From assembly GCF_016862515.1 (NCBI RefSeq), contig NZ_BONC01000030.1, forward strand, positions 35,714 through 99,713: a stretch of DNA of 64,000 bases, read 5' to 3'. The position numbers and the translations under genes were made by a program. Of the stretch, positions 1 through 64,000 are shown in pieces (the first letter of the stretch is position 1; each line of letters starts with the position of its first letter). This DNA comes from Asanoa iriomotensis. GTDB lineage: Bacteria > Actinomycetota > Actinomycetes > Mycobacteriales > Micromonosporaceae. The notes beneath the pieces are model-generated. The model searched no databases. It had not been told where the DNA came from and saw only the letters and a program-made list of their open reading frames with translations.

Positions 1-1720
1 GCGTAGCCGTCACGGCGAGGTCGGACGGCGGCAGGTCGACGACCGTGGGGTCGAACGACCCGACACCCACCGGTAGGCGGTGATCGAGCCAGCGGGGTGA
101 GGTCAACACGTTGCCCAGCCGGCCCACCCGGGGCTGGTACGCCAAGGCGGCCACGACGGCCGGGACGTCCGTACCGTTGATGTGCCGGATCAGCTTTGCC
201 AGGTCCTCTCCGACGTCGCCGAGAAGGTGGGCGAAGCGGCCCAGCATCGCGCCCGCCCGACTCGAACCGAGGTACGGCCCGAGCACAAGCAGGAAATCGC
301 CGTCACGCATCGCCGTGACCGATCGCGCCATGAGGTGCGCGTAGATCTCCACCGACGCCGGCGGACCTCCGCGCGCATCGTCGAACCCCTCGCGGTCGAG
401 TCGCGTCATCAGGGCGTCGTCGAGCACGACCTCCCGCTCGCCACGGGCCGCGGCATCGGCGACGAGCCGGGCCAGTATCCGGTCACGACGCGGGTCGTCG
501 CCGGTCGACGCCCGTCGTGGTTCGCGGCTCGGACGCTCGCCCGGGCGCCGGTACGGGGCGGGCAGGCCGAGGCCGCACTCCTCGGAGACGAGCTCGGTCA
601 GGGCGACGGCCCGGCCCGTGCCGTACCGCTCCAGGAACGCGGTGTGGTAGTCACGCAGCCACGGCTGGCCGGTCCGGCGCGGCGACAGGCGCCACAGCGC
701 CTCGGCCGCCTGCTCGATCTCGCGGGCGACCAACGCCGGGATTCCGGCGTCCACGTCGAGCACGAGGTCCACCTGGAGAGGATGGTTCGTCGGCTGCACC
801 TCGCACATCTCGGTCCGGAGCGACTCGAACGCGGGTTGCCCCTGCCCGACCGGAAGGCCGTCGTAGGCCGCGATGTCCCGTCGGATCGCGCGCAACCGGG
901 CGACCACGGGGTGACCGGGGAGCCGTTCCAGCAGGTAGCCGACCGGGTCGGCGCAGTCGAACGGCGGACGTAGGTCGGTGAGCAGGAAGCCGTGCACGAC
1001 GAGGCCGCGGATCATCGCGGCGACGGTCTCCTCGTCGACGCCCGGAAACCCGAGCCGCACCGCCGAGACGAGGGCGTGGTGCGTGATCGGAGCGACCGCC
1101 GCCCGCAGCGCGGCGTCGACGGGGGGAGTGTGACGCAGCGATACGACTCGGCGTTGTGTGTCGTTGTCGTCGACTCCCGCGTCGGACAGGTCGGTCAGCT
1201 CGATCCGTCCGCCCCGCACGGTGCCCGCCTCGTTGGCGACCAACCGGAGCCCGGTCAACACGGCCGGTTCGGTCTCCAGGCGGCTCGCCAGCGCCAGCAA
1301 CCAGCCGGCGTCGGGACGCGTGTGCGTCCGGTGGTCAAGCCCGAGCCGTGCCTGCCCGCCGGGCACGAACCGTGCGGGCGCCACGCCGGCGAACAAACCG
1401 AACGGGGTCGTGCGCGCGCCCATCCGGAGGCGGTAACGCGCGACGCTCACCGCGAGCCGGCGCAGATCCTTCACCCGCGTCGGCCGTTCGCCCGCCAGTG
1501 CGGACCGCAACGCGTCGGACAGGCTCGGGCTGGCGACCGCGATTGCCTCGCGCAGGATGGGATCGGCACTCAGGTCACGGACGCGCGCCAACCAGGCCGC
1601 CGCGTCGTCGGTGTCGACCTCGGCTCCGGTCCGGATCCCGTCACCGTGCGGGTTCCCGTACGGATGAGCCGCTGCGCGCAGCAACAGCACGTCGGCGGAC
1701 CTGAAGCGCGGTTCGGTCAC
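1..1720 (-). CDS. Lantibiotic dehydratase (LanB-type), partial at window edge
   Basis: Reading the minus strand gives about 573 uninterrupted residues that run off the left edge. The N-terminus (RSADVLLLRAAAHP) and the hallmark RTTPFGLFAGV at residues 101-111 are those of the glutamylation domain of class I lanthipeptide dehydratases, which use glutamyl-tRNA to dehydrate Ser/Thr in a precursor peptide. Full-length enzymes are roughly 1000 residues, so the elimination domain should lie outside. I chose the GTG at 1720 because GGAAAGGA sits 7 bases upstream; an ATG at 1744 overlapping the exporter stop is the alternative. It is the last visible gene of a SARP-exporter-dehydratase operon. No precursor peptide gene is visible, so the product class (lanthipeptide or related dehydrated RiPP) is inferred. 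Confidence 0.9.
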   Translation of the reverse strand, partial: MTEPRFRSADVLLLRAAAHPYGNPHGDGIRTGAEVDTDDAAAWLARVRDLSADPILREAIAVASPSLSDALRSALAGERPTRVKDLRRLAVSVARYRLRMGARTTPFGLFAGVAPARFVPGGQARLGLDHRTHTRPDAGWLLALASRLETEPAVLTGLRLVANEAGTVRGGRIELTDLSDAGVDDNDTQRRVVSLRHTPPVDAALRAAVAPITHHALVSAVRLGFPGVDEETVAAMIRGLVVHGFLLTDLRPPFDCADPVGYLLERLPGHPVVARLRAIRRDIAAYDGLPVGQGQPAFESLRTEMCEVQPTNHPLQVDLVLDVDAGIPALVAREIEQAAEALWRLSPRRTGQPWLRDYHTAFLERYGTGRAVALTELVSEECGLGLPAPYRRPGERPSREPRRASTGDDPRRDRILARLVADAAARGEREVVLDDALMTRLDREGFDDARGGPPASVEIYAHLMARSVTAMRDGDFLLVLGPYLGSSRAGAMLGRFAHLLGDVGEDLAKLIRHINGTDVPAVVAALAYQPRVGRLGNVLTSPRWLDHRLPVGVGSFDPTVVDLPPSDLAVTAT

Positions 1721-1740
1721 GGCACGTTCCTTTCCCGGGG

Positions 1741-3618
1741 TCATGTTCGGTATCCGGTGGCCTGCAGGGCGAACAGCTCCGCGTAGCGGCCACCGAGCGC
1801 GCTCAGTTCGGCGTGGGTGCCCTGTTCGACGATCTGTCCGTTGTGGAGCACGTAGATGCGGTCGGCGTGCCTGATGTTGGCCAGCCGGTGCGTGATGAGC
1901 ACGGTGATGCGGCGCGCGGCATCCCTGCGCAGGGCCGCGAACAGCGCCTGCTCGGCGCGCGCGTCGAGCGCCGCGGACGGTTCGTCGCAGATCAGCAGCG
2001 GCGCGTCCCGGAACAGCGCACGAGCCATGGCCAGGCGTTGCCACTGCCCGCCGGACAGGTCCATGCCCCCTTCGAACTGGCGCGACAGCAGCGTCTGGTA
2101 GCCGGCCGGCAGAGCGAGGATCATGTCGTGCGCGCCGGCCGCACGCGCCGCGGCGTGTGTCGCGGCCTCGTCGGGCGTGCGGTCGCTGCCGAGGCGGATG
2201 TTGCCCTCGGCGGTGAACGGCCAGTGCCAGTAGTTCTGGCTGACCATTCCCACGTGCCGCCACACCTGTCCCGGCTCGAAGCCGCCCAGCGGCAGGTCGT
2301 TCCAGCACACCGTGCCGGAGTCCGGTTGGTACAGACCGGCGATGAGCCTGGCCAGGCTCGTCTTGCCCGAACCGTTCTCACCGACCAGTGCGATCGTCTG
2401 TCCACGACGGATGGTGAACGTGACGCCGGCGAGGGCCGGAGCGGGGGTGTTCGGGTAGCGGAGCGCGGCGTCGCGGACGCTGATCCGCTCCGGCGGGCGC
2501 ATCGTCCCGACCGCGGTCACCGTGCGGACGCGGGCGCGTGCGCGGACGCAGAAGTCGGTGTAGTCCTCGAAGTAGAGTCCCTCCTCGTACACCCGGTTGA
2601 TCGTGTTGATGGCGAGGGTCGACGACTGGCGGGCGGCCTGCACGGCCAGCACGGCCGCCCCGGCCGCGGCCAGCGGCAGGGCGTGCCAGCCGACCAGTGC
2701 ACCGATCACGGCGTAGACACCGAGCGTCGCCGCGCCGGAGAGGACGCTGCCCAGCGCCCGGGCCGCGGCCTGGCGTCGCGCCACGTCCAGCTCGGCCGCG
2801 ATTTCCGTCTCCGCCGTGGCGACGTACTCGCCGAGCAGGTACCGGCGCATGGTGAGCGCGCGCAGTTCGGCCGCGGTCTCGCGCAGGGCCATGAGGTCGG
2901 CGAGCATCCACAACCGTCGCCGCCGGCTGGTGCGGGCATGGATGCTCAGGTACGACAGGCGTGCCGCGCGCAGTGCCGCCCAGAATCCCGGCACGCTGGC
3001 CAGCATGAGCGCCAGCACCAGCAGGGGATGCAGGATGAGCAGGGCGGTGGCGGCGGCCACCAGGCCGAGGGAGCCGGCGAGCAGGTCGACCGTCGCGCGC
3101 ACCAGGTGCTGCACCGACTGCGCGCCGCCCTTGCGGGCGCGTTCCAGCTCGTCGCAGAACCGCGGGTCGTCATAGGCGGCGAGGTCGACGCTGGTGGTCA
3201 GTTCGAACAGCCGGCGCTCGGCCAGGGTCAGCACCCGCGGCTCGAGCCGGGCCAGTGCCCACCCGGCGCCGAGGGTCAGCCCCGACCGCACCGCGACGGC
3301 CACGGCGACGGCGACGAGCTGTGGAAGCGCGGCGCGCAACCGGTCCGGTGTCGCACCCTCGGCCAACAGGGCCTGCAACGCGGCCCGCGTCGCCAGAAGC
3401 GCCCACGCGGTCGCCGCGCCCGCGGCAAGGTTGAGCACCGCCGCCGCTGCCGTGTCCCAGGCGCTCGCCCGCCACGCCATCGCGGCGGTTCGCGCCACGA
3501 TCACCGGCAACCGCCAGAGGACGGTGGCCAGGCGCGCCTTGACCAGTGACCGGTGATGGATCTGCCACCACCCGTCGCGTAACGCCGGCAGTCTCCTGGC
3601 GGTCGGCGCGCTAACCAC
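1741..3618 (-). CDS. ABC exporter, fused membrane and ATPase domains, of the RiPP cluster
   Basis: This 625-residue half-transporter has a membrane domain (about 35-350) followed by one ATPase domain. Visible motifs are Walker A GENGSGKTS (413-421), the Q-loop Gln461, signature LSGGQWQR (521-528), Walker B LLICDEPSAALD (541-552) and the switch His577. It has no N-terminal C39 peptidase domain, so it probably exports a modified peptide without cleaving the leader, as in class I lanthipeptide clusters. Its start overlaps the SARP stop by 8 bases and its stop nearly abuts the dehydratase start, indicating translational coupling. The cargo is inferred from this context; the domain assignment is secure. 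Confidence 0.9.
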   Translation of the reverse strand: MVSAPTARRLPALRDGWWQIHHRSLVKARLATVLWRLPVIVARTAAMAWRASAWDTAAAAVLNLAAGAATAWALLATRAALQALLAEGATPDRLRAALPQLVAVAVAVAVRSGLTLGAGWALARLEPRVLTLAERRLFELTTSVDLAAYDDPRFCDELERARKGGAQSVQHLVRATVDLLAGSLGLVAAATALLILHPLLVLALMLASVPGFWAALRAARLSYLSIHARTSRRRRLWMLADLMALRETAAELRALTMRRYLLGEYVATAETEIAAELDVARRQAAARALGSVLSGAATLGVYAVIGALVGWHALPLAAAGAAVLAVQAARQSSTLAINTINRVYEEGLYFEDYTDFCVRARARVRTVTAVGTMRPPERISVRDAALRYPNTPAPALAGVTFTIRRGQTIALVGENGSGKTSLARLIAGLYQPDSGTVCWNDLPLGGFEPGQVWRHVGMVSQNYWHWPFTAEGNIRLGSDRTPDEAATHAAARAAGAHDMILALPAGYQTLLSRQFEGGMDLSGGQWQRLAMARALFRDAPLLICDEPSAALDARAEQALFAALRRDAARRITVLITHRLANIRHADRIYVLHNGQIVEQGTHAELSALGGRYAELFALQATGYRT

Positions 3619-4402
3619 GGGAGCCTGTCAGCCAGGCGCTCAGGTCGCCGGTGGCCAGCGATGGGTCGCGGCGGAGGATGGCGCCCTGCACGCCGGCCAG
3701 CTCTGGCCCGGGTTCGAGGCCCAACTCGGCGGCGAGGAGCCGGCGCACGTCGCGGTAGGCCTCCAGCGCCTCGGCCACCCGTCCGGATCGGTAGAGCGCG
3801 AGCATGAGCTGCAGGTAGAGCCGCTCACACATGGGATCCGCCGCCACGCCGGCGCGCAGTTCGCCGACGAGTTCCTCGTTCTGGCCGAGGCGCAGCCGGG
3901 CGTCGGTCCAGTCCCGGAGCAACGACCGGTGCTGCTCCTCCAGGCATTCGACCCACTGCTCGACCTCCGGGGTGGACGGAAGGTCGGCCAGCGGCCTGCC
4001 CCGCCACAGCCGGGCCGCCTGCCCGAGCAATGCGACGCCGCGACGCAGGTCTCCGTCGCGTAGCTCCGCGCGGCCGCGGTCGGCGAGGCGGCGGTAGCGC
4101 AGGGCGTCCAGGCAGTCGTCCTCGACGTTCAGCACGTAGCCCGCCGCGCCGGTGAGGATCTTGGCTTTCGAACGGCCCGCGGTCAGGAGGCCGCGGATCG
4201 AGCAGACGTAGGTGTAGAGGTTCGCGGCGGCTGACTGCGGCGGTCGCTCACCCCACAGCTCGCGCATGATCCGGTCGGTGGAGACGGGCTGGTCGGCGTG
4301 GGCGAGCAGGACGGCCAGCACGATCTTCGGTTTCGTACGACGCAGGGTGTACGCGGAACCGCCGCTGCGCATCTGGAGGCGGCCCAACACATAGAAGTCC
4401 AC
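3611..4402 (-). CDS. Small SARP-family transcriptional activator
   Basis: This 263-residue protein consists of an N-terminal OmpR-type winged helix (about 1-95, with TDRIMRELWGERPPQSAAANLYTYV) and a bacterial transcriptional activation domain (about 100-245, ending AELGLEPGPELAGVQ), the architecture of Streptomyces antibiotic regulatory proteins. Such proteins usually activate biosynthetic genes from direct repeats near promoters. The GTG start at 4402 has AAGG about 5 bases upstream. It heads the leftward SARP-exporter-dehydratase operon with an 8-base overlap into the exporter, and faces a second, much larger SARP across a 160-base intergenic region. A cluster-specific activator role is inferred. 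Confidence 0.88.
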   Translation of the reverse strand: MDFYVLGRLQMRSGGSAYTLRRTKPKIVLAVLLAHADQPVSTDRIMRELWGERPPQSAAANLYTYVCSIRGLLTAGRSKAKILTGAAGYVLNVEDDCLDALRYRRLADRGRAELRDGDLRRGVALLGQAARLWRGRPLADLPSTPEVEQWVECLEEQHRSLLRDWTDARLRLGQNEELVGELRAGVAADPMCERLYLQLMLALYRSGRVAEALEAYRDVRRLLAAELGLEPGPELAGVQGAILRRDPSLATGDLSAWLTGSRG

Positions 4403-4562
4403 AGATACCTTGCCCTTCCGGTCGGTGCGGATGTGACGGGCGCGACATCGCTACCTACACACCGGGTACATTCAGAGCGCCCGTTCTCTTCGCGTCCTTG
4501 CGGCGTCCTTACGACGTCCTCGACGTGCGCCCGCCGGACGGGGTTAGGAGTTGACCGGTCGT

Positions 4563-7343
4563 ATGGATTTCCGCCTGCTCGGTCCGATCGAGGTATGGGC
4601 AGCCGGCAACCGGGTTCCGCTCCACGGTGCACGCCAGGAGCGCATCCTCGCCGCGCTGCTTCTCGACGCCGACCGTCCGGTGTCGATACCGCGACTGGTG
4701 GACATCGTCTGGGACGAAGGGCCACCGGCCACCGCCCGCCGTCAGGTGCAGGACGTCGTGTCCCGGCTGCGATCGGTCCTCACCGCCGCCGGCGCCCCCG
4801 CCGACACGATCCGCGCCGCGCGTGAGGCCTACCAGCTGACGCTCACCGGTCACCGGTACGACGAGCGCAGCTTCGGCGAGCTGGCGGCCCGGGCCGAGGA
4901 CCTCGGTGCGCGAGATCCCGAAGGTGCCGTCGCGCTCCTGGACGAGGCGCTGGCGCTGTGGCGCGGGGTGCCGCTGGCCGGGCTGGAGGGCGCCGGCCTG
5001 CGCGACGCGGTCACGGCGTTGAACGCCCGGCGCCTCGCGGTCGCGGAGCGGCGGTGGGAACTGGAGCTGCAGCTCGGCCGGCATGAACACGCGGCTGAGG
5101 AGTTGTCCAGCCTGCTGTCGGCTCATCCGTACCGTGAGCGGATCGCGATCCTGCTCATGGCCGCACTGGCCGGGCAGGGGCGGCGAGCCGAGGCATTGTC
5201 CGTCTATCACCAGGTTCGCCGGACATTGTCCGAGGAGCTGGGCGTCGAACCCGGCCCGGAGCTGCAGGCCGCGCACCGCGCGCTGCTGCGTGGCGACCGG
5301 GCCGAGTCGGCGGAGCCCGACCGGAGAACCGCCGCGCCGGCCGGCGGCCGATCCGGCCCGCCTGCGCAGCTTCCTGCCGGCGTGCCCTCGTTCGCCGGTC
5401 GGGCCGACGCCCTCGCCTGGCTCGACGGCCTGTTGCGGCCGGACCAGCGGGTCGGTGCGGTGTCCGGCACCGCCGGCGTCGGCAAGACCACCCTGGCCGT
5501 GCACTGGGCGCATCGGGTGTCCGACCAGTTTCCCGACGGCACGTTGTATGTCAACCTCCGCGGCTTCGACCCCGGCGGCCGGCCGCTGGATCCCGCCGAC
5601 GCGGTGCGCGACTTCCTCGAGGCGTTCGGAATTCCCGCCGGCCGCATCCCGCAGGGCCTCGATGCCCGGGCGGCGCAGTACCGCGGCCTCATCCAGGGCC
5701 GCCGGATGCTCGTCGTGTTGGACAACGCCCGCGACGCCGACCAGGTCCGCCCGCTGCTGCCCGGCACGCACACCGCTGTCGTCGTCGTCACCAGTCGCAA
5801 CCGGTTGACCGGGCTGGTCGTGGCCGACGGGGCGCGCCCGTTCCATCTCGATCTGATGTCGCCGACCGAGTCATACGACCTGCTGACCGGTCGGCTCGGC
5901 CCGGATCCGTTGTGGTGCGAGCCGGAGGTGGCGCAGCGGATCGTCACCGTGTGCACCGGGTTGCCGCTCGCGCTGGCGATCGTCGCCGCACGCGCCCAGC
6001 AGACCGGGTTCCCGCTGGCGGCGGTGGCCGCCGAGCTCGGCGGCACCAGCCGGCCACTGGACGCGCTGGACGGCGGGGACGCCACGACCCGGCTCCGGGC
6101 GGTCCTCTCGTTGTCCTACCGTGCCCTGACGCCGGCAGCCGCCCGCCTGTTCCGCCTGCTCGGCCTGCATCCGGGTGGCACGGTCGGGCTCCCTGCGGCG
6201 GCCAGCCTGGCCGGCGTACCCTCACCTGTCGCGCGCGACCTGCTGACCGAACTCACCCGCGCCTCGCTGCTCGCCGAACCCGACCCGCGTCGCTACGCAC
6301 TGCACGACCTGCTGCGCGCGTACGCCACGGAGCTCGCGTGCGACGAGGAGACCCCGAGCGCGCGGAAAGCCGCGTTCACCCGGCTTCTCGACCACTACCT
6401 GCACACCGCGATCGAGGCCGATCGTCAGCTCAGCCCGTCGCGCAAACCCTGCGCGATCCCGTTCGGCGAGCCGGCGCCGGGCACCACGGTCGGCCAGGTC
6501 GACGATCCCGTTTCGTGGTTCACGGTGGAGCGCTCCAACCTGTTGGCCGTGCTCGATGGCGCCGGCGACTCCGACGTGGCGAAGCAGGCCTGGCAGCTCG
6601 CGTGGGCGGCCGACTCCGCCCTGGAACGCCAGGGCCACTGGTCGGATCTCGCGCATGCGTGGCGCCTGGCACTCTCCATCGCGACGGCGCTGCCCGACCT
6701 GCGGGGGCAGGCGTTCGCGCAACGCCGGCTGGCCCAGGCGTGCACACTGCTCGGGCGCGACGCCGAGGCCGACGCCCACCTGGGCCAGGCGTTGCGGCTC
6801 TACGAGGACGCCGCCGACCACGCCGGTCAGGCCATCGTCCACCATTCACTGTCCTGCGTGTACGAGCAGCGGGACGACTACAAGCGGGCACTGCACCACG
6901 CCGAACACGCATTGTCGTGCGCGCTGTCGAGCGGCGACGAGAGCCAGCAGGCCCTCGCGCTCAACGCCATCGGCTGGTGCCACGCCCAACTCGGCCAGCA
7001 CGCCGAGGCGTTGGCCCACTGCCAGCGCGCCCTGCTGCTCCTGGACCCGAACGACCACCGGGCCCAGGCGGACACGTGGGACTCCATCGGCTTCGCCTGC
7101 CACCACCTCGACCGCCACGACGAGGCGGTGCACGCCTACCAGCAGGCTCTGACGCTGGCCCGCCAGGCCGGAGCCCGCCACCTCGAGGGAACCGTCCTGA
7201 CCCACCTGGGCGACACCCACCTCGCGGCGGGAGACCCCACGGCGGCCCGGGCCGTTTGGAAGCCCGCATTGGACATCCTGGCCAGCATCGACGCGACCGT
7301 CGCCGACCAGCTTCGCGACCGACTCGGTCGAGCACGGCTATGA
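4563..7343 (+). CDS. AfsR-like SARP/NB-ARC/TPR regulator
   Basis: This 926-residue protein has a winged helix and BTAD (about 1-250), an NB-ARC STAND ATPase with Walker A GTAGVGKTT (302-310) and Walker B-like RRMLVVLDNA near 380, and C-terminal tetratricopeptide repeats (about 680-920, many NAIGWCHAQLGQHAEALAHC-like units). This is the architecture of AfsR, an ATP-dependent global regulator of secondary metabolism. I prefer the ATG at 4563 over the TTG at 4551, which immediately abuts the AGGAG. It diverges from the RiPP operon, so it may control it. The ligand or phosphorylation input cannot be read from the sequence. Confidence 0.9.
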   Translation: MDFRLLGPIEVWAAGNRVPLHGARQERILAALLLDADRPVSIPRLVDIVWDEGPPATARRQVQDVVSRLRSVLTAAGAPADTIRAAREAYQLTLTGHRYDERSFGELAARAEDLGARDPEGAVALLDEALALWRGVPLAGLEGAGLRDAVTALNARRLAVAERRWELELQLGRHEHAAEELSSLLSAHPYRERIAILLMAALAGQGRRAEALSVYHQVRRTLSEELGVEPGPELQAAHRALLRGDRAESAEPDRRTAAPAGGRSGPPAQLPAGVPSFAGRADALAWLDGLLRPDQRVGAVSGTAGVGKTTLAVHWAHRVSDQFPDGTLYVNLRGFDPGGRPLDPADAVRDFLEAFGIPAGRIPQGLDARAAQYRGLIQGRRMLVVLDNARDADQVRPLLPGTHTAVVVVTSRNRLTGLVVADGARPFHLDLMSPTESYDLLTGRLGPDPLWCEPEVAQRIVTVCTGLPLALAIVAARAQQTGFPLAAVAAELGGTSRPLDALDGGDATTRLRAVLSLSYRALTPAAARLFRLLGLHPGGTVGLPAAASLAGVPSPVARDLLTELTRASLLAEPDPRRYALHDLLRAYATELACDEETPSARKAAFTRLLDHYLHTAIEADRQLSPSRKPCAIPFGEPAPGTTVGQVDDPVSWFTVERSNLLAVLDGAGDSDVAKQAWQLAWAADSALERQGHWSDLAHAWRLALSIATALPDLRGQAFAQRRLAQACTLLGRDAEADAHLGQALRLYEDAADHAGQAIVHHSLSCVYEQRDDYKRALHHAEHALSCALSSGDESQQALALNAIGWCHAQLGQHAEALAHCQRALLLLDPNDHRAQADTWDSIGFACHHLDRHDEAVHAYQQALTLARQAGARHLEGTVLTHLGDTHLAAGDPTAARAVWKPALDILASIDATVADQLRDRLGRARL

Positions 7344-7747
7344 GAGCGACCATTACAAGGGAACGTTCCGAGCCCGCACGCCGAAGTCTCAGCTCGGCAA
7401 CTGGCAGCAGTTCGCCGTCAGCCGGACCTGGCTGGTCGCCCGCGAGCGCCCGCCTGGCGGACGATGGAATTCTTCGAAGACGCCTATCGGCGGGGGCGTG
7501 TTGCGCTACTTGACCACTTGGCGCCCAGGTCATCGGCTCGGCCCACAACAGCCCGGAATACCTGGCCGAGGCCCTGGAGATCGTGGCCCGCGGCGACGTG
7601 AAGCCGATGATCGACGTGTTCCCGAAGGAGAAGGTCGGCGAGGCCTACGACCGCCTGATCCACGGCGACCTCCGCTTCCGCGGCGTCGTGACCTACTGAG
7701 CCGAGGGAGATCGGATCGCGCGAGACCCACCCACGTCGCCGCGATAG
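7344..7747 (+). other. Intergenic stretch with decayed coding remnants
   Basis: There is no intact gene in these 404 bases. In one frame just after the AfsR-like stop (about 7336-7460) the translation looks protein-like (YESDHYKGTFRARTPKSQ and WQQFAVSRTWLVA) but has no start, and the similarity is lost further on. The right part carries a dehydrogenase C-terminal fragment listed separately. This looks like genomic debris between the RiPP cluster and the LysR block. Confidence 0.5.
7514..7699 (+). pseudogene. C-terminal fragment of a zinc-type alcohol dehydrogenase
   Basis: The frame ending at TGA 7697-7699 reads VIGSAHNSPEYLAEALEIVA, then VKPMIDVFPKEKVGEAYDRL and a terminal FRGVVTY. This matches the C-terminal end of medium-chain zinc alcohol dehydrogenases. 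An in-frame TGA at 7511-7513 closes the frame upstream, so the cofactor and zinc-binding parts (about 280 residues) are gone. It is a remnant with no credible start or ribosome site, probably left by a deletion. Confidence 0.65.
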
Positions 7748-8698
7748 TCACCGGACCAGGTCTGCCTCGGGGCCGGGCAGCCAAGCGTCGGCCGGCAGGT
7801 CAAGCCAGCCGCCGGCGGTGCCGAGGTCGTGCGCGGCCTCCCGCAGGGCGGTCAGGCCCGGGTGGTCCAGGTCCGTGCGCCAGATCATGCTCCACGGGTA
7901 GACGGCGACCGGGTCCACCAGCGGCCTGACCACCGCGCCCGGCACCTCCGGTTGGCTGCTGATGGTCAGGATCGGCAGATCCCACTGCTGGATGTGGTAC
8001 GCCAGCTCGTCGATCCCACGGACGTTCGGGCGCGGTGGGGCGGGTGGTGTGCCCGTGTCGGCGAAAAGTTGCAGCATCGCCTGCTCCCACTGCGCCGACG
8101 CGTGGTCACCGCAGTGCCAGCACGCGTCGGTCTCGCGCAGCGCGGCCAGCGGCACTTCCGGCGCGCCGGCCAGCGCATGACGCTCCGGCACCAGGACCGA
8201 GATGCGCTCGTACCGGATCAGCTGGTGTTCCAAACCGCCCGGCGGCGTGCCGCTCACGCCGTGCCACCGGCCGAAGGCGACGTCCAACCGGCGTGCGGCC
8301 AGCAGCGGCAGCGACGCGTCGAGTCCACCATGGAACCGCGCGAAGAACTCGTAGCCCGACGCGCGGGACCGGGCCGCGGCCAGGACGAGGGCCGGCGTCA
8401 GGCGCTGACCGACCACGTCCACCAGCAGGGAACGACCCGAGCCGCGCAGCTCCCGCAGCGTCTCGTCGTGCAGCGCCAGGATCTGCCGCGCCCGGCCCAG
8501 CAGGTGCCGGCCCGCCGGGGTGAGGGCGACCCGCCGGCTGGTCCGGTCGAACAGCGGCGTCCCGGCCCGCTCCTCGAGCTTGCGCACGTCCCGGCTGACC
8601 GCCTGCTGTGCCATGAACAGCCGTTCGGCGGCCCGGCTGAAGTGGAGCTCTTCGGCGACCGCGACGAAATGCCGCAGCAGGCGGAGGTCGGGGTCCAT
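7748..8698 (-). CDS. LysR-family transcriptional regulator
   Basis: This 316-residue protein begins with a canonical LysR winged helix-turn-helix (1-60: LLRHFVAVAEELHFSRAAER, AQQAVSRDVRKLEERAGTPLF), followed by the periplasmic-binding-protein-like effector domain. It is divergent from the GyrI-like gene at 8791, with a 25-base near-palindrome in the 92-base gap that is a natural candidate for its binding site. The effector is unknown. LysR proteins usually repress themselves and activate the divergent neighbour, so the GyrI-like/AlkD pair is the likely target. Confidence 0.9.
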   Translation of the reverse strand: MDPDLRLLRHFVAVAEELHFSRAAERLFMAQQAVSRDVRKLEERAGTPLFDRTSRRVALTPAGRHLLGRARQILALHDETLRELRGSGRSLLVDVVGQRLTPALVLAAARSRASGYEFFARFHGGLDASLPLLAARRLDVAFGRWHGVSGTPPGGLEHQLIRYERISVLVPERHALAGAPEVPLAALRETDACWHCGDHASAQWEQAMLQLFADTGTPPAPPRPNVRGIDELAYHIQQWDLPILTISSQPEVPGAVVRPLVDPVAVYPWSMIWRTDLDHPGLTALREAAHDLGTAGGWLDLPADAWLPGPEADLVR

Positions 8699-8713
8699 CT
8701 GTGCTGTCTACCG

Positions 8714-8738
8714 GATCCACACACCTGATGTGTAGATC
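8714..8738. promoter_or_regulatory. 25-base near-palindrome, candidate LysR operator
   Basis: GATC (8714-8717) and ACACA (8719-8723) are mirrored by TGTGT (8729-8733) and GATC (8735-8738) around a five-base centre. Only one symmetric position is mismatched. It lies 16 bases from the LysR start and about 53 from the divergent gene, where autoregulatory LysR sites usually sit. Binding is inferred from symmetry and position. Confidence 0.5.
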
Positions 8739-8790
8739 GGTCGCCGACAGGTGTTGGACCGCGACCCACCGGACCGGCCACGATGAGGTC

Positions 8791-9267
8791 ATGACCGACA
8801 TCCACGTCGAACAGCGCGAACCCCAGCCGGTGCTGAGCATCCGGCAGACGATCCCGGTGGCGGAGCTGACCCAGGCCCAGGGCGCGAGCCTGCACGAGTT
8901 GTGGCAGGTCCTGCAGGACGGCGGCATCACGCCCGCCGGGGCGCCCTTCGTCCGCTACCACACGTTCGGTGACGTCGAGACCGACGTCGAGACCGGCGTG
9001 CCGGTCGCCGAGCCCGCTGACGGCACCGGCCGGGTGCGCGCGGGGGAGCTGCCGAGCGGCCGTGCCGTCCGGACCGTCCATCTTGGTGGGCACGACCGCC
9101 TCGGTGAGGCGTACAACCGGATCCAGGAATGGCTCGAAACGCACGGCACGGCGACCGGCCCGGCCTGGGAGGTCTACGAGTGGATCGACCTGGCGGTCGA
9201 GCCGGACCCGGCGGCGTGGCCGAGCCCCGCCGACTGGCGGACCCAGCTGATCCAGCCGGTCTCATGA
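8791..9267 (+). CDS. GyrI-like / effector-binding domain protein
   Basis: This 158-residue protein resembles stand-alone GyrI-like (AraC effector-binding, SRPBCC-fold) domains, with a VEQREPQPVLSIRQTIPVAE start and the conserved WEVYEWIDLAVEP segment near the C-terminus. These domains bind small hydrophobic or cationic molecules. The ATG at 8791 follows GATGAGG at good spacing. Its stop overlaps the start of the AlkD-like gene (ATGA), so the two are co-translated, and it is divergent from a LysR regulator. It may sense or sequester a DNA-damaging compound, but that is inference. Confidence 0.75.
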   Translation: MTDIHVEQREPQPVLSIRQTIPVAELTQAQGASLHELWQVLQDGGITPAGAPFVRYHTFGDVETDVETGVPVAEPADGTGRVRAGELPSGRAVRTVHLGGHDRLGEAYNRIQEWLETHGTATGPAWEVYEWIDLAVEPDPAAWPSPADWRTQLIQPVS

Positions 9268-9917
9268 CGGAGCTCACCGCTGCCGCCTTCGCCGCGCGGA
9301 TCGACGCTCTCCGCGCGGCCCGGGAGAAGGTCCGCATGGGCGACGTTTTCGCGCTCGCCAAGGAGCACATCGACCTGCCCACCGCGGAGATCGACAAGCT
9401 GTTGGACAGCGACACCCATCTCGTACGCGTCGGCGCCGTCAGCATCATGGGCAAGCGCGCCGTCCGCAAGCGCACCACCGAGGCCGAGCGCGCGGAGCTG
9501 TTCGACCTCTACCTGCGCCGCACCGACCGGATCGACACCTGGGACCTGGTCGACGTCAGCGCTCACCAGGTGGTCGGCGGCTACCTGCTGGACAAGCCAC
9601 GGGACGTCCTCTACCGGCTGGCGCGGTCGGACGACTGGTGGGAACGCCGCATCGCGATGTTCGCGACACTGACGTTCGTGCGTGCCAAGGAGCTCGACGA
9701 CACGTTCGCGCTGGCGGAACTACTCGTCGACGACGAGCACGAGTTCGTGCGGACCGTCGTCGGCGGCATGCTGCGGGAGGCGGGCAAGCACGACCGGGCA
9801 CGGCTGCTCGCCTTCCTCGACCGGCACGCCGCCACCGCGCCGCGGATCGTGCTGCGGTTCGCGATCGAGCACCTCGACAAGGACCAGCGCGCCGACTACC
9901 TCGCCCGGCGCCCTTGA
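9264..9917 (+). CDS. AlkD-like DNA alkylation repair protein
   Basis: This 217-residue all-helical protein matches the HEAT-repeat DNA glycosylase family AlkD. It has DTWDLVDVSAHQVVG at about residue 92, where the Trp and Asp of WDLVD correspond to the family's active-site region, and WWERRIAMFATLTF about 30 residues later. AlkD enzymes excise 3-methyl- and 7-methylguanine without base flipping. It overlaps the GyrI-like stop by 4 bases, so the pair is an operon. A second, more divergent AlkD-like protein lies at 39890. Confidence 0.88.
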   Translation: MTELTAAAFAARIDALRAAREKVRMGDVFALAKEHIDLPTAEIDKLLDSDTHLVRVGAVSIMGKRAVRKRTTEAERAELFDLYLRRTDRIDTWDLVDVSAHQVVGGYLLDKPRDVLYRLARSDDWWERRIAMFATLTFVRAKELDDTFALAELLVDDEHEFVRTVVGGMLREAGKHDRARLLAFLDRHAATAPRIVLRFAIEHLDKDQRADYLARRP

Positions 9918-9921
9918 GGCG

Positions 9922-10317
9922 TCAGCGGCGGGCTTCCAGCGGCAGGTCGGCGGCGCCGACGGTGAGGATCACCGAGTCGTCGTCGACGTCGGCCACGTCG
10001 GTCAGCGCCGCGTAACACGTGCGCCTCGGCGGTGGTCCGGTGAGGACGATCCGCACGTAACCCTCACGCACCAGGCGCGCGGCCATCGCGCCGGGCACTC
10101 CCGGCAGGCTGTGCCGTGTCCAGCCGGGGATCATCGATTCGACGTCGCCCATGTCGCCGATGCGGCGGCCGTCGTCGGCGACCGCGAGCGGGTCCGGGCG
10201 GTGCAGGTCCCGGACGCGGCCGATTTTCGCGCCGGAGCGGTCGACAACGGTAAGACCGGGACGAAGCCGATGTGGTTGTTGGTCGGAGGTGTACCGGCCA
10301 CTGCGGATGTCACTCAT
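9922..10317 (-). CDS. PRC-barrel-like hypothetical protein
   Basis: This 131-residue protein has a segment LTVVDRSGAKIGRVRDLHRP (about 20-40) resembling the opening strands of a PRC-barrel, a small beta-barrel found in RNA-processing and photosynthetic proteins. The rest is not recognised. I set the start at 10317 because GGAGG lies 5 bases upstream; the frame extends to 10392 without a comparable ribosome site. It converges on the AlkD-like gene with a 4-base gap. The function is unknown. Confidence 0.6.
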   Translation of the reverse strand: MSDIRSGRYTSDQQPHRLRPGLTVVDRSGAKIGRVRDLHRPDPLAVADDGRRIGDMGDVESMIPGWTRHSLPGVPGAMAARLVREGYVRIVLTGPPPRRTCYAALTDVADVDDDSVILTVGAADLPLEARR

Positions 10318-10408
10318 CGCAGCCTCCGAGTCATGGGTGCATAACACAACCATTGCACGATTCACGGCACATCGCACGGCGCAGATGGGCACAAACCAGG
10401 CAAACGCG

Positions 10409-12784
10409 TCAGGAGGCGTACGCCTCGACCTCGTAGATGCGGGCCGCCCGATCGGTGGTGCTGGTCGGCGTGATGACGTTCAGGCGCAGGTAGCGGGTCC
10501 CGACCGGGCCGAAGGTGCTGGTCGTGACGTTGGCCGTGTTGCCGCGGACCTGGGCGACCGTCGTCCAGGTGACGCCGTCGACGCTGGTCTGGAGGTCGAA
10601 GTCGCGGGTGTTGAAGCCCGCGCTCTCACCGCCGGCGCCGGCGTGCCGGACGACGACGCGGCCGACGCTGGCGGTGGCCTGCAGGTCCACCCGCCACCAT
10701 TTGGTCGTGCCCAGCGAGCACCACTTGTCCGCGTTGCCGCCGGTGGTCGTACCGTTGACGGCCTTCTCCGGTCCTTCGTTGGCCGCGCACTGGCTGTCGG
10801 CGGTCGCGGGCCGGCCCAACGCGAGGTTCGGCGGCGCCGTGCCGGTCAGCGCGAAGTCGTCGATGTCGAACAGGCCGCCGCCGCTGCCGGTGAAGACCAG
10901 GAATAGCGGACCTGACCCGGCCGACAGGGTCGTCGAGACCTCGGCGTAGACGCCGTAGCCGCCGGTGTTAGCCACCGGGACCGAGCCGAGCAGCGGACCC
11001 GTGGCCGAGCCCGACCGCACCTGGATGATGCCGCCCGCGCCGCCGGACGAGATCCGGGCCGAGAAGCCGGTCCGGCCGGCCACGTTGACACCGGCGAAGC
11101 CGATCCAGTCCCCGTTGTCGATGTAGCCGACGCGGTTGCCGCCGCGCGCCGCCGCGTCCGCGACGATCTGCACGCCGGACTGCGACGTGAAGGACTCGGC
11201 CTCGACGCGGCCGGTGGGCGCGGTCGCCCACGGCACCTGCGGCGACCGGTAGAAGGTGATGCCCTGCGTGGTCCATCGTGGACCGAGCGCGCCCAGCCGC
11301 ACCCGGAAGCCGTCCCAGTTGCGGGCGGACTGCGGTGACCAGGCCAGCTCGGCGATGGCCGGCATGCGCGGGAAGGCCATGAACTCGATGTCGGCGAGCC
11401 GGGTCAGCGTCTCGCTCCACATCGGAGCTTCGACGCCGATGATCGCGCTCGCGGGCACGCCGGGTAGCAGCGTGCCGGGATCCCAGTCGTACGCGGTCCG
11501 CACCTCGATCAGGCCCGCCCAGCTCAGCCCGAGCGGCGTCTCGTTGGTGTACTTCATGTCCAGATAGGTCTTGTTGGCCGGCGACAGCAGCACCTTGTCG
11601 CCCTTGGCGACCGCGGCGCTCAGGTCCGCGTCGGAGGTCGTCGTGCCCCAGAACTGCGCGACCCGGTTGGGCGTGTGGTCGGCCTGGCCCAGCTGGTGCC
11701 AGCCGATCACGGTCTTGCCGGCGGTGCCGACGAACGGCTGCACGCGGTTCATGAACGTGCGGTAGTCGGCGTCCGACGTGCTGTGCGCCTCGTCGCCGCC
11801 GATGTGCAGGTACGGCCCGGGCGTGAGCGCGGCCAACTCGGTGAGCACCTGCCGCACGAACGTGTAGGTGATCTCCTTGCCGACGCAGAACGAGCTGAAA
11901 CCGACCTCGATGCCGGTGTAGAGCGGCGGTGCGACGTTGTCGCAGTTGAGCTCGGCGTACGAGGCCAGCGCGGCGTTGGTGTGCCCCGGCATGTCGATCT
12001 CGGGCACGACCGTGACGTGCCGGGCGGCGGCGTACGCGACCAGGTCCGTGTACTGCGCCTTGGTGTAGTAGCCGCCGGGCCCACCGCCGACCTGGGTGCT
12101 GCCGCCGTAGGTGGCCAGCCGCGGCCACGCGTCGATGACGATCCGCCAGCCCTGGTCGTCCGACAGGTGGAGATGCAGCGTATTGATCTTGTACTGGCTG
12201 ATCTCGTCGATGTACCGCTTGACCACGTCCACGCCGAAGAAGTGCCGGGACACGTCGAGCATCGCGCCGCGGTACGCGTACCGCGGCCGGTCGACGATCC
12301 GTCCACCCGCGACCTCCCATGGTCCGGGTTGGACGGTCCGGGCCTCGACGGCGGCCGGCAGCAACTGCCGCAGGGTCTGCACGCCGTAGAACAGGCCGGC
12401 GGCGGTCTGCGCCCGGACGGTGATCGCGGCCGAGGTCACGTCGAGTTGGTAGCCCTCGGCGCCGACGCTCGGATCGGCTCCGGAGAGCAGCAGCGCGATC
12501 CCGCTCGTCGGTGTGCCGGTGCTGGTGCTGACCGGCAGCGCGTACCCGGTGGACGGTCGCAGGATGCCGGCCAGATAGGTCCCGACGTCGACGGCGGCCG
12601 GCGCGGTCTGGATGGTGGCGCCCGCTGGAAGCGTGTAAACGGCTGCGGTTGGCGCGACGGATGCCGGCGCCGGCACCACGCTCGACAGGCTCACCACGGC
12701 GGCACTCGCCGGAGTGGATCCGACCGGAACGAGCGCGGCGGCAACGACCACGGCGGCGGCAGACAGGGCGGCACGACGGCGCAT
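10409..12784 (-). CDS. Secreted beta-N-acetylhexosaminidase (GH20) with two carbohydrate-binding modules
   Basis: This 791-residue protein has a signal peptide (1-29, MRRRAALSA to PASAA), a GH20b N-terminal domain (about 35-165) and a GH20 catalytic barrel (about 166-510) with the catalytic pair D331-E332 in HIGGDEAHS. A CBM6-like module (about 527-650, EAESFTSQSG to FDIDDFAL) and a C-terminal F5/8 type C (CBM32-like) module (about 655-791) follow. GH20 enzymes remove terminal GlcNAc or GalNAc by substrate-assisted catalysis, so this is likely an extracellular chitin- or glycan-degrading exo-enzyme. GGAGG sits about 5 bases from the ATG, and a consensus promoter and inverted repeat lie just upstream. 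Confidence 0.93.
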   Translation of the reverse strand: MRRRAALSAAAVVVAAALVPVGSTPASAAVVSLSSVVPAPASVAPTAAVYTLPAGATIQTAPAAVDVGTYLAGILRPSTGYALPVSTSTGTPTSGIALLLSGADPSVGAEGYQLDVTSAAITVRAQTAAGLFYGVQTLRQLLPAAVEARTVQPGPWEVAGGRIVDRPRYAYRGAMLDVSRHFFGVDVVKRYIDEISQYKINTLHLHLSDDQGWRIVIDAWPRLATYGGSTQVGGGPGGYYTKAQYTDLVAYAAARHVTVVPEIDMPGHTNAALASYAELNCDNVAPPLYTGIEVGFSSFCVGKEITYTFVRQVLTELAALTPGPYLHIGGDEAHSTSDADYRTFMNRVQPFVGTAGKTVIGWHQLGQADHTPNRVAQFWGTTTSDADLSAAVAKGDKVLLSPANKTYLDMKYTNETPLGLSWAGLIEVRTAYDWDPGTLLPGVPASAIIGVEAPMWSETLTRLADIEFMAFPRMPAIAELAWSPQSARNWDGFRVRLGALGPRWTTQGITFYRSPQVPWATAPTGRVEAESFTSQSGVQIVADAAARGGNRVGYIDNGDWIGFAGVNVAGRTGFSARISSGGAGGIIQVRSGSATGPLLGSVPVANTGGYGVYAEVSTTLSAGSGPLFLVFTGSGGGLFDIDDFALTGTAPPNLALGRPATADSQCAANEGPEKAVNGTTTGGNADKWCSLGTTKWWRVDLQATASVGRVVVRHAGAGGESAGFNTRDFDLQTSVDGVTWTTVAQVRGNTANVTTSTFGPVGTRYLRLNVITPTSTTDRAARIYEVEAYAS

Positions 12785-12797
12785 GACGTCCTCCAGC

Positions 12798-12813
12798 GAA
12801 ACAGTAAAGTTTC
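12798..12813 (-). promoter_or_regulatory. Inverted repeat GAAAC-N6-GTTTC, candidate operator of the GH20 gene
   Basis: GAAAC (12798-12802) and GTTTC (12809-12813) are perfect inverted arms six bases apart. They lie between the -10 element and the ribosome site of the hexosaminidase gene, where a repressor would block transcription. A sugar-responsive regulator is plausible for a secreted glycosidase, but the binding protein is not identified. Confidence 0.4.
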
Positions 12814-12829
12814 CTGCGAGTTTGACGGC

Positions 12830-12858
12830 AGGCTATGTCTCGCCGGCAGTGGTGTCAA
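12830..12858 (-). promoter_or_regulatory. Consensus sigma-70-type promoter of the GH20 gene
   Basis: On the minus strand a perfect TTGACA (12858-12853) is followed by exactly 17 bases and TAGCCT (12835-12830). The hexosaminidase ATG follows 45 bases after the -10. This is the best promoter match I saw in the window and fits the main vegetative sigma factor of actinomycetes. Confidence 0.6.
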
Positions 12859-12909
12859 GAAACGGTCTCCGTCCAGGTCGGTGTTCCGCTCAAGATAGCG
12901 TTGCGGACC

Positions 12910-13857
12910 ATGCGAGCCGTGCAGTGCGACCGCTTCGGCGGCCCCGAGGTCCTTCAGCTGGTCGACGTGCCCGCGCCGGTGGCGGGCGACGGCCAGCTCC
13001 TGGTCGACGTCAGCGCCGCCGGCGTGAACTTCGCCGACACGAGCCGGATCGCCGGCACCTACGGGCCGGCGCTGTTGCCGTTCATCCCGGGCACGGAGGT
13101 CGTCGGCCGGGTTGCTGACGGGCGCCGGGTGCTGTCCACGGTGTTCGGTGGCGGCGGTTTCGCCGAGCAGGCGGTGGTCGACGCGGCTAACGCCGTGACC
13201 GTGCTCGACGAGGTCGGCGATGCCGAGGCGCTGGCCCTGCTGGTGCAGGGCCTGACCGCCTGGCACGTGCTGCACACCTGCGCCCGGATCCGGCCCGGCG
13301 AGACCGTGGTCGTCAACGCGGCGGCCGGCGGCGTCGGCACGCTCGCCGTGCAGCTCGTCCGGCACTTCGGCGCCGGCCGGGTCATCGCGACGGCCTCGAC
13401 GCAGGCCAAGCGCGACCTGGCCCGCACCCTCGGCGCGGACGCCGCGGTCGCCGGCGACGCGGACGGCTACGGGCAGCGGGTGCTCGACGCCAACGACGGC
13501 CGGCCGGTGGACATCGTGCTCGACTCGATCGGCGGCCGGGTCTTCACGGCGGGCCTGGGCATCCTGGCCCAGTTCGGCCGCATGGTCACCTTCGGCAACG
13601 CCTCCCGCGAAGGCGTGCCGGCGGTCGACCCCGACGCGCTCGCGGATCGCAACGCCGGCGTGACAAGCTTCTGGCTGCGCCCGGCCCTGACCGTTCCCGG
13701 CACGTACGCGGAACCCCTGACCGAGATGTTCGGCCTGGTCGCCACCGGGGCGCTCAAGCCGCTGGTCGCCGCCGCCTATCCGCTCGAGGACGCCGCCCGC
13801 GCGTTCACGGACATCCTCGCCCGCCGCACCACCGGGAAGGTGACGCTGCGCCCCTAG
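12910..13857 (+). CDS. NADPH:quinone oxidoreductase-like medium-chain dehydrogenase
   Basis: This 315-residue protein has the GroES-like N-terminal domain ([20 protein letters not shown], about 1-110) and a Rossmann domain with the nucleotide-binding [14 protein letters not shown] near 140. It lacks the zinc-binding cysteines of alcohol dehydrogenases, which marks the quinone-oxidoreductase branch. These enzymes reduce quinones or enones with NADPH. The stop shares CTAG with the convergent HIT gene. The ATG at 12910 matches the family N-terminus, so upstream in-frame codons are not used. Confidence 0.88.
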
Positions 13858-14261
13858 GCCAGGGCGGCGACGATCTTCTGCTGTGCGGCGTCGAGCTCGG
13901 CGGCCGGCACGTCGTGGCGGACGTTGGCGAAGTTGAAGTCGATCATGCCGCGGGCCGGGAACACGTGCACGTGGGCGTGCGGCACCTCGAACCCGGCGAT
14001 GACCAGGCCGGCCCGCGGCGCGTCGAAGGCCGTGCGGACCGCGCCGCCGATCCGGGCGGCGACCGCCATCACGCGGCCCCACAGCGCCGGGTCGAGCGTG
14101 GTCCAGTCGTCGACCTCGGCGCGCGGCACCACCAGCGTGTGGCCGGTCGTGAGCGGCGCGATGCTGAGGAACGCGACCACCTCGTCGTCGCGGTGGACGA
14201 AGCGGCCCGGCAGCTCGCCGGCGATGATCCTGCTGAAGACCGTGGTCATGACAGGCATCAT
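13854..14261 (-). CDS. HIT-family nucleotide hydrolase/transferase
   Basis: This 135-residue protein has the histidine triad HAHVHVFP near residue 99 and the family opening [23 protein letters not shown] proteins hydrolyse or transfer nucleoside monophosphates from substrates such as adenosine phosphoramidates through the central histidine. The start overlaps the upstream SRPBCC stop (ATGA), so the two form an operon; an internal ATG at 14249 is also possible. It ends tail-to-tail with the quinone oxidoreductase at a shared CTAG. Confidence 0.9.
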
Positions 14262-14650
14262 TCCAAAAGCGACTTGAGGGTACGCAGGTCGGCCAGCACC
14301 GTGGCGGCGTCGGTCTCGAACGCCTCGCGGCTCGTGCCCTCACGGCGGAACACGGTGAACACGACCTCGCTGCCGTCGCCGTTGGCGTACACCCGCAGCG
14401 GGTTGTAGAAGGTCTCACCCGACGGGAACGTCACGTCGTGGTCGAGAATCCCGAACGCGTTGTGCGGCGCGAAGGTGATCTCCACCTGACCGCCCGGGGT
14501 CTCGCCGAGCCACCGCCCGCCGACCTGCTCGATCGCGCCGGTCAGCCCGGCGGCCCAGCGCGGGAGGTTGGCCGGGTCGGCGGCGAACGCGTAGACCTCC
14601 GCCGGCGGCCGCGCGATGGTGACACTCACGTGCAGCGACTCGTAGATCAC
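14258..14650 (-). CDS. SRPBCC-family protein
   Basis: This 130-residue protein looks like a START/Bet v1-fold SRPBCC domain: [20 protein letters not shown] at the N-terminus, then [13 protein letters not shown], and a long C-terminal amphipathic helix after [12 protein letters not shown]. Members bind hydrophobic ligands or act in lipid and polyketide chemistry. The stop overlaps the HIT start. No ligand can be assigned. Confidence 0.82.
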
Positions 14651-14681
14651 CCGTCAGTCGTACCACGCCTGCTGTTTCCCT

Positions 14682-15320
14682 GTGGCGGCTAACCTCCGCG
14701 CGGTGCGGGGTGTCGAGTTCGTGGTGCTGTTCTTCGGAGCCGTCGGGGCGTACGCGTGGCTGGGCAGTCCCGGCAGCCCCATCCCGGTGCTGCTGGCGCT
14801 CGGCGCGCTGGCGTTCTGGTACCTGCGCACCCGCCCCGACGTCGACCGGCGCGACCTGTGGCGCGCGTCGGCGCTGCGCCCGGCCCTGCGGCCTGTCCTG
14901 CTGACCTGGGCGGTCGCCGCGGTGGTCGGCATCGCGGTCGTCGCGGTCTTCATGCCCGACAGCCTGTTCGCCCTGCCCCGCCAGTCGCCCTGGCTGTGGC
15001 TGGCCGTGGCGGTGTTCTACCCGCTGCTGTCGGTCTATCCGCAGGAGGTGCTGTTCCGGGGGTTCCTGCTGCACCGGTACGCGCCGGTGTTCGGCACCGG
15101 GCGGGCGGCGGCTCTCGCCAGTGCGGCCGCGTTCGGCTTCGCGCACGTCATCTTCGGCAACGTCTGGTCGGTGCTGCTCACGCTGGCCGGCGGGTGGCTG
15201 TTCGCCCGCCGCTACCAGCAGACACGGTCACTGCTGGTGGCGTCGGTGGAGCACAGCCTCTACGGTGTGCTCGCCTTCACCATCGGCCTCGGCGACCTCT
15301 TCTATCACGGCGCCACCTGA
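14682..15320 (+). CDS. CPBP-family intramembrane glutamic endopeptidase
   Basis: This 212-residue protein has about six hydrophobic segments and the motifs of the CPBP/Abi family: QEVLFRG (121-127, a QE rather than EE variant before xxxR), FAHVIFG around residue 150 and EHSLYG near 190. Family members cleave substrates in the membrane or act in prenyl-protein processing and immunity. No Shine-Dalgarno is evident at the GTG at 14682; a GTG at 14703 is an equally plausible start. The last 16 bases overlap the convergent DUF2277 gene. Confidence 0.83.
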   Translation: MAANLRAVRGVEFVVLFFGAVGAYAWLGSPGSPIPVLLALGALAFWYLRTRPDVDRRDLWRASALRPALRPVLLTWAVAAVVGIAVVAVFMPDSLFALPRQSPWLWLAVAVFYPLLSVYPQEVLFRGFLLHRYAPVFGTGRAAALASAAAFGFAHVIFGNVWSVLLTLAGGWLFARRYQQTRSLLVASVEHSLYGVLAFTIGLGDLFYHGAT

Positions 15321-15601
15321 GCGGCGGCGGGCCGCGGCCCGTAACGCTCGGCGGCCCGGGCACGCGCCTTGGCGGCCTCGGTCTCGCGGTCACGCGGCGG
15401 CGCCTTGATCACGAGCGTCTCGAGCAGCGCGCGGGTGGCCTCGGTGACCGCTTTGACGGCTTCGTCGAACGCCTCCTGGTTGGCCGTCGACGGCTTGGTC
15501 GTGCCGCTGACCTTGCGCACGTACTGCAACGCGGCGGACTCGATCTCGTCCTCGGTGGCGGGCGGCTCGAAGTTGCTCAGCACCCGGATGTTCCTACACA
15601 T
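15305..15601 (-). CDS. DUF2277-family protein
   Basis: This 98-residue protein opens with MCRNIRVLSNFEPPATEDEI, the diagnostic N-terminus of DUF2277. The rest is a helical, charged domain with KVSGTTKPSTANQEAFDEAV. The family is widespread in actinomycetes and its biochemical role is unknown. It overlaps the CPBP gene by 16 bases tail-to-tail. Confidence 0.85.
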   Translation of the reverse strand: MCRNIRVLSNFEPPATEDEIESAALQYVRKVSGTTKPSTANQEAFDEAVKAVTEATRALLETLVIKAPPRDRETEAAKARARAAERYGPRPAAAQVAP

Positions 15602-15721
15602 CCGCCCAGCATGTCATCGTCGCGCGGCCGGTCGCCACCATTCCCTTTCCGGGCGGCATCGGTGATCCTCTATGTAGCGCCGCTCACCGTCCCGGACGGC
15701 TCATGACGAGAGGAACGCGCC

Positions 15722-16801
15722 ATGTTGAGGAGACTGGCCGGGCTGTGTCTGGCCCTCGTGGTGCTGGTGTTTCCCACGCCGGCATACGCGGAGTCCAACG
15801 GCGGCGTGCGGGTGATGCCGCTGGGTGACTCGATCACCGACGGCTACAACGTGCCCGGCGGCTACCGGATCAACCTGTGGCAGCGGCTGGCCGGCGGCGG
15901 CTACGCGGTCGACTTCGTGGGCTCCGGCTTCAACGGCCCGGCGAGCCTCGGCGACCACGACCACGAGGGCCACTCGGGTTGGCGCATCGACCAGATCGAC
16001 GCGAACGTGGTGGCGTGGCTACGCGCGTACACGCCGCGCACGGTCCTCCTGCACATCGGCACGAACGACCTGAACCAGAACTACGACATCGCCAACGCGC
16101 CGGCGCGCCTGTCGGCGCTGATCGACAAGATCCGGGCGACGGCGCCCGACGTCGAGCTGTTCGTCGCGCAGATCACCCCGGAGACCGATGCCACCTTGGC
16201 AGCACGGGTACGCGCGTACAACGCGGCGATCCCCGGCATCGTCGCCGGCAAAGGCGCGCGAACGCACCTGGTCGACCTGCACTCGCCGCTCACGACGGCC
16301 GACCTGGCCGATGGCGTGCACCCGAACCAGGCGGGCTACGACAAGATGGCCGCGGTCTGGTACTCGGCCCTGCGCGCGGTGCCGGCGAGCCTCCAGGTGG
16401 GTCCGCCGGTGGGCACGGCGGTCTCGCTGGTCAACCCGCAGTCCTCGCGCTGCATGGACGTCTCGGGCGTGTCGACCACGCCGGGCGCTCAGGTGCACAT
16501 CTGGGACTGCCACAACGGTGTGAACCAGAAATGGACGCGGACGGCCGCGAACGAGCTGCGGGTCTACGGAAACCGGTGCCTGGACGTCGCGGGCTCGGGC
16601 ACGGCCAACGGCACGAAGATCCAGATCTGGGACTGCAACGGTACGGGGGCGCAGAAGTTCAGCTTCCAACCCAACGGCTCGATCGTGGTGCCGGCCTCGG
16701 GCAAATGCCTGGACGTGACGGCCAGCGGCACCGCCAACGGCACGAAGGTCCAGCTCTACACCTGCAACGCCACGGGCGCCCAACGCTGGACGACAGCCTG
16801 A
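15722..16801 (+). CDS. Secreted SGNH/GDSL hydrolase with ricin-type lectin (CBM13) domain
   Basis: This 359-residue protein has a signal peptide (1-23, ending PAYA), an SGNH hydrolase domain (about 28-220) with the nucleophile motif GDSIT (Ser37), GTND for the oxyanion hole and DGVHP carrying the catalytic Asp/His, and a C-terminal beta-trefoil (about 235-359) with QxW-type repeats such as IWDCNGTGAQKF. The domain pairing suggests an extracellular esterase, for example a polysaccharide deacetylase, anchored to glycans by the lectin. GAGAGGAA lies upstream of the ATG. A strong hairpin follows the stop. Confidence 0.92.
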   Translation: MLRRLAGLCLALVVLVFPTPAYAESNGGVRVMPLGDSITDGYNVPGGYRINLWQRLAGGGYAVDFVGSGFNGPASLGDHDHEGHSGWRIDQIDANVVAWLRAYTPRTVLLHIGTNDLNQNYDIANAPARLSALIDKIRATAPDVELFVAQITPETDATLAARVRAYNAAIPGIVAGKGARTHLVDLHSPLTTADLADGVHPNQAGYDKMAAVWYSALRAVPASLQVGPPVGTAVSLVNPQSSRCMDVSGVSTTPGAQVHIWDCHNGVNQKWTRTAANELRVYGNRCLDVAGSGTANGTKIQIWDCNGTGAQKFSFQPNGSIVVPASGKCLDVTASGTANGTKVQLYTCNATGAQRWTTA

Positions 16802-16804
16802 CCG

Positions 16805-16834
16805 CCCCGGTCGACCTCGTCGAGTCGACCGGGG
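16805..16834. terminator. Strong hairpin, probable bidirectional terminator
   Basis: The arms CCCCGGTCGAC (16805-16815) and GTCGACCGGGG (16824-16834) are perfectly complementary over 11 bp around an 8-base loop. It lies 3 bases after the GDSL hydrolase stop and 13 bases after the convergent 31-residue ORF stop, so it can end transcription from both sides. There is no T-run, which is common in high-GC actinomycetes. Confidence 0.7.
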
Positions 16835-16846
16835 TGGCGCGACGAC

Positions 16847-16942
16847 TCAGTTCGAGTTGATGATCAAGGGAGCGCCGACGGTCAGGAGCAACGTCGCCAA
16901 TGCGGCGAGCGTCAGCACCGCATTCTTCACTGGCTTAGTCAT
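16847..16942 (-). CDS. 31-residue hydrophobic peptide coupled to the DUF5317 gene
   Basis: The ORF begins MTKPVKNAVLTLAALATLLL, followed by a short hydrophobic tail ending INSN: a basic N-terminus, one transmembrane stretch (about residues 7-28) and a polar end. It is preceded by AGGAGGTGA, nearly the full anti-Shine-Dalgarno complement, with optimal spacing to the ATG. The start overlaps the 3' end of the DUF5317 gene, so it is probably translationally coupled, and a terminator hairpin follows its stop. It may be a small membrane subunit or a signal/secreted peptide. I recognise no family. Confidence 0.65.
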   Translation of the reverse strand: MTKPVKNAVLTLAALATLLLTVGAPLIINSN

Positions 16943-17585
16943 GTGACTTTTCACCTCCTTCTGATAGGGAATTGGTCGGGCCACCACGTGCCGTTGCCGT
17001 CACCGTCGCCTTCGGCCCTTGCCGAGCCGTGGCCGTCATCATGACCGCGATCAGCGCAGCGACACCTGCGGCGATCAGAAGGTCACCGGCGCTCACTACC
17101 TTGTGGATCGGCGGCACGGCAATGACATCACCAAGGTGCGCCACGAAGGTGTTCGCGTCAGCCGGAGCGTTTTTGCGGGTTTCCACGCCGACCGGTAGCC
17201 CGGCCAGAACCGCCGCCTCCGGGTCGTACGGCATCCGCCCGTTGTTCAATGCGATAGCGATGGCATTCAGCGCGCCGCCCACGAAGATCATCGCCACGGC
17301 GATTCGAGCGGCAAGACCTCGCCCACGCAGGTTCAGCACCAACCAGATCGCAACGGGCCCGAATACCACCGCAAGCATGGGCACGTGCAGCCCGTCTTCG
17401 ACGAACCTCGCAAAAGGCTCAACAAACAGTTGCACGACCTGCACCACTGCGGCGATCCACAACAGCCAGGGGGCGCGGAGTCGCACTGCACCCAGATTCG
17501 CGAGCCGCCCGCCGAACGCATATCCCCCCGCCACGCCAGCGACCAAGGGCGCAACCAGGAGGAGAGCGGTGTACACCACCGCCAC
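16935..17585 (-). CDS. DUF5317-family integral membrane protein
   Basis: This 216-residue protein has five or six hydrophobic helices, starting VVYTALLLVAPLVAGVAGGY, with a conserved-looking loop containing NNGRMPYDPEAAVLAGLP (about 118-135) and HLGDVIAVPPIHKVVSAGDL (about 150-170). These are features of DUF5317 membrane proteins of unknown role. The cytoplasmic tail is short and charged. Its stop overlaps the start of the 31-residue peptide gene, the only obvious operon partner. Confidence 0.75.
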   Translation of the reverse strand: MAVVYTALLLVAPLVAGVAGGYAFGGRLANLGAVRLRAPWLLWIAAVVQVVQLFVEPFARFVEDGLHVPMLAVVFGPVAIWLVLNLRGRGLAARIAVAMIFVGGALNAIAIALNNGRMPYDPEAAVLAGLPVGVETRKNAPADANTFVAHLGDVIAVPPIHKVVSAGDLLIAAGVAALIAVMMTATARQGPKATVTATARGGPTNSLSEGGEKSHD

Positions 17586-17592
17586 ACCTTAG

Positions 17593-18059
17593 TGGCCGAG
17601 ATATCCGCGGGGGCTGCCGTGTGGACACTATGGACATACCGGCCGGCTTCGGTGTCTGCCGGTTCCTAAACTTCGGTGCCATAGACGGCATCGGATGGCA
17701 CTGCGCGTTGGTGCGCTGGAGTTCGGGGTCGCTCGACACCACTGCCAGGCGGATAGCCCCTCGCCGACGCCACCGGGTCAGGTGCCTCTGCCGACCAGGC
17801 GTTCGTACAGGCGCCGCGCGGTCGGGTTTTCGATCCCGACGCCCCGCGACGCCACACCGGAGAACCCCTAGCCTGGCCCTGATCGATTGTGTCCGAGGAC
17901 CGACACCGGGCAGGAGGATCGCGTCGTCGCATCCGGCGAGGGCGTACTCGCGTTCCGCACTTGCCCTGGTCTTGCCCCGCCACCTGCGTCGCGCACCCGG
18001 TGGGGCACCGTCGGCATCACCGCCGGTGCCCGCGGGTAGCGCGTGACCTCAGGCCGGGC
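17593..18059. other. Intergenic stretch with a small acetyltransferase remnant
   Basis: There is no credible intact gene in these 467 bases. Open frames here lack family signatures and plausible starts. A short minus-strand fragment resembling the end of a GNAT acetyltransferase is listed separately. It separates the DUF5317 promoter region from the downstream end of a secreted protein gene. Confidence 0.5.
17778..17867 (-). pseudogene. Possible C-terminal remnant of a GNAT acetyltransferase
   Basis: Between in-frame stops at 17870 and 17778 the minus strand reads ASRGVGIENPTARRLYERLV. This is typical of the last beta-strand and helix of GNAT N-acetyltransferases (GVxxxNxxARRLYExLGF). Only about 29 codons remain. 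The match is short and may be coincidental, but the N-P-x-A-R-R-L-Y pattern is distinctive. Confidence 0.35.
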
Positions 18060-18590
18060 TCAGCACCGTGCCCAGGACGTCCATCCCCAACGGTTGGCGC
18101 GCGAGCAGTAGAACCAGCCGTCGGTTCCCACCACCCGCAGGGTCGGCTCGGCGGCGGAGAGCGGGAAATCGGCACCGAATCGCCCGGTGCCCCCGCCGGG
18201 GAAGCTCTCCCATCCGGTCCACGTCCCGGACCCCACGGCCGTCTGCGTGGTGTAGTAGATGTTGTTCGACGCCGTCGTGCCGATCACGATCGTCTGCTTG
18301 ATGCCGACGCTGTCGTAGTTGACGTCCACGACGTACGTTCCGTAACGGTATTTGCCGTATCGGTTGGGCGTGGTCTTGTCACCGCGGCCGATGGTGCATC
18401 CGGTCGACACTGTGCAGGCGGGGGCCAGGACCCGCATCGTCACGCCGAAACCGTCGATCCACCACGACTTCTCGGACAACACCTGGTCCAAGTTGGCGGA
18501 CGGGTTGGCGGAGGCGGGGCTTGGAGCGGCAAGGAACGCGAGCCCAAGGACGACGGTCAGGAAGCCGGCGATGGAACGTCGAACCCTCAT
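18060..18590 (-). CDS. Secreted protein of unknown function
   Basis: This 176-residue protein has a clear signal peptide (MRVRRSIAGFLTVVLGLAFL to ASA, about 1-28). The mature part is rich in Gly, Tyr, Trp and Thr, with cysteines at ACTVSTGCTIG and at FYCSRANRWGWTSWARC, suggesting a disulfide-stabilised beta-rich extracellular domain. AAGGAG sits 4 bases from the ATG. I do not recognise the family. It could be a carbohydrate-binding or inhibitor-like protein, but nothing shows this directly. Confidence 0.7.
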   Translation of the reverse strand: MRVRRSIAGFLTVVLGLAFLAAPSPASANPSANLDQVLSEKSWWIDGFGVTMRVLAPACTVSTGCTIGRGDKTTPNRYGKYRYGTYVVDVNYDSVGIKQTIVIGTTASNNIYYTTQTAVGSGTWTGWESFPGGGTGRFGADFPLSAAEPTLRVVGTDGWFYCSRANRWGWTSWARC

Positions 18591-18698
18591 AGATCTCCTT
18601 GTGTCGAGGAAAATGATCTATGAGCGTACGAATCGTGTGTTGGATTCCCGTTGGCCCAGGGGTAGCGGCCACACGTCAACGGCTGGCGTGTGAGTTGC

Positions 18699-18893
18699 TT
18701 ACTGTTCCGGTGTCTTGCGTAGCCAGAGCCGCACCGCCGCCAGGACGCACACCGCCGCGACAACGGTGATGCCCGACTTCGCCGAATCGGAAAGATTATC
18801 CAGGTGGGTGGAGCCACGCGAAAGGGCGACCGCCGCGAGCGCGAACACCAGCAGGAGGACGGCAAGGCTACGCCGCAGAATCATGGCCGCCAT
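18699..18893 (-). CDS. Small two-helix membrane protein
   Basis: This 64-residue protein has two hydrophobic segments (ILRRSLAVLLLVFALAAVAL and SGITVVAAVCVLAAVRLWL) separated by a polar loop and ending in a basic tail. The start is uncertain: ATG 18893 and ATG 18884 both give a membrane protein with poor ribosome sites, and the frame is open further upstream with non-protein-like residues. The function is unknown. Confidence 0.45.
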   Translation of the reverse strand: MAAMILRRSLAVLLLVFALAAVALSRGSTHLDNLSDSAKSGITVVAAVCVLAAVRLWLRKTPEQ

Positions 18894-19108
18894 TGAAGCA
18901 CGACGGTGACATCCCGGCCGCGGGCAGCTCGCGCTCGCCCTGCCGAGGGCGGTGCCGTTCGGCCTCGCCGACATAACGCAGCGGTGCGGTTGCCGGGCTT
19001 GGACGACGTCCTTCCCCGATCTGCGCTGACGAGCATCTTTTGTGTCGTACCTGTGGGATAGCTTCCCTGAGTCCGTCCGGAACCGTCGGCGCACAGGAAG
19101 GTGGCAGC

Positions 19109-19843
19109 GTGAGGGCTCTTCTCACCTCGTCCGGGATCAAGAACGGCAGCATCCACGACGCGCTGGTCGACCTGCTGGGCAAACCGATCGCCGAGGCCAA
19201 CGCCCTGTTCATCCCGACCGCCATCTACCCGTTCCCCGGCGGGGCCGGCGCGGCGTGGCGAGCGATCACCGGCCAGGGCCCGTCGCCGCTGGCCGGGCTG
19301 GGCTGGAAGTCGTTGGGTGTCCTGGAGCTGACGGCGCTGCCGAGCATCGAGGAGGCGGCCTGGGTGCCGACGGTCCAGGAGGCCGACGCGCTGCTGGTCT
19401 GGGGCGGTGACCCGCTGTTCCTAGCCAACTGGATGCGGCGCTCCGGCCTGACCGCTCTCCTGCCGACGTTGCGCTCGGAGGCGGTCTACGTCGGGGTGAG
19501 CGCCGGCAGCATCGCCGCCGCCCACACCTTCGTCGAGACCTACGTCGATCCGCCCCGGGGCAGCGACGGGCCACTGAAGTCCGAGGACGTCGTCTTCAGC
19601 ACGCCTGAGGGCGACGTCGACCGGATCCTGGTCACCGGGCAGGGTGCGGGGCTCGTCGACTTCGCGGTGATCCCGCACCTGGAGCACCCGCACCACCTCG
19701 ACGCGTCCCTGGCCAACGCGGAGAAGTGGGCGGCGCGGATTCCCGCACCGACTTACGCGATCGACGACGAGAGCGCCATCAGCGTGGTCGACGGCACCGC
19801 CACGGTCGTCTCCGAGGGGCATTGGAGGTTGTTTGAGCCGTGA
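19109..19843 (+). CDS. Peptidase E-like (S51 family) protein
   Basis: This 244-residue class I glutamine-amidotransferase-fold protein has the S51 nucleophile elbow GVSAGS (Ser131) and an upstream WGGDPLFLANWMR segment typical of dipeptidase E relatives. Peptidase E cleaves Asp-Xaa dipeptides and cyanophycinase relatives share the fold. The GTG at 19109 is chosen because AGGAAGG precedes it at good spacing; upstream in-frame residues are not protein-like. It converges on the methyltransferase gene with a 6-base gap. Confidence 0.85.
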   Translation: MRALLTSSGIKNGSIHDALVDLLGKPIAEANALFIPTAIYPFPGGAGAAWRAITGQGPSPLAGLGWKSLGVLELTALPSIEEAAWVPTVQEADALLVWGGDPLFLANWMRRSGLTALLPTLRSEAVYVGVSAGSIAAAHTFVETYVDPPRGSDGPLKSEDVVFSTPEGDVDRILVTGQGAGLVDFAVIPHLEHPHHLDASLANAEKWAARIPAPTYAIDDESAISVVDGTATVVSEGHWRLFEP

Positions 19844-19849
19844 CCCCAG

Positions 19850-21181
19850 CTATCGCGCGACCCGGCAGTCGATGACGACAAGACCGGACCCGGCCGGATG
19901 GACCGCGGCGGTGGTCAACCCGGCGCGTGCGGCCAGCGCGCTGTAGTCCTCGACAGTGCGTTCGCGACCGCCCGCCAGAACCAGCATCCGCAGGTCCATC
20001 TCCGCGAACGTCGCCGGGTCGTCGCCAGCCGTGCCGTGCGACTCGACGATCACCACGCGCCCGCCCGCACCGCCCGCACGAGTGGCTGAACCGCCTGCGC
20101 CAGCGGCCGCGGCGCGTCGGTCGGTGGCTGCGCCCCGTTGGTCGGTAGGCGCGCCGCGTTCCTCCGCGCCTGCGCTTCGTTGGTCGCTGGGCGTGCCGTG
20201 TTGGTGGGTGGCGGCGCCGTGTTCCTCGGTGTCCGCGGGGTGATGGTCGGTGGGGGTGCCGTGTTGGTGGGTGGCGGCGTCGCGTTCCTCCGTGTCCGCG
20301 CCGTGTTGGTGGGTGGCCGCGCCGTGTTCCTCCGTGTCCGTGCCGCGTTGGTCGGTGGGCGCGCCGTGTTCCTCCGCGTCCGCGCGGGCGGCCTCCGCGC
20401 AGCGGCGCAGGATCGTGGTTGCCTGCTCGTCGGGCCAGTCGTGCAGGACCGCGCACAGCAGGTAGACGTCGCCCCCGGCGGGCAGTGGGTCGAAGAAGCT
20501 CTGGCCCGCGAACTCGCACCGGTCGGCCAAGCCCTGCTCGGCCAGGAAAGCGCGCCCCCGTGCCACCGTGCCCGGCAGGTCGAGCAACGTCGCACGCATG
20601 TCAGGGTTCGACCGCAGCACCTCGGCCACCAGCGAACCGGTGCCGCCGCCAACGTCGACAAGGTGGCGCACCCCCGACCAGTCGATCGCCCCGGCCGCCG
20701 TGGTCCGGGTCGAGGACGCCATCGAGGCGTCGAACGACGCCGCCATGTCCGGGTGGGCGGCGAGCCAGTCCCAATACGGCGTGCCGAATGCCGCCTCCCA
20801 CGCCGGCATGCCCGTGCGGATCGTGTGCAGCAGTTCCGTGAACGCCAGGTCCATACGGCCGCCGAACTCGTCCAGGGCGAACGCGGTCCGCATGCCGGCC
20901 GGATGGTCGGACCGCAACAGCGACGACACGTCGGTGAGCGCGAACTCGCCCGGCGACGGCTCCGCGAACACCCCATGGCCCGCGAGGTGCCGCAGCAGCC
21001 GGCCCAGCGCGTCCCTGTCGGTGCCGGACCGCGAAGCGAGATCCTCGACGCGCGAGACCCCTCCGGCGATCAGGTCGGCCAGGCGCAACGTGGCCGCCAC
21101 CCGGACCGCCATCGGCGTCACCAGGTCGGCCAGTGGGGCCAACCGCCGCCAGGCTTCCTCGGATGAGGAGGAGGAGCTCAC
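19850..21181 (-). CDS. O-methyltransferase (PF00891-type) with a long heptad-repeat insertion
   Basis: This 443-residue SAM-dependent methyltransferase has the dimerisation/winged-helix N-terminal domain (about 12-95), the SAM motif LVDVGGGTGSLVAEVL (174-189), and the DxxLLCAVLHDWPDEQA segment (238-254) with the catalytic-region His. Relatives continue directly from RRC.AA to RVVIVE; here about 100 residues are inserted. Residues 267-357 are 13 tandem heptads rich in Glu, His, Thr, Asp and Gly, followed by a Gly/Ala-rich linker, and the fold resumes at RVVIVESHG (375). Such enzymes methylate small aromatic or polyketide hydroxyls. The substrate is unknown and no biosynthetic neighbours are present. 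Confidence 0.85.
   Translation of the reverse strand: MSSSSSSEEAWRRLAPLADLVTPMAVRVAATLRLADLIAGGVSRVEDLASRSGTDRDALGRLLRHLAGHGVFAEPSPGEFALTDVSSLLRSDHPAGMRTAFALDEFGGRMDLAFTELLHTIRTGMPAWEAAFGTPYWDWLAAHPDMAASFDASMASSTRTTAAGAIDWSGVRHLVDVGGGTGSLVAEVLRSNPDMRATLLDLPGTVARGRAFLAEQGLADRCEFAGQSFFDPLPAGGDVYLLCAVLHDWPDEQATTILRRCAEAARADAEEHGAPTDQRGTDTEEHGAATHQHGADTEERDAATHQHGTPTDHHPADTEEHGAATHQHGTPSDQRSAGAEERGAPTDQRGAATDRRAAAAGAGGSATRAGGAGGRVVIVESHGTAGDDPATFAEMDLRMLVLAGGRERTVEDYSALAARAGLTTAAVHPAGSGLVVIDCRVAR
20111..20383 (-). repeat. Thirteen 21-bp tandem repeats (in-frame heptads) inside the methyltransferase gene
   Basis: The repeat encodes alternating heptads of two types, A/T-D-T-E-E-H-G and A-A-T-H-Q-H-G, with variants such as APTDQRG, TPTDHHP and TPSDQRS. 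All units are 7 codons, so copy changes stay in frame. AATHQHG occurs three times unchanged and APTDQRG twice, consistent with recent slippage or unequal exchange. The encoded stretch is acidic and histidine-rich and probably disordered. Confidence 0.88.
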
Positions 21182-21300
21182 CTTCCCAAGCTAGCCCGCT
21201 GTCGTTTCTGTACAAGACGGCCGGCGGGCGGGGTTCGTAGCATGGGGCACGGCGTGCGGCACGGGGCGTGCGTCTGACGAGAACGAGGAGAGAAGCAACC

Positions 21301-21879
21301 ATGCGCGAACTGGTCTACACCGGCTTCATGTCGCTTGACGGCGTTGTCGATTCGCCCGGCGGTGGGCCGGGGGAGGAGCACCGCAGCGCCGGTTGGGTGT
21401 TCAAGGACCTCGAGTTCGTACCCGAGGTCTGGTCGATCAAGGGTGAGGAGCTCGCGGAGACCTCCGCGCTGCTGTTCGGGCGGCGCAGCTACGAAGCGTT
21501 CGCATCGACCTGGCCCGACTCCGAGGACCACATCAGCTACAAGGAGCTGCCCAAGTACGTCCTGTCGAGCACGCTGGCCGACGACGCGATCGTCGATGGC
21601 TGGGGTCCGATCACGATCCTCCGCTCGGTCGACGACCTCGTCGCTCTCAAGAAGGGCGAGGGCGGTGCGATCTTCATCCACGGCAGCGCCGACCTCGCCC
21701 GGCGGCTGTCCGACGCGGGGCTGATCGACCGCTACCACCTGCTGGTCTTCCCGGTTCTGCTCGGCGGCGGCAGCAGCTTGTTCACCGACACTGACAAGGC
21801 CAAGCAGATGTTGCGCCTGCGCGACTCCGAGGCCTATTCCAACGGCATCCTCAAGCTGATCTACGACGTCGTCAGCTGA
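21301..21879 (+). CDS. Dihydrofolate reductase/RibD C-terminal-like protein
   Basis: This 192-residue protein matches the RibD C-terminal (dihydrofolate reductase-like) superfamily: MRELVYTGFMSLDGVVDSPG at the start, ALLFGRRSYEAFASTWP (about 56-72) and IFIHGSADLARRL (about 121-133) for the NADPH-binding part. These stand-alone proteins are NADPH-dependent reductases of mostly unknown substrate. GAGGAGAG lies upstream of the ATG. It overlaps the convergent AraC-type gene by 19 bases. A paralogue lies at 52777. Confidence 0.88.
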   Translation: MRELVYTGFMSLDGVVDSPGGGPGEEHRSAGWVFKDLEFVPEVWSIKGEELAETSALLFGRRSYEAFASTWPDSEDHISYKELPKYVLSSTLADDAIVDGWGPITILRSVDDLVALKKGEGGAIFIHGSADLARRLSDAGLIDRYHLLVFPVLLGGGSSLFTDTDKAKQMLRLRDSEAYSNGILKLIYDVVS

Positions 21880-22571
21880 TCCAGCGGCATGGAGATCGCG
21901 CCGCCGGTGCCTGAGCGGAGCTGGCGGACCGAGCGGCCGACGTACCGGCGCAGCCCGCGGATCAGGTGCGGCTCGTCGAAGTAGTCCAGTTTGGACAGCA
22001 CGTCCGCGACCGGCGTGCCGGCGGCCAGCAGCGTCGCCGCGTCGCGGGCGCGCTCGATCTGCCGCACCGCGCCCTGGGTCATCCCGGTCGCCGTCCGGAA
22101 CCGGCGTTCGAGGGTCCGGGCCGAGACGTCGGGGCGGTAGCCGCGGCGCACGTCGGTGACGAGCGGGTCGCGCACCACGGCACCCGCCCGCACCAGACGC
22201 GCGACCAGGGCCTCGACGTCGTCGGGGCGCGGCGTCTCCCAGCGGGAGCCGTCGAGCCAGAACGCCCGGTGCGTGGTGTCGGGCAGCACGGCTCCGCCGT
22301 CGACGAGGTCGGGGGTGGGCACGGCCCGCAACGAGGTGCCGACCGCGAAGTCGACGCCGACGAACGTCGCCCCCTCGGGTACGGGTGCCGTGCTGGTACG
22401 CGTCTCGGGACCGGTGATGCTCGCGTACGCCCGCCCCGCCTGCTGGTGGAACACCAGGCCCCACGACACCGCGGCGACCGACGTCATCTCGGTGACGTCG
22501 TCGCTCGTGCACGTCCACACGCTCGAGATCCACGGCGAGTCGGACGCCCGCGTCTCGAACAACAGTGCCAT
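21861..22571 (-). CDS. AraC-family transcriptional regulator
   Basis: This 236-residue protein has a cupin-like N-terminal sensing region (VWTCTSDDVTEM, TFVGVDFAVGTSLRAVP) and a C-terminal AraC DNA-binding domain with SARTLERRFRTATGMTQGAV (about 155-174) and a second helix-turn-helix around FDEPHLIRGLRRYVG (about 203-217). I start it at 22571, where the family-like N-terminus MALLFETRASD begins; the frame extends further upstream without support. It diverges from a RidA gene 54 bases away, which is its most likely target. Confidence 0.87.
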   Translation of the reverse strand: MALLFETRASDSPWISSVWTCTSDDVTEMTSVAAVSWGLVFHQQAGRAYASITGPETRTSTAPVPEGATFVGVDFAVGTSLRAVPTPDLVDGGAVLPDTTHRAFWLDGSRWETPRPDDVEALVARLVRAGAVVRDPLVTDVRRGYRPDVSARTLERRFRTATGMTQGAVRQIERARDAATLLAAGTPVADVLSKLDYFDEPHLIRGLRRYVGRSVRQLRSGTGGAISMPLDQLTTS

Positions 22572-22625
22572 CGGACCAGGATAAACTGGGGATTCGCGCT
22601 CCACATACGGGGGATTGGAGCTGCT

Positions 22626-23066
22626 GTGACGATTCAAAAGTCGACGTTTGATCTGGGCGTGCCGTGGGAGGACGCCGCCGGTTACGCGCAGGCGGTGATG
22701 GTCGACGACACGCTCTACATTTCGGGACAGCTGGGTCATCGCAAGGACGGCACGCTCGTGTCGCCGGCGCCCGACGGCGCGCAGAGTGTCGACCAGTCCG
22801 TCATGCGGGACCAGATGGCCCAGACGTACGCGAACGCCCGCGAAGTTCTGGCGCACTTCGGCTGCACGTTCGACAACGTGGTCGAGGAGGTCGTGTTCGC
22901 GACCGACATCGGTGCGGCGCTGGCGGTGATGCGCGGGGTCCGCGACGACATCTACACCGACGTCGCCAAGCCGAAGGTCACCAACACCACCGTCGGCGTC
23001 ACCTCGCTCGCATTGCCGGGTCAGGCTGTGGAGATCAAGTTCGTCGCACTCAGGACACGTGGATGA
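22626..23066 (+). CDS. RidA/YjgF-family protein
   Basis: This 146-residue protein is a RidA-family enamine/imine deaminase-like protein. It has YAQAVMVDDTLYISGQLGHR near residue 20, the central DNVVEEVVFATDI and the terminal SLALPGQAVEIKFVAL. RidA proteins hydrolyse reactive enamines formed by PLP enzymes. The usual Arg near the active site (in R-x-C-V or R-A-x-V contexts) is not obvious, so it may belong to a non-deaminating subgroup. GGAG precedes the GTG start. It overlaps the convergent oxidoreductase by 17 bases. Confidence 0.85.
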   Translation: MTIQKSTFDLGVPWEDAAGYAQAVMVDDTLYISGQLGHRKDGTLVSPAPDGAQSVDQSVMRDQMAQTYANAREVLAHFGCTFDNVVEEVVFATDIGAALAVMRGVRDDIYTDVAKPKVTNTTVGVTSLALPGQAVEIKFVALRTRG

Positions 23067-23982
23067 CGATCTTGCCGCGGCGGCCGCGCTGTTCGAGGGC
23101 CTCGTAGGCCGATCGCGTCTCGGTCAGTGGGAGCACGCGGTCGACGACCGGGACCAGCTTGCCGTGGTCGACCAGGTCGGCGAGGGAGCGCAGGTCGTCG
23201 TGCGACGGCGAGACGATGAAGAAGGTCCCGCGGACGCCGTGCCGGGCCGCCTCCTGCTCGTCGGGCGGCGCCGACAGGCTCACCAGGACGCCGCCGCGCT
23301 TCAGCACCGTCCACGAGCGTGACTGGGTCTCGCCGCCGACGAGGTCGACGACAACGTCGACATCGCGTACGTGGTCCTCGAAGCGCTCGCTGGTGTAGTC
23401 GACGACCTGCGAAGCGCCGAGGTCCGCCACGAACTGCCGATGGTCGGGCCCGGCGGTCGCGATCACGTGCCCGCCGAGCGCGGCGGCGATCTGCACGACG
23501 TAGGTGCCCACGCCACCGGCCGCGCCGTGCACCAGCACGCGCTGGCCCGGCCGTAGCCCGGCGTGGTTGACGAGCGCCTGCCACGCGCTCAGCCCCGCCA
23601 GCGGGACCGCCGCGGCGTGGTCGTGGTCGATCGACGCCGGCTTGGGCGCGAGGATGTCCGCGGGCAGCGCCACGAACTCCGCGGCCGCGCCGTCGTGCAC
23701 GAACGGAATCAGCCCGAACACCTCCTCGCCAACGGCGAGAGCGCCGCCCGCGACGACTCCGGAGAACTCGTGCGACGGGATGACCGGCGTGCGCTCGGGA
23801 CCGGTCCCGTCGCTGCGGTACGTCCACGTCTCCGCCCAGGTGAGCTCCTGCGGGGTGATCGAGGCCGACTTCACGGCCACCAGCACCTCGCCGGGCCCCG
23901 GCTCGGGTCGCGGGGCGCTCTCGTAGACGAGCTGTTCGGGTCCGCCGCGGGCGTGCGCCCTCACGGCCTGCATCGTGGCCAT
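23050..23982 (-). CDS. NADP-dependent medium-chain oxidoreductase, quinone-reductase type
   Basis: This protein of about 310 residues has the GroES-like domain (QAVRAHARGGPEQLVYESAP) and a Rossmann motif HGAAGGVGTYVVQIAAALGG (about 151-170). Like the protein at 12910 it lacks zinc-site cysteines, so it belongs to the quinone oxidoreductase/enoyl reductase branch. PVIPSHEFSGVVA is the conserved substrate-site strand. The ATG at 23982 is the likelier start; a GTG three bases upstream is also possible. It ends inside the RidA gene by 17 bases, tail-to-tail. Confidence 0.87.
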   Translation of the reverse strand: MATMQAVRAHARGGPEQLVYESAPRPEPGPGEVLVAVKSASITPQELTWAETWTYRSDGTGPERTPVIPSHEFSGVVAGGALAVGEEVFGLIPFVHDGAAAEFVALPADILAPKPASIDHDHAAAVPLAGLSAWQALVNHAGLRPGQRVLVHGAAGGVGTYVVQIAAALGGHVIATAGPDHRQFVADLGASQVVDYTSERFEDHVRDVDVVVDLVGGETQSRSWTVLKRGGVLVSLSAPPDEQEAARHGVRGTFFIVSPSHDDLRSLADLVDHGKLVPVVDRVLPLTETRSAYEALEQRGRRGKIVIHVS

Positions 23983-24032
23983 CACCCTGAGCCTAATGGC
24001 GTGGCGGCGTCCGCCCGGGGTAGAGCATCATC

Positions 24033-24581
24033 GTGTCCGTGGTTGATCCAGGAGCGTCCCGGCTCGCGCTGCGTGTCCCCGAGGCGGACGACCGGGATCG
24101 GTTGTTCGCTCTCTACTCGGATCCGCTGGTCTGGGGCCCGGATCCGGTTTCGCGGCACGAAGAGCCGGCACAGACCCAGGAGATGATCGAGCGCTGGCGG
24201 GCGGCCTGGGACCGCGACGGCCTCGGCATGTGGACGGCGTGGGCCGGTGCCGAGTTCGTCGGGATCGGCGGCTGCGCGGTCCGCGCCGGCGTGGCGTGGA
24301 ACCTCGGCTACCGGCTGCGCCCGCCGTGCTGGGGCCGCGGCTACGCCCAGGAGATCAGCGCGGCCGCGATCGCGGCGGCCCGGGCGCGCAACCCCGCGCT
24401 GCCAATCACCGCCTACCTGGTCGAAGGCAACGACCGGTCCCTGCGTACGGTCGAGCGGACCGGCCTGAAGCAGGTCTGGCGCGGCCCGGACGCGGGCAAC
24501 CCGAACCCGACCGCGACAAGGCTGCTCTACAGCGACCAGCCACTGTCGCCGAGCGTGCTGACCGCCTTGACGGTGGCCTGA
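24033..24581 (+). CDS. GNAT-family N-acetyltransferase
   Basis: This 182-residue RimJ/RimL-type GNAT has RLALRVPEADDRDRLFALYS at the N-terminus, the acetyl-CoA pyrophosphate-binding region LRPPCWGRGYAQEIS (about 94-108) and NDRSLRTVERTGLKQVWRG (about 130-148), the conserved N-x-x-S-x-R-x-x-E-x-x-G pattern. Substrates are alpha-amino groups, antibiotics or small amines. Its stop directly precedes the GTG of the BtrH-like gene, so they are co-transcribed. Confidence 0.88.
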   Translation: MSVVDPGASRLALRVPEADDRDRLFALYSDPLVWGPDPVSRHEEPAQTQEMIERWRAAWDRDGLGMWTAWAGAEFVGIGGCAVRAGVAWNLGYRLRPPCWGRGYAQEISAAAIAAARARNPALPITAYLVEGNDRSLRTVERTGLKQVWRGPDAGNPNPTATRLLYSDQPLSPSVLTALTVA

Positions 24582-25580
24582 GTGATCATCGAACGGGTCG
24601 ACTTCCCTGGCGGCCGGCACTGCGAGACCACCACGCTGGGCGCCCTGCTGCGGCACGCGGGCGTCGACCTGTCCGAGCCGATGCTGTTCGGCCTGGGTGC
24701 GGGCCTGGCCTTCATCTACTGGGACGCGAAGAACATGGCCTTCCCGTTCCTCGGCGGCCGCACCAAACCGCTGGAGATCGCCCGGACGGTGGCGGACGGA
24801 CTGGGCCTCACACTGGAGGTACGGGAGACCGCGTCACCGCGCACGGCCTGGCGACACGTCGAATCCGCGCTGGCCGACGGCCGCCCGGTCGGCCTGCAGC
24901 TCGACTGCTACCACCTCGACTACTTCACCACGAAGGTCCACTTCGGTGGCCACGTCGTCGCCATGTACGGCTACGACGACAGCCACGCCCACCTGGTCGA
25001 CACGGCCCAACAGGGCGGCACGGTGACGACCACGCTGGCGAGCCTCGAACGCGCCCGCGCCGAACGCGGCCCGATGACCGCCCGCCACCTCTCCTTCACG
25101 ATCGCCGCCCCGGCCGAGACGACCGCCCTGGAAAGAGCGATCCGGACGGCGGTCCGCGCCAACGCGCACGCGTTCCTCAACCCGCCGATCGCCAACCTCG
25201 GCCACCGCGGCATCGCCAAGGCCGCCCGCCAGGTCCGCGGCTGGCTGGACCGGGCCACCGACCCGGCCCACGACCTCCCGCTGGCCGCGACCCTGATGGA
25301 ACGCGGCGGCACCGGCGGCGCCCTCTTCCGCGCCATGTACCGCGACTTCCTCGCCGAGGCCACCACCATCGTCGACGACGACAACATAAGCCACGGTCAC
25401 CGGCTGTACGCCGAGATCGCCCCGCTCTGGACCGAGGTCGCCGACCACGTCACCGCCGCCGGCCGGACGGGCGACCCCCACCACCTCACCCAGGCCTCGG
25501 CAATCCTGAGCGACCTGGCGGAACAGGAGCGCCGAGCCATGGAAACCCTGCGGTCAACCCGCGAAGCGGGGGGTAGGTAG
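24582..25580 (+). CDS. BtrH N-terminal domain protein
   Basis: This 332-residue protein matches the BtrH_N/DUF4872 architecture: GGRHCETTTLGALLRHAG with the candidate nucleophile Cys14, a middle GLQLDCYHLDYF segment, and GGHVVAMYGYDDSHAHLVDT (about 127-146) supplying the His and Asp expected for a papain-like acyltransferase or peptidase fold. In butirosin biosynthesis BtrH transfers an acyl side chain from a carrier protein to an aminoglycoside. No carrier protein or sugar gene is nearby, so this role cannot be assumed here. It begins immediately after the GNAT stop. Confidence 0.82.
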   Translation: MIIERVDFPGGRHCETTTLGALLRHAGVDLSEPMLFGLGAGLAFIYWDAKNMAFPFLGGRTKPLEIARTVADGLGLTLEVRETASPRTAWRHVESALADGRPVGLQLDCYHLDYFTTKVHFGGHVVAMYGYDDSHAHLVDTAQQGGTVTTTLASLERARAERGPMTARHLSFTIAAPAETTALERAIRTAVRANAHAFLNPPIANLGHRGIAKAARQVRGWLDRATDPAHDLPLAATLMERGGTGGALFRAMYRDFLAEATTIVDDDNISHGHRLYAEIAPLWTEVADHVTAAGRTGDPHHLTQASAILSDLAEQERRAMETLRSTREAGGR

Positions 25581-26399
25581 GCCGCGGGCACCCGGGTCGA
25601 GCAGCAGCGTCTGGCCCGCCAGCGGTGCCGGGTCGCCGCCCACCCGGGCCGACGTCACCGCCAGCAGATCCAGGTCGGGCCCCACGAACGCGCAGCGGGT
25701 CGGTTTGGAAACAGGCACGGTGACGACCCGGTCGACGGTGCCGTCGGGTGCGTAACGCACGATGCGCCCCCCGCCGAACTTGCAGTTCCAGACGAACCCG
25801 TCCGCGTCGACCGTCACCCCGTCCGGGAACCACGGATGGTCCTCGTCGGACACGAACACCGAACCCGCGCCGACCCAACCCGACGGCGACACCGGGTACG
25901 CGCGGATCTGCCGCACCGTCGAGTCCACGTGGTACATCGTCGAACCGTCCGGGCTCCACGCCGGCCCGTTCGAGCAGACGATCCCGCCGAAGGCGCGCAG
26001 GACGGTCAACGACCCGTCCAGGCGGTAGAACACGCCGAGCGGCTCCTGCTCCGCCATGTGCATCGACCCGAACCAGAACGCCCCCGACTGGTCGACCGCC
26101 CCGTCGTTGAGGCGGGTGCCGGGCGCGGTGTCGATGGCGCGAACCACCTCGACCTTGCCCGTGTCGACGTCGCAGAAGGCGATCGCGTCGCGCAACGCCG
26201 CCACCAGCCCGCCGCCCGCCCGCAGCGCGACGCTGCCGACCAGGTCGGGCACCGCCAGCGTCAGCACCGGCCCGGCCGGCCACGACATCGCGTAGATCCG
26301 GCGTTCGAGGATGTCGACCCAGTAGAACCTCGACCCGTCCCACAGCGCGCTCTCGCCGAGCGTGCACGGGATGTCGCTGAGCACAGTCACGTCAGTCAT
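25554..26399 (-). CDS. SMP-30/gluconolactonase-like lactonase
   Basis: This 281-residue six-bladed beta-propeller has the family opening SDIPCTLGESALWDGSRFYW (about 8-27) with the metal-ligand Glu, the Asn in TRLNDGAVDQSGAFWFGSM, and NGPAWSPDGSTMYHVDS and FPDGVTVDADGFVWNCKFGG with the conserved Asp residues. These enzymes hydrolyse sugar lactones with a divalent metal. It is the last gene of the sugar ABC operon and overlaps the upstream permease by 8 bases, suggesting that the imported sugar is oxidised to a lactone. It overlaps the convergent BtrH-like gene by 27 bases. Confidence 0.9.
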   Translation of the reverse strand: MTDVTVLSDIPCTLGESALWDGSRFYWVDILERRIYAMSWPAGPVLTLAVPDLVGSVALRAGGGLVAALRDAIAFCDVDTGKVEVVRAIDTAPGTRLNDGAVDQSGAFWFGSMHMAEQEPLGVFYRLDGSLTVLRAFGGIVCSNGPAWSPDGSTMYHVDSTVRQIRAYPVSPSGWVGAGSVFVSDEDHPWFPDGVTVDADGFVWNCKFGGGRIVRYAPDGTVDRVVTVPVSKPTRCAFVGPDLDLLAVTSARVGGDPAPLAGQTLLLDPGARGLPTPRFAG

Positions 26400-27336
26400 G
26401 GGCCTTCTCCCGGCCGTAGGCGAACAGGATCGCGAGGATGACCAGGCCGTAGATGACCAGGCGGCCGTACTCGGGGACGCGCTGCGCCGCGAGGAACGTG
26501 GTCACCGCCACCAGGGTCAGCGAGCCGGCGATGACGCCCAGGTAGTGGCCGCGGCCGCCGAGGATGGAGACGCCGCCGACCACGACGGCCGCGATCGACT
26601 CGAAGAGGTACGGGTCGCCGAGGCCGAGCGACGGCTGCCCGCCGTACGCGACGAGCGCGATCCCGGCCAGCGCCGCGAACACCCCGCTGAGCGTGTAGAG
26701 CGCAACGGTCACGCCCCGCACCCCGACGCCCGACAGGAACGCCGCGGTCGGGTTGACGCCGACGGCGTACACCCGGCGCCCGAAGGTCGTCAGCGTCAAC
26801 AGCACGGTCATGAACAGGCCGACGCCCACCCAGAGGAATAGTTGGGCCGGCAGCGCGCCGGAGAACAGGCTACGCAGGGGCGACGGCGCGTACGAGCCGC
26901 ACGACGCACAGGTGAGACCCTTCGAGAGGCCCAGCGTCAGGCCCTGCATCACGCCGTTCATGCCGAGCGTCATCACGACGGCCGGCACGCCGAGCCAGGC
27001 GACGCCGAGGCCGTTGCCGAGCCCGACCAGCGCACCCACGCCGAGCGCCAGCAGGATCGCCACCGGGGCCCGCGAGGTCTGGCCCAGGCTCGCCGTGGTG
27101 AGCACGATCGCGGCGCCGTTGAGCACCCACGGTATCGACAGGTCGATGCCGCCCACGAGCACGACGAGCATCTGCCCGGCCGCGACGAACCCGGTGAAGC
27201 TCGCGACGACCAGCATCCCGCGCAGGCTCGACCAGGACGCGAAACCGGGGTGCAGGATCGCGCCGACGACCAGCACGGCGACGGTGCCGGCGAGCGCGTA
27301 GAGAACGCGGCGGGCGCCGGGGGAGTCCAGCGTCAT
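26392..27336 (-). CDS. Sugar ABC transporter permease (RbsC/YjfF-type)
   Basis: This 314-residue membrane protein has about ten hydrophobic segments and the BPD_transp_2 hallmarks: GQMLVVLVGGIDLSIPWVLN (about 54-73), TFGRRVYAVGVNPTAAFLSG (about 188-207) and [20 protein letters not shown] (about 245-264). It would form the importer channel with the second permease. The ATG at 27336 lies inside the preceding permease stop (ATGA). Cysteines at LTCASCGSYAP in an extracytoplasmic loop are unusual and could form a disulfide. Confidence 0.92.
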   Translation of the reverse strand: MTLDSPGARRVLYALAGTVAVLVVGAILHPGFASWSSLRGMLVVASFTGFVAAGQMLVVLVGGIDLSIPWVLNGAAIVLTTASLGQTSRAPVAILLALGVGALVGLGNGLGVAWLGVPAVVMTLGMNGVMQGLTLGLSKGLTCASCGSYAPSPLRSLFSGALPAQLFLWVGVGLFMTVLLTLTTFGRRVYAVGVNPTAAFLSGVGVRGVTVALYTLSGVFAALAGIALVAYGGQPSLGLGDPYLFESIAAVVVGGVSILGGRGHYLGVIAGSLTLVAVTTFLAAQRVPEYGRLVIYGLVILAILFAYGREKAHD

Positions 27337-28248
27337 GACAACCTCCGGCGGCGGACGAACACGGTGCCGAGCAGCACCGCCACGACCAGGAACAGGCCCT
27401 GGAACAGCGACTGGTAGAGCGGGTCGATGCCCGCGAAGAACAGGATGTCGATGACGAGCGTCAGGGCGACCGCACCGGCGACGGCGCCGAGGGCGCTGCC
27501 CCGACCGCCGCTGAACGCGACCCCACCGACGACGACCGACGCGATCGAGGTGAGGATGAACGGCGTGCCCGCGTTGGCGTCGCCGGCGGTGGTGGTCGAC
27601 ACGTAGAACACCGCCGCCAGCGCACCGCACAGGCCGGACAGCGCGTACACCTTGAGCTTCACGGCGGCCGCCGGCACGCCGACCGCGCGGGCGCTGCTCT
27701 CGTCGCTGCCGACGGCGTACACCCGCATCCCGAACCGGGTCCGGCGCAGCACCAGCCAGCCGGCCACCGCGAGCCCGAGCCAGATCAACCCGGTCGGTGC
27801 GGCGGGGTTCGTCAGCACCTGGCGCACCGGGTAGGGGATCGAGCCGCCGGGCGCGGGCAGCACCCGCAGCGCGAGCCCGCTGAAGATCGACAGCGTTGCC
27901 AAGGTGGTCAGGATCGGCGCTATCCGGCCGTAGGCGACCACGAGCCCGTTGAGCGCGCCGCAGGCGGTGCCGAGCGCCAGCACCGCGAAGATCCAGGGGA
28001 TCGACGCCGTCGCCGCGGTCACCGCCACGCAGAGGCTGACGACGCCGCCGACCGACAGGTCGATCCCGCCGGTGAGCACGACCAGGCTCTGTCCGATGGC
28101 GACGAACACCAGCGGCAGTGTGGTGTTGAGGATCGACAGGTAGTCGAACGACGTGGGGAACCGGCCCAGCCGCGACGTGTAGACGACGAGGTAGGCGACC
28201 GCGGTCGCGGCCAGCACCAGGTAGCCGAGGCTCACCCGGCGCAACGCG

Positions 28249-28256
<8 letters not shown>
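27333..28256 (-). CDS. Sugar ABC transporter permease (RbsC-type)
   Basis: This 307-residue membrane protein has the same fold as its neighbour: VFVAIGQSLVVLTGGIDLSV (about 51-70), RFGMRVYAVGSDESSARAVG, and TSIASVVVGGVAFSGGRGSA near residue 242. It is the second half of a heterodimeric importer channel of the ribose/galactofuranose class. It overlaps the ATPase gene upstream and the other permease downstream, so the five transport genes are one translational unit. Confidence 0.92.
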
Positions 28257-29798
<1,542 letters not shown>

Positions 29799-29802
<4 letters not shown>

Positions 29803-30917
29803 GACGGGAGCTTGACGTCGAGGGTCTTGCCCGGGCACGGAGTGCCGTCCGTCGCCGCCTCCTGGCAGAGCACGAGGATGGCGTTGGGTCCCGAGTCGGT
29901 GAAGTCGGCGAAGAAGCTGTCCGGGAGGTCGGGGAAGACCGTCTCGCCGGGCACCATGTTGTCGGACGTCGCGACCGGGAACGGGATCGTGATGCTCTCC
30001 TTGGGGTGCTCGCCCTTGACCACGGCGCGGGCCAGCTCGAGCGAGATGACCGACAGGAACGGCGGCTGCCCGATCGACATTCCCTTCACCTTCGGCGTGA
30101 GCAGGCCCGCCATGAACTTGCGGAACCCGTTCTCGGCCTCGCCGCCGACCACCGGCATCGGGCGGTTGGCCGCCGCGAACGCCTTGATCACGCCGTCGGT
30201 GCCGCCGGAGACCCAGACGCCGTCGACCTTGGGCAGGTTGGGCAGCTGGGCCGAGGTGTTGCGCTGTGCGGTGGCCGAGTCCCACATGCCGGTGTACGTG
30301 GCGACGACCTTGATGCCCGGGTTGGCCGCGAAGACGTCCTTGGCGCCCTTGTTGCGGTCGTTGTCGGCGCCGGTGCCGGCCACGCCGGTCACCATCACGA
30401 CGTTGCCCTGCCCACCCAGCTCGTCGACGATGAACTGCGCGAGCTGCTGGCCGAACTTGATCTGGTCGGTGTTGACCGTCAGGCCGCACTTGTTGTCGAC
30501 GGTGTTGTCGAACGACACGACCACGATGCCGCGGTCGCAGGCCTGCTGCACCACGCCGTTGAGGCCGCTGGTCGAGGCCGCGTTGATGACGATCGCGTCG
30601 ACGCCCTGCGAGATGAGGTTGGAGATCTGGCGTGACTGCGTCGAGACGTCGTTGCCGGCGTTGAAGACGCTGCACTCGACCTCGTCGACGTACGGCGGCA
30701 TCGCGCACGCGGCCTTGTAGACGTTCTCCATCTCGACGCGCCACTGGTTGCCGATGAAGGAGTTGGAGAGGGCGATCTTGATCTTGCCGGCCTTGGCGTC
30801 GCCGGTCGAGGCCGGCGAGCCGGCGTCGCTGCAGGCGGCGACGATCAGCAGCAACGTCGCGGCGACGACCGCGACCGCGGCCCGGGCGGCGCGCCCGGGG
30901 TGTCGGGGTAGATTCAT
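29799..30917 (-). CDS. Sugar ABC transporter substrate-binding lipoprotein
   Basis: This 372-residue protein has a lipoprotein signal (MNLPRHPGRA to LLIVAAC, lipidated Cys29) and a type I periplasmic-binding-protein fold: KIKIALSNSFIGNQWRVEME (about 44-63), QGVDAIVINAASTSGLNGVV, VVVSFDNTVDNKCGLTVNTD and WVSGGTDGVIKAFAAANRP. These are features of ribose/galactofuranose-type binding proteins. Extra cysteines in the mature part suggest disulfides. It is the first transport gene, 150 bases downstream of the ROK regulator, and overlaps the ATPase start. The sugar cannot be named from the sequence. Confidence 0.92.
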
Positions 30918-31033
30918 GGTTGCTCCACCGTGTGAAGGCGCGACGGGTCCGACCCGCGGCGCTTGGCGTCTGGTCGGCGGGGGCAACCGCCGGCCAAATG
31001 TGGTGTGAGTGCCCGCACTGGCGTGTGGCTGGG

Positions 31034-31059
31034 CGGCCAGGGCCTCGCGGCCCTGGCCG
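31034..31059 (-). terminator. GC-rich hairpin after the ROK regulator gene
   Basis: Arms at 31034-31044 and 31049-31059 pair perfectly over 11 bp around a 4-base loop (TCGC on the plus strand). The hairpin starts 9 bases after the ROK stop and lies upstream of the substrate-binding protein gene, so it probably separates regulator transcription from the transport operon or attenuates read-through. There is no T-run. Confidence 0.6.
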
Positions 31060-31067
31060 TTCGGGTC

Positions 31068-32249
31068 TTACTTTCTGGGGAGACTGGGCAAAGGGAACCG
31101 GTCTGAGTCCCTCAGCACCGCCGCCGCGGCGCCCTGGACGACCACGGTGTGTTCGTCCAACGCGCCGACGACGACCGGAGGCAATACTTCACCGGCGTGG
31201 ATCGCACGCCGGGCCATCGACTCGCGCAGGGGAGCGAGCAGGATCTCGCCCGCCGGCGCGAGGTTTCCACCGAGAACGATCAGCTCCGGGTCGAGCAGGT
31301 TGTACATGTTGGCGGCGGCCAGGCCGATGTGGCGGCCGGCGTCTGCGATCACGCGCCGGCACCCGACGTCGCCCACCTGGGCCATCTTGATCACGTCGGC
31401 GATGGACAGCCGGTCGTGATGGCTGCGCCACAGCTTCTGCGTGATCGAGTCGGCGTTGGCGAGCGTGTTGAGGCACCCCCGCCCGCCGCACTGGCAGACC
31501 TCGCCGTTCTCGTCGATCGTGGTGTGGCCGAGCTCGCCCGCCGTGCCGTTCGCGCCGACGTAGAGGGCGCCGCCGAGGATGAACCCGACGCCGATGCCCG
31601 AGGCCGTGTAGACGTACGCGATGTCCCGCATGCCGCGGGCGACACCCCAGATGGTCTCCGCCAGCGCGGCGAAGTTGGCGTCGTTGCCCACCAGCAGCGG
31701 GAGTCGCAGCACGCTCGACGCGGTCGCGTAGGGGTTGACGTTGACCCACGGCTTGAGCGTCGTCGCGCGACCGTTGACCCCGGTGTTGCGCTGGATCGGG
31801 CCCGGCATCGCGACGCCGACGCCGAGCACGCGGTGCTTGTCGAGGCCGAGCCGGTCGAGCATGTGCCCGACCAGGGTGGCCGCGGTCTTGAGGGTCGCCT
31901 CCGGCGGCGTGTGGTCGTCCATCGGCACCGCGTCGTGCAGCAGGAGCTGCTGGGCGGTGTCGCAGACGGCCGCGCGCACGGTGCCGTTGGCGATCTCGAT
32001 GCCCACCGCCACGCCGAGGTCGCCCTTGAGCCCGACGAGCGTGGGCGGCCGCCCGGTGCCCCGCTCGGCGGCCGTCACCTCCGTGATCGTGCCGTCGTCG
32101 AGCAGCTCTTCGATGACGCTCTTGACGGTGGACCGCGACAACCCGATCTCGGCGAGCGCGCGCCGGCTCTGCGCCCCGCGCTCCCGCAACGCGCGGACCA
32201 CCCGGGCACGGTTGGCCGAGCGCTGCGCGGACGGGACGGGAGACGACAT
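31068..32249 (-). CDS. ROK-family transcriptional regulator
   Basis: This 393-residue protein has an N-terminal winged helix-turn-helix (about 12-65, ALAEIGLSRSTVKSVIEELL) and a C-terminal ROK sugar-kinase-like domain with GVGVAMPGPIQ, NDANFAALAE, GELGHTTID and the zinc-binding CQCGGRGCLNTLAN (about 256-269). ROK repressors such as XylR and NagC release DNA on binding a sugar. It lies directly upstream of, and on the same strand as, the sugar importer and SMP-30 genes and is very likely their regulator. Confidence 0.92.
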   Translation of the reverse strand: MSSPVPSAQRSANRARVVRALRERGAQSRRALAEIGLSRSTVKSVIEELLDDGTITEVTAAERGTGRPPTLVGLKGDLGVAVGIEIANGTVRAAVCDTAQQLLLHDAVPMDDHTPPEATLKTAATLVGHMLDRLGLDKHRVLGVGVAMPGPIQRNTGVNGRATTLKPWVNVNPYATASSVLRLPLLVGNDANFAALAETIWGVARGMRDIAYVYTASGIGVGFILGGALYVGANGTAGELGHTTIDENGEVCQCGGRGCLNTLANADSITQKLWRSHHDRLSIADVIKMAQVGDVGCRRVIADAGRHIGLAAANMYNLLDPELIVLGGNLAPAGEILLAPLRESMARRAIHAGEVLPPVVVGALDEHTVVVQGAAAAVLRDSDRFPLPSLPRK

Positions 32250-32716
32250 CGCACCTCTTCCCCTCGGGGTGGGACCGAGTATCGGGTCGGGTGGCGATAG
32301 CAGTCAATACTCCGGCCTGATCGGCGCGAAATCAGGCCTCCATTTTGCACAGTCTATTCAGAACGCCGTCCGATTCGCCGGGATGATTGCCTATTCGCGA
32401 GGCCCATGATCCACCGGATCGCCGTACACGTCGCGCTTTTGCTTGGTCCAGACCGAAATCAACGACGGAGAGCGTGATCTGGTACGCGTTAATGCCTGTC
32501 TGACCGGCCGGAAAGTTATTGATTGACATGTCTTCATCCGGTGGGGCTACCGCTACGAGGGCCTGCCGGTGCTCGGCGGTGTCGGCCGCGACCTCGAACC
32601 CGTGCACGAGCTGATCCCGCTCGCCGGCCGCCTGGCCCGCCACCGTCGCGGCACCGCCGAGCAGCCCACCGGCGACGACCTGGGCGCTGGTACGACGCCG
32701 AGGTCGCCGCCCGCCG
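32250..32716. other. Intergenic stretch, AT-richer promoter side plus a decayed gene
   Basis: The left half (32250-32520) is markedly more AT-rich than its surroundings and probably holds the ROK gene promoter; I see no clear consensus pair. The right half carries a frameshifted coding remnant listed separately. No intact gene is supported in these 467 bases. Confidence 0.5.
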
Positions 32717-32720
32717 CTAG
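32527..32720 (+). pseudogene. Frameshifted C-terminal gene remnant
   Basis: After an in-frame stop at 32524-32526 the plus strand reads RWGYRYEGLPVLGGVGRDLE followed by PVHELIPLAGRLARHRRG. Near 32687 the protein-like reading moves to another frame and ends WYDAEVAARR at TAG 32718-32720, which shares CTAG with the convergent carbonic anhydrase stop. I recognise no family. Residue composition and the tail-to-tail junction suggest the end of a former gene damaged by an indel. Confidence 0.4.
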
Positions 32721-33277
32721 GGGACCACGACCTGCACGAGCCCGGTGTCCACGTCGTAGACCAGACCCGACACCCGCACGGCCGGCGGCATCGCCCGCCT
32801 CATCAGCTCGACGTCGATCGCGACCGAGGCGTACGGGTCCAGGACCGCCTTCTGTTCAAGCGAGGCCGCGGGGATCTCGAAGAACTCGGCCAGCAGGTCG
32901 GGATAGGGCGCCAGGTCCGTGATGCCGCAGTCGGTGTGGTGCAGCACCACCATCTGCCCGCCGGGTGGGGGCCGGCCGTGGCTGCGGGCCTCGACGACCT
33001 TGGCCAGCATCGCCCACGAGCGCAGCGCCGCGGGCGTGACGCGACCGCCGACGTTACGCATCACCACGGCGTCGCCGGCCGCGAGCCCCAGGACGTGGCT
33101 CGGGTCGACGCGCGGGTCCACGCAGCCGATGAGCCGCAGGTTGCCGGTCGACAGCAGCGGAAGCCCGACCTGCGCCCCGCTGGCCGCGAACCCGGCGTTG
33201 CGCCGCACCAGTTCGTCGGTGTCGATCACGAGCCTCAGCGTGCCACGCTCCGGATGATCGTGCCGGTAATGTCGCAT
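32717..33277 (-). CDS. Beta-carbonic anhydrase-like protein
   Basis: This 186-residue protein has the zinc-site pattern of beta-carbonic anhydrases: GCVDPRVDPSH with Cys52 and the catalytic dyad Asp54-Arg56, and LHHTDCG with His114 and Cys117. NVGGRVTPAALRSW follows the usual order between them. These enzymes interconvert CO2 and bicarbonate. The start is uncertain: ATG 33277 lies 2 bases from the divergent MFS start, while GTG 33229, after TGAGG, would leave room for promoters and still keep all active-site residues. Confidence 0.85.
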   Translation of the reverse strand: MRHYRHDHPERGTLRLVIDTDELVRRNAGFAASGAQVGLPLLSTGNLRLIGCVDPRVDPSHVLGLAAGDAVVMRNVGGRVTPAALRSWAMLAKVVEARSHGRPPPGGQMVVLHHTDCGITDLAPYPDLLAEFFEIPAASLEQKAVLDPYASVAIDVELMRRAMPPAVRVSGLVYDVDTGLVQVVVP

Positions 33278-33279
33278 AA

Positions 33280-34692
33280 ATGGCGGACGCGCGATGGCGG
33301 GCGATGACGGTCGCGCTGATCGCGGCGTTCATGACCCTGCTCGACGTCAGCATCGTCAACGTGGCGCTGCCGTCGATCCAGAAGGACCTGGACCTCAGCT
33401 CCGGCGGCCTGCAGTGGGTCCTGTCCGGATACGCGCTCGCGTTCGGCCTCGTGCTGGTCCCTGCCGGCCGGTTCGGCGACGCGCACGGCCGGCGCCGGCT
33501 GTTCGTCCTCGGCCTCGCCGGGTTCACGCTGGCCAGCGCGGCCGCGGGCATCGCGCAGAGCGAGCTGTGGCTGGTCGCCGCCCGCCTCGTGCAAGGCGTC
33601 TCGGCGGGCGTGGTCAACCCGCAGGTCTCCGGCCTCGTTCAGCAGATGTTCAAGCCGGCCGAGCGGGGCCGGCCCTTCGGCGCGCTCGGTGCGACGATCG
33701 GCGTCTCCACCGCCCTCGGGCCGCTGCTCGGCGGCGCGATCATCGCGATCGCCGGCGCCGAGCACGGCTGGCGCTGGATCTTCTACATCAACGTGCCGGT
33801 CGGCGTGGTCGCGATCGTGCTCGGCACCCGCTGGATCCCCGGCCACCCGGGCGAGCGGCAGCCGCGGCGGGGTGTCGACCCGCTCGGTGTCGCGCTGCTC
33901 GGTGCCGGTGTCACCCTGGTGCTGCTGCCGCTGGTCCAGGAACGGGAGTGGCACGGCCCGATCACCTGGATCCTGATCGTCGCCGGGCTCGCGGTGCTGG
34001 CGCTGTTCGTCGTCTGGGAGCGGCACCAGACCCGGCGCGGCGGATCGCCGCTGGTGGACCTCGGCCTGTTCCGGCGGCGCTCGTACGCGCTGGGCTCGCT
34101 GCTGGCCCTGGCCTACTTCGCCGGCTTCACCACGACGTTCTTCATCTTCACGCTCTTCCTCCAGAACGGGCTGCGCTACTCGCCGCTGGAGGCCGGTCTG
34201 TCGGTGACCCCGTTCGCGGTCGGCTCGGCGTCGGGCGCGCTGCTCGGCGGGCGGATCGTCAACCGGTACGGGCGCGCGCTGGTCGTCACCGGCCTGTGCA
34301 TGGTGATGGGCGGGCTGGCCCTGGTCATCGTCGCGCTGCACTACGTGGAGGGCCGCGGCGCGGGCTTCGCGACGGCACTGCCGCTGCTCTGCGCCGGCGT
34401 CGGCAGCGGCCTGGTGATCAGCCCCAACCAGAACCTCACGCTGAGCGAGGTGCCGGTCTCCGAGGCGGGCAGTGCCGGCGGCGTGTTGCAGACCGGGCAG
34501 CGGATCGGCTCCGCGATCGGCATCGCCGCCATCGGCGCGGTGTTCTTCAGCCGGCTGGCGGACACCGGCGGCGACTACGCCGAGGCGTTCCGCACGAGCC
34601 TGTTCGTGACGCTCGGCTTCATGGGGCTGGCGCTGGCCGCCGCGGTCACGGACGTGGTGCTCGGTCGCCGCTCACGAGTCGAGGCCGCGTAG
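33280..34692 (+). CDS. MFS drug-efflux transporter, DHA2 (14-helix) family
   Basis: This 470-residue protein has about 14 hydrophobic helices. It opens MTVALIAAFMTLLDVSIVNV, with the D in helix 1 typical of EmrB/QacA-type DHA2 transporters, has motif A GRFGDAHGRRRLF after helix 2, and a motif C-like GATIGVSTALGPLLGGAI in helix 5. Such proton antiporters export drugs or the cell's own metabolites. ATG 33280 is followed by an internal ATG at 33304. It diverges from the carbonic anhydrase gene and overlaps the convergent BTAD/AAA gene by 21 bases. Confidence 0.9.
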   Translation: MADARWRAMTVALIAAFMTLLDVSIVNVALPSIQKDLDLSSGGLQWVLSGYALAFGLVLVPAGRFGDAHGRRRLFVLGLAGFTLASAAAGIAQSELWLVAARLVQGVSAGVVNPQVSGLVQQMFKPAERGRPFGALGATIGVSTALGPLLGGAIIAIAGAEHGWRWIFYINVPVGVVAIVLGTRWIPGHPGERQPRRGVDPLGVALLGAGVTLVLLPLVQEREWHGPITWILIVAGLAVLALFVVWERHQTRRGGSPLVDLGLFRRRSYALGSLLALAYFAGFTTTFFIFTLFLQNGLRYSPLEAGLSVTPFAVGSASGALLGGRIVNRYGRALVVTGLCMVMGGLALVIVALHYVEGRGAGFATALPLLCAGVGSGLVISPNQNLTLSEVPVSEAGSAGGVLQTGQRIGSAIGIAAIGAVFFSRLADTGGDYAEAFRTSLFVTLGFMGLALAAAVTDVVLGRRSRVEAA

Positions 34693-37600
34693 CAGTTCGT
34701 CGGCCCGCCGGGCGAACAGGTGCGCGCCGCGCGCGACGGACAGCGCCCGGGCCCGCTCCGCGGCGGCCCGGACGGCCTCGACCGGTTCACCGCAGGCCCG
34801 CATCAGCCGGGCCCGGAGCAGGAGCACCAGACCCTCCGCGTAACGCTGGCCGCGCAGGTCGAGCAGCGCGTCGGCGCGGTCGAGGGCCGCGGCGGCCGCG
34901 GCCGGCATCCCGGCTGCCAGCCACATCTCGGCGAGCAGGCCGTACCACGTCGCCACGCCCGAGCGTGGCGGGTCGAGCAGCGTCGAGGCGATGATCGCTT
35001 CGGCCTCGGCCGCGGCGGCGGCCGGGTCGTCGCCGGTGACCGCCCGCGCCCAGCACCTGGCCAGCCGCTGGTAGCTGCCGAGGAAGACGAACGTGAACCC
35101 GGGGTCCGTGGCGATTCCCTGGCGTGCCGCGCGCATCGCCCAGGCCGGGTCGCCGGCCAGCGCCGCCGCCGTGACGGAGAACGCGCTCCAGACCGCGATC
35201 ACGTACGGGTCGTCGTCCGCGCCGGCTTCCATCTTGTCGAGCTGCGCCCGCGACCCGTCGACGTCGCCGTGCAACGCCGTCATCAGTGCCAGCATCACCG
35301 GCCAGAGCAGCCGCAGGTCGCGCCGCAGCGGGTGCTCACCGCGATCGTCGAGCACGGTCGAGTCGCTCCGGCTCAGATAGCGGAACGCCTCGCCGATGTC
35401 GCCGACGTCCCACTGGTGGATGCCCCAGGCATTCCGGCCGTACGCCCGCACGAGCGGGTCGGCGGACGCCTCGCCCTGGTCGAGCAGGCGGCGGGCGAGC
35501 CGGGCGGCGCGGTCGAGCTGGATGCCCTGCGAGTACGCGGCCCAGCGCGAGAACAGGAAGCCCGCGGCCTCCCGTTCGCGGCCGAGGCCCCGGGCCAGGT
35601 GCTCGGCCCGCTCCAGCAGGTCGAGCGCCGAGCCGACGTAGCCCGAGCGCATCCCGCTGACCGCGGTGAGCTCCGACAGGGCGGACAGCTCCAGCTCCGC
35701 GAGCCCCGCCGTCCGGGCCACCTGCGCCGCCGCGCGCAGCTGCCGCTCGGCGGCCGCGAATGCGGACTTGGCGGACGCCCGGCGGCCGGCGCGGACCAAT
35801 GCGCCGGCGGTCCGCGCCGGGTCCGCCAGCGGTCCCGCCGCCCAGAGGTGATGCGCGAGCCGCTCGGCGACCGACTCGTCTCCGGTGGCCTCCAGCGCCT
35901 CCGCGACCCGCAGGTGCAGCCGGTTGACCAGGGAGGGCGCCGTCGTGCCGACGACCGACTCGCGGACCAGGTCGTGCCCGAAACGGAAGGAGTACGGGTC
36001 ACCGGGCGCCGGCTCGAGCAGGCCCAGGCCGTGCAGGGGTTCGAGCCGGTCGAGGCAGGTCTGGCCGTCGACCGCGGCCGCCCGGGCGAGCAGGGCGAGG
36101 TCGACGTCCCGGCCGACCAGCGCGGCGATCTGCAGCAGGCACCGCGCGTCGTCGTCGAGGCCCGCCATCCGGTCCCGGACGACGTCCCGCACCGTGGACG
36201 GCACCCCGGCCCGGACGGCCGCCTCCTCGGTCAGGGCGCCGCCGTCGGCGAGCAGCCGGGACAGCTCGCGCACGAAGAACGGGTTGCCGGCGGTGCGGGC
36301 GTGGATGCTCCGCGCGGCGCCGGGGCCGGGCTCCTGGCCGGTCTCGCGCCGGACGAGCTCGGCGACCGCGGCCGGGCCGAGCGGGCCGAGCCGGATCCGG
36401 CGGTGCCGGGGCAGCCGGCTCGCCGCGGCGAGCATCCGCGCCAGCTCGGAGCCCGGCACCGGTGCCCGGTCGCGGAGCGCGCCGACCACCAGGGTGCCGC
36501 CCGGCAGCCGCCCGGCCAGGTGGCCGAACATCTGGAGCGAGGCGACGTCGGCCCATTGGAGGTCGTCGAGGACGAGCACCACGGGCTGCCGCGCCGACGC
36601 CTGCCCGACCAGCGCGACGACCTGCTCGAACAGGCGGAACTGGGCACCCGTGTCCGGCAGCACCGGCGCGGTGAGGCGGCCGTCGCGGGGCGCGAGCAGG
36701 CGGCCGAGGTCGCCGGCGTGCCACTCGTCGCGGGCCGCGGCCGGCACGCCCGCGAGGAGCGTGCCGACCACCTGCACCCACGGCCACATCGACGGGGTGC
36801 CGTCGCCCTCCAGGCAGCGTCCCCAGACGACGGAGGCGCCGCGCTGGTCCGCGGCCGCGCCGAGCTCCTCCAGCAGGCGGGTCTTGCCCACCCCGGGCTC
36901 ACCCTCGACCACGACGAGGCCCGTGTCACCGGCGAGCGCGGACTCCGTGGCCCGGCGCAGCACCGCGAGCTCCTCGACGCGGCCGACCAGACCGTCGGCG
37001 GGCAGCGGCGCCGTCACGTGTTGGTGCAACACCCGCTGCTGCGCGGCGAGCAGCGCCGGACCCGGATCGACGCCGAGCTCCTCGGCCAGGCGCGCGCGGA
37101 CCGTCCGGAGCACGGCCAGCGCCTCCGCCTGCTGGCCGGCGGCGGCGAGAGTGGCGACGAGCGCCGCCTGCACCGCCTCTTGCAGCGGCGCCATCCTGGC
37201 GGCGAGCCGCAGCGGCGGCAACACCTGACCGGGTCGCGCCGACGACACGGCGAGGTCGGCCGCCGCCACGCAGGCGTCGAAGAACTCACCGTCCAATGTG
37301 GTGAACACCGACGTCGCCGTCGGGTGGGTCAACCCGTGTCCCGCGGCGCCGTGCCAGAGACCCAGCGCCCGCCCGTAGCCGTCGAGCGCGTCGTCGGGTG
37401 GCGCGGCCCTGGCCGCCGCGACGAGCTCCCGGAACGTGACCACGTCGAGGACGTCCGTGCCGGCCCCGAACTGGTAGCCGCTGCCCCGGCGCCGCAGGTA
37501 CGAGCCGTCGTCGCGGGAGGGCAGCGCGGGCTCGAGCAACCGCCGGAGCGTGCCGACGTATTTCTGGAGGATGTTGAGGGCCGAGGCGGGAACGTCGTCG

Positions 37601-37776
37601 CCCCAGATCTGGTCGATCAACTCGGCGGTGCTGATCGGTCGGCCGGGCTGGGCCAGGAACAGGGCGAGCAGGTAGCGCTGTTGCCTGGGCCCGGCGTCGA
37701 GCTCGACCCCGTCCCGCCAGACCCGCAACGGACCCAGGATCGAGAGCCGCAGGCCCTGGCCTGGGGAAGCCGTCAT
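34672..37776 (-). CDS. Large BTAD/AAA-ATPase transcriptional regulator
   Basis: This 1034-residue protein has an N-terminal winged helix and BTAD (about 1-255, ISTAELIDQIWGDDVPASAL to EELGVDPGPALLAAQ), an AAA/STAND ATPase with Walker A GEPGVGKTR near 292 and Walker B VLVLDDLQWAD near 398, and a long C-terminal helical TPR-like region. It lacks a C-terminal LuxR helix-turn-helix, so DNA binding is by the N-terminal domain. The ATG at 37776 is supported by the family start. It diverges from a Tat-type hydrolase gene across 126 bases containing an 18-base near-palindrome. Confidence 0.9.
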   Translation of the reverse strand: MTASPGQGLRLSILGPLRVWRDGVELDAGPRQQRYLLALFLAQPGRPISTAELIDQIWGDDVPASALNILQKYVGTLRRLLEPALPSRDDGSYLRRRGSGYQFGAGTDVLDVVTFRELVAAARAAPPDDALDGYGRALGLWHGAAGHGLTHPTATSVFTTLDGEFFDACVAAADLAVSSARPGQVLPPLRLAARMAPLQEAVQAALVATLAAAGQQAEALAVLRTVRARLAEELGVDPGPALLAAQQRVLHQHVTAPLPADGLVGRVEELAVLRRATESALAGDTGLVVVEGEPGVGKTRLLEELGAAADQRGASVVWGRCLEGDGTPSMWPWVQVVGTLLAGVPAAARDEWHAGDLGRLLAPRDGRLTAPVLPDTGAQFRLFEQVVALVGQASARQPVVLVLDDLQWADVASLQMFGHLAGRLPGGTLVVGALRDRAPVPGSELARMLAAASRLPRHRRIRLGPLGPAAVAELVRRETGQEPGPGAARSIHARTAGNPFFVRELSRLLADGGALTEEAAVRAGVPSTVRDVVRDRMAGLDDDARCLLQIAALVGRDVDLALLARAAAVDGQTCLDRLEPLHGLGLLEPAPGDPYSFRFGHDLVRESVVGTTAPSLVNRLHLRVAEALEATGDESVAERLAHHLWAAGPLADPARTAGALVRAGRRASAKSAFAAAERQLRAAAQVARTAGLAELELSALSELTAVSGMRSGYVGSALDLLERAEHLARGLGREREAAGFLFSRWAAYSQGIQLDRAARLARRLLDQGEASADPLVRAYGRNAWGIHQWDVGDIGEAFRYLSRSDSTVLDDRGEHPLRRDLRLLWPVMLALMTALHGDVDGSRAQLDKMEAGADDDPYVIAVWSAFSVTAAALAGDPAWAMRAARQGIATDPGFTFVFLGSYQRLARCWARAVTGDDPAAAAAEAEAIIASTLLDPPRSGVATWYGLLAEMWLAAGMPAAAAAALDRADALLDLRGQRYAEGLVLLLRARLMRACGEPVEAVRAAAERARALSVARGAHLFARRADELLRGLDS

Positions 37777-37790
37777 GCCTGCTCCCAACC

Positions 37791-37808
37791 CCTGCGAACG
37801 TTTGCAGG
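37791..37808. promoter_or_regulatory. 18-base near-palindrome in a divergent intergenic region
   Basis: CCTGCGAAC (37791-37799) and GTTTGCAGG (37800-37808) are inverted repeats with one mismatch and no spacer, centred on CG. It lies 15 bases upstream of the BTAD/AAA regulator start and about 95 from the hydrolase start. It looks like an operator; the binding protein is unknown. Confidence 0.5.
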
Positions 37809-37902
37809 CGCGAGTGTACGCCCGGGGAAGTCGTCGTTCAGTGCCCGTCAAGTTGGCCTTCGTACGGTGGGCCCGACCAACGCCGAAGGGACGAGAACGA
37901 AC

Positions 37903-38703
37903 ATGACTACCACCCGACGCACACTGCTGGCCGGATCCGTCGCGGCCGCCGCCGGGACCCTGGTGGGAGCGCCCGCGGCGCAGGCCCACGGAGGGCGCGG
38001 GCCCAAGCCGACCGTCGTGCTCGTGCACGGCGCGTTCGCCGACGCCTCCGGCTGGAACGACGTCGCCGCGCGGCTGATCGCCGCCGGCTATCCGGTCATC
38101 GCGCCGGCCAACCCACTGCGCGGGGTGGCCTCCGACTCCGCCTACCTGGCCAGTGTCCTCGCCACGCTGCCCGGCCCGCTGGTGCTGGTCGCGCACTCGT
38201 ACGGCGGGATCGTCATCACCAACGCCGCGGTCGGCAACCCGGCGGTGAAGGCGCTGGTGTATGTGGCCGCCTTCGCGCCGGACGAGGGTGAGTCGCTGCT
38301 CGCGGTGCAGAGTCGCTTCCCCGGTACCGAGCTCACCGAGGCGGCACTGGACTTCCGTCCGTACTCCGCGGACCGGGTCGACGGCTACATCAAGAAGGAG
38401 AGCTTCCACGACGTGTTCGCGGGCGACCTGCGGCGGTCGACGACGGACTTCATGTGGGCGTCGCAGCGCCCGGCCGACGTCCAGACGCTGGGCGAACCGT
38501 CGGGCGTGCCGGCGTGGCGGACGATACCGTCCTGGTACCTGGTCGCCCGCGACGACAAGGTGATCCCGCCGGCGACGCAGCGGTTCATGGCCCAGCGGGC
38601 CGGCGCGACCGTCCGCGAGGTCCGCGCCTCGCACGTCGCGATGATCTCCCAGCCCGCCGCCGTGGCGGACCTCGTCGAACGCGCCGTTCGCGCAGGGAGC
38701 TGA
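37903..38703 (+). CDS. Tat-exported alpha/beta hydrolase
   Basis: This 266-residue protein begins with a twin-arginine signal (MTTTRRTLLAGSVAAAAGTL, cleavage near AQA), followed by an alpha/beta hydrolase fold: VVLVHGAFADASGW for the oxyanion region, nucleophile elbow VAHSYGG (Ser99) and a C-terminal ASHVAMISQP with the catalytic His. LVARDDKVIPPATQRFMA carries the acid. Relatives are annotated as esterases or non-heme haloperoxidase-like hydrolases. Two bases separate it from the DUF4188 gene, so they are co-transcribed. Confidence 0.9.
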   Translation: MTTTRRTLLAGSVAAAAGTLVGAPAAQAHGGRGPKPTVVLVHGAFADASGWNDVAARLIAAGYPVIAPANPLRGVASDSAYLASVLATLPGPLVLVAHSYGGIVITNAAVGNPAVKALVYVAAFAPDEGESLLAVQSRFPGTELTEAALDFRPYSADRVDGYIKKESFHDVFAGDLRRSTTDFMWASQRPADVQTLGEPSGVPAWRTIPSWYLVARDDKVIPPATQRFMAQRAGATVREVRASHVAMISQPAAVADLVERAVRAGS

Positions 38704-38705
38704 CG

Positions 38706-39212
38706 ATGCCCACCCGAGTCAACCGGCAGACCGTCGACCTGTCCGCCTATCCCGACCTGCTCGTCCTGTACCTCGGCATGCGCGTGAACCACATGTACGG
38801 GATCCGGACGTTCTTCAGCTTCGGCCGCAAGATCAGCCAATCGGTCGCGGGCAAGCCCGACGGACTGCTGCTGCACGAGCCCGTCTACTACTCGATCTTT
38901 CCGATGAACATGGGGATGCGGCAGTACTGGCGGGATCTGCCGTCGCTGCTCGCGTTCGCGCGCTCCGAGCCGCACCGGCAGTGGTGGCTCGATTTCCTGA
39001 AGGACTCCGGGGGCACGGGCTTCTGGCACGAGACGTATTCGGTGAAGGGCGGGATGGAGGCCGTCTACGACGACATACCCAAACCGTTCGGCTTCGGGCA
39101 GTTCGCGGGGCTGCAGCGGGCCCGCGGACCGATGTTCGGCTCGGCGGCCCGGCTGGGCCGCGCGGAGTCCGCCGGCGACCCGGCCGTGAGCGAGAAAGAG
39201 CTCTACGACTAG
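38706..39212 (+). CDS. DUF4188-family protein
   Basis: This 168-residue protein resembles DUF4188, a dimeric ferredoxin-like, monooxygenase-like family: LLVLYLGMRVNHMYGIRTFF (about 18-37), VYYSIFPMNMGMRQYWRDLP, and GGTGFWHETYSVKGGMEAVY (about 102-121) with the His-Glu typical of the group. The function is unknown; an aldoxime-dehydratase-like or monooxygenase role is speculative. It follows the Tat hydrolase by 2 bases and ends at a CTAG shared with the convergent MFS gene. Confidence 0.78.
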   Translation: MPTRVNRQTVDLSAYPDLLVLYLGMRVNHMYGIRTFFSFGRKISQSVAGKPDGLLLHEPVYYSIFPMNMGMRQYWRDLPSLLAFARSEPHRQWWLDFLKDSGGTGFWHETYSVKGGMEAVYDDIPKPFGFGQFAGLQRARGPMFGSAARLGRAESAGDPAVSEKELYD

Positions 39213-39844
39213 TAGGCCGGCGCCAGCCGTGGCATGTCGCGGCGGCCGCGCAGGGGTGAGAAGAACAGCCACAGCCCCGACGCGCAGCCGCCGACGACCG
39301 CCAGCCACAACGTGGCGCGGACGCCGCTGGCCGAACCCAGCGCGCCCGCGGTCACCGCACCGGCGCCGCTCACGAAGAAGTTGGCACTGCCGCTCCAGAG
39401 CACGCCGGCGAGCAGGATCGGGTGGTCGACCAGGGACGGCAGATAGGCCGGGTACGCGACGGAGAAGAGCACGCTCAGCACGCTGTTGGCCAGCGCCACC
39501 AGGTAGAGCTGCGCCAGCGTCAGCGTGCCGAGCCCGGCGGCGACGGGGATGGACCCGATCAGCGCGAGCCGCCCGAGGTCGGCCCACACCATGACGCGGC
39601 GCTTGCTCAGCCGCTCGACCAGGGCCCCGGCCGGCAGCGCCACGAGCAGGTAGGCGACGGTCACGGCCGCCGACAACAGCCCGACCTCGAACGTCGACGC
39701 GTCGAGCTCCAGCAGCGCCACCAACGGCAAGGCCAGCACGGTGATCTGCGACCCGACCTCACTGACCGTCTGACCGCTCCAGAGCAGCAGAAAATCCCGA
39801 TCCCGCCACGGCGGCCCCCGTCGACCCGTCACCGACCAGAGCAT
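39209..39844 (-). CDS. Internally deleted MFS transporter
   Basis: This 211-residue protein begins like a roughly 400-residue MFS_3 (EntS-type) exporter: DRDFLLLWSGQTVSEVGSQI, helices 1-5 and motif A LVERLSKRRVMVWADL. After AYPAYLPSLVDHPILLAGVL, however, it goes almost directly to what resembles the far C-terminus of such proteins (ATLWLAVVGGCASGLWLFFS, then PLRGRRDMP). About 180-200 residues covering helices 6-11 appear to be missing in frame. It may be non-functional or a half-size protein. The ATG at 39844 matches the family N-terminus. Confidence 0.7.
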   Translation of the reverse strand: MLWSVTGRRGPPWRDRDFLLLWSGQTVSEVGSQITVLALPLVALLELDASTFEVGLLSAAVTVAYLLVALPAGALVERLSKRRVMVWADLGRLALIGSIPVAAGLGTLTLAQLYLVALANSVLSVLFSVAYPAYLPSLVDHPILLAGVLWSGSANFFVSGAGAVTAGALGSASGVRATLWLAVVGGCASGLWLFFSPLRGRRDMPRLAPAY

Positions 39845-39889
39845 GCCAGACCCCCGTAGGCTCCATCCCGAGACGGAGGGGAGGCCGAG

Positions 39890-40564
39890 GTGGCCGAGAC
39901 GACGGTGGTCGAGGTGATGGCCGAGCTGGCCGCGCTCGAGGACCCGAAGATCCGTGAGGTGAACGAACGGCACGGCGACGACCACGGCGTGAACCTCGGC
40001 AAGCTCCGCGCCGTCGCCAAGCGGTTGAAAACCCAGCAGGACCTCGCCCGCGACCTCTGGCGCACCGGCGACACCGCGGCGCGGCTGCTGGCGATCCTGA
40101 TCTGCCGCCCGAAGGCCTTCTCGGGGGACGAGCTCGACACCATGCTGCGCGAGGCGCGCGTGCCCAAGGTGCACGAGTGGCTCGTCAGCTACGTCGTGAA
40201 GAAGAGCCCGCACGTCGAAGAGCTGCGGATGGCCTGGTTCGCGGATCCGGACCCGGTCGTCGCGAGCGCCGGCTGGGCCCTGACCACGGACCGCGTGGCG
40301 CGCAAGCCCGACGGCCTGGACCTGACCGGCCTGCTCGACGCCATCGAGACGGAGATGAAAGCGGCTCCGGACCGCCTGCAGTGGGCGATGAACCACTGCC
40401 TGGCCCAGATCGGCATCGAGCACGCCGCACACCGCCCCCGCGCGCTGGACATCGGCGAACGGCTGGAGGTGCTCAAGGACTACCCGACCTCGCCGGGTTG
40501 CACGTCCCCGTTCGCACCGATCTGGATCAACGAGATGGTCCGCCGCCAGCCAGGCCCGGCGTGA
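39890..40564 (+). CDS. DNA alkylation repair (AlkD-like HEAT) protein
   Basis: This 224-residue all-helical protein fits the wider DNA alkylation repair family: VMAELAALEDPKIREVNERH at the start, GVNLGKLRAVAKRLKTQQDL (about 33-52), DLWRTGDTAARLLAILIC, and a Trp-rich middle VPKVHEWLVSYVVKKSP. The WDxVD active-site pattern seen at 9264 is replaced by HEWLVSYVV, so glycosylase activity is doubtful. It is convergent with the 589-residue protein gene (10-base gap). Confidence 0.8.
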   Translation: MAETTVVEVMAELAALEDPKIREVNERHGDDHGVNLGKLRAVAKRLKTQQDLARDLWRTGDTAARLLAILICRPKAFSGDELDTMLREARVPKVHEWLVSYVVKKSPHVEELRMAWFADPDPVVASAGWALTTDRVARKPDGLDLTGLLDAIETEMKAAPDRLQWAMNHCLAQIGIEHAAHRPRALDIGERLEVLKDYPTSPGCTSPFAPIWINEMVRRQPGPA

Positions 40565-40574
40565 CGGCCGGGGT

Positions 40575-42344
40575 TCAGGTCGGCCAGGCGTAGCCGAGTC
40601 GCTCGGCGTCCTCGTGGCGTCCGCCGACGACGGTCGCATGGATTTTCGGGTCCGCGTTCCGCAACCGCTCGACGATGTGGTCGGCCTGGGCGATGGGCGG
40701 CGTCTCGTCGACCGGGATCGCCAGTTCGAACTGCAGCCACGGCTCGTCGTCGGTGAAGGTCTCTTCGGGATAGGAGAAGCCGAGCCGCACCCGGAGTGGT
40801 TCGTCGCCTTGGGCCGTGACCCAGCCCAGATGACACTGCCATCGGGTGAGGACACCGGGTGCGGCGGTCAGCCGCTCGCGGAGCAGCCGGGCCACCGTCC
40901 TGGCCGGCCACTCCCAGCTGTGGTCGCTCTCCGCCTCGGCGATCGTGGCGTCGTATTCCGCCGCGTCGACGTGGACCTCGGGTGGAGCCTCCGCGCGGGT
41001 GTGTCCGCGCCAGTCCCGCCACACCACAGTGTCGCCCTCGCGCACGACCGTGACGTACAGGGCCCCGCAGCACCCCTCGGTGCAGTACGCCTCGGCCAGC
41101 CGGACCTCGTGCGGCTCGGCCGTCGCGCGCAGTCGGCCCGTCGCGAGCAGGGTCTCGGGCGCGAACGGCGGTCCCTTGTCGAACGCCGCCGCGACGACCG
41201 GCCGCCCGTCGACGAGCAGCCGTGTTTCGACACTGCCCCTCCGGAGCGGATCGCCCGCCACCACGTGGACCTGGAGGCGTGCCGCGCGGTCCTCGACGGC
41301 CGCGATGGCGGCCCGCGCCCACGACGCTCGGTGCCGCGTGAGCGGATCCGGTGAGCACAGCGCCTTTCTGAGGACGTCCTGCCACCCGTCCTGGCGCACC
41401 GTCTCCCGCAGTTGGGAGAGCGTCTTCTCGCGCTCGCCCGCGTCCCAGTCCAGACCGGCCGCGTACCCGGTCCGCAGGTCGTCGATGAGGGACACGATCA
41501 TCGCCAGCCGCTCCATCGACGCCGGCAGTCCGGCGGCGTGGCGGGCCATCCCCACATAGCCGTGCCGGGCGCCGGCATAGCTGGTCAGTTGGGTGCGGTA
41601 GTCGTTCGGCGTGACCATCGCCAGCAGGAGCCGTCCGGCCTGGTCGGCGACCTGTTCCTCGACGTCGGTCTCCGCCAGCGCCTCCGCCAGCGACACGGTC
41701 TCGGCGACCTCTCGTGCCAGCGTCGCGCTCATCTCCTCGCCGCCGACCGCGTTCCGGCGCAACCAGACGACGGCATCCGGACCGCCACGCTGGCACAACG
41801 CCGCGATCGCGCTGTCCCTCGTCGATCGTTGCGACCGTTCGGCCAACCAGATCAGGTCCGGCACGGCACCGTCGTGCGCGGCGATCGCCCGCACCGCGAG
41901 GGTCCCGAAGTAGTCGAGCAGCCCGATCGTCCTGATGACGGGAATGTCCTCGGGCCGGCCGGTCGCGACCAGCAGGGCGAGACCCACGAGCACCGGGCGA
42001 CGGTCAGTGCCGTTCCGGACCAGCCACCTGCCGGTCTCTCGTGCGCGCTCGGCGTCGGCCGGCCGGTGTCTGTCCAGCTTGGACTCGACCGTCCACGACG
42101 GAAGGTCGAGACGGGTCAGGTCATCGTGCAGGGAGCGGACGGACGCTGCCGGGTCGGCGAAGTGCGCGTCGAGGACGGCCCGCAGCTTCTTCGGCCGTTT
42201 GCCGGTCGGGAGGTCGGGCTGGGCACCGTCATCGGGATAGGGGTGGCCGCCGCGCGACAGCGGGGCATCGGGACGCTCGTCATGCAGGCGCGCCGCGTGA
42301 TCGAACAAAGGCACGAGCGTCCTGCGCTCGTCGGCCGCGCTCAC
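40575..42344 (-). CDS. Large uncharacterised protein with HEAT-like and C-terminal conserved domain
   Basis: This 589-residue cytoplasmic protein has no signal or membrane segment. Residues about 50-350 are helical and HEAT-like (PEDIPVIRTIGLLDYFGTLA, STRDSAIAALCQRGGPDAVV). The C-terminal part (about 370-589) has a distinct conserved-looking block, LRATAEPHEVRLAEAYCTEG with the adjacent Cys pair of EGCCGALYV, and WEWPARTVARLLRERL. I do not recognise a named family. The nuclease gene lies 52 bases upstream on the same strand, so they may be co-expressed. Confidence 0.7.
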   Translation of the reverse strand: MSAADERRTLVPLFDHAARLHDERPDAPLSRGGHPYPDDGAQPDLPTGKRPKKLRAVLDAHFADPAASVRSLHDDLTRLDLPSWTVESKLDRHRPADAERARETGRWLVRNGTDRRPVLVGLALLVATGRPEDIPVIRTIGLLDYFGTLAVRAIAAHDGAVPDLIWLAERSQRSTRDSAIAALCQRGGPDAVVWLRRNAVGGEEMSATLAREVAETVSLAEALAETDVEEQVADQAGRLLLAMVTPNDYRTQLTSYAGARHGYVGMARHAAGLPASMERLAMIVSLIDDLRTGYAAGLDWDAGEREKTLSQLRETVRQDGWQDVLRKALCSPDPLTRHRASWARAAIAAVEDRAARLQVHVVAGDPLRRGSVETRLLVDGRPVVAAAFDKGPPFAPETLLATGRLRATAEPHEVRLAEAYCTEGCCGALYVTVVREGDTVVWRDWRGHTRAEAPPEVHVDAAEYDATIAEAESDHSWEWPARTVARLLRERLTAAPGVLTRWQCHLGWVTAQGDEPLRVRLGFSYPEETFTDDEPWLQFELAIPVDETPPIAQADHIVERLRNADPKIHATVVGGRHEDAERLGYAWPT

Positions 42345-42396
42345 CGGCGGGCGGCGGACTCGATTCTCTCAACCATGTTGATCACTCTAGCGCGGG

Positions 42397-43239
42397 TCAC
42401 AGCCGCACGTCGTCCAGGGTGTGCAGTTCGACGGGCTGCGCGTCCTCGGCGTCGCGGCTCGGTGGTTCGGTCGGGTCGTGGTCGCGCAGGGTGCCGAAGG
42501 CCACGCCCGTCAGGGCTTCGACGTGCCGGACCTGGGTCTGGTACGTGCGGTACGGGCCCAGCGGTGGCTCCTCGGCGGCCCGTTCGAGGTTGCCGAGGAG
42601 GTCGGTCTGCTCCAGGAGGTAGGCCGTCGCGTGGAGCGCCTCCGTGGTGGCGACCGCGACGATCTTCCAGAAACCGCGGGGGAGGGGCACGCCGCGGTAG
42701 ACGGGGTCGTCGGGCCGCAAGACGGGTCCGGTGTAGACGTTCGCGCGCAGGCGGTGGTCGGCGACCTTGTCGAGGATGTAGTCCTCCAGGCCCTGCCACG
42801 TGGTGTTGTTCTGGTTGAAGTCGCGGTGCTGCGGCGCGCAGTTGGTGAAGTGGTACGTGTCGGCGACCGCGGCGGCCGCCTCCGCGGTGGTGTCGCCCCA
42901 GAGCATGTCCGCGCGGCGCGTGAGGTGGCCCCGGTCGAGGTCGTTCCCCGAGTAGAGGTCGTTGCCGGTCTGCGCCGCCGCGGGCAGGCGCGGGTCGATG
43001 ATCCATCGGTCGCCGGCCGAGACCTGGCTGAACCGGTGGCGACCGTCGAGGTTGGCCGCGCTGTAGATCGCGAGCCGGCGCCGTGCGTGCAGGACGACGG
43101 TGAAATGGTGATAGCGCAGCACCCCGTCGGGCGCGGCGGGCCCGACCGCGACGCCCGCGGGGTCGACCGTCGGCAGCGGCAGGTCGTGGCCGAGGAAGCT
43201 CGGGTCGAAACCCCGCCGGTCGGTGTAGTCCTGGTCCAC
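42397..43239 (-). CDS. DNA/RNA non-specific endonuclease (NUC1/DRGH type), non-secreted
   Basis: This 280-residue protein has the beta-beta-alpha-metal nuclease motif DRGH (102-105; His105 is the general base) after GNDLYSGND, the metal-ligand region TYHFTNCAPQHRDFNQNN (about 126-143; Asn ligand) and the conserved VYTGPVLR. Family members cut DNA and RNA with Mg2+. Most are secreted or periplasmic; here the N-terminus (MDQDYTDRRGFDPSFLGHDL) is not a signal peptide, so it should be cytoplasmic and would need control. It lies directly upstream of the 589-residue protein gene. Confidence 0.9.
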   Translation of the reverse strand: MDQDYTDRRGFDPSFLGHDLPLPTVDPAGVAVGPAAPDGVLRYHHFTVVLHARRRLAIYSAANLDGRHRFSQVSAGDRWIIDPRLPAAAQTGNDLYSGNDLDRGHLTRRADMLWGDTTAEAAAAVADTYHFTNCAPQHRDFNQNNTTWQGLEDYILDKVADHRLRANVYTGPVLRPDDPVYRGVPLPRGFWKIVAVATTEALHATAYLLEQTDLLGNLERAAEEPPLGPYRTYQTQVRHVEALTGVAFGTLRDHDPTEPPSRDAEDAQPVELHTLDDVRL

Positions 43240-43340
43240 GAGCAGCAGCGTAAGCCGCTCGGCCGGCGGATCCCGCCGAGGTGCGCGAACCCGACGGAAA
43301 TGCGGTTGGACCGCGCTCGGCCGGTTACTACTGTGCGGTG

Positions 43341-44036
43341 ATGCTCTCGCGATCCCTGACGGTGACGTACGACGCGCACGATCCCGACCGCCTCGCCCGG
43401 TTCTGGGGCGGCCTGCTCGGGCGGGAGGTCGTCGGCGGCGCGTTCCTGCCCGGCGACGAAACCCAGGTGGGCCTCCGGTTCGTCGCGAGCCAGGCCGCGA
43501 AGAAAGCCGGCCCGAGCTACCTGCACCTGCACCTGACCAGCGCTACCGCAGACGACCAGGAAGGCCGGGTCGCGCGGGCGCTGGAGCTCGGCGGCAGCCA
43601 CCTCGACGTCGGGCAGCGGCCCGAGGAGGGCCACATCGTCCTGGCCGACCCCGAGGGCAACGCGTTCTGCGTGATCGAGCCTGGCAACAACTTCCTCGCG
43701 GGGTGCGGCCTGCTCGGGGAGATCGCCTGCGACGGTGGGCGCGAGGTCGGCGTCTTCTGGAGCGAGGCGATGGGCTGGCCGCTCGTGTGGGACCAGGACG
43801 ACGAGACCGCCATCCAGTCACCGCACGGCGGCACGAAGGTCGCGTGGGGCGGCTCGCCCGACGCGCCGAAGGACGGGCGCAACCAGCAGTTGTTCGACAT
43901 CGCACCGGCCGGCGGCGACCAGCGGGCCGAGGTCGACCGGTTCGTCGCCCTGGGTGCCACCCGGGTCGAGGTCGGCCCGGACGGCGCGGTGATGCTGGCC
44001 GACCCCGGCGGCAACGAGTTCCGCGTAACGACCTGA
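43341..44036 (+). CDS. VOC-superfamily protein with two glyoxalase-like modules
   Basis: This 231-residue protein has two glyoxalase/bleomycin-resistance-like modules. Module 1 runs from LTVTYDAHDPDRLARFWGGL to VLADPEGNAFCVIE, and module 2 from REVGVFWSEAMGWPLVWDQD to MLADPGGNEFRVTT. The repeated LADPxGNxFxV strand with its acidic residue is the usual metal or ligand site. Such proteins act as dioxygenases, isomerases or antibiotic binders. The ATG at 43341 matches the family start. Confidence 0.85.
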   Translation: MLSRSLTVTYDAHDPDRLARFWGGLLGREVVGGAFLPGDETQVGLRFVASQAAKKAGPSYLHLHLTSATADDQEGRVARALELGGSHLDVGQRPEEGHIVLADPEGNAFCVIEPGNNFLAGCGLLGEIACDGGREVGVFWSEAMGWPLVWDQDDETAIQSPHGGTKVAWGGSPDAPKDGRNQQLFDIAPAGGDQRAEVDRFVALGATRVEVGPDGAVMLADPGGNEFRVTT

Positions 44037-44055
44037 GCCGGCAGATTGCGGTCTG

Positions 44056-44083
44056 TTTACGAGCGTCACGGATACGCTATCGT
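44056..44083 (+). promoter_or_regulatory. Candidate promoter with overlapping palindrome, acyl-CoA dehydrogenase operon
   Basis: TTTACG (44056-44061), a 16-base spacer and TATCGT (44078-44083) resemble -35/-10 elements. GATACGCTATC (44071-44081) is a perfect palindrome around one base triplet overlapping the -10, where a repressor such as the nearby PaaX-type protein could act. The match is moderate. Confidence 0.35.
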
Positions 44084-44124
44084 TAGTCCCGCCCGTACGC
44101 GCCGACCGGCGATGGAGGGACGCG

Positions 44125-45261
44125 GTGGCCGAGTTCCGTCTGAGCGCCGAGCACCAGCGCTTCGCGACCTGGGCCCGGGCGACGGCGGCCGAGCACATCG
44201 CCCCGCTCGCGAGACACGACGGCCGCGTCAACCGCCCACTGCTGCGGGAGATGGGCGCGCGCGGGCTGCTCCGCGCCGTCTTCGGCGGCACCGCCGAGCC
44301 CGACCAGGCCGCGGCATTACAGCTCTGCCTCCTGCGCGAGGCGATCGCCCAGGTCAGCGGCGAGGCCGAGACCGCCCTCGCGCTCCAGGGCCTCGGCAGC
44401 TATCCCATCCTGCAGTCCGGCACCCGTGACCTGGCGGCCAGGTGGATCCCGCCGATAGCAGCGGGCGAAGCGGTGGCGGCGTTCGCCCTCTCCGAGCCCG
44501 GCGCCGGCTCCGACGCGGCGGCCCTGGAGCTCAGAGCCGAGCCCGACGGCCAGGGCTGGCGTCTCACCGGCGAGAAGACCTGGATCTCCAACGCGCCCGA
44601 CGCCGACATCTACTCCGTGTTCGCCCGCACGACCCCCGGCACGCGGAGCAAGGGCGTCACGGCGTTCGCGGTCCCCGGCGACAGCGCCGGCCTCACCGGC
44701 GAGCCGATCGACATGCTCTCGCCACACCCCATCGGACACCTGACCTTCGACGGCGTACGCGTCGGCCCGGAGTCGGTGCTGGGCGAGGTCGACGACGGCT
44801 TCGCGGTCGCGATGCGCACCCTGGACCTGTTCCGCCCCAGCGTCGGCGCGTACGCGGTCGGCATGGCGCAAGCGGCCCTCGACACGACCGTGGAGCACGT
44901 GAAGACCCGCCAGGTCCACGGCGCACCCCTGGCCCGCCAGCAGGCCGTGGCCCACCGGATCGCCGACATGGTCGCGCAGCTCGAAGCCGGCCGCCTGCTC
45001 GTCTACGCCGCCGCGGCCGCCTACGACGCCGGTGACGAGCCGCAGGAGCAGACCAGACGGTCCGCGATCGCCAAGCTGTTCGCCACCGAGGCGGCGCAGC
45101 AGATCGTCGACGGCTGCGTACAACTGCACGGTGCCGTGGCCCTGCGCAGTGGTCACCTGCTGGAGCAGCTCTACCGCGACGTCCGGTCGCTGCGCATCTA
45201 CGAAGGCGCCTCCGAGATCCAGCGCACCATCATCGCCCGCGAGGTGATCGGCATCAGATGA
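44125..45261 (+). CDS. Acyl-CoA dehydrogenase (anthranilate-type CoA pathway)
   Basis: This 378-residue flavoenzyme has AFALSEPGAGSDAAALELRA (about 122-141) for flavin and substrate binding, WISNAPDADIYSVFAR, and the C-terminal RIYEGASEIQRTIIAREVIG with the region of the catalytic glutamate. It would oxidise an alicyclic or acyl-CoA intermediate in a beta-oxidation-like step. GGAGGG precedes the GTG start. It is the first of four genes joined by 4-base stop/start overlaps (dehydrogenase, hydratase, SDR, RidA), matching the lower part of the CoA-dependent 2-aminobenzoate pathway. Confidence 0.93.
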   Translation: MAEFRLSAEHQRFATWARATAAEHIAPLARHDGRVNRPLLREMGARGLLRAVFGGTAEPDQAAALQLCLLREAIAQVSGEAETALALQGLGSYPILQSGTRDLAARWIPPIAAGEAVAAFALSEPGAGSDAAALELRAEPDGQGWRLTGEKTWISNAPDADIYSVFARTTPGTRSKGVTAFAVPGDSAGLTGEPIDMLSPHPIGHLTFDGVRVGPESVLGEVDDGFAVAMRTLDLFRPSVGAYAVGMAQAALDTTVEHVKTRQVHGAPLARQQAVAHRIADMVAQLEAGRLLVYAAAAAYDAGDEPQEQTRRSAIAKLFATEAAQQIVDGCVQLHGAVALRSGHLLEQLYRDVRSLRIYEGASEIQRTIIAREVIGIR

Positions 45262-46094
45262 CCAACCCTTACCGGTTCCACGCCTCGCCCCGGCTGACCA
45301 CGTCGTGGGCGCATTTCCGGTTCGCCAAGGCCGACGGGGTCGCCACCGTCACGCTGGACCGGCCGGAGAAGCTCAACCCGCTGACCTTCGAGAGCTACGC
45401 CGACCTGCGCGACCTGCTGGCCGAGCTGCCGCACCACCAGGACGTCCGCGCGCTGGTCATCCGCGGCGAGGGCAAGGGCTTCTGCGGCGGCGGCGACGTC
45501 AACGAGATCATCGGCGAGCTCGTCAAGATGGAACCCCGCGACCTGATGCGGTTCACGAAGATGACCGGCGACGTGATCCGGGCGATGCGCGAATGCCCGA
45601 TCCCGATCATCAGCGCGGTGCACGGCATCGCCGCGGGCGCCGGTGCGGTGGTCGCGTTGGCGTCGGACTTCCGGGTGGTGAGCACGTCCGGCCGGTTCGC
45701 GTTCCTGTTCACCAAGGTCGGGCTCTCCGGCGGCGACATGGGCGCCGCCTACCTCCTGCCGCGGGTGGTCGGCCTCGGCCGGGCCACCGAGCTGCTCATG
45801 CTCGGCACCACGATCGATTCGGCGACCGCCGACCGGTACGGCCTGGCCTCCCGGCTCGTGGCCGACGACGAGCTCGACGCCGCGGTGGCCGACCTCGCCC
45901 GCACGCTCGCCGACGGCCCGACGCTCGCCCTCGCGCAGACCAAGTCCCTGCTCACCCGCGAGCTGGACATGCCGATGTCGGCGGCGATGGAGCTCGACGC
46001 GATGACCCAGGCGCTCCTGATGACCACCCAGGACCACGCGGAGTTCCACGCCGCGTTCAACGAGAAGCGGCCGCCGCGCTGGCAGGGCCGATGA
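45258..46094 (+). CDS. Enoyl-CoA hydratase/isomerase
   Basis: This 278-residue crotonase-fold protein has VATVTLDRPEKLNPLTFESY (about 29-48), the oxyanion-hole RGEGKGFCGGGDVNEI and the second loop HGIAAGAGAVVALASDFRVV (about 122-141). It would hydrate or hydrolyse an unsaturated CoA ester made by the preceding dehydrogenase. Its ATG lies within the upstream stop (ATGA), and its own stop overlaps the SDR start, showing tight translational coupling. Confidence 0.93.
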   Translation: MTNPYRFHASPRLTTSWAHFRFAKADGVATVTLDRPEKLNPLTFESYADLRDLLAELPHHQDVRALVIRGEGKGFCGGGDVNEIIGELVKMEPRDLMRFTKMTGDVIRAMRECPIPIISAVHGIAAGAGAVVALASDFRVVSTSGRFAFLFTKVGLSGGDMGAAYLLPRVVGLGRATELLMLGTTIDSATADRYGLASRLVADDELDAAVADLARTLADGPTLALAQTKSLLTRELDMPMSAAMELDAMTQALLMTTQDHAEFHAAFNEKRPPRWQGR

Positions 46095-46846
46095 CCGAGG
46101 GCCGGGTCGCGCTGGTCACCGGCGCCGGGCGGGGGATCGGCCGTGCGATCGCCCACCGCCTGAGCCGCGAGGGTCTACGGGTGGCGCTGGTCGCCCGTGG
46201 CGACAAGGAGCTGGCGGAAACGGCGGAGGGCTGCGTCGGCCCGGCGCTGACGGTCACGGCCGACGTCACCGACCAAGAGCAGATCGAGGCCGCGTACGCC
46301 CTGGTCGAGCGCACCTGGGGCCCGGTGGAGGTGCTCGTCGCCGGCGCCGGCGCGGGCCACTCGGCCCGGCTCGACCGCACCACCGACGAGGACTGGCAAC
46401 GGATGCTCGACCTCAACCTGACGGCGCCGTTCCGCTGCATCCGCCGCTGCGTGCCCGCGATGCGCGCCGCGGGCTGGGGCCGGGTGGTCGTCGTCGCGTC
46501 GACCGCCGCCCGGGTCGGCGAGCCCTACATCGCCGCCTACACCGCCAGCAAGCACGGCGTGCTGGGCCTCGTCCGGTCCGCCGCCGCGGAGCTGGCCACC
46601 ATCGGGGTGACCGTCAACGCGGTCTGCCCGGGCTACGTCGACACCCCGATGACCGACCTCACCGTCGACACGATCGCGGCGACCACCGGCCGCAGCCCCG
46701 CCGACGCCCGGCGCCTGCTGGAGCGCAAACAGCCGATCGGCCGGCTGATCCGCCCCGAGGAGGTCGCCGACGCGGTCTGGTTCTGTGTGAGCAGCGACGC
46801 CGTCACGGGACAGGCGATCAATGTGGACGGAGGCGCGGTGCAGTGA
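46091..46846 (+). CDS. SDR-family 3-hydroxyacyl-CoA dehydrogenase-like protein
   Basis: This 251-residue short-chain dehydrogenase has TGAGRGIG (about 10-17), the active-site Ser of VVVASTAAR and YTASK (about 150-154), and PGYVDTPMT after it. FabG-like members reduce or oxidise 3-oxo/3-hydroxy acyl groups with NAD(P). In this operon it likely oxidises the hydroxyacyl-CoA formed by the hydratase. It overlaps both neighbours by 4 bases. Confidence 0.92.
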   Translation: MTEGRVALVTGAGRGIGRAIAHRLSREGLRVALVARGDKELAETAEGCVGPALTVTADVTDQEQIEAAYALVERTWGPVEVLVAGAGAGHSARLDRTTDEDWQRMLDLNLTAPFRCIRRCVPAMRAAGWGRVVVVASTAARVGEPYIAAYTASKHGVLGLVRSAAAELATIGVTVNAVCPGYVDTPMTDLTVDTIAATTGRSPADARRLLERKQPIGRLIRPEEVADAVWFCVSSDAVTGQAINVDGGAVQ

Positions 46847-47235
46847 CCATCGAGCGGGTGAACCCACCGGAGCTGCCCCGCCCGCGCGGCTTCTCGCACG
46901 CCGTGATCGGCCGCGGCACGACCATCTTCCTGGCCGGCCAGACCGCGATGGATCAGGCGGGCCGGATCATCGACGGCGACGTGGTCGCCCAGTTCGCGCG
47001 CGCCCTGGAGAACCTGCTGACCGCGCTGCGTGCCGCCGGCGGCCGCCCGGACCAACTCGCCAGCCTCACCGTCTACACGACGGACCTCGGGGCCTACAAA
47101 GAGCGGGCGGCCGAGATCGGCCAGGTCTGGCGCCGCCTGGTCGGCACCGACTACCCGGCCATGGCCGGCATCGGCGTCTCCCGCCTCTGGGACGCCGAAG
47201 CGCTCGTCGAGGTTCAGGGCTTCGCGGTGGTGTGA
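46843..47235 (+). CDS. RidA-family protein of the anthranilate-type operon
   Basis: This 130-residue RidA/YjgF protein has FSHAVIGRGTTIFLAGQTAM (about 17-36), LASLTVYTTDL and YPAMAGIGVSRLWDAEALVE (about 103-122). Canonical RidA proteins hydrolyse enamines and imines to ketones and ammonia. In a pathway that starts from an aromatic amine, this could remove the amino nitrogen after ring reduction, which fits the known involvement of such a gene in 2-aminobenzoate-CoA clusters. It is coupled to the SDR by a GTGA overlap and overlaps the convergent PaaX gene by 22 bases. Confidence 0.88.
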   Translation: MTIERVNPPELPRPRGFSHAVIGRGTTIFLAGQTAMDQAGRIIDGDVVAQFARALENLLTALRAAGGRPDQLASLTVYTTDLGAYKERAAEIGQVWRRLVGTDYPAMAGIGVSRLWDAEALVEVQGFAVV

Positions 47236-48068
47236 TCCAGCGCGGGCCGGACGGAGTCGACGAAGCGGTGCGCGGCGTCGGCGAGGCGGTTGTGCAGCGC
47301 GAAGAACGTGTCCGCGGAGCGGACGCCGTTCCAGTCCGCGGGCAGCGCCTCCAGGGGCAGGCCCGGCTCGAGGTACGGCAGCCGCCGCCAGTCCGTCAGC
47401 GCGTTGACGTAGTCGGCGAACGCCTCCGCGTCGCTGACCGTGCGGCGGCGCCGGGCCACCGGCTCGTACCGGAGCAGGAAGTCCTCGTGCAGCGCGCGCA
47501 ACCGCGGCAGGTCCCACCACTGCGCCACCCGTTCCGCGGCGTCCGCGAACGCGAGGTAGTCGCCGCGGAACAGTTCGACGTAGACGTCGAGCCCGTGCCG
47601 CTCCAGCGTTTCCTTGGCCTCGTCGTACAGGTGCGCCGGCGCGATCCAGACGCCCGCCGACACCGTGCCGAAGCCCAGCCAGGCCAGCCGCGACCGCAGC
47701 ACGTGGCGCTGGTCCCGCTTGCTCTCCGGCACGCTGAACACCGCCAGCAGCCAGCCGTCGCCCGCCGCCGCGCGCTGCCGCTCGAAGATGCGCCGGTCGC
47801 CCTCGCGGAGGATCTCGCGGGCGTCGTCAGAAAGCTCGTAACCCGCCACCCCCTCGACCCGGCTCGCGGAGAGCAGGCCGCGGCGCTTCAGGCGGAAGAT
47901 GGCGGAGCGCACGGCTGGCTCGTCGACGCCGCACTGCGCGAGCAACCGGATGATCGACGCGACGCTCATCCAGCCGCCGGCTTCACGCGCATACAGGCCG
48001 TACACCGTGACGATCAATGCTCGGGGTTTCTGGTTGCGACCGCCCGAATCGTCCGTCTCCACCGTCAC
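47214..48068 (-). CDS. PaaX-family transcriptional regulator
   Basis: This 284-residue protein has a PaaX N-terminal winged helix (RALIVTVYGLYAREAGGWMS; CGVDEPAVRSAIFRLKRRGL, about 45-64), the middle Cas2-like domain (WLLAVFSVPESKRDQRHVLR) and the C-terminal domain. PaaX repressors respond to aryl-CoA thioesters such as phenylacetyl-CoA. It sits between the two pathway operons, convergent with one and divergent from the other, so an aryl-CoA such as 2-aminobenzoyl-CoA is the likely inducer. The GTG start has no clear Shine-Dalgarno and may be leaderless. Confidence 0.9.
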   Translation of the reverse strand: MTVETDDSGGRNQKPRALIVTVYGLYAREAGGWMSVASIIRLLAQCGVDEPAVRSAIFRLKRRGLLSASRVEGVAGYELSDDAREILREGDRRIFERQRAAAGDGWLLAVFSVPESKRDQRHVLRSRLAWLGFGTVSAGVWIAPAHLYDEAKETLERHGLDVYVELFRGDYLAFADAAERVAQWWDLPRLRALHEDFLLRYEPVARRRRTVSDAEAFADYVNALTDWRRLPYLEPGLPLEALPADWNGVRSADTFFALHNRLADAAHRFVDSVRPALDHTTAKP

Positions 48069-48094
48069 GGAGAAACCATATCTGATGCGTTCTC

Positions 48095-48122
48095 TTGACT
48101 GCCGTCATCGAATGCGAATACT
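48095..48122 (+). promoter_or_regulatory. Promoter abutting the CoA ligase start, probably leaderless mRNA
   Basis: TTGACT (48095-48100), 16 bases and AATACT (48117-48122) form a good -35/-10 pair. The ligase ATG is at 48129, only 6 bases after the -10, so transcription should start on or within a base of the ATG. No Shine-Dalgarno fits. Two CGAAT-type half-sites overlap the -10 and resemble the ATTCGC core of known PaaX sites. Confidence 0.5.
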
Positions 48123-48128
48123 GGTGGA

Positions 48129-49736
48129 ATGACGTGGGACAATTCGACCGCGCTCAAACCCTCGGCACATGTGGACACCTTCTGCCGCGACCACCTCCCG
48201 CCCGCCGACCAGTGGCCTGAGATGGTCTTCGAGCTCGACGACGTGCGCTACCCCGACCGGGTCAACTGCGCCGTCGAGCTCCTCACACACGACTCCGACC
48301 GCCTCTGCCTGCTGACGCCCGACGGCGAACAATGGACCTACGCCGACCTGCAAACCGCGAGCAACCGGATCGCCGACCTCCTGACCCGCGTCCACGGGCT
48401 CGTCCCGGGCAACCGCGTGCTGCTGCGCGGCCCCAACAACCCCTGGCTCGCCGCGTGCTGGTTCGCGGTGCTCAAGGCCGGCGGCGTGGTGGTCACGACG
48501 ATGCCACTGCTGCGCCCGGCCGAGCTGACCGCCGTCGCCGAGATCGCCCGGGTCGACCTCGCGCTGTGTGACCCCAGGTTCGTCGACGACCTGCGGCTGG
48601 CCCGCCTCGGTGCCGCATCGATCGTCACCTATGAAGAGCTGGTCGGGGGAGCGGACCACTTCGACGCCGTCGAGACCTCGGCCGACGACGTCGCCCTGCT
48701 CGCCTTCACCTCCGGGACCACCGGCCAGCCGAAGGCGACCATGCACTTCCACCGCGACGTCCTGGCCATCGCCGACACGTTCTCGCGCCACCTCGTGGGG
48801 CCACGACCCGACGACATCTTCACGGGCACGCCGCCGCTGGCGTTCACGTTCGGGCTCGGCGGGCTGCTGGTGTTCCCACTGCGGGCAGGCGCCGCCACCC
48901 TGCTGATCGAGCGGGCGACGCCGGACGAGCTGGCCGACCTGATCGAGCGCCACGCGGTGACCGTCTGCTTCACCGCGCCGACGGCCTATCGGGCGATGCT
49001 GCGGGCCGGGCGGCTGGAGCGGCTGCGCAGCCTGCGTCGCGCGGTCTCGGCCGGCGAGCACCTGCCGGCGTCCACCTGGCGCGACTTCTTCGCCGCGACC
49101 GGCGTGCGGCTGATCGACGGCATCGGCTCCACCGAGATGCTGCACGTGTTCATCTCGGCGGCCGACGACGACATCCGGCCGGGCGCGACGGGCAAGGAGG
49201 TGCCCGGTTACCGGGCGGCGGTCCTCGACGACGACGGCAACCCGGTGCCGCCCGGCACTCCGGGGCGGCTGGCGGTCAAGGGCCCCACCGGCTGCCGCTA
49301 TCTCGACGACCCGCGCCAGGCGGCGTACGTCCACAATGGTTGGAACTTCACCGGCGACACCTATCTGCGGGACGAGGACGGCTACTTCCACTACCTGGCG
49401 CGGCGCGACGACATGATCGTGTCGTCGGGTTACAACATCGCCGGCCCCGAGGTCGAGGAAGCGCTGGTGGGTCATCCGGCGGTCAGCGAGTGCTGCGTCG
49501 TGGGCGCACCCGACCCGGAGCGGGGGCAGATCGTCAAGGCCTACGTGGTGCTGCGCGACGGCGCCGCCGGCTCGCCCGCGCTGGTCGCGGAGCTGCAGGA
49601 CTTCGCGAAGCGCCAGATCGCTCCCTACAAATATCCGCGCGCCGTCGAGTTCATCGCGAGCCTGCCGCGGACGAGCACGGGCAAGATCCAGCGGTACGTG
49701 CTGCGCCAGCGATCATCCACCGTGGAGCCCGCATGA
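48129..49736 (+). CDS. 2-aminobenzoate-CoA ligase-like aryl-CoA synthetase
   Basis: This 535-residue ANL-superfamily enzyme has the phosphate loop [20 protein letters not shown] (around residues 193-212), the adenine-binding [15 protein letters not shown], the hinge [21 protein letters not shown] and the C-terminal catalytic Lys in [11 protein letters not shown]. The N-terminus [20 protein letters not shown] is that of 2-aminobenzoate-CoA and benzoate-CoA ligases. It would activate anthranilate (or salicylate/benzoate) with ATP and CoA. Its stop overlaps the monooxygenase/reductase start, so ligase and ring-attack enzyme are coupled. Confidence 0.9.
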
Positions 49737-52096
49737 GGGTCGCGGTGGTCGGCGGCGGGCCCGGCGGCCTCTACTTCGCCGCCCTCGTCCGGCAGCTCGG
49801 CGTGGCCGACGAGGTCACCGTCTGGGAGCGCAACGCCGCCGACGACACGTTCGGCTTCGGCGTCGTGTTCTCCGACGAGACGCTCGGCGGCATCGAGCAC
49901 GCGGACCCGCGGATCCACGGCGAGATGGAGCGCGAGTTCGCCCGCTGGGACGACATCGACGTCCACTTCCGCGGCGAGGTGCTGACCAGCGGCGGCCACG
50001 GCTTCGCCGCCATGGGCCGCAAGCGGCTCCTCCAGATTCTCCAGGAGCGGTGCCGCGAGCTGGGCGTCGACCTCCGGTTCGCCACGGCGGCGCCGGATGT
50101 CGAGGAGCTGCGGGCGTCCTACGACCTCGTGGTCGCGAGCGACGGAGTGAACTCGACCGTTCGGAACCGCTATGCCGACGTGTTCCGCCCGACCGCGGAG
50201 ACCCGGCGGTGCCGCTACATGTGGCTCGGCACCGACCTGGTCTTCGACGCGTTCAAGTTCTACGTGAAGGAGACGCCGCACGGCGTCATGCAGGTCCACG
50301 GCTACCCGTTCGACGCCGGGACGAGCACGTTCATCGTCGAGATGACCGAGCAGGTCTGGCGGCGGGCCGGCTTCGACGCGTTCGCGGGCCGCGCGTTCCG
50401 GCCGGGTGAGTCCGACGAGAAGTCGGTGGAGCTGGTCCGCGAGCTGTTCCACGACGTCCTCGGCGACGCCGCGCTGCACCTCAACAACTCCCGCTGGCTC
50501 AGCTTCGTGACGATCCGCAACGAGCGCTGGCGGCACGAGAACGTGGTGCTGCTCGGCGACGCGGCACACACCGCACACTTCTCCATCGGGTCGGGCACCA
50601 AGCTGGCGATGGAGGACGCCCTCGCGCTGGCCGCGTGCCTGGGCGAGCACCCGCTGGGTCGGGCGTTGACGGCCTACGAGGAGGAGCGCCGGCCCGTGGT
50701 CGTGTCGACGCAGCGGGCCGCGCAGGCGAGCCTGGAGTGGTTCGAGCACCTCGGCCAGTATGTCGACCAGCACCCGCGCCAGTTCGCGTTCAACATCATG
50801 ACGCGCAGCCGCCGGGTCACGCACGAGAACCTGCGGCTGCGCGACCCGGAGTTCGTCGAGGCGGTCGACACCTGGTTCGCGGCACACGAACAGGCCCGCG
50901 GCAACGGCGACGGCGAGGCGCGCCCGCCGATGTTCCAGCCGTTCCGGCTCCGCGGTCTGGAGCTGGCCAACCGGGTGGTCGTGTCACCGATGGACATGTA
51001 CTGCGCCCAGGACGGCCTGCCCGACGACTTCCACCTGGTGCACCTGGGCGGCAAGGCCCTCGGCGGCGCGGGCCTGGTGATGACCGAGATGGTCTGCGTC
51101 TCGCCGACGGGCCGGATCACGCCCGGCTGCACGGGCCTCTGGACCGACGAGCAGGCGGCGGCCTGGCGCCGGATCACGTCGTTCGTGCACGACCGGTCGC
51201 CCGCGAAGATCGGGGTGCAGCTCGGGCACTCGGGCCGCAAGGGCTCCACCAGGCTGATGTGGGAGGGGATGGACGAACCGCTCCCGGAGGGCAACTGGGA
51301 GGTGGTCGGGCCGTCGCCGCTGCCGTACCGGCCGGGTGTCAACCAGGTCCCGCGCGAGCTGTCGCCGGCCGACCTGGCGGAGATCCGCGAGCAGTTCGTG
51401 GCGGCGACGCGGCGCGCGGCGTGGGCCGGCTTCGACCTGCTGGAACTGCACTGCGCGCACGGCTACCTGCTGTCGTCGTTCATCTCACCGCTGACCAACG
51501 AGCGGACCGACGGCTACGGCGGCAGCCTGGCCAACCGCCTGCGCTTCCCGCTGGAGGTCTTCACGGCGATGCGCGCGGCGTGGCCACCGGACCGGCCGAT
51601 GAGCGTGCGCATCTCGGCGACGGACTGGTGCGCCGGCGGCGTCGACGCCGACGACGCGGTCGCGATCGCCCGGGCCTTCGCCGCCGCGGGCGCGGACATC
51701 ATCGACGTCTCGACGGGCCAGGTGGACCCGGCGGAACGGCCGGCCTTCGGCCGCTCCTACCAGACCCCGTTCGCGGACCGCATCCGCAACGAGACAGGCA
51801 TCGCCACGATGGCGGTCGGCGTCATCTCGTCGTACGACGACGTGAACTCGATCCTGCTCGCGGGCCGCGCGGACCTGTGCCTGGTCGGCCGCGCCCACCT
51901 CTACGACCCACACTGGACGTTGCACGCGGCGGCCGAGCAGGGCTACGCGGGCCCTGGCGCCAACTGGCCGCAATCGTGGCAGGCCGGCTCCCGCCGCCCA
52001 CAGACTGGCCGCACCGACGGCCCGCGCCCGCGCCTGGACCTCATCCGCACAGGCGAGCCCCAAACCCAACACCGCCGCTGGCGCCCCGGCGTGTAG
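49733..52096 (+). CDS. Fused FAD monooxygenase/Old Yellow Enzyme reductase for an aryl-CoA
   Basis: This 787-residue two-domain flavoenzyme combines a single-component FAD hydroxylase (1-395; VVGGGPGG at 5-12 and [16 protein letters not shown] for FAD ribityl binding) with an Old Yellow Enzyme domain (400-760; [26 protein letters not shown] [28 protein letters not shown] with the FMN-site residues). This fusion is characteristic of 2-aminobenzoyl-CoA monooxygenase/reductase, which hydroxylates and then dearomatises the ring. The same architecture is also annotated as salicylyl-CoA 5-hydroxylase. The beta-oxidation-like neighbours and RidA favour the anthranilate function. Confidence 0.92.
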
Positions 52097-52217
52097 GGCC
52101 ACCTCCGAGTGCGCGGTGAGGAAGTCGGCTGCGCCCACGATGTCGGCACCCGCCCGGTCGATCGGCAAGCCGGCCACCAGCCGGCCGGCGGTCCTGGACA
52201 GGCAATAGCCTGACCGG

Positions 52218-52784
52218 ATGTCTCTGCCGGCACGGGTGCGGGCGGCCACGCGGCTTGCCGCGCGCCATGGGTTTCCGCATTCGAGCGTTCCCGCGCACGG
52301 CCGTCTCCTGCGGGTCCTCGCTGGCGGGGTCCCGCCCGGCGGCGTGATCGGGGAGACCGGCACCGGCTACGGCGTCGGGCTCGCCTGGCTGGCGGCCGGG
52401 GCCGCGCCAGGCGTGCGGCTGGTCAGCGTCGAACGCGACCCCGACCGCGCCCGCGCCGCGGCCGCGCTGTTCGACGGCGCCGCCATGGTCCACATCGGAG
52501 ACTGGACCGAGCTGCGCGACCACGGCCCCTTCGACCTGCTCGTGCTCGACGGCGGTGGGCACGGCAAGACCGAGGCTGCCGGCTTCGCCGAGCCGGCCGA
52601 CTGGCTTCGGATCGGCGGCAGCGTCGTCGTCGACGACTTCACGCCGAGCACCGACTGGCCGCCGCGGCACGGCGGCGAGGTCGACCACGCACGCCTGCGC
52701 TGGCTCGACCACCCGCGCCTGCGCGCCACCCAGCTCCGCGTAGCGCCCGGCCTGGCCGTCGTCGTCGGCACCAGGGTCAGTTGA
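52218..52784 (+). CDS. Class I SAM-dependent methyltransferase (O-methyltransferase-like)
   Basis: This 188-residue protein has the SAM motif GGVIGETGTGYGVGLAWLAA (about 41-60), the acidic VSVERDPDRARAA (about 69-81) and the metal or catalytic-like LLVLDGGGHGKTE followed by GSVVVDDFTPSTDWP. It resembles catechol O-methyltransferase-type Methyltransf_24 proteins. The D of LDGG and the D pair of VVDDF could bind a metal. The substrate is unknown. It overlaps the convergent reductase gene by 8 bases. Confidence 0.82.
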   Translation: MSLPARVRAATRLAARHGFPHSSVPAHGRLLRVLAGGVPPGGVIGETGTGYGVGLAWLAAGAAPGVRLVSVERDPDRARAAAALFDGAAMVHIGDWTELRDHGPFDLLVLDGGGHGKTEAAGFAEPADWLRIGGSVVVDDFTPSTDWPPRHGGEVDHARLRWLDHPRLRATQLRVAPGLAVVVGTRVS

Positions 52785-53379
52785 GGACCTCGTAAGTCAG
52801 GTGGGTCGCGTGCGGTGAGACCACCACGTCGCGCTGGCGCAGGCGGGGTGGTGGCTGGTCGCCCGGGCGGAACAGCGGCGTGCCGCCGCCGGTCAGGAAC
52901 GGTGCGAGGTGGATGCGCAGTTCGTCGGCCAGGCCCAGGAGGACGCTCTGGCGCACGACGTCGGCACCGCCCATCACCACGACCGTGCGGTCGCCTGCCG
53001 CCTTGCGGGCCTTGCCCACCGCCTCGCAGATGTCGGTCGCGAAGCTGACCCGCTCACCCAGTCGCCACGACGCCGGCGGCGAGTGCGTCACCACGACCAC
53101 CGGCGGGCCGCCGGTCGCGTGGTCGGTGCCCGCGCCGTAGCCGACCTCGCCCGTCCAGCCGTGCGGGCCGTCGACGAAGTCGAACAGGTGGCGGCCCATC
53201 ACGACCGCGCCCGTCTCGTCGACGCCGCGGCACAGGATCTCGGAGTCGACGGGGTGCCCGGCGAAGACCCAGCCGTGGATCGCATCACCGCCGACGCCCA
53301 GGCCGTGCTCGACATCGGCGCCCGGTGCGGTCACATAGCCGTCGAGTGAAATGGAGATGTCAGCGACAACCTTCCCCAT
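52777..53379 (-). CDS. Dihydrofolate reductase/RibD C-terminal-like protein
   Basis: This 200-residue protein opens KVVADISISLDGYVTAPGAD and continues GAVVMGRHLFDFVDGPHGW and TVVVMGGADVVRQSVLLGLA (about 144-163), the NADPH-binding signature of RibD-type reductases. It is a second member of this superfamily in the window (compare 21301) but from a different subgroup. The cellular substrate is unknown. It lies 6 bases from the acyltransferase stop, in the same direction. Confidence 0.87.
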   Translation of the reverse strand: MGKVVADISISLDGYVTAPGADVEHGLGVGGDAIHGWVFAGHPVDSEILCRGVDETGAVVMGRHLFDFVDGPHGWTGEVGYGAGTDHATGGPPVVVVTHSPPASWRLGERVSFATDICEAVGKARKAAGDRTVVVMGGADVVRQSVLLGLADELRIHLAPFLTGGGTPLFRPGDQPPPRLRQRDVVVSPHATHLTYEVLN

Positions 53380-53385
53380 ATCGGA

Positions 53386-54552
53386 CTAGCCTACGCCCAC
53401 CCGATCCGGCTGCGGAGCGCGCGGTGCGGGGATGGCGGCGGGCCGGCGGCGACGCCGCAAAAGGCGCATCGCGGGCGCTTCGACATAGCGGTGCAAAGGC
53501 ATGGCGACCGCGTACGAGACGACCAGGAACCCGAGGCCCAACGGCACCGCCTGCCACGCGGGATAGTCGTGCGACCGGCCGAGGTACGTCATCACGGTCG
53601 TGATGATCGTCAGATGCACCAGGAAGAAGGCGTACGACGCGTCGCCGAGCCGGACCAGCGCCGGGTGCCGCCACACCGACCGCGCGCCGGTCAGGTCCGC
53701 GGTCGCCGCGGCCGGGATCAGCAACGCGGTCGTGGCCAGCACGGCAGCGGTGTCCCGCACCTGGTGCGGCAACAGGTTGACGGCCAGGTAGTTGGCGACG
53801 AACAGGCCGGTCGCGACCGGCAACCCGGGCCCGCGCCACGCACCTGAGCGCACCAGCAGCGCGAGCGCGATGCCGAGCGCGAACTCGACACCGCGGGTGA
53901 CCGGCAGGATGTAGACGAACCACCGCTGGTAATCAGGGTCGACCCACAGGTGCGCGATCAGCGGCATGAGCAGCCCGAGCGCGACCAACCCGATCGCCGC
54001 GACCGCGAGCGCCCGGCCCGCCAGGTGGCGCAGCAGGGGATAGAGCAGCGGGAACGCGGCATAGAACGCGATCTCGCAGGAAAGCGACCAGGCGACCGGG
54101 TTGATGCCGAGGTAGGTGACGTCGTCCGGGAACCAGGCCTGCACGAGGAACACGCTCGTGGTCAGGTTGTGGCCGTTGACCTGGTTCATCCGGTTGCCGA
54201 CCGGGTCGATGAGGTCGCCGACCCACTTCGAGGCGACCGCGAGTGCCAGCGCGACCAGGTAGGCGGGATAGATCCGCAGGAAGCGGCCGGCGAAGAACCG
54301 CCCGAGCCCCCGCCCGGGAGCAGGACCGTCGCCGCGCGCCGCCCAGGTCAGCACGAAGCCCGAGAGCACGAAGAAGAACGAGACGCCGAGGTCACCGGGG
54401 TCGAGCAGCAGGTGCCCGAGATCGTGCGCGAAGCCGCCGACCGGGATGAACGAGTAGGCGTGGACGCCGAACACGAGCAGCGCCGCGGCGAAGCGCAGCC
54501 CGGTCAGCGAGGGCAGACGGGGGGCGGTGGCAGCCCTGGGGGAGTCGGGCAT
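53386..54552 (-). CDS. Acyltransferase-3 family membrane protein
   Basis: This 388-residue protein has about ten hydrophobic helices and the acyltransferase-3 signatures LPSLTGLRFAAALLVFGVHA (about 13-32, with the catalytic His of VFGVH) and FFFVLSGFVLTWAARG, then FAGRFLRIYPAYLVAL (about 87-102). Members transfer acetyl or other acyl groups to extracellular polysaccharides, macrolides or peptidoglycan. No polysaccharide genes are adjacent. It precedes the DHFR-like gene by 6 bases on the same strand. Confidence 0.9.
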   Translation of the reverse strand: MPDSPRAATAPRLPSLTGLRFAAALLVFGVHAYSFIPVGGFAHDLGHLLLDPGDLGVSFFFVLSGFVLTWAARGDGPAPGRGLGRFFAGRFLRIYPAYLVALALAVASKWVGDLIDPVGNRMNQVNGHNLTTSVFLVQAWFPDDVTYLGINPVAWSLSCEIAFYAAFPLLYPLLRHLAGRALAVAAIGLVALGLLMPLIAHLWVDPDYQRWFVYILPVTRGVEFALGIALALLVRSGAWRGPGLPVATGLFVANYLAVNLLPHQVRDTAAVLATTALLIPAAATADLTGARSVWRHPALVRLGDASYAFFLVHLTIITTVMTYLGRSHDYPAWQAVPLGLGFLVVSYAVAMPLHRYVEAPAMRLLRRRRRPAAIPAPRAPQPDRVGVG

Positions 54553-54622
54553 AGAAAGGCGACCCTATCGGGGCCTTCGACCCCCCGCATCCCGAGAGCC
54601 CGGTTTGTGGAGTAGCCCTCAC

Positions 54623-55207
54623 TCACCCGTTAGGGCGGCGCCGCCACCACACGAGGCCGACCAGGCCGGCGACGACGACACCTACCACTGCGATCACTGC
54701 GGCGATTACACCCGTCGACACGCCGCTCTCGGAGGAGATCGGCACGACGGCCGCCGCGGCCGACGGCTCGACGGCGGCAGACGGCACCACAGAAGGCGCT
54801 GCCGAGGGAGAAGCCGGCGGCGTCGTCGCCACGGGTGGCTGCGCCTTGTTGCTGAACGCGTACTCACCCTTGATGGTGTGTCCGTCCGCGGACACGGTCT
54901 CCCAGCGGACCGTGACCGCCCCCAGCGGCAGCGGCGACACCGGCGCGGTGATGGTCTTGTCGAGCGCCTCCGCGTCGCCGGTCCGGTAGTCGTCGCCGTC
55001 CGCGCCGATCACCTCGACCTTGGTGCCGGCCTGCTTGATCAGCCCGCTGAAGGTCAGCGTGACCGCCGAGATCGGCTTGGTCACGGATGCCTTGGCCGCG
55101 GGCACCGCCTTGGCCAGCTTGGTGTGCGCCGACGCCGGCGTGGCGGGCGCGACGACCACGATCAGCCCCACGAACAGGGCGGCCAGGGCGGCGGCATGAC
55201 GGCGCAT
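54623..55207 (-). CDS. CopC-domain exported membrane-anchored protein
   Basis: This 194-residue protein has a signal peptide (1-27, ending PASA), a CopC/YobA-like beta-sandwich (HTKLAKAVPA to GEYAFSNKA, about 28-125), a Pro/Ser/Ala-rich linker and a C-terminal transmembrane helix. The His immediately after the predicted cleavage site and the His of SADGHTIKGEY are the usual copper ligands. It would bind copper at the cell surface. No CopD partner is fused or adjacent. GGAGG lies 4 bases from the ATG at 55207. Confidence 0.87.
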   Translation of the reverse strand: MRRHAAALAALFVGLIVVVAPATPASAHTKLAKAVPAAKASVTKPISAVTLTFSGLIKQAGTKVEVIGADGDDYRTGDAEALDKTITAPVSPLPLGAVTVRWETVSADGHTIKGEYAFSNKAQPPVATTPPASPSAAPSVVPSAAVEPSAAAAVVPISSESGVSTGVIAAVIAVVGVVVAGLVGLVWWRRRPNG

Positions 55208-55331
55208 CGATCCTCCGGGTTGGGCTCCCGACACGGTAGCCGTTCGCCCCGGCCTGGGCGGAGTCAACCGACTGTCGGAAGAATGCGGGAACTTTCCGCC
55301 TCACCCCGACGACTGGTGTGACGTCGGGCGG

Positions 55332-55898
55332 ATGGTTAGCGCTGGTGACCGTGTGGAGGAGTCACTGAGTGATCGACTCGACGACCTGGAGTGGTGGCTG
55401 CGCATGCTGCGCCGTCCGGTCGTCGACCTGTTCGTGCCCGGGCTGCCACCGGACCGGATCACCCGGTACGGCCCGCTGCCGCCCGTCGTCGTCGAATGGT
55501 TCACCTGGCACGACGGCGTGACCCGCGGCCCGGCCCAGGACCATCGGGACGTCGAGGTCATCCCGGGGTACGTGCCGCTGGCGCTCGCCGAGGCCATCGG
55601 GATGCGCCACGCGCACGACGACGATCCGGTGCTCGCACTCGGTGACGGCTGGCTCCCGCTGCTGGCCTCGGCGGAGGGCGATCTGTTCGCCGCGCTGTGG
55701 GCCGGCCCGCACGAGCCCCGGGTCGTCGAGATCCGCTCCGGCGAGGCGACCCGGATCGAGTTTCCCGACCTGCCGACGATGGTGAAGCTGTTCGTGGAGT
55801 GCTTCCGCAGTGGCGGCTTCACGGTCGACTCCGAGGGCCGGCTCTCCGCCGACCAGGCCCGCTACGAGGATCTCTATGCCGAGCTCATCGGTAGCTGA
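55332..55898 (+). CDS. SUKH/SMI1-KNR4-like protein
   Basis: This 188-residue protein resembles SUKH superfamily domains: a short N-terminal helix, LFVPGLPPDRITRYGPLPPV, VVEWFTWHDGVTRG (about 52-65) matching the conserved W-x-H/F-N/D-G segment, and later GDGWLPLLASAEGDLFAALW (about 100-119), the usual I/W-P-x-x-x-D-x-x-G-D strand. SUKH proteins are often immunity factors for polymorphic toxins. It overlaps the Imm1-like gene by 23 bases, but no toxin gene is visible. Confidence 0.65.
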   Translation: MVSAGDRVEESLSDRLDDLEWWLRMLRRPVVDLFVPGLPPDRITRYGPLPPVVVEWFTWHDGVTRGPAQDHRDVEVIPGYVPLALAEAIGMRHAHDDDPVLALGDGWLPLLASAEGDLFAALWAGPHEPRVVEIRSGEATRIEFPDLPTMVKLFVECFRSGGFTVDSEGRLSADQARYEDLYAELIGS

Positions 55899-56292
55899 CC
55901 CGGTGCGGCTGGAGCGGGACAGTTGGGAGGACGGCCGCGCCGGCCACCTGGCCGACGCCGCGCCGACCGTCGCCGACCTCGAGGCCGCGGTGCGGGCGCT
56001 GGACCAGCGGCGGCACACCGAGGTCGTGGTGACCGGCCACGACGGCCAGTGGCTGGCGATCGCGGGCGGCGCCGGCAGTTACACGGTGCACCTGGGCGCC
56101 GACGAGCACGACGACGCGATCGTCGTGCGGGCCGCGGACGCCCTGCCGGGCGAGGTGCCGCTCGTCGTCGCCGGCCGGGTCCGCCGGGTGCCGCGGCGCG
56201 AGGTCGTCGACCTGGACACCGCCCTGCGGGCGCTGCGCGCGTTCGCGGCGGACGGCCACCCCGACGCCGGTCTCCACTGGGAGTCAGGCTGA
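55876..56292 (+). CDS. Imm1-like immunity-family protein
   Basis: This 138-residue protein resembles Imm1-family immunity proteins: EAAVRALDQRRHTEVVVTGH, WLAIAGGAGSYTVHLGADEH (about 57-76), and near the C-terminus RVPRREVVDLDTALRALRAF (about 103-122) followed by HPDAGLHWE, the diagnostic P-x-R-x-V-x-L-x-x-A and D-P-x-x-x-W pattern. Imm1 proteins neutralise deaminase and nuclease toxins. GAGGA precedes the ATG at 55876 inside the SUKH-like gene. It overlaps the convergent EamA gene by 9 bases. Confidence 0.65.
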   Translation: MPSSSVADPVRLERDSWEDGRAGHLADAAPTVADLEAAVRALDQRRHTEVVVTGHDGQWLAIAGGAGSYTVHLGADEHDDAIVVRAADALPGEVPLVVAGRVRRVPRREVVDLDTALRALRAFAADGHPDAGLHWESG

Positions 56293-57225
56293 GACGGTGA
56301 CGGCCTCGGTGGCCGGCTTGCGCTCGTCGAGGCGCACCAGCGCGACGCCCGCGATGATCAGCGCGCCGCCGAGGATCTGGACGGCCGTGGGCAGTTCGTC
56401 GAGCACGAGCCAGGCGATCAGGACCGCGAAGAGCACCTCGGTGAGGCCGACGAACGAGGAGAGGCGGGCGCCGAGGGCGCGGGCCGCGGCGATGCCGGCC
56501 ACGTAGGCCACCACGGCCGCCACCAGCGACAGCCCGGCGACCGGCAGCAGCCAGCTCACCTGCTGCCCACCCAGGCTGACCTGGCCGAACGACGCGTGCG
56601 TCGGCAGCAGCCCGGTCGCACCGAGCACCGCCAGCAGCACCGCGCCGACGGCCATGCCGCCGGTGGCCAGGGCCAGCGCCGGCACCTCGTCGTCGCCGGA
56701 GTCGCGGGCGCCGAGCACGAAGTAGGACGCCAGCCCGAGGCCGGCGAACAGGCCCCAGGCCACGCCGGCCAGGGACAGTCGCGCGCCGCCGCTCAGGTCG
56801 AGCACGAGGACCAGGCCGACGATCGCCGTGACCGCGCCGGCGGCGGTCAGCGCCCGTGGCCGCTGGCCGTGCACCGCCCACATCCAGAAGACGACCAGCA
56901 CCACACCCAGGTATTCCAGGAGCAGCGCGACGCCGACCGGCAGGTAGCGGATCGCGTTGAAGTAGCCGACCTGCGCCGCGCCGACGCCGAGCACGCCGAA
57001 CAGCGCGATGCCGGTCAGGTTGCGCCGGACCGAGCCCCAGCGGCCGCGCAGCAGGAGAGCGGCCGGCACGGCGAGCACGACCGCGGCGACGCCGATCCGG
57101 GTCGCCACCGCGGCCGGCGCCGACCAGCCGGCGTCGAGCAACGCCCGCGCGAACGGGCCCGACGTGCTGAACGTCGACGCGGACAGCAGCGCGAACAGCA
57201 GGCCGAGCGAGCGGGCGGGTGGCAT
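56284..57225 (-). CDS. EamA/DMT-family transporter
   Basis: This 313-residue membrane protein has about ten hydrophobic helices in two EamA repeats. The first starts LGLLFALLSASTFSTSGPFA and has the conserved Arg of AVATRIGVAAVV. The second contains LSLVAAVVAYVAGIAAARAL (about 233-252) and ends IAWLVLDELPTAVQILGGAL (about 274-293). Such transporters export amino acids or related metabolites. It diverges from a CGNR-type regulator, its likely controller. Confidence 0.9.
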   Translation of the reverse strand: MPPARSLGLLFALLSASTFSTSGPFARALLDAGWSAPAAVATRIGVAAVVLAVPAALLLRGRWGSVRRNLTGIALFGVLGVGAAQVGYFNAIRYLPVGVALLLEYLGVVLVVFWMWAVHGQRPRALTAAGAVTAIVGLVLVLDLSGGARLSLAGVAWGLFAGLGLASYFVLGARDSGDDEVPALALATGGMAVGAVLLAVLGATGLLPTHASFGQVSLGGQQVSWLLPVAGLSLVAAVVAYVAGIAAARALGARLSSFVGLTEVLFAVLIAWLVLDELPTAVQILGGALIIAGVALVRLDERKPATEAVTVSA

Positions 57226-57295
57226 GGGCGTCCCCTGTCATGACCAAAGCGGTTTACACTGATGACGCTAGGTGGTGCGAGTGACAGGGGTCAAG

Positions 57296-57835
57296 ATGGT
57301 TTTCGCCCATGACACAGAGTCGGCCCTCGTGCAGGCCGCGGCCCTGGTCAACACGCCGCTGGACGACATCGCCGCGCTCGACGCCTTCCTCCGCGACCAC
57401 CCCGACAGCGGCGTCCGGGCGGGCACCCGGCGGGAGCTCGACGAGGTGCGCGCCCTGCGGCCCCGGTTCCGCCGGTTCTGGGAGCTCGACGAGGACGAGT
57501 TGGTCGAGACCGTCAACGCGCTGTTGCGCGAGAGCAACCCGTTGCCGCAACTCGTCCGGCACGACGACTGGCCGTACCACCTGCACGCGATCTCCCGGGA
57601 CGCGCCGCTCGCCGAGCGGATGACGGTCGAGGCCGCGATGGCGCTGGTCGACGTCGTGCGCGCCGAGGCGCTCGACCGCTTGCGCGTCTGCGCGTACCCC
57701 GGTTGCGGCAACGTCCTGGTCGACCTGTCCAAGAACCGCTCGAAGCGGTTCTGCGACGGGGGTTGCGGCAACCGCGCCGCGGTGAGTGCCTACCGGGCAC
57801 GCCGGGCGGCCTTGATCCAGTCACCGGAGCCGTAA
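57296..57835 (+). CDS. CGNR zinc-finger transcriptional regulator (ABATE domain)
   Basis: This 179-residue protein has an N-terminal ABATE-type ligand-binding domain (about 1-125) and a C-terminal CGNR zinc finger with RVCAYPGCGNVLVDLSKNRS (about 134-153), then RFCDGGCGNRAAVSAYRARR: a CX4C plus CX3C site followed by the defining CGNR and an arginine-rich tail. I prefer ATG 57296 (AGGGG upstream) to the GTG at 57281. It diverges from the EamA transporter gene by 70 bases. Confidence 0.9.
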   Translation: MVFAHDTESALVQAAALVNTPLDDIAALDAFLRDHPDSGVRAGTRRELDEVRALRPRFRRFWELDEDELVETVNALLRESNPLPQLVRHDDWPYHLHAISRDAPLAERMTVEAAMALVDVVRAEALDRLRVCAYPGCGNVLVDLSKNRSKRFCDGGCGNRAAVSAYRARRAALIQSPEP

Positions 57836-57847
57836 TACCGTTCATCG

Positions 57848-58522
57848 ATGTCGCGTAAGACAGGCAAGCCGTCGTACGTCCGCCAGGCCGAGCAGGCACA
57901 GGCCCGCCGCGTCCCGTTGGTGGGGTTCATCGCCGCCGTCGTGGCCGCCGCGTTGCTCGCCGGCCTCGCCGGTTTTCTGATCGGCCGCCCCGACTCCACC
58001 ACGCGGGCGATCGACGAGATCAAGGCGCAGGAGGCGAAGCGTGACGTCGAGCAGATCAGGTCGCTGACGACCGTCGCCCGTTCGTCGCAAGAGGCGCTGA
58101 CTCCGGTCCTCAACGCGTTCGACGCCGCGGTCGAGAGTGGTCAGCCGGCGGACGCCGCAACGGTCGGGAGCTGGCAGAAGACGGTCAAGGGCCTCGTCGA
58201 CGCCCATTCCGAGAGCCCGTCCGGCACGACCGCGACCAACGTCGCCCGGGGCGGCTTCCGCGGGGCGATCTCGGACTTCACGACGGCGGTCGACCTGTAC
58301 GCGGCCGCGGTCGCCGGCCCCGCGGAGCAGCGGGCGGGGCTCATCGCGATCGCCGTGCGGTCCCGCACCGGCGCCGCCACTGCCTGGTCGGTCGCCGCGG
58401 CACAGCTCGACCAGATCAATGTGGACGCCGGCCTCGGCCACCAGCACGTCTACCTGGAGACCGAGCAGGGCAGCGGCGCCTTCACCGCCGACGGCGAGGA
58501 AGAGGGCCACACCGGCGGATAG
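57848..58522 (+). CDS. Single-pass membrane-anchored protein of unknown function
   Basis: This 224-residue protein has a short basic cytoplasmic N-terminus (MSRKTGKPSYVRQAEQAQAR), one transmembrane helix (about 22-47) and an extracytoplasmic helical region rich in Ala, Glu and Thr (about 50-224), ending in an acidic His/Gly tail. It resembles many actinomycete helical surface proteins but I can assign no family. It begins 12 bases after the CGNR regulator gene on the same strand. Confidence 0.65.
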   Translation: MSRKTGKPSYVRQAEQAQARRVPLVGFIAAVVAAALLAGLAGFLIGRPDSTTRAIDEIKAQEAKRDVEQIRSLTTVARSSQEALTPVLNAFDAAVESGQPADAATVGSWQKTVKGLVDAHSESPSGTTATNVARGGFRGAISDFTTAVDLYAAAVAGPAEQRAGLIAIAVRSRTGAATAWSVAAAQLDQINVDAGLGHQHVYLETEQGSGAFTADGEEEGHTGG

Positions 58523-58574
58523 CCTCTTGCGCTGACGCATTCACATCCCTAGTGTCTTCAATCACAGTCCTTTG

Positions 58575-58586
58575 TGAAACGTTTCA
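58575..58586. promoter_or_regulatory. Perfect LacI-type palindrome upstream of the rhamnose operon
   Basis: TGAAACGTTTCA is a perfect 12-base palindrome centred on CG, the form of LacI/GalR-family operators. It lies 15 bases upstream of the ATPase ATG, just before the GGAGGGG ribosome site, so a bound repressor would block transcription of the whole rhamnose operon. The regulator gene is not in the window. Confidence 0.7.
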
Positions 58587-58601
58587 TGACCTGGAGGGGC
58601 G

Positions 58602-60083
58602 ATGCTGGCGCTGCGCGGGGTGAGCAAGTCGTTCGGCGCCGTGGCGGCGTTGCGCGACGTCGACCTCGACCTCGTGACCGGCGAGGCGCACGCGCTCGTC
58701 GGCGAGAACGGTGCGGGCAAGTCGACGCTGGTGAAGATCCTCGCGGGCGTGCACCCGCCCGACACCGGGACGATCCTGCTCGACGGCGGGCCGGTCACGT
58801 TCGGCGGCCCCGCCGACGCGCGCGCGGCCGGCATCGCGGTGATCTACCAGGAGCCCACGCTCTTCCCCGACCTGTCGGTCGCGGAGAACATCTTCATGGG
58901 CCGGCAGCCACTGCGCTCGCTGCGCCGGATCGACACCGCCGCGATGCGTGCCCGGACCCGGGAGCTGTTCGACCGGCTCGGCGTGCGGCTCGACCCGGAC
59001 CGGCCGGCGCGCGGGCTCTCGATCGCCGACCAGCAGCTCGTCGAGATCGCGAAGGCGCTGTCCACCAACGCCCGGCTGCTGGTCATGGACGAGCCGACCG
59101 CCGCGCTGTCGGGTGTGGAGGTCGAGCGGCTGTTCGCGGTCGCCCGTTCCCTGCGCGACGGCGGCGCCGCGGTGCTGTTCATCTCGCACCGCTTCGACGA
59201 GGTGTTCGCGCTGTGCGAGCGCATCACCGTGATGCGTGACGGCCGCCGGGTCGACACCGCGCCCGCCGCCGAGCTGACCGTGGACCAGGTGGTCCGCAAG
59301 ATGGTCGGCCGCGACGTCGCGACGCTGTTCCCGAAGGTCGACACCACGCCGGGCGAGGTGCGGCTCGAGGTGGCGGGATTGACCAGGCACGGCTTCTTCG
59401 ACGACGTCAGCTTCGCGGTGCGCGGCGGCGAGATCGTCGCGCTGGCCGGGCTGGTCGGCGCCGGCCGCAGCGAGGTCGTGCGGGCCGTGTTCGGTGTGGA
59501 CAAGCCGGACGCCGGCGAGGTCCGGGTCGACGGCAAGCCGCTGCCGCCCGGCGACACCCCGGCCGCGATCGCCGCCGGCCTCGCCCTGGTCCCCGAGGAT
59601 CGCCGCCAGCAGGGCCTGGTGATGGAGCTGTCGGTCGAGCGCAACACGACGCTGCCACGCCGATGGTCGCTGGCGAGAGCCGGCCTGTTGTTCGGCGGCG
59701 CCGAGCGCCGCGCCGCCGCGACCTGGACGCAACGCCTGCAGGTCAAGGCGGGCCGCCCGACCGACCCGGTCGCGACGCTGTCGGGTGGCAACCAGCAGAA
59801 GGTGGTCCTCGCGAAATGGCTGTCCACCCAGCCCCGGGTGCTGATCGTGGACGAGCCGACCCGGGGGATCGACGTGGGTACGAAGGCCGAGGTGCACCGC
59901 CTGCTCTCGGAGCTGGCGGCCGACGGGGTGGCGGTGTTGATGGTTTCGAGCGAGCTGCCCGAGGTGCTCGGGATGGCCGACCGGGTGCTGGTCATGCACG
60001 AGGGCCGGCTGGTCGCCGACATCCCGCGGGCCACCGCCGACGAGGAGTCGGTGATGGTCGCCGCGACGGGAGCACGGCCGTGA
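58602..60083 (+). CDS. rhaT: L-rhamnose ABC importer, two-cassette ATPase
   Basis: This 493-residue protein has two nucleotide-binding cassettes: cassette 1 with GENGAGKST (about 36-44), LSIADQQ and [11 protein letters not shown]; cassette 2 with [24 protein letters not shown] (about 394-408) and [14 protein letters not shown]. It energises import of a monosaccharide, here inferred to be L-rhamnose because the operon continues with rhamnose mutarotase and rhamnose isomerase. Unlike the ATPase at 28249, both cassettes are intact. GGAGGGG precedes the ATG. The symbol follows the rhizobial rhamnose transporter naming. Confidence 0.88.
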
Positions 60084-61081
60084 CCGCCCCGACCGCGGCC
60101 GTGCACCGCGTCTTCGTGGTCCGCGAGCTGGGCATCGCACTGGCCCTGGTGCTGCTCGTCGGCGTGACGTTCGCGGTCAACACCCGGTTCCTGTCCGCGC
60201 AGAACATCAAGGACCTGCTGCTCAGCTCCACGATCCTGGCGATCCTCGCGGTCGGCCAGGCGATCGTGATCATCACCCGCAACGTGGACCTCTCGGTCGG
60301 CTCGATCCTCGGCCTGGCCGCCTTCGCCACCGGCGCGCTGTTCCAGAGCACGCCCGGCATGCCCATCCCCGTCGCGCTGCTGATCGGCATCGCGCTCGGC
60401 GCCGCCTGCGGCGCGGTCAACGGCGGCCTGATCGCCGCCGCCCGGGTGCCGGCCCTGGTGGTCACCCTCGGCACCCTCTACGTCTTCCGCGGCCTCGACT
60501 ACACCTGGGCCACCGGCCGGCAGATCAACGCGGCCGACATGCCCGCCGGCTTCCTCAAGCTCGGCACGCAGTCGGTGCTCGGCATCCCGGTGCTCGCGCT
60601 GTTCGCGGTCGTGGTGCTGGTCGGCGCCGGCGTGTTCCTGCGCTCCTACCGCAGCGGCCGCGAGCTCTACGCGATCGGCTCCGACCCGGATGCCGCCCGC
60701 CTCTACGGCGTACCCGTCGGGCGTCGGGTCTTCTGGGCCTTCGTCACCAGCGGCGCGCTGGCCGGCCTCGCGGGCGTCCTGCACGCGGCCCGGTTCGGCA
60801 CGATCGACGCGAACGCCGGCCTCGGCCAGGAGCTCAACGTGGTCGCCGCGGTGGTGGTCGGCGGCGTCGCGATCTTCGGCGGCAGCGGCTCGGTCTATGG
60901 CGCGGCGCTGGGCGCGGTGCTGCTGACCACGATCGGCAGCGCCCTGCCGGTGCTCGGCATCAACCCGTTCTGGCAGCGCGCCGCGGTCGGCGTGCTGATC
61001 CTGGCCGCGATCGGCCTGGACCGTTCGCTGGCGGTGCGGATGGCCCGCCGGCTCCGAGGAGGTGCCGGCCGTGGCCGTTGA
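60080..61081 (+). CDS. rhaP: Rhamnose ABC importer permease 1
   Basis: This 333-residue membrane protein has about ten hydrophobic helices and the BPD_transp_2 motifs [20 protein letters not shown] (about 56-75), [20 protein letters not shown] (about 193-212) and [20 protein letters not shown] (about 254-273). Its GTG lies within the ATPase stop (GTGA). It forms the channel with the second permease. The substrate assignment comes from the operon. Confidence 0.85.
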
Positions 61082-62102
61082 GACGCAGCCGATCACCCCG
61101 CCCCGCCCACGGGCCCGGGCCCGCGGCGTGCTCGGCTCGTGGGACCTGCTCGTGCTGGTCGCCCTCGCGCTCGTGATCGTCGTCGGCAGCATGACCATCG
61201 ACGGGGTCGGCAACCCGCGCTTCTACCGGTTCGTGATCCTCGAGGCGATCCCGATCGCACTGATCGCGCTGCCTATGACGCTGATCGTCATCACCGGCGA
61301 GATCGACCTGAGCGTCGCCAGCACGGTCGGCCTGACCTGCAGCGTGCTCGGGCAGCTATGGCACGCCGGCGTGACCTCGCTGCCCCTGCTGATCGCGATC
61401 AGCCTCCTGCTCGGCGCGGTGCTGGGCGCGGTCAACGGCATCTTCGTCACGGTGTTCGGGCTGCCGTCGCTCGCGGTCACGATCGGCACGCTGGCGCTCT
61501 ACCGGGGCCTCGCGTACGTCGTCCTCGGCGACCGCGCGATCGCGGACTACCCGGTGGACTGGACGCGCGACATGATCGCCCCGATCCCCGGCACGGTGAT
61601 CCCGTGGTTCGTGCTCGTGGTGGCGGTGCTGGCGCTGTTGTTCGGGGTGCTGCTGCACGCGACACCGGTCGGGCGGGCGCTCTACGCGATCGGCAACAAC
61701 GCCGAGGCGTCCGCGTACTCCGGGATCGCGGTCATGCGCACCAAGTTCTGGCTGTTCGTGGCGACAGGTGTGGTCGCCGCTTTGGCGGGCGTCTTCTGGA
61801 CGTTCCGGTTCGCGTCTGCCCGGGCCGACAACGCCAACGGCATCGAGCTGTCGGTGGTGGCGGCGGTGCTGCTGGGCGGCGTGTCCATCTTCGGCGGTCG
61901 CGGCGGCCTGCTCGGTGTGGTCGCCGCGGTCGCGCTCCTCGGCACTCTGCGCAACGCGTTGCAACTGGCCGACGTCCCGGCCAACGCGTTGACGATCGTC
62001 ACCGGAACGCTGCTCATCGCTTCCGTCGTCGGGCCCAACGTGGTGCGGATGGCACGCGGGCGGCTGCGTCGACGACCCCCTGAGGAAAGGACCCAACCAT
62101 GA
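61071..62102 (+). CDS. rhaQ: Rhamnose ABC importer permease 2
   Basis: This 343-residue membrane protein is similar to permease 1: ALPMTLIVITGEIDLSVAST, TPVGRALYAIGNNAEASAYS and VVAAVLLGGVSIFGGRGGLL near residue 265. I chose GTG 61071 because GAGGAGG lies about 8 bases upstream inside the preceding gene; GTG 61062 is an alternative. It overlaps permease 1 by 11 bases and the binding-protein start by 4, so stoichiometric translation is likely. Confidence 0.85.
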   Translation: MAVETQPITPPRPRARARGVLGSWDLLVLVALALVIVVGSMTIDGVGNPRFYRFVILEAIPIALIALPMTLIVITGEIDLSVASTVGLTCSVLGQLWHAGVTSLPLLIAISLLLGAVLGAVNGIFVTVFGLPSLAVTIGTLALYRGLAYVVLGDRAIADYPVDWTRDMIAPIPGTVIPWFVLVVAVLALLFGVLLHATPVGRALYAIGNNAEASAYSGIAVMRTKFWLFVATGVVAALAGVFWTFRFASARADNANGIELSVVAAVLLGGVSIFGGRGGLLGVVAAVALLGTLRNALQLADVPANALTIVTGTLLIASVVGPNVVRMARGRLRRRPPEERTQP

Positions 62103-63166
62103 GGATCACAGGTGTACGCGTCGTCGCCGCGACCGTCCTCGCCGCGCTGACGCTGGCCATGGGCGCCTGCGCCGACGACGGCGGTGACGCCGGCACCGGT
62201 TCGGGCAGCGGCGACACCGCCAACGCCGACGGCACCATCAAGGAGGGACTGAAGATCGCCTTCCTGCCCAAGCAGGTGAACAACCCCTACTTCGAGACCT
62301 CGGACAACAAGGGCGGCAAGGTCGCCGTCGAGGAGTTCAAGGGCACGTACTCGCAGACCGGCCCGTCGGAGGCGAGCCCGTCGGCGCAGGTGTCCTACAT
62401 CAACACCCTCTCGCAGCAGCAGACCGACGTGATCGTGGTGTCGGCCAACGACAAGGACGCGATCTGCGGCGCCCTGACCGAGGCCAAGACGGCCGGCGCG
62501 AAGATCGTCACGTACGACTCGGACACCAACCCGCAGTGCCGGGACGTGTTCGTCAACCAGGCGACCGCGGACGGCATCGCGAAGTCCCAGATCAAGCTCA
62601 TCTCGGACGCGGTGGGTCCGGACGGCGGTGAGATCGCGATCCTGTCGGCGACGGCGAACGCGACCAACCAGAACGCCTGGATCGAGATGATGAAGACCGA
62701 GCTGGCCAAGCCGGAGTACGCGAAGCTGAAGCTGGTCGACACCGTCTACGGCGACGACCAGGACGAGAAGTCGTTCCAGGAGGCGCAGGGCCTGCTCGCC
62801 AAGCACCCGAACCTCAAGGGCATCATCTCGCCGACCACCGTCGGTGTGGCCGCGGCCGCCCGTTACCTGTCCGGGTCCTCGTACAAGGGGAAGGTGCAGT
62901 TGACCGGTCTCGGCACCCCCAACCAGATGCGCGCGTTCGTGAAGGACGGCACCGTCAAGGCGTTCGCGCTGTGGAACCCGGCGGACCTGGGCTACCTGGC
63001 GGCTTACGCCGGCGGTGCGCTGGCGTCGGGGATCATCACCGGCAAGGAAGGCGACAAGTTCAAGGCCGGCAAGCTCGGCGAGTACACCGTCGGTGCGAAC
63101 GGCGAGGTCGTGCTGGGTGATCCGTTCACCTTCGAAGCGTCCAACATCGACCAGTTCGACTTCTGA
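62099..63166 (+). CDS. rhaS: L-rhamnose-binding lipoprotein
   Basis: This 355-residue lipoprotein has the signal MRITGVRVVAATVLAALTLA followed by MGAC (lipidated Cys24), and a type I periplasmic-binding fold: KIAFLPKQVNNPYFETSDNK (about 52-71), QTDVIVVSANDKDAICGALT, KIVTYDSDTNPQCRDVFVNQ and GIISPTTVGVAAAARYLSGS. These match the RhaS rhamnose-binding family. It captures rhamnose outside the membrane for the importer. The start lies within the permease stop. Confidence 0.9.
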   Translation: MRITGVRVVAATVLAALTLAMGACADDGGDAGTGSGSGDTANADGTIKEGLKIAFLPKQVNNPYFETSDNKGGKVAVEEFKGTYSQTGPSEASPSAQVSYINTLSQQQTDVIVVSANDKDAICGALTEAKTAGAKIVTYDSDTNPQCRDVFVNQATADGIAKSQIKLISDAVGPDGGEIAILSATANATNQNAWIEMMKTELAKPEYAKLKLVDTVYGDDQDEKSFQEAQGLLAKHPNLKGIISPTTVGVAAAARYLSGSSYKGKVQLTGLGTPNQMRAFVKDGTVKAFALWNPADLGYLAAYAGGALASGIITGKEGDKFKAGKLGEYTVGANGEVVLGDPFTFEASNIDQFDF

Positions 63167-63185
63167 GTCTCCTGTGGAGGGTGGC

Positions 63186-63512
63186 GTGCGCCGGATCTGT
63201 TTCACGCTCCAGGTGCGCCCTGAGCGCCTGGACGACTACCGGCGCCGCCACGCCGCGGTGTGGCCGGAGATGCTGGCCGCGCTGCGGTCCGCCGGCTGGC
63301 ACGACTATTCGCTGTTCCTGCGGGACGACGGGCTGCTCGTCGGCTATTTCCTGACCGAGGACCTCTCCGCGTCGCTGGACGCGATGGAGGCGACGTCCGT
63401 GAACGCGCGGTGGCAGGCGGAGATGGCGCCGTTCTTCGCCGACCTGCCGGGCGGGCGGCCCGATCGGGGGTTCCTGGTGCTCGACGAGATCTTCCACCTG
63501 GAGGAGTCGTGA
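63186..63512 (+). CDS. rhaM: L-rhamnose mutarotase
   Basis: This 108-residue protein matches L-rhamnose mutarotase (RhaM/RhaU, ferredoxin-like fold): RICFTLQVRPERLDDYRRRH (about 3-22) with the catalytic His22, AAVWPEMLAALRSAGWHDYS with the conserved Trp pair, and the C-terminal FHLEE. It interconverts alpha- and beta-rhamnose to feed the isomerase. GGAGGG lies 4 bases upstream of the GTG. Its stop overlaps the isomerase start (GTGA). Confidence 0.93.
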   Translation: MRRICFTLQVRPERLDDYRRRHAAVWPEMLAALRSAGWHDYSLFLRDDGLLVGYFLTEDLSASLDAMEATSVNARWQAEMAPFFADLPGGRPDRGFLVLDEIFHLEES

Positions 63513-64000
63513 CCGACGTGCGCGCGGCGTTGCGTGACCAGCGGATCGAGACGGCGTCGTGGGCGTTCGGCAACTCGGGCACGCGGTTCAAGGTGTTCGC
63601 GCAGGAGGGTGTGCCGCGGGATCCCTACGAGAAGATCGCTGACGCGGCGACGGTGCACCGGTTCACGGGTGTGGCGCCGACGGTGGCGTTGCACATTCCG
63701 TGGGACCGGGTTGACGACTACGCGGACCTGGCCGCCTATGCCAAGGAACGTGGGGTCGCGCTCGGGGCGATCAACTCCAACGTGTTCCAGGACGACGACT
63801 ACAAGCTGGGCTCGGTGTGCCATCCGGATCCGGTCGTGCGTGCGAAGGCGTTGGCGCATCTGCTGGAGTGCGTCGACATCATGGACGCGACGGGGTCGCG
63901 TGATCTGAAGTTGTGGTTCTCGGACGGGACGAACTATCCGGGGCAGGACAGCATCCGTGCGCGGCAGGACCGGCTTTTTGCCGCGTTGTCGTCCGTGTAT
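63509..64000 (+). CDS. rhaI: L-rhamnose isomerase, partial at window edge
   Basis: The visible 164 residues match the actinobacterial RhaI-type L-rhamnose isomerase: ASWAFGNSGTRFKVFAQEGV (about 17-36), VAPTVALHIPWDRVDDYADL (about 57-76), VALGAINSNVFQDDDYKLGS and DLKLWFSDGTNYPGQDSIRA. These TIM-barrel enzymes convert L-rhamnose to L-rhamnulose with a divalent metal. The gene continues beyond 64000, and rhamnulose aldolase/kinase-type genes are expected next. Confidence 0.92.
   Translation, partial: MTDVRAALRDQRIETASWAFGNSGTRFKVFAQEGVPRDPYEKIADAATVHRFTGVAPTVALHIPWDRVDDYADLAAYAKERGVALGAINSNVFQDDDYKLGSVCHPDPVVRAKALAHLLECVDIMDATGSRDLKLWFSDGTNYPGQDSIRARQDRLFAALSSVY

Follow-up and report, generated by a model that had tools for sequence, protein, structure and literature searches.

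A lineage-specific, probably nearly neutral in-frame minisatellite expansion in the catalytic domain of an Asanoa O-methyltransferase

Here, we analysed a stretch of 64,000 nucleotides from the draft genome of the soil actinobacterium Asanoa iriomotensis (contig NZ_BONC01000030.1; hereafter, the window), in which an O-methyltransferase gene carries an array of 21-bp units inside the part that encodes its catalytic domain. The 105-residue insertion that comprises this array is most likely a lineage-specific in-frame minisatellite expansion, nearly neutral and tolerated in a surface loop of a methyltransferase that probably still works. The case is a clean one: the insertion amounts to a whole number of units, the loop is short in about 200 relatives, the core is constrained and the insertion evolves nearly neutrally, so that the growth of a protein segment out of a repeat can be followed directly.

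By its relatives, the protein is of the natural-product class I type, and it looks like an ordinary cytosolic enzyme. The listed start of its open reading frame (ORF) is GTG, and the corresponding database entry, P0001, begins 13 residues downstream. In a profile search, the ORF matched PF00891 at 134.8 bits (curated cut-off, 22.3) and PF08100 at 41.6 bits (cut-off, 25.6), and the protein possesses the conserved SAM-site and HDW motifs as well as the fold that define the PF00891 family; the GGGTG SAM-binding motif is intact. The closest solved relatives by sequence include TnmH (6clw), NcsB1 (3i53) and DnrK (1tw2). The features are collected in Table 1.

Table 1. The methyltransferase gene and the parts of its expanded loop (window coordinates)
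Feature	Position	Strand	Remarks
O-methyltransferase gene, 443 aa	19850..21181	-	PF08100 dimerisation and PF00891 catalytic domain
GGGTG motif, intact	20636..20650	-	alignment
HDWPDEQ motif, start of the helix entering the insertion	20423..20443	-	sequence and model
Complete insertion relative to homologues, 315 bp, 105 aa, 15 heptad lengths	20069..20383	-	residues 267-371; loop length 134 vs 29 aa
13 recognisable 21-bp units (heptads 0-12)	20111..20383	-	43-100% pairwise identity
Pair of degenerate heptads rich in Ala and Gly (AAAGAGG, SATRAGG) between array and residual linker	20069..20110	-	required for the 105-aa excess
RVVIVE core strand, resuming past the insertion	20042..20059	-	model strand 374-380 (residue 1 omitted in numbering)

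The original prediction, made from the window alone, of 13 in-frame 21-bp units within an O-methyltransferase catalytic domain proved exact, down to the coordinates and the domain (PF00891): lying on the minus strand between HDWPDEQ and RVVIVE, the array covers precisely 13 x 21 bp and keeps the reading frame. Tandem Repeats Finder assigned it scores of 246 at period 63 (75% matches) and 189 at period 21 (65% matches), with 0% indels, whereas the top score over 100 dinucleotide-preserving shuffles of the window was 86; with head-to-tail units of more than 10 bp that stay in frame and recur beyond chance, the array is a coding minisatellite. Thirteen is the right number of recognisable units but not the full length of the insertion: given that the loop exceeds that of relatives by 105 residues, or 15 x 7, heptads AAAGAGG and SATRAGG have to be counted into it (MAFFT places the whole one residue earlier, at 266-370). 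The copies, which had been described as near identical, turned out not to be so, as the pairwise identities in Table 1 and the modest matching at period 21 attest; the sole identical pair consists of heptads 5 and 8, and the longest exact repeat inside the array is 24 bp. Three classes of units can be distinguished, namely, E-type (heptads 0, 2, 4, 7 and 10), THQHG (3, 5 and 8) and TD/SD-type (1, 6, 9, 11 and 12), with the two main types separated by several G/C changes. The alternation of acidic and THQHG units, also part of the original prediction, holds at the start of the array, whereas further on the order is nearer to a three-unit period. Two-unit blocks offset by three units are up to 93% identical, and four-unit blocks offset by two are 89% identical.

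The divergence of the copies, with no exact repeat longer than 24 bp, makes both misassembly and rapid change of copy number unlikely. An artefact of assembly, which the original prediction allowed for and for which the draft state of the genome (187 contigs) might speak, appears extremely improbable: exact internal repeats stay under the usual k-mers and reads, so that there is little for short-read assembly to collapse, the units are codon-phased and free of indels, and the two members of the P0001 cluster come from separate contigs, of which the longest measures 450,694 bp as against 99,713 bp for the contig of the window. A second assembly thus probably holds the insertion-bearing protein. 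Copy number had been expected to vary on the premise of near-identical copies, which is wrong. That the array is a contingency locus, with strain-dependent copy number tuning the enzyme, would accord with the reported variation of intragenic repeats in other bacteria (PMC2639597; PMC12817950), and, with two members of the P0001 cluster, strains may exist to compare; nevertheless, the units are far from near identical and impure arrays are reported to be far more stable (PMC3899988), so that we consider this scenario very unlikely.

Relatives were indeed found to have almost nothing at the site, as predicted originally. In a set of 212 sequences, made up, with some redundancy, of 120 database proteins (P0001 included) and 92 ORFs of 87 loci, the loop was measured from HDW through the strand VVIVE; it comprises 29 residues in 203 sequences, 19 to 32 in eight and 134 in P0001; the shortest one, of 19 residues (L118), belongs to an ORF that stops short, without the strand. 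No measured sequence other than P0001 exceeds 32 residues in this loop, which sets the protein apart from its closest known counterparts, the class I O-methyltransferases of natural-product pathways with PF00891 and PF08100 domains (TnmH, NcsB1, DnrK and RdmB, 1qzz), and a separate alignment singles out residues 266-370 as the only stretch at which at most 2 of 119 relatives are aligned. An orthologue (P0008, 77% identical), from a genome labelled Asanoa sp. WMMD1127 (G005), lacks the insertion, as does the 75% identical orthologue from genome G342; at the junction, P0008 reads CAEAAGPSGHVVIIE, and the window protein reads CAEAAR, followed by the 105 residues and AGGRVVIVE.

Wider searches gave the same picture. 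The methyltransferase has a match at an E value of 1e-60 or better in 3 of the 6 Asanoa genomes, the window's own included, and at 1e-40 in 183 of 354 genomes of the family; among the matches listed from the latter search, the window's locus alone breaks off at query residue 264, with all others extending to residue 314 or further. No independent insertion at the same site was detected among the 212 sequences or among the matches listed from the 354 genomes, and none of the measured or listed homologues carries the insertion, contrary to the case of a fixed insertion common to all of them that the original prediction had entertained. A long match in Longimycelium (L121) was considered as a second insertion and rejected, being composed of two methyltransferase ORFs, each with a 29-residue loop. 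When the insertion itself was searched against about 5.8 billion proteins, by a method limited to proteins that are alike in length and have exact words in common, P0001 was the sole return among 3238 candidates scored. In the six Asanoa genomes, the runner-up matches reached E values of 1e-4 over 54 bp (DNA) and 0.007 (protein); there is no second convincing copy at either level, so that the insertion is not a dispersed or mobile repeat. Within the reach of these searches, the insertion is lineage-specific.

In the AlphaFold2 model, the insertion is a coil between an unbroken helix and strand; over model residues 286-369, pLDDT stays under 50 almost throughout, and the 105-residue segment is thus predicted to be disordered. 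The helix (250-270) and the strand (374-380) are retained; the model of the repeat-free orthologue has the matching elements at 247-261 and 266-272 and a pTM of 0.65, compared with 0.67 with the insertion. Both models are only moderately confident near residues 90-160 and directly past the strand. The length of the loop may be tolerated because of its position at the start of the strand, the end that would lie away from the substrate-facing helix after the strand. In DnrK, the known activity-changing insertion, S298, maps to the substrate-proximal region R1 (PMC9976750); R1 follows the strand, whereas the insertion in the window protein precedes it. The methyltransferase is likely to be little affected by the added 105 residues.

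The expansion might mark a dead enzyme, since 105 residues inserted into a catalytic domain would, as a general expectation, often do harm. However, the core of the protein is ordinarily conserved, with 1 deviation at the 120 columns whose conservation among the other sequences reaches 95% or more, against a mean of 1.71 in 119 relatives, of which 89 have at least one; the HDW and GGGTG motifs are intact and the ORF contains neither a frameshift nor a stop. Decay of the gene is, accordingly, very unlikely. The dN/dS of the core is 0.27 against the G005 orthologue and 0.28 against that of G342, values that span the whole divergence rather than only the time after the insertion.

Within the array, the all-pairs pN/pS is 1.12, compared with 0.84-1.82 in the remaining five frames. 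Relative to the consensuses of the three unit subtypes, there are 8 synonymous and 18 nonsynonymous differences, a nonsynonymous fraction of 0.69, where 0.73-0.79 is expected. The amino-acid changes among units are thus near neutral, with room for weak selection on amino acids, given the small count (26) and the non-independence of the copies. Codon usage in the insertion also stands apart from that of its surroundings. The third-position GC content is 77%, as against 91% for the gene outside the insertion, and all 6 of the Gln codons are CAA, a codon that accounts for 360 of 5437 Gln codons (6.6%) when 393 coding-like ORFs from this genome are pooled, although the six are in part copies of each other and hence not independent. 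These CAA codons are copied ones that have not yet been adjusted to genome usage, i.e., a codon fossil.

What speaks for a selected function of the acidic, histidine-rich loop, be it metal binding or the tethering of a partner or substrate carrier to the methyltransferase, is the composition of the insertion. Its 105 residues include 11 His, 20 Asp or Glu and 8 Arg and lack V, I, L, M, F, W, Y and C altogether, and position 4 of the heptad is D, E or H in 13 of 13 units. The missing residues, however, could reflect base composition, since the strand has just 8 T in 315 bases. Position 6 alternates between His (7/13) and Arg (6/13), and THQHG is present in 3 of the 13 units. Given also the near-neutral nonsynonymous changes and the failure of searches with the insertion to recover any other protein that convincingly shares it, we regard a selected function as unlikely. 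Among the three options proposed originally, namely, metal binding, a tether and neutral expansion, the near-neutral unit changes, the predicted disorder and the conserved core favour the last.

We propose that the nearly neutral expansion began with a 21-bp unit that was likely multiplied by slippage during replication or by unequal recombination. Copying of one to three units at a time would have taken place on different occasions, and growth in two- and three-unit steps would fit the offset block identities. Events that broke the frame may have been removed by selection; this part of the scenario is weakened by a study of M. tuberculosis, which attributes the in-frame character of repeat changes in pe_pgrs genes to the mechanism itself (PMC12817950). 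A profile of the 13 units, scanned over 1019 places in the gene, found no in-register candidate for the founder unit outside the array: the best score, 3.6, falls elsewhere in the gene, heptad 13 ranks 10th, 355 places outscore heptad -1 and 287 outscore heptad 15.

The methyltransferase appears to be one of several Asanoa proteins with loops grown by in-frame repeats, as suggested by the loop differences in an EF-G-like GTPase, a FUSC transporter and an FAD monooxygenase. Ten array-bearing proteins were scanned against Pfam and these three, picked by eye, were compared across the genus, counting segments from ten residues before the array to ten after it; two are genome-specific expansions and one is strongly length-variable. 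In the EF-G-like GTPase (L283, G001:C1:3015248-3020452; gene also L258, 18182-18310), the segment is 68 residues long in G001 and 22-25 in five other Asanoa genomes, the array consisting of about four 10-residue in-frame repeats within the GTP-binding domain match. In the FUSC transporter (L305, G000:C1:182845-188304; gene also L180, 5209-5371), it is 86 residues in the window's genome (G000), where the repeat is degenerate and in-frame, and 20 in the five others. The loop of the FAD monooxygenase comprises 71 residues in G005 (L295), 53 in G000 (L296) and 184, filled with repeats, in G001 (L297, L301). All three resemble the methyltransferase in having degenerate in-frame repeats at one loop, and the first two also in the short loops of five other genomes, although their repeat sequences and unit lengths are unrelated to those of the methyltransferase; by contrast, the monooxygenase loop differs in all three orthologues compared, which makes it a good subject for the study of loop-length evolution. 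A broader functional reading, under which a working Rossmann-fold enzyme grew, by DNA slippage alone, an acidic, histidine-rich, disordered arm without known relatives that gained a capacity to capture metal or a partner, at a loop serving class I methyltransferases as a natural insertion port and with the same growth in other Asanoa enzyme loops, strikes us as unlikely.

Tandem repeats themselves are not rare in the window's genome, as 33 arrays score at least 100 in a 1.198-Mb sample and nine of them outscore the methyltransferase array. A repeat load specific to the genus was considered and rejected: arrays scoring at least 100 number 27.5, 77.5 and 57.5 per Mb in three Asanoa genomes and 90 and 85 in genomes of two other genera, in samples of 0.2-1.2 Mb each (the larger contigs of the draft in the case of G000) in which the arrays are clustered. 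Under a filter devised for this analysis, 16/33, 19/31 and 9/23 of these arrays lie in coding-like frames in Asanoa and 7/18 and 8/17 in the two other genera of the family. By eye, many of the other coding arrays are located in tails, linkers or repeat-domain proteins.

Bacterial coding minisatellites are already known (PMC2639597; PMC3899988), above all in surface proteins, and one of 105 residues within a catalytic domain looks uncommon rather than new in kind. The intragenic repeats of Legionella pneumophila, the units of which are given as 58.5-100% identical and which occur in enzymes including RecG and CopA2, share with the window array a unit length divisible by three, a preserved frame and imperfect units (PMC2639597). 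According to a review, coding minisatellites are prevalent among extracellular or cell-surface genes (PMC3899988), whereas the window array lies within the catalytic domain of a seemingly cytosolic enzyme. Among the titles listed in a literature search of open-licence PMC papers, no paper dealt with a repeat within the catalytic domain of a methyltransferase, and Asanoa and methyltransferase did not occur together. Our results suggest that the lengthening of ordinary enzyme loops by in-frame minisatellites is more frequent among high-GC actinobacteria than has been appreciated. The loop ahead of the core strand, after the HDW helix, probably tolerates changes in length, in a methyltransferase fold that is in wide use, and could serve for tagging or engineering provided that activity is retained.

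In the window, the methyltransferase gene is flanked by an S51 peptidase (on the 19109-19843 side) and a RibD_C/AraC pair (on the 21298-22856 side), the latter kept, by eye, in 4 of 5 relatives from the genus. The S51 peptidase and the RibD_C neighbour are apart from each other in the six genomes that were searched, and in G005 and G342 the methyltransferase is located away from both, so that its position is not conserved and synteny is uninformative. Several further O-methyltransferase matches (L002-L006, G000:C14:76606-97433) lie within about 21 kb of a single contig in the same genome, perhaps in a biosynthetic cluster. A BtrH_N and DUF4872 protein resembling butirosin BtrH is encoded at 24582-25580, adjoining a GNAT acetyltransferase at 24033-24581.
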